Shown here piece after piece: positions 1-27,138 of a stretch of 27,138 nucleotides of DNA (position 1 is its first letter; every line of letters starts with the position of its first letter). Origin of the DNA: a virus. The DNA lies in IMG/VR virus record IMGVR_UViG_3300017739_000082, positions 1 through 27,138 of that record; one strand, 5' to 3'. The notes beneath the pieces were generated by a model that worked only from the letters and a program-made list of their open reading frames with translations, ran no database searches and was not told the DNA's origin. Both the position numbers and the translations under genes were made by a program.

Positions 1-660
1 GGAAGTGGAGCCACAGCTGTAGGGCAATTAGAATATGCAACCATAGCTGAGGCTGATATTAGCAATTTAAATGCAAGTAATTTAACATCAGGAACTGTTC
101 CAAGTGCCAGATATAGTGGTGCAGGGTTATCACTAGTACAACGCAGTTATATAAACACCAGTAATACTATTTCTCAGATAGATTTTGCAAATTTAGAGTC
201 TGATACTATGTATAAGTTGGTTGCACCATTTATTACTTTTGGGCCAGATACTAATAGTTCTCCCAGTCAATATTATACAGATCATATAAGAATGTATTGG
301 ATAGGTGATGATGGTAATGCTATGGTGGTTTATCAAGGAAAAACTTACAATTCTAGCGGTGGTTATAATTATTATCAAGACTATAATGCTTCAATAATTG
401 ATTGTAGTATGGCAAGTACAGCAGATAATCAATATCATTTTGAGGCAGAGATATATACAGGTGACGCAACTAATTCCTACATACCTTGGATGTATTTTCA
501 AGGGCAGGCGTTTAACCTAAATAATAAAGCTGAAATTTATGCTACACAAAACCAAAATGGTTATTCAGCAAGAAGAATAGACCAAATAAGAATGACTGGA
601 ACTTCTAGAACTTTTCAAGAAGATACTGAGATTATACTTTATAAATATGAGGAAACCTAA
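1..660 (+). CDS. Tail fibre protein, 5'-truncated by the window edge
   Basis: The reading frame is open from the first base, so the gene begins outside the window; 219 codons remain. The ATG at 208 is in the same frame and is internal, not the start. The visible N-terminal part (GSGATAVGQLEYA, then a stretch ending in SGTVPSAR) is almost the same as the stem of the next gene and of the fibre at 19328, so it is one of a set of paralogous marine-phage fibres. The C-terminal half is rich in Tyr, Asn, Gln and Gly and ends in a beta-strand-like ILYKYEET; related endings close the fibres at 660 and 5024. I infer that the C-terminal half is the receptor-binding tip. The stop overlaps the next start (TAATG), so the two genes are probably translated together. 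Fibre role is inferred from paralogy and composition; no enzymatic motif is visible. Confidence 0.8.
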   Translation, partial: GSGATAVGQLEYATIAEADISNLNASNLTSGTVPSARYSGAGLSLVQRSYINTSNTISQIDFANLESDTMYKLVAPFITFGPDTNSSPSQYYTDHIRMYWIGDDGNAMVVYQGKTYNSSGGYNYYQDYNASIIDCSMASTADNQYHFEAEIYTGDATNSYIPWMYFQGQAFNLNNKAEIYATQNQNGYSARRIDQIRMTGTSRTFQEDTEIILYKYEET

Positions 661-1601
661 TGTCAAAATTAAAAGTAGATAATTTAGAAGCTATTGATCA
701 AAATGTGACCTTAATTCCTAAAGGCACTGGAGTCGTTAAAGTAAAAGGAGCTGGAGGTGCTGACGGAACAGTGCAGCTTACCTCAGCTGACGGAACGAAT
801 GGAGTAAAAATAAAATCACCTCCTCACAGTGCTGGTCAAGATTACACGATGATTTTGCCTGATAATAACATCGAGACTGGGAAGTTTTTAAAAGTAAAAA
901 GTGTGTCTGGAAGTGGAACTTCTGCTACAGGACAGTTGGAATATGCATCAGTAAGTGAACCTGATCTTACTAATTTAAACGCAAGTAATTTCACATCAGG
1001 AACTGTTCCAAGTGCTAGGTTTCCATCGACTTTACCAGGATCTGTTGGAGCCTACGAGTTAGTTCAAAAACAAGAAGTCACACAAAATGGACTTATTTCC
1101 GACATCTCTTTTAGTTTAACTGCAAATACATTATATTCAATAATGGGTAAACAGATGAGTTCAAGTAACTATCAATATGTATTTCCTGATTTCAACTTTT
1201 ATAATTCCTCAAATCAGAACATGTACTTTAATTATTTACAATTCACTCATGCTAAGAATAGTTCTAATACTGGGAGTGTATATAGTGCAGGTGGATTAAA
1301 CATGGATACAGGAGTAAGTAGTCCCAACCCTCCAGATATTATTTTTAGAATGCAATTAAGTGTTTTTCAACATGGTCCTTTTAATTTTTCAGGTGGCACA
1401 GGAGGTAAAAGTGGTTGTATGGGTATGATAAGAGCATTTAGTCATGGACATGAAAATAATAATCTTTTTGAAGCTTACTTCAGGATAACTGGTAATACCA
1501 TAACAGCACCAGCTGGAATACGTTTTCATTGGAATGATGATTCTAATGCTAAATTTAGTAATGGATCACAAATTTTAATGTACAAATACAATGTAAGTTA
1601 A
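660..1601 (+). CDS. Tail fibre protein, paralogue of the preceding gene
   Basis: A 313-residue protein starting MSKLKVDNLEAID, a short N-terminal signature that recurs in weaker form in the fibres at 1983 and 3479 and probably anchors these proteins to a common partner. Residues about 15-100 form a repetitive stem (VKVKGAGG, HSAGQDYTM, GSGTSATGQLEYA) that is shared with the fibre at 19328. This is followed by a linker ending SGTVPSARF and a divergent C-terminal domain rich in Asn, Ser, Phe and Gly, ending ILMYKYNVS. The ATG overlaps the stop of the previous gene and has GAGG eight bases upstream, inside that gene. The conserved stem joined to a variable tip is the usual pattern of a phage host-recognition fibre. 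The exact place in the virion cannot be told from the sequence. Confidence 0.8.
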   Translation: MSKLKVDNLEAIDQNVTLIPKGTGVVKVKGAGGADGTVQLTSADGTNGVKIKSPPHSAGQDYTMILPDNNIETGKFLKVKSVSGSGTSATGQLEYASVSEPDLTNLNASNFTSGTVPSARFPSTLPGSVGAYELVQKQEVTQNGLISDISFSLTANTLYSIMGKQMSSSNYQYVFPDFNFYNSSNQNMYFNYLQFTHAKNSSNTGSVYSAGGLNMDTGVSSPNPPDIIFRMQLSVFQHGPFNFSGGTGGKSGCMGMIRAFSHGHENNNLFEAYFRITGNTITAPAGIRFHWNDDSNAKFSNGSQILMYKYNVS

Positions 1602-1662
1602 TTAAAAAATTACACAACTATAATATAAATATAGATTTATTTAGTAAAAAGGAAGACAGTTA

Positions 1663-1935
1663 ATGTACAAAATGGTAGATGGACAAGTCATCAAAATGAC
1701 AGATGAGGAAATTGCAGCGATGACTGGTAATCCTCCAACAGATAGTGAAAAACTTGCACAGCAATGGGAAGAGATACGTTCATTAAGAAATACTTTGTTA
1801 GCAGAATGCGATTGGAGAGCTAATACAGATGTTACATTATCAGACGATTGGAAAACCTATCGACAAGCATTGAGAGATGTCCCTACCCAAACTGATCCAT
1901 ATAAGATCACTTGGCCGACAGAACCAGGAGCATAA
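1663..1935 (+). CDS. Small tail-assembly-chaperone-like protein (copy 1)
   Basis: A 90-residue protein with an N-terminal variable part and a conserved C-terminal helix pair: RNTLLAECDWR, then LSDDWKTYRQALRDVPTQ and ITWPTEPGA. This layout is that of the phage tail assembly chaperone-like family (Phage_tail_APC), small proteins commonly found directly after marine-phage fibre genes. They are thought to help fold or assemble fibres; that role is family knowledge and is not proven here. It is the first of three copies in the window; the others are at 6238 and 20971. Part of its coding sequence (1840-1886) is identical at the DNA level to the third copy. An AAGGAAG sequence lies shortly upstream of the ATG. 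The gene closes the first fibre set and its stop codon lies inside the first copy of the 28-bp repeated element. Confidence 0.75.
   Translation: MYKMVDGQVIKMTDEEIAAMTGNPPTDSEKLAQQWEEIRSLRNTLLAECDWRANTDVTLSDDWKTYRQALRDVPTQTDPYKITWPTEPGA
1840..1886 (+). repeat. 47-bp identical tract shared with 21328-21374
   Basis: By eye, 47 consecutive bases inside the chaperone-like gene are identical to 21328-21374 in its paralogue about 19.5 kb away, while flanking codons and the paralogue at 6238 have diverged. It is part of both coding sequences. Confidence 0.85.
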
Positions 1936-1959
1936 AATTAGACATTTTAAACTAGATAT
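1932..1959 (+). repeat. 28-bp intergenic element, copy 1
   Basis: Contains the core ATTAGACATTTTAAACTAG preceded by ATAAA and followed by ATAT. Two further copies lie at 3427 and 4977, each just upstream of a fibre gene. The 5' end overlaps the stop codon of the chaperone-like gene, and the 3' end is 23 bases from the next ATG. It has no strong hairpin. It could be a phage promoter with a conserved leader, or a short homology that lets fibre cassettes recombine. Confidence 0.8.
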
Positions 1960-1982
1960 TATAAGTCAATTGATTTAAAATT

Positions 1983-2486
1983 ATGTCAAGAATTAAAGTA
2001 GATGATATACGACATACTTCTAGTAGTAATGATTCAATAACATTCGCTTCAGATTCAAGTGTAAGTCTCAAACATAGTGGATCCGCTAAATTAACTACGA
2101 CAGCTACAGGCGTAAGTATTACTGGAGCGTGTTCTGCAACATCAGTTACAGCTACATCAGTTGAAGATTCAAAAGGTGATTTAAGAAAAATTGTTCAAAA
2201 TTCCCAAACTTCAGCTTATTCACTTGTCGCTGCTGATGCAGGAAAACACATAAGCATCACAACTGGTGGTGTAACAATTCCAGCAAGTGTATTTGCTGCT
2301 GGTGATGCCATTACAATTGTTAATGACAGTGCATCTGACCAAACAATTACTTGCAGTGCAGTAACCACATATCTTGCTAACGATACAAGCACTAAAACTT
2401 CATTAACCTTAAAAGCAAGAGGAATAGCAACCTTTTTATTTGTTTCAGCTACTGTTGTTTATGGTGCTGGAGCAGGACTAGAGTAA
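1983..2486 (+). CDS. Fibre-base protein of cassette 1
   Basis: A 167-residue protein beginning MSRIKVDDIRH, followed by SDSSVSLKHSGSAKLTT. The same N-terminal block, slightly changed, begins the protein at 3479, so the two are paralogous fibre-base modules. The rest is rich in Thr, Ser, Ala and Val with a repetitive beta pattern, as in trimeric fibre shafts, and ends with GAGAGLE. The ATG lies 23 bases after the first 28-bp element. Its stop overlaps the ATG of the next gene (TAATG), which implies translational coupling to the glycine-rich tip protein. I infer that it connects the tip protein to the virion. No catalytic motif is visible. Confidence 0.72.
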   Translation: MSRIKVDDIRHTSSSNDSITFASDSSVSLKHSGSAKLTTTATGVSITGACSATSVTATSVEDSKGDLRKIVQNSQTSAYSLVAADAGKHISITTGGVTIPASVFAAGDAITIVNDSASDQTITCSAVTTYLANDTSTKTSLTLKARGIATFLFVSATVVYGAGAGLE

Positions 2487-3430
2487 TGACTATACAACAG
2501 ATGTTTTTTGGATCTAGTGGTGCTGCTGCTGCAAAGGATATTAATATATTATTAAATGGTAAATGGGGTTCTGACAGTGCTGAAGGTGCTAGTTTAGCTA
2601 CTTATTGGTCTAGTGCAACTCAGAATAACTATACTGGACAAAAAGCTAATGAATATGTACAATCTGACTTTACTAGAGTAGGTGATGGTATTCTTAGTTT
2701 TACTCTTCCTGCTGCCAGTTACAAAATTTATGCGAGGAGTGGTAGTGGTTCAGGGAATAATCGTTGGACAGGAGCTACAGCCACTGCGGATTTAACTCTT
2801 TCTAGTGAAACTCCCCTTTTACTTTTAATTCCGAATCATGGTTCAGGTAACTATGGTGGAGGAGGTGGATTTTTTCTTATTAAAGGAACTGATTACACTG
2901 ATTCTATTAATAATAGTGCTCTTTTAATTTTAGGAGGAGGTGGTGGTGGTTATATGGCCGTAACTACTTACGGAGCACCTGGTAATTTATCTACATCTAC
3001 TGGAACTCGAAGAGGTCCATCGTCCGGAGCCTCTGGAAATTATGACCACGGTGCTGGTTGGTTAGATAGTTATACAGTGACACCTTATTCAAGTGAGACA
3101 GGAACCCAAGCTAGGCATTTTGTAGAAGGTGGTAAAGGTGGAACATCTACTTCATGTAGTACTCCAGGTGGATTTGGTGGTGGAGGTGGAGGTTGTCCTG
3201 GAGGTGGTGGAGGTCACTTAGGCGGTTATCCTGGTACAGATAGTCATAATAGTGGTACTGGTTATGGTGGCACAGGGAATAGTCAATACTCAGGAGGAGG
3301 CGGAGGTACATCAATTTATAATGCTAGTTACGTATCGAATATCAGTGCTTCTTATGGAGCAACTAATAATTCTACTCTGACTTCAGAGACTCAATCAGAC
3401 CAAGGCTACTTTGGAATTTATACAGTATAA
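2486..3430 (+). CDS. Glycine-rich tail tip / adhesin-like protein
   Basis: A 314-residue protein with a short conserved N-terminus (MTIQQMFFGSSGAAAAKD) of the kind that starts many marine-phage tail proteins, then a beta-rich region to about residue 130. After this come several polyglycine runs (LLILGGGGGG near 150, GGFGGGGGG near 230, SGGGGGTS near 270) separated by Ser/Thr/Tyr loops. Glycine-rich stretches of this type occur in the Gly_rich family and in T-even adhesins such as gp38, where polyglycine segments pack together and the loops contact the receptor. By analogy this is probably a receptor-binding tip. It overlaps the preceding fibre-base gene by one base, and its stop lies inside the second 28-bp element, so it forms a discrete cassette with its base gene. 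Confidence 0.72.
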   Translation: MTIQQMFFGSSGAAAAKDINILLNGKWGSDSAEGASLATYWSSATQNNYTGQKANEYVQSDFTRVGDGILSFTLPAASYKIYARSGSGSGNNRWTGATATADLTLSSETPLLLLIPNHGSGNYGGGGGFFLIKGTDYTDSINNSALLILGGGGGGYMAVTTYGAPGNLSTSTGTRRGPSSGASGNYDHGAGWLDSYTVTPYSSETGTQARHFVEGGKGGTSTSCSTPGGFGGGGGGCPGGGGGHLGGYPGTDSHNSGTGYGGTGNSQYSGGGGGTSIYNASYVSNISASYGATNNSTLTSETQSDQGYFGIYTV

Positions 3431-3454
3431 AATTAGTCATTTTAAACTAGAAAT
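3427..3454 (+). repeat. 28-bp intergenic element, copy 2
   Basis: Same element as at 1932, with a GAC to GTC change in the core and AAAT at the end. It overlaps the stop codon of the glycine-rich tip gene and ends 24 bases before the next fibre ATG. The spacing to stop and start is nearly the same as in copy 1. Confidence 0.8.
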
Positions 3455-3478
3455 GGTATAAGAAAATTATTTTTACAT

Positions 3479-4096
3479 ATGTCTTCAGTTAAGGTAGATA
3501 ACATTAAGCATAGACTAAGTACTGATGATTCAGTATCACTCGCATCAGATTCAAGTGTTGCATTAAAACACAGTGGAAATCAGAAATTAGTCACCAGTTC
3601 AACAGGCGTTAGTGTAACTGGAACGTGTGCTGCAACTGCTTTTAGTGGTGATGGTTCAAATTTAACTAACATAGCATTACCAAGCACATTAACAGGATCG
3701 GCTAATCTTTCTGGTTTACTTAAAGAAGGTGTAAATATAACTGCTGGTAAGTTGAGTGATAATACAAATATTGATTTAGCAAATGGTATGGTGCATCTTT
3801 TTACTACAACAGAAACAACTACATCCACACCTAATATTAGATTTAATAGTTCTACTTCTCTCGACTCAAGTATGAGTGTTGGAGAGGCTATATCAGTAAA
3901 TATTATCACGACTGCTGCAGCTGCTGCTTATTCTGCACAACTAACAATTGATGGTGCTGCGGTAACAGAGAATTGGGTTGGTGGAGCTGCACCTTCAGAT
4001 GGTGGCTCAAGTGGTGTTGATATTTATTCTTATACAATTATCAAAACGGCATCAGCTACATTCACTGTCATTGGAAACCAAAGTAAAACATCATAA
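3479..4096 (+). CDS. Fibre-base protein of cassette 2
   Basis: A 205-residue protein starting MSSVKVDNIKH and continuing SDSSVALKHSGNQKLVT, clearly paralogous to the start of the protein at 1983. Residues about 60-70 (GDGSNLTNIA) match a linker often seen in phage fibres and also resemble GANLTNLP in the fibre at 19328. The C-terminal 100 residues (from about GMVHLF to the end) form a Ser/Thr-rich beta domain that resembles the end of the 19328 protein (GMVQTW, then WNGGSAPTLGG compared with WVGGAAPSDGG here). It lies between the second 28-bp element and the LamG-like tip gene, which begins three bases after its stop. Inferred role: fibre shaft that carries the tip protein. Confidence 0.72.
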   Translation: MSSVKVDNIKHRLSTDDSVSLASDSSVALKHSGNQKLVTSSTGVSVTGTCAATAFSGDGSNLTNIALPSTLTGSANLSGLLKEGVNITAGKLSDNTNIDLANGMVHLFTTTETTTSTPNIRFNSSTSLDSSMSVGEAISVNIITTAAAAAYSAQLTIDGAAVTENWVGGAAPSDGGSSGVDIYSYTIIKTASATFTVIGNQSKTS

Positions 4097-4099
4097 TTA

Positions 4100-4966
4100 A
4101 TGAAGCAAGATTTTTGGACATATCAAAAACCTTTGTCAATGACAGGTTTTGGTGGTGGTGCTACTTCACTTAGTTACGCTGGTGCTAGTTCTTCCATTGT
4201 CACCGATGGATTAGTACATTGGTTCGATTTTAGTGACACTAATTCCTATAGTAGTGGAACTACAATAACAGATTTAGGTCCTGCTGGTAATAACATGACC
4301 TTCGTGAATGCACCTACTGTTATCAACAGCAGTTTTGGATCTGGTGGTCGTCACATAGAAATTGGGAATAGTGGTAGTGGTGGCGATAAGTATGCTTACT
4401 ATGGTACTAATTATTCAGATACTTTAACTGGAACTCAAGGCACTAATCCTTTTGCGATAGAAATGTGGGTGAACCTGAAAAATATAAGTGCAGAAACAGC
4501 TGTTTTTGGAGATATGATATCCACTATAAAATATAACCCTGTAGCTGTTAGATATAAAAGATTTGAAATTTTTGTTTATCAGAATAGACTGAAAACACTT
4601 GGTATGAGTGGAAGCACTAACGTTAGTTATTTCCCTAGCGATCTAGTTACGGTTGGCAATAAGAATTACGCTGATGGAACCTATGCTGGTTGGGAACATA
4701 TTGTAGCGACCAGAGAAGACACAAACACTAATGGTATGAAATATTATAGAAATGGTAGTTTAGTTGTACAAGATAATAATAGTATTAATTATAATGGACC
4801 CGATACGGCTGAGGGATACGGATTAAGTCAGGCTTTTTATAGACTAGGTTATGTCTTTGGCACATGCAAATTTGCGATCTTCAGAAGATATATTAATGGG
4901 TCTTTGACAGCAGCAGATGTACAAAAACATTATGATTTGGACAAAGCAAGATTTGGTCTATCTTGA
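4100..4966 (+). CDS. Tail tip protein with LamG/concanavalin-A-like fold
   Basis: A 288-residue protein. After a Gly/Ser-rich N-terminus it has the features of a LamG-like jelly-roll domain: LVHWFDFSDTNSY and ITDLGPAGNNMTF (about residues 36-70), FAIEMWVNLK (about 115-125), WEHIVATRE and MKYYRNGSLVVQD (about 195-225), and AIFRRYINGSLTAADVQKHYD near the C-terminus. Such domains bind carbohydrates or other surface ligands in many extracellular proteins and in marine-phage tail proteins. It occupies the tip position in cassette 2, where cassette 1 has the glycine-rich protein, so the two tips have unrelated folds on related bases. Domain assignment is by motif reading and not by a search. Confidence 0.72.
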   Translation: MKQDFWTYQKPLSMTGFGGGATSLSYAGASSSIVTDGLVHWFDFSDTNSYSSGTTITDLGPAGNNMTFVNAPTVINSSFGSGGRHIEIGNSGSGGDKYAYYGTNYSDTLTGTQGTNPFAIEMWVNLKNISAETAVFGDMISTIKYNPVAVRYKRFEIFVYQNRLKTLGMSGSTNVSYFPSDLVTVGNKNYADGTYAGWEHIVATREDTNTNGMKYYRNGSLVVQDNNSINYNGPDTAEGYGLSQAFYRLGYVFGTCKFAIFRRYINGSLTAADVQKHYDLDKARFGLS

Positions 4967-4976
4967 TTTAAGGTCT

Positions 4977-5004
4977 ATAAAATTAGACATTTTAAACTAG
5001 ATAT
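4977..5004 (+). repeat. 28-bp intergenic element, copy 3
   Basis: Nearly identical to copy 1, including ATTAGACATTTTAAACTAG and the trailing ATAT. Here it begins 11 bases after the stop of the LamG-like tip gene and does not overlap it, so its conservation is not explained by coding. It ends 19 bases before the next fibre ATG. Confidence 0.82.
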
Positions 5005-5023
5005 AAAGTAATAGAAAATTTAG

Positions 5024-6238
5024 ATGGCGTACATAGGGACAGAACCTAATTTCCTTAATCAGAATAGGGAGGTTGATGATATAAGCGGTAGTTTTAACGG
5101 AAGCACTACGACTTTTAACTTGCAAGTTTCTGGTCAAAATGTAAATCCAGAAAGTGTTAATAATGTTTTAGTTTCTGTTGGTGGTGTATTACAAAATCCA
5201 GGAACGGATTATACGATTAATGCAGCCACTATAGTTTTTACAACAGCTCCAGCAAGTGGCTTAGATTTTTGGGGGTTGGTATTAGGTGAATTAGTTAATA
5301 CAGGAGTTGTATCTGACGGAACAGTGACAACAGCAAAAATTGCTGGACAGGCTGTCACTGCACCAAAGTTAGCTAACACTGCAGTCTCAGCAGGTTCTTA
5401 CACAAATGCAGATATTACAGTTGATGCACAGGGAAGACTAACATCAGCTGCTTCTGGTTCCGCAGGAATTTCAGGTATCGATGTACAGGATGAAGGTAGT
5501 GCGTTATCTACAGCTGCAACTACTCTAGATTTTGTTGGTGCTGGTGTCACTGCATCTGGTACTGGTGCGTCTAAAACAATTACTATTCCTGGTGGAGGAA
5601 TTTCAGGTATCACTGTACAGGATGAAGGTAGTGCGTTATCTACAGCTGCAACTACTCTAGATTTTGTTGGTGCTGGTGTTACTGCATCTGGCACTGGAGC
5701 TTCTAAAACAATTACTATTCCTGGTGGTGGTGGTGCATTAGAATTTGTAAGCAGAACTTACGTTTCATCTACTACAAATGCTATTGATTTAACAGGTTTT
5801 GATTATGAGCGTGTTTACAAATTAATAATTAAAAGAGCTCAATGGGGTGGTTCAGCTTATCAAAATTTATATGTACGATTTTTTATCAATGGTGGTTCCA
5901 GTCCTCAAACTGCTGGTGTTTATAATTACATAATTGAACATGCTGGTGGGCATTATACTCAAAATAATGATGATAAATTAAATTTTTATCAATATGGAGG
6001 AGAAAATGAGTATGTAACAGCCACCTTTGAAATTTATACAGGATACTATGGTTACTTAAGAGGGCCTATGCATCATGTAGGTACAACTAATGGCATACGT
6101 TATGCTGATATTAGAGCTACTTTAAATCCTTCTGTCATGACTGCACAAAGAATTAGTGGTGTGAGACTATTTACAAGTGGTTATAGCGATTGGCAAGTCG
6201 GCACCGAAGTTTTACTATTTAGATACAAGGAGAGCTAA
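5024..6238 (+). CDS. Tail fibre protein with an internal tandem duplication
   Basis: A 404-residue protein starting MAYIGTEPNF, a start common in marine-phage fibres. Residues about 17-100 form a beta domain (GSTTTFNLQVSG, then LVSVGGVLQNPGTDYTI, then ASGLDFWGLVLGE) typical of cyanophage tail fibres. A Thr/Ala-rich linker follows, then two copies of a 44-residue unit with VQDEGSALSTAATTLDF and FVGAGVTASG. The C-terminal 160 residues (from about ALEFVSRTY) are a different tip domain with Tyr, Asn and Gly-rich strands that ends VLLFRYKES, resembling the ends of the fibres at 1 and 660. The stop overlaps the start of the second chaperone-like gene. Host-recognition fibre is the inferred role. 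Confidence 0.8.
   Translation: MAYIGTEPNFLNQNREVDDISGSFNGSTTTFNLQVSGQNVNPESVNNVLVSVGGVLQNPGTDYTINAATIVFTTAPASGLDFWGLVLGELVNTGVVSDGTVTTAKIAGQAVTAPKLANTAVSAGSYTNADITVDAQGRLTSAASGSAGISGIDVQDEGSALSTAATTLDFVGAGVTASGTGASKTITIPGGGISGITVQDEGSALSTAATTLDFVGAGVTASGTGASKTITIPGGGGALEFVSRTYVSSTTNAIDLTGFDYERVYKLIIKRAQWGGSAYQNLYVRFFINGGSSPQTAGVYNYIIEHAGGHYTQNNDDKLNFYQYGGENEYVTATFEIYTGYYGYLRGPMHHVGTTNGIRYADIRATLNPSVMTAQRISGVRLFTSGYSDWQVGTEVLLFRYKES
5465..5728 (+). repeat. 132-bp in-frame tandem duplication
   Basis: Two adjacent 132-bp units (5465-5596 and 5597-5728) differ at only a few positions and encode two 44-residue copies of the same stem segment in the fibre gene. The small divergence points to a recent duplication. 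Confidence 0.9.
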
Positions 6239-6507
6239 TGAACAAGTATGTAGATGGTGTTTTAACACCAATGACTGATGCAGAAATTGCAGAATACAAT
6301 GCAAGCATTCCAACAGATGCTGAAATTCTTGCTGGAAAATGGGTAAGGGTACGAACAGAAAGAAATGATTTATTAGCAGAATGCGATTGGAGAGCTTTTA
6401 GTGATGTCACTTTATCTGACGAATGGAAAATTTATCGTCAAGCTCTTAGAGATGTACCAACTCAATCCGATCCAGATAATATTACATGGCCTACAAAGCC
6501 TAGTTAA
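6238..6507 (+). CDS. Small tail-assembly-chaperone-like protein (copy 2)
   Basis: An 89-residue paralogue of the proteins at 1663 and 20971. The N-terminal MNKYVDGVLTPMTDAEIAEYN aligns with the start of copy 1, and the conserved C-terminal block is RNDLLAECDWR, LSDEWKIYRQALRDVPTQ and ITWPTKPS. It starts in a TAATG overlap with the fibre gene, so it is tied to that fibre. At the DNA level it is clearly more diverged from copies 1 and 3 than those two are from each other. The family is Phage_tail_APC-like; the probable role is fibre folding or assembly. It ends the first fibre locus. Confidence 0.75.
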   Translation: MNKYVDGVLTPMTDAEIAEYNASIPTDAEILAGKWVRVRTERNDLLAECDWRAFSDVTLSDEWKIYRQALRDVPTQSDPDNITWPTKPS

Positions 6508-6576
6508 AACGAGATAGTTATTAGCAACTTGCAGTAATTAGATCAATTTAGTAAAATTTAAATAAATACTAAAAAA

Positions 6577-6804
6577 ATGCAGAAAATTTTTAATGCAATA
6601 GCTGTTGCTTCAGGAGTACTCTCTTTAACAGTTGTAGGTAGTGGTTTGTTTGTTTACATCAATAAAGATGCAATAATAAACACTATAAAAGAAAAGGCTA
6701 TGGAATCAATTACAGGTAACTTAGGAGAATCTTTAGGAGACTCTCTTCCCATACCTGATGTTACTGGTCCAGTAGTACCTAAACTTCCTTCAACTAATTT
6801 TTAA
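6577..6804 (+). CDS. Small single-membrane-segment protein, probable cyanophage structural family
   Basis: A 75-residue protein with one N-terminal membrane segment (about residues 5-27, IAVASGVLSLTVVGSGLFVY), a short amphipathic part and a proline-rich C-terminus (PIPDVTGPVVPKLPSTNF). I recall proteins with this proline-rich ending next to tail genes in cyanomyoviruses, but cannot name a function. The stop is followed two bases later by the TTG start of the next gene, so the two are probably co-translated. It could anchor or insert into a membrane; this is inference. Confidence 0.65.
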   Translation: MQKIFNAIAVASGVLSLTVVGSGLFVYINKDAIINTIKEKAMESITGNLGESLGDSLPIPDVTGPVVPKLPSTNF

Positions 6805-6806
6805 AA

Positions 6807-7568
6807 TTGTCTGATATTCCAGAAATTTTAATAAATACTGTAGTTATTCCTAAACTTGATAATTATTATTTTTCAACTATACAATCATTACCTCAGAGTC
6901 CTCCAGTAACTTTACAGATTGGTAATCCAATCATAGATTTACCGGGGTGTGTTAAATTTAATGATTTAAACAAAAAATCAAAAAATTTAGTAGATGAGGA
7001 TGAAAGAGGAAATGTAGTTTTATGTGATGCTGGATCTCCTACTTATGAAGCAATAGATTATCAACCAGAAGAATTAATCTATGTTGAAGATGCTGTAGTT
7101 CCTAATGTACGAACTGCACCAAGAAAAGAACAAGAACAAAAAGAAGAAGAAAAAAATAATGAAAGTGAATTAGGAACTCCTGATCCAAAATTAGATAACA
7201 TACCAAAAGATAATCAGAAAGAATGCCCAGCTCCAAATCAACCAAGAGTTGGAGATTTAACACGTAGTGGAGATGAGATAGTTGTAGGTCATGAATTACA
7301 AGGAAATATTTGTGTAATTTTGTATGAACCAAGTTCTAGTCTTGAAAAACTACTTCCAAATACATCACAAGTAAGTACTACAGCTGTAATTGCTGTCGTA
7401 GCAACGGCTTCAGCAGCTGCAACACCTATCTTATTAAAATTAATAAAGCCATTAATAAAGCAATTAATAAAGAGAATTAAAGGTTTATTAGGAAAAAAAG
7501 ATAGAGAAAAATTTAAAGGATTGCAAAGAAAAAAGAAACTTATTTCGGAATCGAATGAAGATGATTAG
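6807..7568 (+). CDS. Unknown protein with acidic middle and C-terminal hydrophobic helix, TTG start
   Basis: A 253-residue protein. No ATG or GTG is available near the start, and the frame opens at a TTG two bases after the upstream stop, which is the likely start through coupling. The N-terminal 100 residues are mixed. Residues about 105-135 are a charged Glu/Lys/Gln run, and about 190-215 form a hydrophobic Ala/Val helix (VIAVVATASAAATPILL) followed by a strongly basic tail (LIKPLIKQLIKRIKGLLGKK). A hydrophobic helix plus basic tail suggests membrane insertion or DNA contact. I recall similar proteins paired with the preceding small protein in cyanomyoviruses, but know no function. The 3' end overlaps the convergent gene at 7540 by 29 bases. 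Confidence 0.65.
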   Translation: MSDIPEILINTVVIPKLDNYYFSTIQSLPQSPPVTLQIGNPIIDLPGCVKFNDLNKKSKNLVDEDERGNVVLCDAGSPTYEAIDYQPEELIYVEDAVVPNVRTAPRKEQEQKEEEKNNESELGTPDPKLDNIPKDNQKECPAPNQPRVGDLTRSGDEIVVGHELQGNICVILYEPSSSLEKLLPNTSQVSTTAVIAVVATASAAATPILLKLIKPLIKQLIKRIKGLLGKKDREKFKGLQRKKKLISESNEDD

Positions 7569-8184
7569 GAACAACACCATGAGGATTTGCAACTATAATA
7601 TCGGCACAGATTTGAGCTGATGGGCTAGTTTTTGCAAACGTCACGCCCAATCTTTTCTGCTCGGCACAGTGCTTCAATCTTGCCATCTCAAAATCTAATC
7701 TTTTATTAGCTAATATTTGTTTATTTATTTGATTCTGACTGCTGGAAGCACGTAAACAATTTTCATTGTGCCTTTTATCAAGAGGTATAGTTATATTCAT
7801 ACTGATACCCCATCCAATATTGTGATTTGTTTTTTGACCTGTTCTTACAGGTTTTTGATAAAGAACAGCCCCAGGATTGTCTAATATGCCATCATTATCG
7901 ACATCTGAATTGTCGTACACATTATCAAGCCATTCAGATTCGTAAGGTTCTTTCCATGAATCCTGCAATGTAGCAAATGGAGTAATTGAAAGAGTAGATC
8001 CTTGACAGGAAACCCCACCTCCGTAAGTATTAGTTAGGTATGGTCCCGATAGATTTTGTACCGCCAAATTTGATACGCTCCCGGAAGAATTCGCAATCGG
8101 ATTTGCTGTGGCTGAAACCCCTCCCACTTCGTTTGCATAAAGGGGAGCACTAAATATATTTAAAGCTAAAAATAAATATTTTAC
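7540..8184 (-). CDS. Exported protein of a cyanophage-type family; non-canonical start
   Basis: The open frame runs from 8352, but the real protein almost certainly begins at about 8184, where VKYLFLALNIFSAPLYA gives a clean signal peptide (positive residue, hydrophobic core, small residues before cleavage). At that point the codon is GTA, overlapping the stop of the upstream gene as GTAA; a GTG would be expected. The mature part (about 195 residues) has NPIANSSGSVSNLAVQNLSGPYL, CQGSTLSITPF, an acidic NSDVDNDGILDNP stretch that resembles a calcium-binding loop, and a helical, Cys-containing C-terminus. I recall this family from T4-like cyanophages but know no function. It is the third of three consecutive minus-strand exported proteins, so a role at the cell envelope or virion surface is likely. 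Confidence 0.65.
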   Translation of the reverse strand, partial: VKYLFLALNIFSAPLYANEVGGVSATANPIANSSGSVSNLAVQNLSGPYLTNTYGGGVSCQGSTLSITPFATLQDSWKEPYESEWLDNVYDNSDVDNDGILDNPGAVLYQKPVRTGQKTNHNIGWGISMNITIPLDKRHNENCLRASSSQNQINKQILANKRLDFEMARLKHCAEQKRLGVTFAKTSPSAQICADIIVANPHGVVPNHLHSIPK

Positions 8185-8624
8185 TGACTGAAGGTTGAAG
8201 TTGTATCTGTTACAGATTTTATGTCGGTAGTTCTCTGAATTATTGTCTGTGACTTCAACCCTGGCTGGCTCAGTGTAGTTGTCATCTGCCAAGGCTTTGT
8301 CTCGTCTATGATCGAGAAGTTTGGCATATTTGAGGAATCTAAATTTGTCCACGTTGAATTAACTCCATTCAGCGTTTGAGTAACACTTTTGGCTGGAGGA
8401 ACCAAACTACTACTATCTGTCTTTATATTATTGCCAGTTACGGTATATTGCCAGCCTGTTTGATAATCAATTACATTTATTGTTTCAGTAACCTTAGAAG
8501 TAGTCTCAGTGTGAGACTGAAGAACACCAGTATTAAAATTTGGAACTACTGGTACTGCCTTCGCAGTCGTACTCATCAGACTTAGAAAGATTACAGGTAT
8601 TATTTTTCTCATCTGTCTCATCAT
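8181..8624 (-). CDS. Exported protein, second of a three-gene set
   Basis: A 147-residue protein. The frame starts with closely spaced Met codons (8624, 8621, 8612); starting at 8612 gives a normal signal peptide, MRKIIPVIFLSLMSTTAKA, with cleavage after AKA. The mature part is Thr/Ser/Asn-rich and beta-like: SHTETTSKVTETINV, then GWQYTVTGNNIK, and ends in TTSTFSQ. The YTVTGNNIK segment resembles YSVSGNNVTT in the neighbouring gene at 8664, so the two may be distantly related. The stop overlaps the inferred start of the downstream gene. Secretion is supported by the sequence; the role is unknown. Confidence 0.7.
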   Translation of the reverse strand: MMRQMRKIIPVIFLSLMSTTAKAVPVVPNFNTGVLQSHTETTSKVTETINVIDYQTGWQYTVTGNNIKTDSSSLVPPAKSVTQTLNGVNSTWTNLDSSNMPNFSIIDETKPWQMTTTLSQPGLKSQTIIQRTTDIKSVTDTTSTFSQ

Positions 8625-8663
8625 CTTCTTTTTCTTTTATTGCAAAGGCATGATCCTTTAGTT

Positions 8664-9161
8664 TCATTTTATTGAAATTTCGCTTACAAATTGACCTGTA
8701 GCCACTGTACCAGCTCCTCCACTTGTTAGAGCAATGGTTGAAGATGAATCAATTGTACCTGCTAATGTTCCTGCAACCCCTGCTGCAGTTGAAGTTTGAT
8801 CGGAATAAGCAACCACGGCACCTGTACTTGGAGCACTTGTGGATATAGCATCTGCTTGTGTAAATGATTGCGTGAAACTCCAAGATTCACCTGCTGTGGC
8901 CTGTACTGCTGAAAGTGTAGGTATTGAACCAACTCCTGAAGCTATTGTCAATGAGCCAATTGAGTTAGTAGCTGAACCACCTTCAGGTGTATACTGAGTA
9001 GTTACGTTGTTTCCAGAAACACTATAACTATTTCCAATTCGGGATACTTGAGTGGCAGCAGCATTTACTTGTAGCTGTACACTGCTAGATAATTTATGAG
9101 TGATATCTGCTCTGGCTGCTGGGGCAAATATCAATATCAACAAAGGGAATAATTTCCGCAT
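8664..9161 (-). CDS. Exported beta-rich protein, first of a three-gene set
   Basis: A 165-residue protein with a clear signal peptide (MRKLFPLLILIFAPAARA, cleavage after ARA) and a mature chain with very few charged residues, rich in Ser, Thr, Ala and Gly. Motifs include LSSSVQLQVNAAATQ, then YSVSGNNVTTQY, then ESWSFTQSFTQAD. AAAAGG lies eight bases upstream of the ATG. I recall this type of protein as conserved in cyanomyoviruses. The low-complexity beta pattern fits an extracellular or virion-surface protein. The gene is transcribed divergently from 9232, and the 70-base gap between them should hold both promoters; I saw no clean consensus there. Confidence 0.75.
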   Translation of the reverse strand: MRKLFPLLILIFAPAARADITHKLSSSVQLQVNAAATQVSRIGNSYSVSGNNVTTQYTPEGGSATNSIGSLTIASGVGSIPTLSAVQATAGESWSFTQSFTQADAISTSAPSTGAVVAYSDQTSTAAGVAGTLAGTIDSSSTIALTSGGAGTVATGQFVSEISIK

Positions 9162-9231
9162 TTTTAGTACCTTTTAATTACTATACATAAGTTTACATGA
9201 AGGTAGACTTAGTATGTATTGAGATTATAAA

Positions 9232-9681
9232 ATGACTGAAAATTCAAAAGAGTCTCCTAAGACACAAGAGAAAAAAAATGTTTTCTCAAAAATCAAAGAA
9301 AGCATTGATGACAAAGAAGAGCAACTTGCTATTGTAGGTGGTTTTGTTCGGTTAGGAGTTTTAGTTTGGAGTGGTTTTATTCTGACTCTTAACTATATAA
9401 CAATTCCAGGATGGGAACAAAACAAGATCGATCCAACTTTTATCGCAAGTGTTTTTACAGGAACCCTAAGTACTTGGGGCGTTGCTACAGCTAAGAAAAG
9501 AGGCGATGGAACTATGAAGATGGATAAAAATAATGCTGCAAATGGTGTTTCAAGTTTAAGTAAAGTTGACCTTGAAAAGTTAATAGAGAAAGCATCTCAA
9601 ACTGCTCCTACTCAGATCTTGCGTATCGAACAGGCTCCGATTAAAATAGTGACAGAGACTAGTCCTAAGAAAAATGTATAG
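9232..9681 (+). CDS. Small membrane protein, possible holin
   Basis: A 149-residue protein with a charged N-terminus (Lys/Glu-rich to about residue 35), two likely membrane segments (about 37-60, FVRLGVLVWSGFILTLNYI; about 70-90, FIASVFTGTLSTWGVAT), then KKRGDG and a soluble C-terminal part. Two short helices separated by a small loop and followed by a basic cluster resemble the holin 3TM type seen in many phages, but holin function is only an inference. The next gene starts eight bases before its stop. The start is in a region without a good ribosome-binding site. Confidence 0.65.
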   Translation: MTENSKESPKTQEKKNVFSKIKESIDDKEEQLAIVGGFVRLGVLVWSGFILTLNYITIPGWEQNKIDPTFIASVFTGTLSTWGVATAKKRGDGTMKMDKNNAANGVSSLSKVDLEKLIEKASQTAPTQILRIEQAPIKIVTETSPKKNV

Positions 9682-10225
9682 CAGACCAAGTAAAAATTGG
9701 GGAATAATAGCTTTAGTATCTATCTTAGGGGTATCTAATATTTCTCTGATGAGTACTTTAGTTACTAATAAATTTAAAAGTCCATATCCTAATGTTAATT
9801 TTCCAGTAGGTCCGTATACTTCTTACAGTATTGTTGCATCTGAAGAAGGATATAGTATCAGATATAAAGCAAACGATCCAAAAGTTTTAAACCGAGTTAA
9901 GTTACTTACTGAGCCAAAAGGATTATTTGGTAATAAAGAGTCAAAATTAAGTTTGAGAGAAACTTATACAATGCAACGTGAATTAGGTAAAGATGGAGTA
10001 GAGGGAACCGTAATGACTGAGAAAGACATTGCTTGCATAAAAGTAGAAGGTAGTGGAAACGCTACAGGAAAAGTCGTAGGAGCCTCTGTAGGAGTTAAAG
10101 CTGCACCTGCATTTAGTAACATACCAATCGTTGGATGGCTTGCTGCAGGCTTTGTAACTATGTTTGCACAGGACAAAGGATCAGAGATAGGTGGACAGAT
10201 AGCAAGAGACTACAATGATTGTTAA
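9674..10225 (+). CDS. Membrane-anchored protein of unknown function
   Basis: A 183-residue protein with an N-terminal membrane segment (about residues 9-31, WGIIALVSILGVSNISLMSTL) that may be an uncleaved anchor. A soluble beta-like middle follows (YTSYSIVASEEGYSIRYKA), and then a Gly/Ala-rich hydrophobic C-terminal part (VVGASVGVKAAPAF, IVGWLAAGFVTMFA) before a charged end. It overlaps the preceding putative holin gene by eight bases and so probably belongs to the same transcript. I recall a similar protein in cyanomyoviruses but no function. Placement with a putative holin could suggest lysis or membrane work, but that is weak. Confidence 0.62.
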   Translation: MYSRPSKNWGIIALVSILGVSNISLMSTLVTNKFKSPYPNVNFPVGPYTSYSIVASEEGYSIRYKANDPKVLNRVKLLTEPKGLFGNKESKLSLRETYTMQRELGKDGVEGTVMTEKDIACIKVEGSGNATGKVVGASVGVKAAPAFSNIPIVGWLAAGFVTMFAQDKGSEIGGQIARDYNDC

Positions 10226-10268
10226 TAGATAATTCTAGGGTTATACTCAAAGTAGTTACATACTAAAA

Positions 10269-10496
10269 ATGTCTTGCGGAGTATCATTAGAAAATCTTAA
10301 AAATTTTGATAAGCAAATAGATGAGCAGGCTTCGACATTATCAAAACAAATACAGCAATTAGAATCTCAACTTATAACAGCTAAAAATTCTTATTTAAAA
10401 GTTTTAGGTGCTAAAGAAATTATAGAAATACAGATTAAAGAAGCAGAATCTGTTGAGAGCACTCCAGTATTAGTTCCAGAGGCAAGTGGTGATTAA
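10269..10496 (+). CDS. Small coiled-coil protein
   Basis: A 75-residue protein, almost entirely helical from about residue 7 to 60 (LENLKNFDKQIDEQ, then LSKQIQQLESQLITAKN) with heptad-like spacing of Leu and Ile, followed by a short flexible tail. It probably forms a dimer or trimer. The next gene starts two bases after its stop. No family is recognised. It might be a chaperone or a regulatory partner. Confidence 0.6.
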   Translation: MSCGVSLENLKNFDKQIDEQASTLSKQIQQLESQLITAKNSYLKVLGAKEIIEIQIKEAESVESTPVLVPEASGD

Positions 10497-10497
10497 G

Positions 10498-10722
10498 ATG
10501 TTAAAGGAGATGAATAGAGACAGATATAAAGCCTTACAATTACTAGCAGATCATTTACGCACTCCGTCAAAAGATTTATCTCTTAATGCAATTTTTAATG
10601 ATGTAAAGGATGAAGATCTTAAATGGGTGACAGAAAAAATTCATTATTATTTATTAAGACTTCTTGAAGAAGCAGACTATGAAAAAGAAGAGGATGTAGA
10701 GCTAGTTTCATTATTGGATTAA
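10498..10722 (+). CDS. Small helical protein of unknown function
   Basis: I place the start at the ATG at 10498, two bases after the upstream stop; a GTG at 10486 and an ATG at 10510 are in the same frame. The product of 74 residues is acidic and helical (MNRDRYKALQLLADHL, then DLKWVTEKIHYYLLRLLEEAD). No motif is recognised. It is in tandem with the coiled-coil gene before it and is probably co-expressed. Confidence 0.58.
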   Translation: MLKEMNRDRYKALQLLADHLRTPSKDLSLNAIFNDVKDEDLKWVTEKIHYYLLRLLEEADYEKEEDVELVSLLD

Positions 10723-10780
10723 CCACTACATTTGTGTAAGTTTATGCAGCATAAAGTTTCTACAAGGTTGCAAGGTACAT

Positions 10781-11188
10781 GTGATTCACTGCGAGCAAGA
10801 TTTACTAGCAAATTTAATTGAACTCTCTCCAAAAAATGCTCGCCATAAATTTCGACAATGTATATTTCAATCTTGGGATTGGAAATGTGCTTATTGTGAT
10901 AAAGAATTAAACAAAGATACTGCGACGATTGACCATATACTTCCAAAATTCAAAGGTGGACATAATGTTAAAACTAATATGATTTGTTCCTGTTCTAAAT
11001 GTAATAGATTAAAAGGATCAAATCTTTTAGAAGATTGGTACAATCCTGAATTTAAATTTTTTCAAAAGGAGAGACTTGATAAGATAAAACAGTGGATGGA
11101 TCAAAACAGCTCTATTAAAATCCTACCCTCAGATAAAGCAACACCTTATATAACAAATGACTTCTACATCGGATGGGTCGCTTCATGA
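10781..11188 (+). CDS. HNH endonuclease
   Basis: A 135-residue protein with a complete HNH nuclease core. A Cys pair at 36 and 39 (CAYC) and a second pair at 71 and 74 (CSKCN) would hold a structural zinc, and ATIDHILPKFKGG (residues 48-60) supplies the catalytic Asp-His with the downstream Asn residues and KG. This matches the small single-domain HNH proteins of phages, which act as homing nucleases or take part in DNA packaging. The start appears to be GTG at 10781. The short gene that follows starts 32 bases before its stop. No terminase gene is visible beside it, so a free-standing homing-type nuclease is as likely as a packaging role. Confidence 0.82.
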   Translation: MIHCEQDLLANLIELSPKNARHKFRQCIFQSWDWKCAYCDKELNKDTATIDHILPKFKGGHNVKTNMICSCSKCNRLKGSNLLEDWYNPEFKFFQKERLDKIKQWMDQNSSIKILPSDKATPYITNDFYIGWVAS

Positions 11189-11366
11189 AGACCAAGCAAA
11201 AGCATTTGCAAGACAATATGCTGAAGAATTACAAGCAGAAAAAATTTCTAAGAATAATAAATTAGTGAATAGCAGAATTCAAGAAGCAGGAGATGATGCT
11301 TTATATGGCATGCGTGGTATGGATCTAGTGTCTAAAGTGAGAGCAGGAGAAGTCAATTTTATTTAG
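11157..11366 (+). CDS. Small charged helical protein
   Basis: A 69-residue protein, helical and charged (LHEDQAKAFARQYAEELQAEK), ending GMDLVSKVRAGEVNFI. It overlaps the 3' end of the HNH gene by 32 bases in a different frame, a compact arrangement normal for phages. No family is recognised. Confidence 0.55.
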   Translation: MTSTSDGSLHEDQAKAFARQYAEELQAEKISKNNKLVNSRIQEAGDDALYGMRGMDLVSKVRAGEVNFI

Positions 11367-11427
11367 TAATAAAATCAATAGCATCTAAGAGTTAGAATTA
11401 TTTATATAAGTATTAAGAAAAAGACTG

Positions 11428-11715
11428 ATGTCTAAAAGGGCAAAAGCTAAAAAACTTTCAAAAGAGCACTTGAAATGTAATAAGCCTAAAAAGACTCCCA
11501 GTCATAAAACAAAGTCTCATGTTGTAAAAGCATGTGAAGATGGCAAGGAAAAATTAATAAGATTTGGTCAACAAGGAGTAAAAGGTGCTGGTAAAAATCC
11601 AAAAACCGCTAAAGAAAAAGCTAGAAAAAAATCATATTATGCGAGACATGATGCTCAAGACAAAAATCCTGACAAAATGTCAGCTAGATACTGGTCACAT
11701 AAAGTAAAGTGGTAA
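11428..11715 (+). CDS. Small basic phage protein (conserved C-terminal domain)
   Basis: A 95-residue very basic protein. The N-terminal 30 residues are mainly Lys, and the C-terminal block has KLIRFGQQGVKGAG, KTAKEKARKKSYYARH and MSARYWSHKVKW. I recognise this C-terminal block from many marine and other phage genomes, where it is annotated only as hypothetical. The charge and the conserved Arg/Lys/Trp residues suggest nucleic-acid binding, but this is not established. The ATG lacks a strong ribosome-binding site. Confidence 0.65.
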   Translation: MSKRAKAKKLSKEHLKCNKPKKTPSHKTKSHVVKACEDGKEKLIRFGQQGVKGAGKNPKTAKEKARKKSYYARHDAQDKNPDKMSARYWSHKVKW

Positions 11716-11741
11716 AATAAAATTAAATACAAAAAGTACCT

Positions 11742-11840
11742 ATGGAAGTGATTGCTATCAGTTTTGTTATTTTATTTGGTGGAACATATGGAGTGGGAAC
11801 ACTTTTATTAGGACGAACAAGTTCTGACGAATATAATTAA
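11742..11840 (+). CDS. 32-residue single-helix membrane peptide
   Basis: A 32-codon reading frame, ATG at 11742 to TAA at 11840: MEVIAISFVILFGGTYGVG, then TLLLGRTSSDEYN. One membrane helix spans about residues 3-24, with a short polar C-terminus. Size and design are like those of the small photosystem and cytochrome b6f subunits, but I could not match it to a particular one. It sits directly before the NblA-like gene and may be co-transcribed with it. That it is a real gene is supported by the codon-like composition, the fit into an otherwise empty gap and the neighbouring photosynthesis-type gene, not by a homologue. Confidence 0.5.
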   Translation: MEVIAISFVILFGGTYGVGTLLLGRTSSDEYN

Positions 11841-11890
11841 TTGCTCATTAATTCACTGTTGGTAATATATGTATAAAGGTTTTTATTTAT

Positions 11891-12103
11891 ATGGATCTTA
11901 ACCTTCCGACAAATGTTGAATTTTCTATTCATGCTGCATCTTTAGCAATACAATCTTTAGATAGAGTAGAATTAGAAGAGGCATTCATTGAGCTTTTACA
12001 TCAGAAAGCATTAGATCGTCAGATGTTTTACGGCATTATGAAGGATCATGGCATTGATGCCAACATTCAATTCCAGCTCTCTACTGAAGGGCAAATTTCT
12101 TAA
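11891..12103 (+). CDS. NblA-like phycobilisome-degradation adaptor (candidate)
   Basis: A 70-residue protein, two-helix in appearance. Residues about 10-48 follow the NblA pattern: a Phe near the start of helix 1 (VEFSIHAASLAIQ), a break, then a long helix LDRVELEEAFIELLHQKALD and RQMFYGIMKDHG. NblA proteins have the same spacing of hydrophobic and acidic positions around a core that reads approximately L-x-R-E-x-A-x-x-L-L-x-E-L-x-x-Q followed by R-x-x-x-Y. In cyanobacteria NblA tethers phycobilisome antenna to the Clp protease for degradation, and NblA genes are known in some cyanophages. At 70 residues it is slightly longer than the usual 55-65. If correct, the host contains phycobilisomes, favouring Synechococcus. 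The call rests on pattern similarity only; a generic small helical phage protein is the alternative. Confidence 0.45.
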   Translation: MDLNLPTNVEFSIHAASLAIQSLDRVELEEAFIELLHQKALDRQMFYGIMKDHGIDANIQFQLSTEGQIS

Positions 12104-12108
12104 GAAAC

Positions 12109-12492
12109 ATGGCTACAAGAACAATTGAGGCAACTCTAGACAAATTCAGTGTTGATGCTGGATCAGAAATTACATATCTTGGACCTACAGCAGCAGGTAA
12201 TAAAGGCGATGCAGTAAGGGGATTTAGAGTCAATCCTGGAGGTACAGGAGACATTAAGGTAACTCTTGATAGATCTGAAGGTGTAAATACAATGCAAATT
12301 TTTCAAGAGGATGCATTTGCAACAGGAGATGCACCTACTGGTTATTATAAATTCTTTGATATAGCTAAAGCAGGTAAAGGTAAGGGAGCTGTTGGTGTTA
12401 CAGTTACTAACGCAGCTAAAAACTATGTTGTACTTTTAGAATTAGATGGTTATTCTGAAGTAAGCTATAACGGATCTGTTGTCGTCCCATAA
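12109..12492 (+). CDS. Small beta-rich protein, possible virion decoration protein
   Basis: A 127-residue protein with alternating strand-like segments and many Gly (TIEATLDKFSVDAG, GFRVNPGGTGDIKVTLDRSEG, GKGKGAVGVTVTNAAKNYVVLLELDGY). No Cys. The overall look is a single beta-sandwich, as in capsid decoration or tail-tip proteins, but no family was recognised. It starts six bases after the NblA-like stop, and the following gene begins within its last codons, so it is in the same transcript. Confidence 0.6.
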   Translation: MATRTIEATLDKFSVDAGSEITYLGPTAAGNKGDAVRGFRVNPGGTGDIKVTLDRSEGVNTMQIFQEDAFATGDAPTGYYKFFDIAKAGKGKGAVGVTVTNAAKNYVVLLELDGYSEVSYNGSVVVP

Positions 12493-13195
12493 ATATTTAT
12501 TATTTACAGAAAAAGGCTATAAATTAACAAAAAAATATACTGTTCCTAGAACTTATTTAGGAATGGGTAGATATGCAGCGTATAAAGATTTTGGTGAAAG
12601 TATTTGGAGGATAGGCTATGGAAGTGAAACTATTGATGATTATTATTTAGATGCTAATGATAAAGCCATTCAAGAAGATATAGATAAACAGTTCTATGAG
12701 GATTTAAAAAGTTTCTCAAAGGAAGCCGAAAAATATGTTTTTGTAAATTTAAACATAAATAAAAGAGCTGCTTTACTTAGTTTTGCTCATAGTATTGGTA
12801 TAAATTCATTTAAATCTAGTAGATTACTAGATTTAATAAATAGTTATGCAACTAAAAATAAGATAATAAAAGAGTGGAGTCCCTATATAAACCATATATG
12901 GATGTCAGGAGGGGATCTAATGACCGATAGAAGGCGTACAGAGCTTGATATGTACTTTGCACCAGATAAAGAGATACCAACCTTCTATCGTCATAAATGC
13001 AACGCTAAAGTTTGTTTATTAAATATTGCAGAAACTTACAACGGATCTGCCACACAAATAAAAGGAATTGAATATTTAGAAAAAAAACTTAAAGAACTTG
13101 ATCCGTCTGGAGAGGTTCTTCGGAAGTTTTTTCGATATTGGAACAGTACTCCAAGTGGTCTAGGATCTCCTTTGCGTCGTAAGGTCGATCCTTAA
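12479..13195 (+). CDS. Degenerate GH24 lysozyme-like protein
   Basis: A 238-residue protein starting at TTG (12479), 14 bases before the upstream stop; no other start precedes the conserved part. Residues about 28-50 (RYAAYKDFGESIWRIGYGSE) match the AYKD...IGYG core of the T4-type lysozyme family GH24, and the second half has the usual NKRAALLSFAHSIG and DLMTDRRRTELDMYF (compare the GL..RR..E block of the family). However, the catalytic Glu expected about nine residues before the conserved Asp (D37) is not there (the position is Leu), and the Thr of the triad reads Arg. The protein has also gained a C-terminal extension. It may be a non-enzymatic peptidoglycan-binding or virion protein, or use other residues. 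A 3'-terminal overlap with the antisense gene at 13089 makes the last 35 residues uncertain. Confidence 0.65.
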   Translation: MSSHKYLLFTEKGYKLTKKYTVPRTYLGMGRYAAYKDFGESIWRIGYGSETIDDYYLDANDKAIQEDIDKQFYEDLKSFSKEAEKYVFVNLNINKRAALLSFAHSIGINSFKSSRLLDLINSYATKNKIIKEWSPYINHIWMSGGDLMTDRRRTELDMYFAPDKEIPTFYRHKCNAKVCLLNIAETYNGSATQIKGIEYLEKKLKELDPSGEVLRKFFRYWNSTPSGLGSPLRRKVDP

Positions 13196-13343
13196 GCCAA
13201 TCAAGACAATCCATGATTAAAAGCTCTCTTGAGTAATTTTTTTCGAATTCGTCCCATTTTATTACTGGATCAGGTATAGAAGGTGATTTGACCTGACTTA
13301 AATCCTTTTCCATAGATTGAACTTGCTGATTCGAGTATTTCAT
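13089..13343 (-). CDS. Small acidic protein, overlapping the convergent lysozyme-like gene
   Basis: An 84-residue frame (or 74 from the ATG at 13313) with protein-like composition: VIKWDEFEKNYSRELLIMDCLDWLKDRPYD, which is too long and too well structured to read as random. It begins inside the 3' end of the DUF1599-like gene (74-base overlap) and ends inside the convergent lysozyme-like gene (107-base antisense overlap). Overlap on both sides is unusual, so either this gene or the end of the lysozyme-like gene may be shorter. No family recognised and no clear ribosome-binding site. Confidence 0.42.
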   Translation of the reverse strand: MKYSNQQVQSMEKDLSQVKSPSIPDPVIKWDEFEKNYSRELLIMDCLDWLKDRPYDAKEILDHLEYCSNIEKTSEEPLQTDQVL

Positions 13344-13620
13344 TGTTTTTATCTTTAGCCATACTTATTTTTAACAGTACTAAATATCCAATCAAGTCAT
13401 TGATAACATCTTCATCAGTTGCTAATAAACCTGCTCCCTTCATAATTCTGTTTAATTTATCATCAATACGTACTAATAGTTGCTCTGAAGCTGAAGCTTT
13501 ACTAAAAACTCGACATGGTTTTAAAGCAGAATCACCATATTTTCTATTTTTGTCAATTAAAAGATCTTTTATATCATCACAAATGCCGCTAATTTTTAAT
13601 TCAGTTTCATTCATAGTCAT
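13270..13620 (-). CDS. DUF1599-like nucleotide-modification-associated protein
   Basis: A protein of 116 residues if started at the ATG at 13620, which has GGAG six bases upstream; the frame also opens at a TTG 12 bases earlier. The core LIDKNRKYGDSALKP, then LLVRIDDKLNRIMKG, then DEDVINDLIGYLVLLKI is the pattern of the DUF1599 (nucleotide modification-associated) family, related in design to all-alpha NTP pyrophosphohydrolases of the MazG type, with Lys/Tyr/Gly in the first block and Arg/Asp/Lys and Asp residues in the later helices. Such proteins are common in phages with nucleotide-pool or base-modification functions. The substrate is unknown. It lies close to the methyltransferase-like gene at 13839. 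Confidence 0.72.
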   Translation of the reverse strand: MTMNETELKISGICDDIKDLLIDKNRKYGDSALKPCRVFSKASASEQLLVRIDDKLNRIMKGAGLLATDEDVINDLIGYLVLLKISMAKDKNNEILESASSIYGKGFKSGQITFYT

Positions 13621-13644
13621 GTGTAGCTCCAATACAATAGATGT

Positions 13645-13842
13645 ATGAAACCTCAGTCTACTTCAAGTTACGACGTTGACAATCGTTACAGATTTTATAA
13701 GTCGTTAAATTCAAGAGAAGATATTTCTCCTGAAAGGAGAGGGGTCAGACCTGGTGTTGATAATAATAGCTCTCAAAATTTTTTGAGATCTTATATAGCA
13801 CAATTAAGGGACATGAATTTTCCTCGGCAAATGATTGATTAG
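13645..13842 (+). CDS. Small charged protein of unknown function
   Basis: A 65-residue protein (SSYDVDNRYRFYKSLNSRED, then SERRG-like and RSYIAQLRDMNFPRQMID segments), divergent from the DUF1599-like gene with a 24-base gap and convergent with the methyltransferase-like gene, whose end it overlaps by four bases. It is the only plus-strand frame in this minus-strand block. Composition is protein-like, but no family or motif was recognised. Confidence 0.5.
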   Translation: MKPQSTSSYDVDNRYRFYKSLNSREDISPERRGVRPGVDNNSSQNFLRSYIAQLRDMNFPRQMID

Positions 13843-14459
13843 CAGATTACTTTGCCAATATGAGAAAATATATTTTTAAATCTTTCTGTTTGATTAAAAC
13901 CTAAATCTATTTTAGGCAAATAAATAAAATATCCCCAACTTATAGGTGATTCTAAACATTCGTATTTTTTACCATGTATTAAATTAGCTCGATTAGTAGG
14001 AACACAAACTGGGAAATCCCACATTTCTGGACACGTTCTTATCATTTCAGAATAGGTAGTGAAAAACAAAGCTTCTGGTATATTTCTTAATTTCCATTCT
14101 TTTAATAATCTTCTAAACCATATTACAGATGGAGCTTTTGCTCCTTGACCTGCAGATAAACTCCATCTCCACGTACCTCTTTTCTTCGCAAAAGAACATC
14201 TTCCGAAGGTAGGAGGGAATAAATAAGTTTTACCAGTCCAAGGCTCCTCAATATTTAAACCATCTATCTCATATGTATATATTTTTTTTGCTCTTAAAAA
14301 TTGATTATTTGCATCATATGTAGAGCAAGGATCTAAGTCTATAGTTCTTAATAAGGCATCTATATAAGGTAAATATTCACAAGGTGTTAACCAATCATGA
14401 GTTATGTGGTCTACTTGTGCTAATGATCTTCTACTAGCACCCCATGATCCTTTAGTCAC
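13839..14459 (-). CDS. Dam-family DNA methyltransferase-like protein with altered catalytic motif
   Basis: A 206-residue protein of the phage DNA N6-adenine methyltransferase family (Dam, Pfam PF05869 type). Seen here: DWLTP at residues 22-26, TIDLDPCST at 39-47 (the SAM-binding D-x-D-P segment), EIDGLNIEEPW at 64-74, and then LFPPTFGR at 80-87 where the family has NPPY. Later, APSVIWFRRLLKEW and TNRANL match the usual distal part of the domain. The catalytic Asn is replaced by Phe and the Tyr by Thr, so ordinary methylation of adenine is doubtful, although the fold is probably kept. It is the last gene of a minus-strand chain with four-base ATGA overlaps (15465 to 13839). Confidence 0.7.
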   Translation of the reverse strand: MTKGSWGASRRSLAQVDHITHDWLTPCEYLPYIDALLRTIDLDPCSTYDANNQFLRAKKIYTYEIDGLNIEEPWTGKTYLFPPTFGRCSFAKKRGTWRWSLSAGQGAKAPSVIWFRRLLKEWKLRNIPEALFFTTYSEMIRTCPEMWDFPVCVPTNRANLIHGKKYECLESPISWGYFIYLPKIDLGFNQTERFKNIFSHIGKVIC

Positions 14460-14863
14460 ATTTGTTTGAAGCTTGCACCTTCACTATCAATTTTGTAGTG
14501 AACCAGAGACATCTCTTTATCATCTTGAATAATAAATAAAGCTTCTTTATCAGGATCTAATTTTTCTGCTCGAACTATAGCCTGTTTCATTACATCTGCA
14601 GCACCTTCTAAATCATTTTTATTAAGGTCATCTATAGCATTAATAAGGTTATTAACCGTTAAATAAAACATAGATTTCTTCTCATCTTCATGAGTTGGAA
14701 CATATACCATCGCCCCTGGACCATCATTATGATAAAACTTGTAATAGAATTCACACATATCAGCACATACTCGTTCAATAGTAAGTTGATAAAGTTTTTT
14801 TTCATCTTCACCTAATGCAGTTCCAATTAATTTTTTCAATAACCGATTTCTTCTGCTAGTCAT
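14456..14863 (-). CDS. Unknown helical protein in the methyltransferase operon
   Basis: A 135-residue protein, mainly helical, with TSRRNRLLKKLIG at the start and a charged middle (DLNKNDLEGAADVMKQAIVRAE). Residues 35-60 contain CADMCEFYYKFYHND, with two Cys that may be only structural. It begins and ends in ATGA overlaps with its neighbours, so it is strictly co-translated with the methyltransferase-like gene. No family recognised. Confidence 0.58.
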   Translation of the reverse strand: MTSRRNRLLKKLIGTALGEDEKKLYQLTIERVCADMCEFYYKFYHNDGPGAMVYVPTHEDEKKSMFYLTVNNLINAIDDLNKNDLEGAADVMKQAIVRAEKLDPDKEALFIIQDDKEMSLVHYKIDSEGASFKQM

Positions 14864-15465
14864 TTAGTTTCCCCAACTGTTACATTGTTATCATTTTTTT
14901 TATCTTTGTCAATTTTTATAAGATCTTTGAGCCCTGATTTTTTAAGTGTCTCCAATAATTTTGGTAGTGGTCTATAAAGAACAACAGCCTTTTGCATATT
15001 TCCAATTTTTTTTATTAATTTGCCATTTTTATCTCTTAATTTTGTAAGTTCTCCCTGTCTAATTAAATATTCTGCAACACATCTATATCTTCTTTTTTCA
15101 GCTAAATTTATCTCTGGATACCTATCGCAGATTGTACTAGTTTTCATATCACTGAAAGTAAGTCTTATCTGATCAGCCAGTGATAATCCAAGTATTAAGT
15201 CTCTTGTGCTTGTTTCATAGCTTGAAACTAATTCTAAATACCTTCTAAGATCTTGATTATTAAAACTACCAGATGGAGGTATAAATATTTCTACTTGTTC
15301 AATAAGTGATTTACACAATTTTTTTCTATAATTTCTAGTTGTGACTGAATTTATATCTAAATCAACAAATCTGTAACTCTGATAGAGATTATCAGGATCT
15401 TTATGTGGTGCATAATTTGTTGTATCTAAGATATCTACCCAGTCCTCTAATTGTTGTGCTTCCAT
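14860..15465 (-). CDS. Unknown protein with a possible winged-helix domain
   Basis: A 201-residue protein. The first half is helical (RKKLCKSLIEQVEIF, then LRRYLELVSSYETSTRDL). Residues about 115-155 (YPEINLAEKRRYRCVAEYL, then IRQGELTKLRDKNGKLIKK) look like a winged-helix unit with a beta hairpin, possibly DNA-binding. The C-terminus is Lys/Asn-rich. It overlaps the next gene by four bases. Without a search the winged-helix reading is tentative. It may regulate or accompany the downstream genes. Confidence 0.55.
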   Translation of the reverse strand: MEAQQLEDWVDILDTTNYAPHKDPDNLYQSYRFVDLDINSVTTRNYRKKLCKSLIEQVEIFIPPSGSFNNQDLRRYLELVSSYETSTRDLILGLSLADQIRLTFSDMKTSTICDRYPEINLAEKRRYRCVAEYLIRQGELTKLRDKNGKLIKKIGNMQKAVVLYRPLPKLLETLKKSGLKDLIKIDKDKKNDNNVTVGETK

Positions 15466-15494
15466 TCGAGGACACTATCTGTTCAAATACTAGC

Positions 15495-15863
15495 CTACTT
15501 TTTAAGATGATTCCATTGTTGTCTATGACTAATTAGTAAAGCCCAAATATAGTAATGTTTTATGCTTATAAAATGGTCTTTAAGTTTTACATGTTCATAC
15601 CAGTCTTCACCATATAATTCAGTCAATCTTTTTTTACATTTTTCTAATGAACCACTATAGTTTGTTGATTCCCAACATGATTTAGCTAATAACATTTCTT
15701 GGATTGTACATAGACCTTGTAGTTCAAGAGTAGACAGACTATGTAAAAGTTGGCTAATATCGGAGAGATATGGATATTGTTCATCATGCGTCGCCCTATT
15801 ACTTACGCTGAGTTGATTTTGATTTTGTTCCTTCTCCCTATTGGGTATATTGGAGTTAATCAT
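15495..15863 (-). CDS. Unknown protein, first gene of the minus-strand block
   Basis: A 122-residue protein with a polar Asn/Gln-rich N-terminus and a helical rest (ISQLLHSLSTLELQGLCTI, LEKCKKRLTELYGEDWYEHV, FISIKHYYIWALLISHRQQW). It is 30 bases upstream of the next minus-strand gene and diverges from the plus-strand gene at 15920, so the 56-base gap between probably holds two promoters. No family recognised. Confidence 0.55.
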   Translation of the reverse strand: MINSNIPNREKEQNQNQLSVSNRATHDEQYPYLSDISQLLHSLSTLELQGLCTIQEMLLAKSCWESTNYSGSLEKCKKRLTELYGEDWYEHVKLKDHFISIKHYYIWALLISHRQQWNHLKK

Positions 15864-15919
15864 TTGTATGAGTTTGTTTCAGATAGAATCACTATAGAAG
15901 TTAAATTTAAAGAACCATA

Positions 15920-16621
15920 ATGTCAAGTTTTTTTGGAGGGGGATCATCACCACAAATTATGATTCCTGATCAGCAAAAATCAAAAGCATTTCAGACTATA
16001 ATACCGCAACAGACTTTTCAAAATGCAGCGGAATACATGGGAAGATTGGATGATGAATACAATAGAACACTTGATAGACAATATGATCAAGTAGGAACTT
16101 CTGCCGAAATGGGAGCTAGAGCAAAAGGAAGACAGCTGCAAGGCCGTTCATCTTATCTATCATCATTACCATATACTGCTGGACAAGATGTAAGAGATGT
16201 AGCAGAAACAAGAGAAGGCGATGCAAAACTTGCTTATAAAGATGCTTTAGACAGAGCTAAAACGTCTGAGCGTAAATACGCACCTGTAACTAAATCAGGA
16301 TTTGATAGCAGGCAATATTTAGAAAATTATCGAGATCTAAGAGATGCTTTTGGTAATGATTTAGAAAAAGCTAAACAACATTATATAGACTTTGGAAAGG
16401 ATGAAGGCAGAACTGATGAAGATATTCATGGATTAAATAAAGGAGTACCAGGCTTTGCTAGATCTACTGAATCTTCATTTCTTCCAAGAGAAGCAAATGT
16501 AACTAATGCAACTAATGCAACTCAGTCCAACATTGATGCAACTCAGTCCAAGCAAATAGAAGATTTATATAAAAAATATCAACCTAAGACCGCCTATAGT
16601 TATATGAATAAAGAAAACTAA
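15920..16621 (+). CDS. Possible virion-internal protein
   Basis: A 233-residue protein that starts MSSFFGGGSSP, a form seen at the start of small phage structural proteins. The N-terminal half is charged and helical. Residues about 130-165 (FDSRQYLENYRDLRDAFG, then AKQHYIDFGKDEGR) match a short repeat found in many extracellular and calcium-binding bacterial proteins (Y-L-x-x-Y-x-D-L-x-x-A-F, then H-Y-x-x-x-G-x-x-E-G-R). The region around 195-210 is encoded by small tandem repeats (NATNATQSNIDATQS) that include a 16-base direct repeat at 16515-16530 and 16536-16551. Structural protein is an inference; no catalytic motif is seen. Confidence 0.6.
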   Translation: MSSFFGGGSSPQIMIPDQQKSKAFQTIIPQQTFQNAAEYMGRLDDEYNRTLDRQYDQVGTSAEMGARAKGRQLQGRSSYLSSLPYTAGQDVRDVAETREGDAKLAYKDALDRAKTSERKYAPVTKSGFDSRQYLENYRDLRDAFGNDLEKAKQHYIDFGKDEGRTDEDIHGLNKGVPGFARSTESSFLPREANVTNATNATQSNIDATQSKQIEDLYKKYQPKTAYSYMNKEN

Positions 16622-16636
16622 TAGAAGTTAATTTTT

Positions 16637-17314
16637 TTATAGAATGACTTGACCAAAGTTCACGGAATCTTTTATATTGTCAGTAATTTGACCAAAATTA
16701 ATTTGCTCTTCAACAGTTTCTACTGTAAATCTCCAATCTGTTACTGATACATTCAATCCAATAGAGTAAGTCGTTTCTAAATATCTAATATCATTTGTGA
16801 TTACGAATAAATATTTACCTTTTTGTAATAATGAAGATGGATAATCATTTAATAAAATTCCAGTGTCATCATCTTCATAATCTATTGCTGAATCACGAAA
16901 CACATATCCATCATTATTTATAGGTAATTCTTGTCTATGCCCATTTTCATCAATTTCATAAAAGGCTAATAAAGTATTTCTATTAGTTTGATTTTCATAT
17001 GAAGTAGCAGAAAATTCTTGAGTAAATTGAATTGATCTGGGCAAAGATAAATTTATTTCATAAAATGTGCTTTGTTTTCTTGATAAACCACCATGAGTAT
17101 TAGTTATAACTTTTGTTTTAAATGTTTCTGTGAAATCTCCAAGATCTATTGGGTTATTTAAATTATCTCCTTGTTCTGCAGGTCTAGGATCAGAACCAAA
17201 ATAAGAAGTAGGTCCGTATGCAGTAGGTCCTGCTCCACCTGTGGGGTAAGCTTCAACAGTACCTAAATTAAAAAACCCTAAATTAGTTGGGATAGTAGTA
17301 AGAAATCTTGCCAC
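16637..17314 (-). CDS. Possible virion protein with PPC-like beta domain
   Basis: A 225-residue protein, GTG start one base after the stop of the upstream HNH-like gene. The N-terminus (MARFLTTIPTNLGFFNLG) and the Gly/Pro-rich next segment resemble tail proteins. Residues about 55-190 form a domain with the order of elements of the bacterial pre-peptidase C-terminal (PPC) fold: DLGDFTETFK, STFYEINLSLPRSIQF, NTLLAFYEIDENGHRQ, SSLLQKGKYLFVITN and YSIGLNV. The last 25 residues contain two copies of a short VNFGQ-type motif (EEQINFGQI, SVNFGQVIL). PPC-like domains occur in extracellular proteins and in some phage tail proteins. No enzyme motif is seen. Confidence 0.6.
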   Translation of the reverse strand: MARFLTTIPTNLGFFNLGTVEAYPTGGAGPTAYGPTSYFGSDPRPAEQGDNLNNPIDLGDFTETFKTKVITNTHGGLSRKQSTFYEINLSLPRSIQFTQEFSATSYENQTNRNTLLAFYEIDENGHRQELPINNDGYVFRDSAIDYEDDDTGILLNDYPSSLLQKGKYLFVITNDIRYLETTYSIGLNVSVTDWRFTVETVEEQINFGQITDNIKDSVNFGQVIL

Positions 17315-17315
17315 T

Positions 17316-18467
17316 TTAAGTTTGTTTATTCCTATCTCTATGATACTGCAGAATATTTTCGTGATGAAGCTTAACGTCTTTAATAGATTTACATTCAGGT
17401 ATTTCTTTTACACCTTTAATCATCAAATGCTTAGGATTACAGCAAAATGCTGTGCATTCTGGTTTATTAAAAATACGATATTTACCTGTATATCCACGAC
17501 TTAGCCAAAAAGCAATACGTGGAGCAGATTGTGTTTTACCTGAGTGAAAAGGAGAGGGAAAATATGCAGTAGATTCTGTCCCATTTTTTCTAGTAGCTCC
17601 TTGCCATACCCAACAATCATCTTCTTCTTTAATATCTACTTGTTCCCAAAATCTCTTTACTTGCCAATACCATTTCATTTCGAATTCTCTAACATCTACT
17701 GTGCATCTAGCTTTTTTTATTTCTTCCATACAATCAAGGCACTCTCCCATTAATCCAAAGTTACCTTTATGTTTGTTAGTTCCTTGTATATGCCAAGGAC
17801 ATTCGTAGTGTTGAGTTTCTGTCACGACTCCTCTAAAATTTTTTGATTCATTTGGATGAGCTCTCATTAAATTTACACAAGTGTCTGAGAGATTTGACCA
17901 AATCTTTTCCTCATTATATTGATCTTCTTTATCTTCGACATTCTCATATGTCTCTCCAGAACAAATTCTTCTTACTGAATGATATGGTAAACGATAATGT
18001 TTAGATAATTTTCTACTACTTACACCACTTTGATTTTCGTTTCTCAACTTAGTTATTAAGTCAATATTTATAGATTTTTCACTAACTTTTGCATTTTCAT
18101 AAGCTACATCTTTTCTTGTTCCCCAATAGTAATGAGAAGGGTTAAGACAAAATTGAGATTCACATTCACTTCTTTTTACAATTATTGGTTCTTCTTCCGA
18201 ATAATTTCTTCCTGTCATATTTAATATTAGAGGTCTAGCATCATGTCCTTTATACATAAGTTTTGTTTTTTTACTTGTAGTAAAACCTTTAAATCCAGCA
18301 TTATTCATCTTCGTCAGACACCAACAAGATTCTTTACCAAAGTGTTCTAAAGCTGTTTGAAAAGCTCGTACAAATAATATTTGATCATATGCAGTCAGAT
18401 TCTTATATAAGAATGCATCACTATTCTTCATGCAAAGTAGGGGGTAGGTGTACTCGTAAGAATACAT
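17316..18467 (-). CDS. Large protein with two HNH-like zinc modules and a central helix-turn-helix
   Basis: A protein of about 383 residues from the ATG at 18467; the same frame opens earlier at a TTG (18509) and has another ATG at 18431, and none has a well-spaced ribosome-binding site. Two similar modules are visible. The N-terminal one has CWCLTKMNN-type strands and ends SQFCLNPSHYYWGTRKD; the C-terminal one has CWVWQGATRKNG, RIAFWLSRG and ends TAFCCNPKHLMIKG. The pattern Cys-Asn-Pro-x-His-(Leu/Tyr) is the zinc/HNH signature of phage homing nucleases (HNH_3 type). Between them, LRNENQSGVSSRKLSKHY and RLPYHSVRRICSG look like a helix-turn-helix as in the C-terminal parts of such nucleases, and a further Cys-x-x-Cys lies at GECLDCMEE. 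It is probably a DNA-binding endonuclease, but whether both modules are active is unknown. It begins next to the repeat-rich region at 18.5-18.8 kb. Confidence 0.65.
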   Translation of the reverse strand: MYSYEYTYPLLCMKNSDAFLYKNLTAYDQILFVRAFQTALEHFGKESCWCLTKMNNAGFKGFTTSKKTKLMYKGHDARPLILNMTGRNYSEEEPIIVKRSECESQFCLNPSHYYWGTRKDVAYENAKVSEKSINIDLITKLRNENQSGVSSRKLSKHYRLPYHSVRRICSGETYENVEDKEDQYNEEKIWSNLSDTCVNLMRAHPNESKNFRGVVTETQHYECPWHIQGTNKHKGNFGLMGECLDCMEEIKKARCTVDVREFEMKWYWQVKRFWEQVDIKEEDDCWVWQGATRKNGTESTAYFPSPFHSGKTQSAPRIAFWLSRGYTGKYRIFNKPECTAFCCNPKHLMIKGVKEIPECKSIKDVKLHHENILQYHRDRNKQT

Positions 18468-18491
18468 CCCTTTAATAGCAATGGCAATCGT

Positions 18492-18651
18492 TGAACACCC
18501 AAATACCAAAAAATTTTCTCTATTTATATTACTTTTATAGAGGATGAGGTTAGGTATATGACTGTTTTACTTTATATACACTCACTTACCTAACCACCGC
18601 ATACATGAAGATAAGTAAAATGCTATTATTTTTTAGGAACTTGGGTGTTCA
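18492..18651. repeat. 11-bp inverted repeat flanking the divergent region
   Basis: TGAACACCCAA at 18492-18502 and its exact reverse complement at 18641-18651. The first arm lies near the start of the HNH-like gene. Arms 138 bases apart suggest a site pair and not a hairpin. Confidence 0.7.
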
Positions 18652-18810
18652 TAGTAAACCTCAGTCATACAAATCTATTTGAAACGCAAAGTACAAATAT
18701 TTGCACTAACCCTACCACTATTTTTTGATAAAAAATGCGGAAAAAGTTTTTTAAGGTTTTGGGTTAGGTAGATGACTGTTTAAAAAAGGTATACACTCAT
18801 GTATCTAGTC
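18548..18810. repeat. Gene-free divergent region with iteron-like direct and inverted repeats
   Basis: The 18510-18860 gap has no reading frame I would call a gene. It holds a two-part direct repeat, GGTTAGGTA then ATGACTGTTT and, after 7-8 bases, TATACACTCA, at 18548-18584 and 18762-18799. The first copy is followed by TTACCTAACC (18586-18595), the reverse complement of its own beginning, giving a possible long stem-loop. Fragments in reverse orientation occur between them (CAGTCATA at 18662, CTAACC at 18696-18701). Nearby is a long A/T-rich stretch (18721-18760). The arrangement resembles a replication origin with iterons or a phage regulatory region serving the divergent genes at 18467 and 18861. 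Which one cannot be told from sequence alone. Confidence 0.6.
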
Positions 18811-18860
18811 TCAAAGTCTTGTCGATGATATTATTTAAATAACAACTTTTGTAAAGATAA

Positions 18861-19097
18861 ATGCCAGGATATCCGATGCAAGGAGGATTTGATCAATCTG
18901 GATTAAATGATGTGATTGATCCGACTAGACAATCAAGATTACCAGGTGGTTATGCTACTCAGGGACAAGCAGTCAGTGCTCCTTATGGTCAAGCTATGAA
19001 AGAAGCGGCTTCAAAGACTAATCCTATGAATGCTAAATCACAAGAAACACCAGTAGGTGATAGAGTTGATGATTTTTTAAATAGAATGGGTGCATAA
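18861..19097 (+). CDS. Small Gly/Gln-rich protein
   Basis: A 78-residue protein with a low-complexity N-terminus (MPGYPMQGGFDQSGLN), then PTRQSRLPGGYATQGQAV and an end with VGDRVDDFLNRMGA. It has no membrane segment and no motif. The first gene of the plus-strand block after the repeat region; the next starts one base after its stop. It may be a minor virion protein, but I have no direct support. Confidence 0.58.
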   Translation: MPGYPMQGGFDQSGLNDVIDPTRQSRLPGGYATQGQAVSAPYGQAMKEAASKTNPMNAKSQETPVGDRVDDFLNRMGA

Positions 19098-19098
19098 A

Positions 19099-19284
19099 AT
19101 GGGAGATAATGATTTTCCAGCTGTGATGGCAAATGGGGGTGGTAAAACATTTCTATCTGGGTTTGTTAAAGGAATGAATAAATATAGTCAGGCTGGTACA
19201 GATGTAGATGATTTTGAAATGGAAAGAGAATATGAACAGGAAATAGGAAAACCAATGATGGAAACAGTAAGATTTCGTAAATAA
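19099..19284 (+). CDS. Small acidic protein
   Basis: A 61-residue protein from the ATG at 19099 (MGDNDFPAVMANGGGKTF, then FVKGMNKYSQAGTDVDDFEM), one base after the previous stop; a GTG nine bases upstream is in the same frame but overlaps the previous gene. Acidic C-terminal half. No family recognised. Tight coupling to its neighbour suggests a joint function. Confidence 0.55.
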   Translation: MGDNDFPAVMANGGGKTFLSGFVKGMNKYSQAGTDVDDFEMEREYEQEIGKPMMETVRFRK

Positions 19285-19327
19285 AGTTATCGTAAAATTG
19301 ATTTAATAATCAAGTTTTTAAATATAA

Positions 19328-20146
19328 ATGACACAGACTAAAGCACAATTAGTAGATCTATCAGTAGAAGGTGTAAATGCTAATAATTTAAATTCTGGAA
19401 CTGTACCAGATGCTAGATTTCCTGCAGTTTTACCTGCTATATCAGGTGCAAATTTAACAAACTTACCTAGTAGTGGTATTAGTAATATAGTTGAAGATAC
19501 CACTCCGCAACTTGGTGGAAATTTAGACGTATTAACGAGAGAAATAACTACAAGCACAAGTAATGGAGATATAGTATTTACTCCAGATGGAACAGGAATT
19601 ATAAAGATAAAAGGTGCTGGTAGTACCGACGGTACACTTCAATTAAACTGCTCAGCACAATCACATGGTGTGAAGATAAAGTCTCCTGCTCATAGTGCCG
19701 GTCAGTCCTATACAATGGTCTTGCCTGATAATAATGCGACAGCTAGTAAATTTTTACACGTAAAAAGTATTACTGGTAGCGGAGCTACAGCCGTAGGGCA
19801 GCTAGAGTATGCAGACACTTTTACAGGTTCAATTACTTTTGAAGATGCAATAAACGAAAATGTATTTGCAATTACTGATGCTGCATCTGTAGCTTTAGAT
19901 CCTGATAATGGAATGGTTCAGACATGGACATTAGGAGGAAATAGAACTGCAACTGATAGTTTAACCACAGGTCAATCTATGCTTCTTATAGTTACTGCTA
20001 CTAGTTCAAACTATACCTTGTCATGGCCTACTATAAAGTGGAATGGTGGATCTGCCCCTACTCTTGGTGGTGCTAATGCTACAGCAATAGAAATATTTAA
20101 AGTAGGGAGTCAATTATATGGAGCAACAATCGGAGATCTTTCATGA
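19328..20146 (+). CDS. Tail fibre-base protein of the second fibre locus
   Basis: A 272-residue protein starting MTQTKAQLVDLSVEG. Early residues contain LNSGTVPDARFPAVLP, SGANLTNLPSSGIS and DTTPQLGGNLD, repeats widely shared by marine-phage fibres. Residues about 80-165 are the same stem as in the fibres at 1 and 660 (IIKIKGAGSTDGTLQL, KIKSPAHSAGQSYTM, GSGATAVGQLEYA). The C-terminal part (NGMVQTWTLGGNRTATDSL, WNGGSAPTLGG) resembles the end of the protein at 3479. It is thus a mosaic of modules found separately in the first locus. Its stop overlaps the ATG of the next gene (ATGA). Confidence 0.78.
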   Translation: MTQTKAQLVDLSVEGVNANNLNSGTVPDARFPAVLPAISGANLTNLPSSGISNIVEDTTPQLGGNLDVLTREITTSTSNGDIVFTPDGTGIIKIKGAGSTDGTLQLNCSAQSHGVKIKSPAHSAGQSYTMVLPDNNATASKFLHVKSITGSGATAVGQLEYADTFTGSITFEDAINENVFAITDAASVALDPDNGMVQTWTLGGNRTATDSLTTGQSMLLIVTATSSNYTLSWPTIKWNGGSAPTLGGANATAIEIFKVGSQLYGATIGDLS

Positions 20147-20922
20147 CATTATCGCACAGGCTTCGTGCTGCAGGCGGTGGTTCTCAAGCAGTTGATTTAG
20201 CAAGTTTTTTTGGTGTAGATCCAACTGTTCAAACATTTGTTAAAATGCAATATCTCCAAGAGCATTGGAGTATGACTTATCAACAACCTACAGGTGGTTG
20301 GAGTGATTTTTATAGTGGTAATTCTGCATATACTAATGGTGGAACATTTATAAGTGGAGTTGGACTAACTGCTACTGATAATTTAGGCATGTGGAAAAGT
20401 AGTGCTTTTGGTCAATATAGTCAACCAACAATGTCTATTGTCAACCAAGTACCTAGTTGGGGTACAACTGGTTCCAGTCAAAACGCTTATTGGAGTTCTG
20501 GTTACAGTCCACCTGATGTCACTGATTTTTTTAATGGTACTAATGGAGGATATATAACTAGTGGTGCTTATTCACAGGGTGTAGATTCATATTTAACTTT
20601 ACAATTTAATAATGGTTTAAGAGATAATTCAAATGTTAATGCACTAGGGATTGTTGTACAGGGTTATGGAAGTTATGGTAATGGATTTTTTTCTTATCAC
20701 CATAGCCCTATTTGGAGATTTGAATGCAATGGTGTAGCTGCAACTTTTGCACCTAAAGGATATGTTGGCATAAGTACTAGTACTACTAATGGTACTGGGC
20801 GTGCTGGTTATGTTCTGTATCCTTGCCTTTTTGATGATACTACTTTTAGTGCTTTAAATACTCATTTTATGTACCCAAATGTGAGTGGTAATACTCTTCC
20901 TTCTAGTTACTTTGTTTACTAA
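20143..20922 (+). CDS. Tail tip protein of the second fibre locus
   Basis: A 259-residue protein, coupled by an ATGA overlap to the preceding fibre. After a short N-terminus (MTLSHRLRAAGGGSQ) it is rich in aromatic residues, Gly, Ser and Asn (YQQPTGGWSDFYSGNSAY, then GSSQNAYWSSGYSPPD and GFFSYHHSPIWRFECNG), with no run of polyglycine. No fold was recognised. Position and composition mark it as the variable receptor-binding tip, the third type in the window after the glycine-rich and LamG-like tips. Confidence 0.7.
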   Translation: MTLSHRLRAAGGGSQAVDLASFFGVDPTVQTFVKMQYLQEHWSMTYQQPTGGWSDFYSGNSAYTNGGTFISGVGLTATDNLGMWKSSAFGQYSQPTMSIVNQVPSWGTTGSSQNAYWSSGYSPPDVTDFFNGTNGGYITSGAYSQGVDSYLTLQFNNGLRDNSNVNALGIVVQGYGSYGNGFFSYHHSPIWRFECNGVAATFAPKGYVGISTSTTNGTGRAGYVLYPCLFDDTTFSALNTHFMYPNVSGNTLPSSYFVY

Positions 20923-20970
20923 ATAACTTACCTTTATAATATTTAAAGTAGAGGTAAAATTCAATTAATT

Positions 20971-21420
20971 ATGAAATACGCAATCACTGAAAGCTTAGCT
21001 GGTGGTACACCTACTGTAAAAAGCACTGGCACTATTAAAGAATTATTTCCCAATACAAGTTTTACTGCTACTGGTCCTAACGCAGATTTTTTAGCAGAAA
21101 ACAATGTAGTAGAGCTTGTAGAAACGCTTAGTTATACGACTCCTACACAAAAGCTTACTACTGTAGATGCTTATATTGAAGGTGGTAAGGTTTATAACGT
21201 AAAAGTAGAATCTACTACTACAGATGAACAAACAGAGTTAAATAATTCAAAGTGGGCACTAATTAGAAGTGAAAGAAATCGTAAGCTTACTGAAACAGAT
21301 TGGAGAGCTACTAGTGATCTAACTCTTTCAGACGATTGGAAAACCTATCGACAAGCATTGAGAGATGTCCCTACACAGTCCGATCCTTTTAATATTTCTT
21401 GGCCTACAGAACCAAGTTAA
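20971..21420 (+). CDS. Tail-assembly-chaperone-like protein (copy 3), longer form
   Basis: A 149-residue protein. The C-terminal 55 residues are the chaperone-like block of the proteins at 1663 and 6238 (RSERNRKLTETDWRATSD, then LSDDWKTYRQALRDVPTQ and ISWPTEPS). The N-terminal 90 residues are different (AITESLAGGTPTVKSTGT, then FPNTSFTATGPNADFL) and probably give specificity for the fibre it serves. The segment 21328-21374 is identical in DNA to copy 1, so its 3' half was recently exchanged with, or copied from, that gene. Confidence 0.75.
   Translation: MKYAITESLAGGTPTVKSTGTIKELFPNTSFTATGPNADFLAENNVVELVETLSYTTPTQKLTTVDAYIEGGKVYNVKVESTTTDEQTELNNSKWALIRSERNRKLTETDWRATSDLTLSDDWKTYRQALRDVPTQSDPFNISWPTEPS
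21328..21374 (+). repeat. 47-bp identical tract shared with 1840-1886
   Basis: Second member of the identical tract described at 1840; it lies in the conserved block of the third chaperone-like gene. Confidence 0.85.
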
Positions 21421-21491
21421 ATAAAAATTAAACAATAAATTGTTGAACATTTTGATTATAAAGATAAAGTAAGAGTAGATATAAATATTAG

Positions 21492-21722
21492 ATGTTTCTT
21501 GTAAATTTTTTTCTATCTAGACCATCTGTTTACACTCTTCCTGGAACTTGGGAAAAGCAACCTTTAATAAAACACGGTAATTATGCTGGATTGCCACCAG
21601 AAGGTCAGATAGTTGCTATCATTTTGATACTGCTATTTTTAGTCACAGGATATGGACTATATGTAGCATTTGGACCACCTAATAAAAAATTAACTGATCC
21701 TTGGGATGAGCACGACGATTAA
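21492..21722 (+). CDS. psbN: PsbN-like photosystem II assembly protein with a long N-terminal extension
   Basis: A 76-residue protein. The last 30 residues have the PsbN pattern: a membrane helix (about 40-58, IVAIILILLFLVTGYGLY) running into VAFGPPNKKLTDPWDEHDD, which is the characteristic picocyanobacterial PsbN C-terminus (G-(L/Y)-x-x-A-F-G-P, then L-x-D-P-(W/F)-D/E-x-H-x-D). PsbN is a thylakoid protein needed for photosystem II assembly and repair. Host PsbN is about 43-50 residues; here some 38 residues precede the helix (PSVYTLPGTWEKQPLIKHG) and match nothing I know. There is no internal ATG to give a shorter form. The gene stands alone on the plus strand, convergent with the Hli micro-operon. 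I am confident of the C-terminal match and unsure of the role of the extension. Confidence 0.72.
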   Translation: MFLVNFFLSRPSVYTLPGTWEKQPLIKHGNYAGLPPEGQIVAIILILLFLVTGYGLYVAFGPPNKKLTDPWDEHDD

Positions 21723-21780
21723 AGCAATATTAAAGTTTATTATTATTTTTTCTGGTGTAGTTACTTTTTTCGAGTTTTTT

Positions 21781-21894
21781 TCAATTTTCTTTTAATTTTT
21801 TAAATAAATGAGTGGAATTTGTTATCTGCTCTTCTTTTTTTCTACAGTGTTCACAGTTACATTTACAGTGAGGACATTCACACTTATTTTGCAT
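21781..21894 (-). CDS. 37-residue cysteine-rich peptide
   Basis: ATG at 21894 to TGA at 21781. Residues 5-17 hold six Cys and two His in the order KCECPHCKCNCEHC, i.e. CxCxxCxCxCxxC, followed by a charged, Cys-free tail (RKKEEQITNSTHLF). So dense a set of thiols in a peptide this short would bind a metal such as zinc or copper, or an iron-sulfur cluster; the beginning is reminiscent of cyanobacterial metallothionein. It is the last gene of the minus-strand micro-operon, 36 bases after the preceding stop. No strong ribosome-binding site. Confidence 0.55.
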   Translation of the reverse strand: MQNKCECPHCKCNCEHCRKKEEQITNSTHLFKKLKEN

Positions 21895-21930
21895 TAGAAA
21901 AAATAGATTTATTTTAATTCTATTAGTTAT

Positions 21931-22032
21931 TTATACAGATAAAGATCCAGCAAATCCTGCAATCGTGCCTACAGCAACGAAAAATCCAAATTCTATTAAT
22001 GGATAATATGGATTATAAAATATTTTTTTCAT
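21931..22032 (-). CDS. 33-residue single-helix membrane peptide
   Basis: MKKIFYNPYYPLIEFGFFVA continuing to a helix rich in Gly, Ala and Phe and ending GFAGSLSV. One membrane segment (about residues 12-30), positive N-terminus. The start overlaps the stop of the previous micro-gene (ATGA), which argues that it is a real gene. Looks like the small membrane peptides that accompany Hli genes in cyanophages; no named family. Confidence 0.6.
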   Translation of the reverse strand: MKKIFYNPYYPLIEFGFFVAVGTIAGFAGSLSV

Positions 22033-22103
22033 ACGAATACTAGTGAGCTCACATTTGTGAGTAAATAGATTGCTATGAGAGTTGTGAAGATAAGATGATT
22101 CAT
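22029..22103 (-). CDS. 24-residue membrane peptide
   Basis: MNHLIFTTLIAIYLLTNVSS followed by LVFV: essentially one hydrophobic helix. It is linked to the upstream gene by a TAATG overlap and to the downstream gene by an ATGA overlap. The two exact overlaps are the main evidence for it; on size alone it could be a chance frame that only helps re-initiation. Confidence 0.5.
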   Translation of the reverse strand: MNHLIFTTLIAIYLLTNVSSLVFV

Positions 22104-22273
22104 TAAGTTCCTTGATAAATGGGAGTCATTACGCCACCACCCTGATCATCATCGTCATCATTATTACTAGCACGTAAGACTAGCTCTAATAAGACTGCAA
22201 AACCTATGGGATATAAACACCATAGGATTGCAAAAAAAGGTGATATTTCATTAGTTGCTGACAACTCAGGCAT
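22103..22273 (-). CDS. 56-residue membrane protein with acidic stretch, Hli-operon companion
   Basis: One helix near the N-terminus (about residues 10-30, PFFAILWCLYPIGFAVLLEL), then a run of five Asp (RASNNDDDDDQGGG) and a short end VMTPIYQGT. I recall small proteins with this arrangement (one helix, Asp run, Gly-rich, M-x-P-x-Y/L-Q) beside Hli genes in Prochlorococcus and its phages. The start and stop are both in TAATG overlaps with its neighbours. Thylakoid location is inferred from context. Confidence 0.65.
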   Translation of the reverse strand: MPELSATNEISPFFAILWCLYPIGFAVLLELVLRASNNDDDDDQGGGVMTPIYQGT

Positions 22274-22398
22274 TAAAACATGCCGAAGAACATATGTCCT
22301 GTGAGTAAATCAGATGTTGCTGCTGCAACAAGACCAAGCATTGCTAGTCTTCCGTTCCAGTTTTCAGCAATAACTTTTTGTTTTTCTAATTTTTTCAT
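22273..22398 (-). CDS. hli: High-light-inducible protein (Hli), divergent third copy
   Basis: A 41-residue one-helix chlorophyll-binding protein. AENWNGRLAMLGLVAAAT (about residues 10-27) carries the ExxNGR motif with the Glu, Asn and Arg that ligate chlorophyll and hold the helix, but the second half (SDLLTGHMFFGMF) departs from the usual GAYxTTGQIIPG ending. Hli proteins bind chlorophyll and carotenoid and protect photosystems and their assembly under stress; phage copies are thought to keep host photosynthesis going during infection. Start and stop overlap the neighbouring genes. Confidence 0.8.
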   Translation of the reverse strand: MKKLEKQKVIAENWNGRLAMLGLVAAATSDLLTGHMFFGMF

Positions 22399-22505
22399 TA
22401 GAAAATACCAGGAATGATCTGACCAGTTGTCCAGTATGCACCAACTGCGGCTACGAATCCAAGCATTGCTGCCCAGCCATTAAATCTTTCTGCTTCAGGA
22501 GTCAT
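22398..22505 (-). CDS. hli: High-light-inducible protein (Hli), minimal copy
   Basis: A 35-residue protein that is just the Hli helix: MTPEAERFNGWAAMLG and the phage-type ending GAYWTTGQIIPGIF. The motif reads ERFNGW, so the Arg of ExxNGR is replaced by Trp; cyanophage short Hli proteins often have this form as far as I remember. The missing Arg could alter the salt bridge with the Glu of a partner helix, so this copy may act as a heterodimer with another Hli. It lies 18 bases downstream of the first Hli gene, and its stop overlaps the third. Confidence 0.82.
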   Translation of the reverse strand: MTPEAERFNGWAAMLGFVAAVGAYWTTGQIIPGIF

Positions 22506-22523
22506 GATAATAAGTAATAAATT

Positions 22524-22721
22524 TTAAAAAATGCCAGGAATAATCTGACCTGTTGTGATGTAAGCACCTAATAGAGCTACAAATCCGAGCATTGCCCATC
22601 TACCATTAGCTTTTTCAGCCTCTCGTGGATAGCCTTCATAGGATATTGTCTCGTCAATATAAGGACGAGTTTCAGCTGGAAACATATTTTGTCTTCCACC
22701 TGATTCTGTAGTTGTTGTCAT
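22524..22721 (-). CDS. hli: High-light-inducible protein (Hli), full-length
   Basis: A 65-residue protein with a soluble N-terminal part (residues 1-33, including YIDETISYEGYPRE) and the Hli helix: EKANGRWAMLGFVALLGAY (36-54) and TTGQIIPGIF at the end. Glu36, Asn39 and Arg41 are the expected chlorophyll-binding and helix-pairing residues. It is the first and best-conserved gene of the micro-operon. Upstream (22753-22790) lie 10-bp-spaced TTGTTACA-type repeats that may control the operon. Confidence 0.92.
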   Translation of the reverse strand: MTTTTESGGRQNMFPAETRPYIDETISYEGYPREAEKANGRWAMLGFVALLGAYITTGQIIPGIF

Positions 22722-22752
22722 TAGGATTTTATATCTTCTTTATATTTTACAC

Positions 22753-22790
22753 TTGTTACATTTTGTTACAGTACTTAATATTACTTAACA
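22753..22790 (-). promoter_or_regulatory. 10-bp-spaced repeats upstream of the Hli operon
   Basis: TTGTTACA occurs at 22753-22760 and again at 22763-22770, followed at the same 10-bp phase by weaker ACTTAATA (22773-22780) and ACTTAACA (22783-22790). One helical turn of spacing suggests a protein-binding site. I found no clean -10/-35 pair in the 104-base gap, so the promoter itself is not placed. Confidence 0.4.
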
Positions 22791-22825
22791 AATATAATAT
22801 ATAATATAAGTTTTTTTTATATCTC

Positions 22826-25396
22826 TTACTGTGACTGTCTTTCTGGAAGTATTGTCACTGAGGATTTAAATTTTTCGTCAGAGTTTCGAATTACTAAACC
22901 TCTAATAAAGGGTCTACCTTTTTTACTGAAGCTAATAATTTCTTTCATTCCAAGCTGGTTCTTACAACAATCTAATAGAAGAGAAATAAATCTTTTCTGA
23001 CCTACTGGTTTTGAACCTGTATCTTCACAATAGGCACAGTATGAGGCATATAAATGAAAATTACTATTTACATATCTTTCTTTTGAATCTTTAGCAGCTG
23101 GTATTTTTTTACCAACAGCAGAAACTGAATCTGGAGAATGAACAACTTCTGATTGTAACCACTCAACTAAATTATTACTGGTTAATAAAATGCTATTTCT
23201 TACAGTTTTAAGATGATCTACTTTTTCATAAGTATCAAGTAAATATTCTCTCATATTTTGGGTATCCATTTTTAAAACCCAATTGACTAATCCTGGTAAA
23301 TATGACTTCCATAAGCCTGCTACTTCTCCACTTTCAAGTTTAATCATTTCAACAGCCTCACTATTTTTATCCCATAAAGGTCTGTTAAATTCAACAGTTA
23401 ATCGTCTTCTTGTCAAACCTGAAGTGTTATCTGTTGTCTGTATTGGTTCATTAGCACAAACCATAACCATACCTGTATAAACAAAAGGCTCTCCAACATT
23501 TTTATTTTTTTCTTCAAATCTTAAATTATCTCCTCCAGTTAAAGCTTTAAATATTTGAGCAGATCCACCATATCTTTCTGAATCATTTATTAGTGTTAGT
23601 CTTTTACCTTTTATAGATGCAATTTCAAAACGACTTTGTTCTAATTGATTTAGCGTTGTCGAAGCGTAATTACCATTACCAATAAGAGCACAACATAAAT
23701 TAGCGAAGGTTGATTTACCTCGTCCCCCTGGACCAATAACCTCCAAGAATCGTTGTAATTCATGGCCTTTCCCTACTAAACAAGCTTTTAACCATGCTCT
23801 TAATACTTGTACTCTTTCCTCGTCATTATATTGGGTCTTTCTTAACCACTGAATGATTGGACCAGAATCAGCATAAGGATCATAATCAAAGTCTAAACCC
23901 CAAGTCAAATAATTCTCTTGATCATGTGGTAAAAACTCTGATGAACTCATTTCAAGAACACCATTTTTAAATGCTAATTTATCAGGATCATCATTCCAAT
24001 ATGGTTGAGTAATATATGCTTTCGTTAGATTTGTAACATCAGATAAAAGATGAGATGTAAATCCACCAGGAGTAGGTATACTTTCCCTTAAAAATAAATC
24101 TTGAACAAAGTGTTTATATTCATCTTTATATTCTTCTCTACGCCAAGTTCCTTTTTTACTTTGATAAAACATAAACGTATCATATTTAGGGTCATATCTC
24201 CAACCACATTCGATAACCATCCCTGTAACCATTTCAGCCAACTCTGAAGCTGGAGCAGTTTTAGGTCTTCCTTTAGTTATTACTTTTTCTCTTATATCTT
24301 TCTGTTCTTTTAAAGAAGGTTCACCTATTAATTCACTTAATACTTGATTTACAAGAGGTATTGGTAATTCAGCATTGTCTTGTTTAAATGCTTTTTTTGC
24401 TTTTTCTGCAAGTTTGTCAGGAGACTCTACAACAAATCCACCTATATCTATATAACCATCTTCTTTAGCCATAGCTCTTAAATGATGTAAACCACAATGA
24501 TTTTCTGGAGCAGGACCGCCATCTACAACTTCAAATGTATCCCATTTTTTTTCACATACTCCTTCTTCAAAATTATCTGCTTGTTTTGACCAATCAATCC
24601 AATCACCAAGTAAAGTCCCATCAACTTGTTTAAGGCTCATGCCTACCTTTAACCAGTCATCATAATCAGAAGATCGTGAAGGATTTAGGTGATCTAAATA
24701 TATTTTTGCTTCCTGTATATATTCTTCTTGTTGAAATTCTGAACCCTCTTCGTAATCTAAATTTACTTGTTGAGTAACAATACCACTTCTGATAGGTTTT
24801 TTATATTTATTTGTAGGATAGGATTTTGCTATTGCTTCGTATAACCATTCAGGCATTTCAGGAGGATTTTTAGCAAATTCAAATCCACCATGAGGAGTTG
24901 TAAAATATCCATCTGTATCAGGATGGCTACCCATTATTGCTCCCTGTCTAGATCTAAATAAGATTTCAAAAGATGGTATTCCTATTTTTATTGTTGCTTT
25001 ATCTGGTAATAATTTTAATTTTGATGCAGGGACGCTAAAAAGCATTCTTTGCCTGTCTTGTTTTCCAGATGAGATAGTAAGGGTAGGAGGGAAAGCACCC
25101 GATATAGGGGCTCCTGCAAGCTCCTCAAGGTCTTTTATTGCTTCAGTCCCATCTATATCAACCCAGACTAAACCACCACTGTTTGACCACACTCCTGTTA
25201 TTAATCCAACTCCTGTTGCATTCCCTTGATCAAACTCATGTTTAATTTCTTCCACGGAGTATGGTTGTGTAGTCCAACCAGCTATATATGCTCTTTTACC
25301 TTGTAATGGTGTTAATGCCCAATCTTTAGGGATTAAGTCAAAATTAATCTCTCCGGGTTTTAAATGATTATTTGATTCTGGTGATGCAGTTGGCAT
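22826..25396 (-). CDS. Primase-polymerase/helicase (P4/D5-like)
   Basis: An 856-residue replication protein with three parts. Residues about 15-200 are an archaeo-eukaryotic-type primase-polymerase domain: GVGLITG near 62-68, LVWVDIDG (76-83, metal-binding D80 and D82), and TISSGKQDRQRMLF (107-120), where the usual His of the third motif is not apparent and Arg stands in its place. Residues about 230-315 look like PriCT_2 (SSDYDDWLKVGMSLKQVDG, FEEGVCEKKWDTFE). The C-terminal half is a D5/P4-type superfamily-3 helicase: GPGGRGKSTF near 552 (Walker A), LTLINDSE near 590 (Walker B), MVMVCANEPI and TRRRLTVEF (sensor/arginine finger), and a C-terminal winged-helix-like end. It should prime and unwind DNA at the phage origin. 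T4-like cyanophages use gp41/gp61 instead. Confidence 0.9.
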   Translation of the reverse strand: MPTASPESNNHLKPGEINFDLIPKDWALTPLQGKRAYIAGWTTQPYSVEEIKHEFDQGNATGVGLITGVWSNSGGLVWVDIDGTEAIKDLEELAGAPISGAFPPTLTISSGKQDRQRMLFSVPASKLKLLPDKATIKIGIPSFEILFRSRQGAIMGSHPDTDGYFTTPHGGFEFAKNPPEMPEWLYEAIAKSYPTNKYKKPIRSGIVTQQVNLDYEEGSEFQQEEYIQEAKIYLDHLNPSRSSDYDDWLKVGMSLKQVDGTLLGDWIDWSKQADNFEEGVCEKKWDTFEVVDGGPAPENHCGLHHLRAMAKEDGYIDIGGFVVESPDKLAEKAKKAFKQDNAELPIPLVNQVLSELIGEPSLKEQKDIREKVITKGRPKTAPASELAEMVTGMVIECGWRYDPKYDTFMFYQSKKGTWRREEYKDEYKHFVQDLFLRESIPTPGGFTSHLLSDVTNLTKAYITQPYWNDDPDKLAFKNGVLEMSSSEFLPHDQENYLTWGLDFDYDPYADSGPIIQWLRKTQYNDEERVQVLRAWLKACLVGKGHELQRFLEVIGPGGRGKSTFANLCCALIGNGNYASTTLNQLEQSRFEIASIKGKRLTLINDSERYGGSAQIFKALTGGDNLRFEEKNKNVGEPFVYTGMVMVCANEPIQTTDNTSGLTRRRLTVEFNRPLWDKNSEAVEMIKLESGEVAGLWKSYLPGLVNWVLKMDTQNMREYLLDTYEKVDHLKTVRNSILLTSNNLVEWLQSEVVHSPDSVSAVGKKIPAAKDSKERYVNSNFHLYASYCAYCEDTGSKPVGQKRFISLLLDCCKNQLGMKEIISFSKKGRPFIRGLVIRNSDEKFKSSVTILPERQSQ

Positions 25397-25454
25397 TATT
25401 AAATATTATTTTGTCTAACAGTATGAGAGTAACTCTTATTTTCATCTATGAAAC

Positions 25455-25468
25455 CCCTATATGTAGGG
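25455..25468. other. Small palindrome in the gap before the primase gene
   Basis: CCCTATATGTAGGG: 5-bp arms CCCTA/TAGGG around TATG. The 147-base gap 25397-25543 otherwise has no gene I can support. The palindrome may be an operator, but it is short and could be chance. Confidence 0.3.
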
Positions 25469-25543
25469 AAATTTTCTTTTTTCTTTGGATTTGTACCCCA
25501 CAGTTAGTGTTGATATCCTTTAATTTATGCTACATATATCTGC

Positions 25544-26371
25544 CTATGCAGCTTCTGTATTATCTCCGTCAATACCCTCCATCTCAATCTCTGACTGCTT
25601 TTTAGATGGTAGAACCTCTTCGTAATACTTTGTAACTATATCTTTCCATTTTTGTTTATATTTTTCAATAGTATGTTTTTGAATTACAAAAACTTGAGAA
25701 GATTCTCTAGTAGCAACAAAAGTCATAATTAATTCTGGATTAAGTCCAACAGTATGTTCTAAAGCTAAAGCATAAGCAGCCATCTGTAATTGACATTTCT
25801 GATACTTCATAAAGCCAGCTCTTCTTTTTCCATACTCACTTTTAGGAGTAGATGAGTCCGGCCACTTAGAAGAGTAAGGACCATTACTAGTTTTAAGATC
25901 TCCTAAAACTAATTGACCTTTATACTCGGCAACGATGTCAGGGGCACCTGCCCATCCGTATTGTTTACCTTCTACAAAACCAGGATGCCAAACACGAGAT
26001 ATGCCATCAGAGCCTTTAGTCCAAGCATAATCATCTACATTTGATGGATTTTCAGCCCAGATAACATTTTCTAATTTACTTAGATTTGTAGGTAACCCAT
26101 TCCAGAATTCTGCAATTTCTTTATCATCTATTACTGGGTCTTTTTCAATTCCTAGTAAATACTCCTCCATTAGGGAGTGAACTTTTGTACCTCTCGCAGC
26201 AGCAGCTTCTCGACCTCCGGGGTTTTTCTTTGCCCATCTTTCTAATGCTGCTTTGTTGCCTTGTGTTTCTGAGAGGATAGTGGTTACAGATGGTAGAGCA
26301 CCGTAAGGAGTTTTATAGTGCCTTGACCCATTTATAGTAACTCTTGTGTCGCCATGAGAACGATAATCCAA
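25544..26371 (-). CDS. MGME1-like PD-(D/E)XK exonuclease
   Basis: A 275-residue protein with the order of motifs of the mitochondrial genome maintenance exonuclease 1 family, a PD-(D/E)XK nuclease related to RecB and Cas4. GTKVHSLMEEYL gives the N-terminal His (H65), GWAGAPDIV supplies the first Asp (D145), GQLVLGDLKTS has the second acidic residue and Lys (D158, K160), and KCQLQMAAYALALEH holds the Gln/Tyr of the last motif (Q197, Y200). Such enzymes degrade single-stranded or host DNA and process replication ends in many marine phages. The frame opens at a TTG (26371), and no ATG lies before residue 68. It sits between the primase-helicase and two small genes, all on the minus strand. The C-terminal 30 residues are Lys/Glu-rich. 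Confidence 0.86.
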   Translation of the reverse strand: MDYRSHGDTRVTINGSRHYKTPYGALPSVTTILSETQGNKAALERWAKKNPGGREAAAARGTKVHSLMEEYLLGIEKDPVIDDKEIAEFWNGLPTNLSKLENVIWAENPSNVDDYAWTKGSDGISRVWHPGFVEGKQYGWAGAPDIVAEYKGQLVLGDLKTSNGPYSSKWPDSSTPKSEYGKRRAGFMKYQKCQLQMAAYALALEHTVGLNPELIMTFVATRESSQVFVIQKHTIEKYKQKWKDIVTKYYEEVLPSKKQSEIEMEGIDGDNTEAA

Positions 26372-26406
26372 GAATAAATAGTCAGCTTTTGAAAGGATAT
26401 CGCCCC

Positions 26407-26718
26407 TTAATCTTGCTCTACTTCAGGTGGTCTATTTTCAAAGCAGTCTTCAATTTTCGATGCAAATGTTATATTTTGATAATTAGACACATGATCTTGT
26501 ATTCTTTTATGAATATCAAAGGCAGATTTGATGGCATCATCAGGACTAATCATTAGCTTTGAATTAGCCAGTAGTCCGGCTGTAAGCATCGTAATTGCCA
26601 ACTCTTGTGGATTTATGGTGAAACCTCTTAATGACTTACCATTATCGGTAAAAGAAGATAGTAAAAAATCAAGATGCTCAATATATGGATCTTGTCTTGG
26701 GTTGTCATTAGTAGCCAT
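26407..26718 (-). CDS. Unknown protein of the replication block
   Basis: A 103-residue protein (PRQDPYIEHLDFLLSSFTDN, TINPQELAITMLTAGLLANS, AFDIHKRIQDHVSN). A strong GGAGG is located five bases before its ATG, and the ATG overlaps the stop of the winged-helix gene upstream (TAATG). The helical pattern suggests a small accessory factor, for example a single-strand binding or clamp-type partner, but no motif supports a definite call. Confidence 0.62.
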   Translation of the reverse strand: MATNDNPRQDPYIEHLDFLLSSFTDNGKSLRGFTINPQELAITMLTAGLLANSKLMISPDDAIKSAFDIHKRIQDHVSNYQNITFASKIEDCFENRPPEVEQD

Positions 26719-26957
26719 TATTCCTCCTGATTAAGTATTTGATAAAGAGTAATTGTGTTTCTCTTTATTATGGGCACAAGTAATCCCTCGTCTTTTAGTG
26801 CAGAGAGCCTTCTTTGAATTGTTCTGTGATTTCTTTCGAATTTTTTAACAACATCAGTTACTGGGATTAAAACAAAATGATTACCATCAAATTCAGTTGA
26901 GGATTCATAAAGATACTTGTAGATACCTTTAGCTAAATCGTCCATTAAATTGCTCAT
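26718..26957 (-). CDS. Small winged-helix DNA-binding protein
   Basis: From the ATG at 26957 (AAGG six bases upstream; another ATG is in frame at 26981) it has 79 residues. LIPVTDVVKKFERNHRTIQRRLSALKDEGL is a helix-turn-helix with a recognition helix (HRTIQRRLSALKD), followed by a two-stranded wing (LLVPIIKRNTITLYQIL). This is the usual form of small phage transcription regulators. It is the first small gene of the replication block and may control it. No ligand-binding domain is present. Confidence 0.7.
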   Translation of the reverse strand: MSNLMDDLAKGIYKYLYESSTEFDGNHFVLIPVTDVVKKFERNHRTIQRRLSALKDEGLLVPIIKRNTITLYQILNQEE

Positions 26958-26980
26958 TAGTGACCTTTTTACAGTTAACA

Positions 26981-27138
26981 TTATTTAGAAGTTTTTTTGT
27001 TTTTGATTTGTTGTAAAAATTTTTCTACTCCTGTTCTAGCACTTTCTAAACAGCTAGTCCAACAACCCTCCCAGTTGTACAGCCTACTTGGGTATTTATA
27101 CAAAACTAATCCTGTATTTCCATGTTTCAAACTCTTTA
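26981..27138 (-). CDS. Unknown protein, 5'-truncated by the right window edge
   Basis: Open from the right edge to the stop at 26981, leaving 51 codons: KSLKHGNTGLVLYKYPSRLY, then NWEGCWTSCLESARTGVEKF and a Lys-rich end. The upstream part is missing, so no family can be assigned. It overlaps the earlier possible start of the winged-helix gene by one base, consistent with the same transcript. Confidence 0.55.
   Translation of the reverse strand, partial: KSLKHGNTGLVLYKYPSRLYNWEGCWTSCLESARTGVEKFLQQIKNKKTSK

Follow-up and report, generated by a model that had tools for sequence, protein, structure and literature searches.

The window analysed here, the whole 27,138-nucleotide stretch, is a 27-kb virus fragment. 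Its minus strand carries, between positions 21781 and 22721, seven open reading frames of 65, 35, 41, 56, 24, 33 and 37 amino acids, agreeing exactly in number, length and position with those listed in the original prediction, which had been made from the letters alone. The first three encode the three Hli proteins proposed there, with matches to phrog_178/20629: Hli gene 1 (65 aa, 22524..22721; EAEKANGRWAMLGF) matches phrog_178 (E=1.1e-28) and Pfam PF00504 (E=6.2e-5), and Hli gene 2 (35 aa, 22398..22505; ERFNGWAAMLGF) and Hli gene 3 (41 aa, 22273..22398, in an hli04-like position) match phrog_178 with E=2.1e-19 and E=1.9e-15, respectively. They are followed by o56 (56 aa, 22103..22273; phrog_7843, E=9.8e-25), which combines a single helix with an Asp run and a GGGVMTPxYQG tail, and by the single-helix microproteins o24 (24 aa, 22029..22103) and o33 (33 aa, 21931..22032; phrog_17067, E=6.6e-5). 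Hydropathy analysis identified a single membrane-length hydrophobic stretch in each of these three products, as anticipated, including the one with the Asp run. The last frame, o37 (37 aa, 21781..21894; CECPHCKCNCEHC), holds the six cysteines ascribed to it and no membrane-length hydrophobic stretch.

The predicted stop/start overlaps are all present. One-base TAATG overlaps at 22398, 22273 and 22103 join Hli 2 to Hli 3, Hli 3 to o56 and o56 to o24, and a four-base ATGA overlap at 22029-22032 joins o24 to o33, so that four junctions chain five frames. No overlap couples Hli 1 to Hli 2, which lie 18 nt apart, or o33 to o37, separated by 36 nt. The suggestion that random frames would not form such a chain was borne out in 300 copies of the whole window simulated with a first-order Markov model and analysed on both strands for frames of at least 24 codons linked by one- or four-base overlaps: the longest simulated chain comprised three frames (20 runs) and none of the 300 copies reached even four, against five in the real window. 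Among the seven starts, only that of o24 is preceded by a clear purine-rich motif, AAGGA, about six bases upstream. A promoter scan placed no sigma-70-like site ahead of Hli 1, with a window total below the shuffle mean, and Rfam returned no matches within the window.

The upstream neighbour of the block is a Prim-Pol/D5-type primase-helicase gene (22826..25396, minus strand; Pfam Prim-Pol, PriCT_2 and D5_N), which serves as a lineage marker. Its product is 35% identical to the primase of Synechococcus phage S-EIV1 and 90% identical to that of an 82-kb relative (G001), whose terminase and structural protein are in turn 68% and 52% identical to those of S-EIV1; at the limits used, neither of these two proteins matched any other phage in the collection. 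Taken together, these identities indicate that the source is an uncultured marine S-EIV1-like cyanophage, with a core unrelated to that of the T4-like cyanomyoviruses. The photosynthesis gene psbA was found on 6 of 12 contigs from relatives, these contigs being fragments.

On the opposite flank, and convergent with the block, lies a psbN-like gene (76 aa, 21492..21722, plus strand) matching Pfam PF02468 with E=1.5e-15 and 57.2 bits, against a curated cut-off of 25, and with matches in 31 phage records. The window copy resembles PsbN in its C-terminal half, including the DPWDEHDD end, whereas the phage copies differ from PsbN by an N-terminal extension of about 33 residues. This extension, PSVYTLPGTWEKQP in the window, is conserved and falls outside the Pfam match. 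In one sub-lineage (L030, L032, L038 and L079) PsbN is lengthened at the C-terminus as well and has a His-rich end, and in another relative (L024:3989-4645) psbN lies on the same strand directly after an o33-like gene with a four-base overlap, thereby joining the coupled chain.

By inspection, the chlorophyll-binding ExxNGR motif of the helix is represented by EKANGR in Hli 1, by ENWNGR in Hli 3 and by the corresponding residues ERFNGW in Hli 2. The Trp that replaces the Arg of the motif in Hli 2 (ERFNGWAAM) is fixed across all aligned relatives. Hli 1 is 88% identical to hli03 of phage P-HM1, and a phmmer search of PDB chains with its N-terminus returned no match. Purifying selection was evident for Hli 2 (20 synonymous versus 2 nonsynonymous changes) and Hli 3 (p=5e-14), and o56 presents a synonymous excess like theirs.

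The profile match places o56 in the known T4-GC437/phrog_7843 family. Its alignment of 21 sequences is invariant at W18, Y21, P22, E30, R34, D39-43 and G46-47. A scan of NCBIfam with o56 gave nothing meaningful, and the matches of its profile to solved structures were mainly rhodopsin helices at E>0.2, which are of no use. In phage S-SSM4 (L152:1319-1575) and in L197-L227 the helix is unrelated or altered and the DDDDDD-GGG-MxPVY tail is kept directly before o24. The constancy of this acidic tail while the helix part varies suggests that it is a separable module. In addition, the AAGGA motif of o24 sits inside the conserved C-terminal codons of o56 (YQG), so that part of the conservation of the tail may stem from the ribosome site of o24; the motif is not universal, being absent from the L030/L032 type.

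The distribution of the block among relatives was assessed on 69 primase loci and 18 o56 loci, through which the relatives of o33 and o37 were also traced. Fifteen representative o56-carrying loci of the lineage share the order hli, hli, (an extra hli), hli, o56, o24, usually followed by o33, a gene of the o37 family and a convergent psbN. The o24 frame spans 24 codons in all fifteen (25 in L080 if counted from an upstream ATG), and o33 is intact in 14 of them. The overlaps persist across loci as TAATG, ATGA or GTGA; the last form occurs where o33 starts with GTG (L030, L032, L035 and L079), and the coupling is kept. In L080, which lacks o33, the place of the lost gene after o24 (L080:8836-9142) is taken by an Hli gene of 45 aa and another single-helix peptide of 45 aa. 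The outcome named in the original prediction as a refutation, related contigs with these frames broken and hli retained, was looked for: no stop or frameshift breaking the 24- or the 33-codon frame was seen in the cassette loci, although each gene is missing from some of them, o33 from L080 and o24 from L007, L020 and L021. Given these losses, the block is not indispensable. Lineage members with primase identities of about 78% or lower mostly retain hli, and some of them psbN, without the middle genes; likewise, hli and often psbN were present in the more distant relatives L039-L055, in which o56-o24-o33 could not be detected.

The same cassette is found in T4-like phages. The S-EIV1-like phage shares it with P-HM1, P-HM2, P-SSM4, P-SSM3, MED4-213 and S-SSM4, and the annotated hli03/hli04-T4-GC437 cluster of P-SSM4 (PSSM4_177-181), P-HM1 (PHM1_199-203) and P-HM2 resembles the window in both gene order and one-base overlaps, with 72.5% DNA identity over the matched part in P-HM1. 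The leading four genes of the chain are already known, hli03-hli03-hli03-hli04-T4GC437 being annotated in P-HM1, P-HM2 and P-SSM4, and variants of it in P-SSM3, MED4-213 and metaG-MbCM1. Both o24 and o33 are also present after T4-GC437, but in these T4-like records o24 is unannotated and o33 is named only in some of them, as T4-GC 554/594 in P-HM1/P-HM2. This agrees with the expectation that some of the short genes had been missed: o24 is unannotated in all eight isolate phages checked, and o33 is missing from the annotations of some isolates. The overlooked 24-codon frame lies directly after T4-GC437 in P-HM1, P-HM2, P-SSM3, MED4-213, P-SSM4 and P-SSM7; the gene that precedes it in S-SSM4 ends in this acidic tail too, and P-RSM3 provides a further match without annotation. 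The "hypothetical protein" labels found at some o24 matches reflect the one-base overlap with the preceding gene (MED4-213, P-HM1 and S-SSM4 records). New here are the previously missed family of 24 residues, the constancy of its coupling and its occurrence in two phage lineages that are not related.

The genome is AT-rich and has many short open reading frames, and the short frames could in principle be chance products between real genes. The five-frame chain, absent from all 300 simulations, and the constant length of o24 argue against this, as does codon-level selection in the two lineages. Ten roughly independent o24 pairs, five per lineage, presented 71 synonymous and 50 nonsynonymous changes (expected synonymous share 0.298 with the transition bias set to 3; p=4e-11; S-EIV1-like phages, p=5e-6; T4-like phages, p=2e-6), and o33 presented 41 synonymous and 14 nonsynonymous changes (p=1e-12), all these p-values being approximate since no tree guided the manual choice of pairs and codon-usage bias does not enter the binomial test. 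The other two frames over o24 are interrupted by stops and show no synonymous excess. Furthermore, all 17 members of the o33 alignment match phrog_17067, with its EFxFFxxVGxxAG core. The substitution patterns indicate that o24 and o33 are genuine protein-coding genes under purifying selection, in line with the view that both peptides are probably translated, and a chance origin, which we regard as having almost no probability overall, is refuted for these two frames; for o37 the signal reaches only p=0.017.

The o24 frame overlaps the genes on either side of it, and no obvious Shine-Dalgarno motif precedes o33 in the window. These two features would fit a role of the 24-codon frame mainly as a translational coupling device for o33, with an inert peptide, yet several observations make such a role improbable. 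The amino acid sequence of o24 is conserved, one identical 24-residue protein being encoded by 11 DNA haplotypes, although the search pattern fixes most of residues 8-24 and only residues 1-7 are unbiased in this comparison. In addition, o24 is kept in phages in which o33 starts 26-43 nt downstream, uncoupled, and in L080 despite the loss of o33 there. When viral contigs were scanned with a pattern built from the DNA of o24 alone, 31 were recovered, and in every one of them the 24 codons lie directly after the DDDD...GGGxMxPVYQG tail and are followed by an o33 homologue.

The seventh frame stands apart. Relatives of o37 are longer, starting from TTG or ATG with (L/M)QTYKLKNLPFF and continuing in most cases into CxCPHCxCxCEHC, and the window copy is a shortened member of this "QTYKLKNLPFF...CxCPHC" family that lacks the QTYKLKNLPFF N-terminus. 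Its 19 synonymous and 31 nonsynonymous changes, against an expected synonymous share of 0.237, amount to a weak signal. In L030 and L079 the ends of the protein are kept and the cysteines lost, and some loci have no o37 gene. The idea that all seven genes form one kit consequently holds only in part: two unrelated phage lineages have conserved the block as a unit, but the 37-codon frame is a real but variable neighbour and not a core part. An identification of o37 as a cyanobacterial metallothionein was set aside, given the lack of a profile match and the cysteine losses in the L030 and L079 relatives; the window copy has no Pfam match.

Several components of the cassette have counterparts in the host. 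Homologues of o33 occur in 89 of 300 host-family genomes, often in two or three copies, and those of o56 in at least 48 Prochlorococcus or related contigs. By comparison, o24 returned only two marginal partial matches among the 300 genomes, and its interpretation as a host gene was rejected on this basis. Host hli genes lie near o33 in L131, L140, L141, L144, L164, L181 and some other loci. In the Prochlorococcus locus L144 (1323-2633), beside a peroxiredoxin-like gene, three hli genes are followed by a helix of 28 aa, the o33 homologue and a helix of 34 aa, and the small genes there are possibly unannotated. This operon resembles the phage cassette in that hli genes precede the o33 homologue and other peptides with a single helix, the frame after o33 being joined to it by an ATGA overlap, but it differs in lacking o24 and in not carrying o56 in the same string; it is a host parallel of the cassette. 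Judged from these homologies, the simplest history would be one in which host-derived hli, o33 and o56 were joined by an added, phage-specific o24.

The reading that we favour, with a probability of about 0.55, is that the cassette is a mobile phage photosynthesis set in which the Hli proteins and o56, o24 and o33 are coupled and aid the assembly, repair or protection of photosystem II. The three hli genes and the three single-helix microproteins would be translated as a coupled chain, and so made together. Their gene neighbourhood suggests that the products of o56, o24 and o33 may reside in the thylakoid membrane as partners of the Hli proteins, and that Hli proteins and partners may act on photosystem II assembly or repair intermediates; the stoichiometry of the cassette products, like their localisation and target, is a matter of inference. 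Protection of chlorophyll-bearing intermediates and D1 turnover would then let electron flow last through infection. Hli proteins bind photosystem II assembly intermediates with an occupancy tuned by the small protein Psb34 (PMC9458560), and Psb34 (Ssl1498) of Synechocystis, which sets the distribution of Hli proteins on these intermediates, offers by analogy a model for the non-Hli helices: those of o56, o24 and o33 might set the site or the duration of Hli binding. A similarity between the N-terminus of Hli 1 and Psb34 is regarded as a lead only. PsbN is a photosystem II assembly and repair factor in plants, as shown in tobacco and not for phage copies (PMC4823308), and a 2010 study counted PsbN (T4-GC163) among the core genes of Prochlorococcus T4-like phages, all those examined carrying it (PMC3037559). 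During P-HM2 infection, host hli genes are induced only in the light (PMC5082946).

Instead of photosystem II, the microproteins could act on a different thylakoid complex with which Hli proteins have contact, such as chlorophyll synthase and chlorophyll recycling, photosystem I, cytochrome b6f or NDH-1. Hli proteins are reported to associate also with chlorophyll synthase and Ycf39 (Chidgey et al. 2014, listed among the references of PMC4823308), and many small subunits of the b6f, photosystem I and NDH complexes measure 29-46 aa (PMC5126843). PetN (29 aa), PsbT and PsaM are likewise small single-helix proteins, but they show no profile match to o24 or o33. Profiles of both proteins gave no matches to solved structures of small photosystem II, photosystem I, b6f and NDH subunits (at E<=10 for o24), and the accompaniment of the cassette or its relatives by psbN and psbA also speaks against another target, which we consider unlikely. 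No solved structure or tested function was found for homologues of o24, o33 and o56.

Phages commonly carry small single-helix proteins that act in lysis timing, superinfection exclusion or protease inhibition, and o24 is essentially absent from host genomes. A non-photosynthetic role of this kind, with the microproteins merely co-expressed with hli, is nevertheless hardly probable: o33 and o56 belong to host families, o33 sometimes lies near host hli, and the block follows hli in two unrelated phage lineages. Within the favoured photosystem II reading, we advance more tentatively, at somewhat less than even odds, that o24, which has no match in Pfam, PHROG or PDB, might be a phage-specific thylakoid protein, smaller than any described conserved cyanobacterial photosynthesis protein, that works with the Hli proteins and with o33 and o56, both host-derived, as a fixed set re-tuning photosystem II in infection, overlooked in annotations such as those of P-SSM4 and P-HM2.

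Across a large part of the surface ocean, photosynthesis is reprogrammed by cyanophages, and the inventory of the genes involved comes from annotations with a lower limit of about 30-35 codons. Well-studied isolates, P-SSM4 and P-HM2 among them, contain at least one gene that is shorter than this and strongly conserved. The hli block passes between unrelated phage lineages as one unit that keeps its translational coupling, and the cassette provides a small, testable set of candidate Hli partners.

Elsewhere in the window, three plus-strand frames (1663-1935, 6238-6507 and 20971-21420), each lying after tail-fibre-like genes, have in common the C-terminus DWRA..DVTLSDDWKTYRQALRDVPTQ.DP, and are probably repeated tail-fibre-associated genes.
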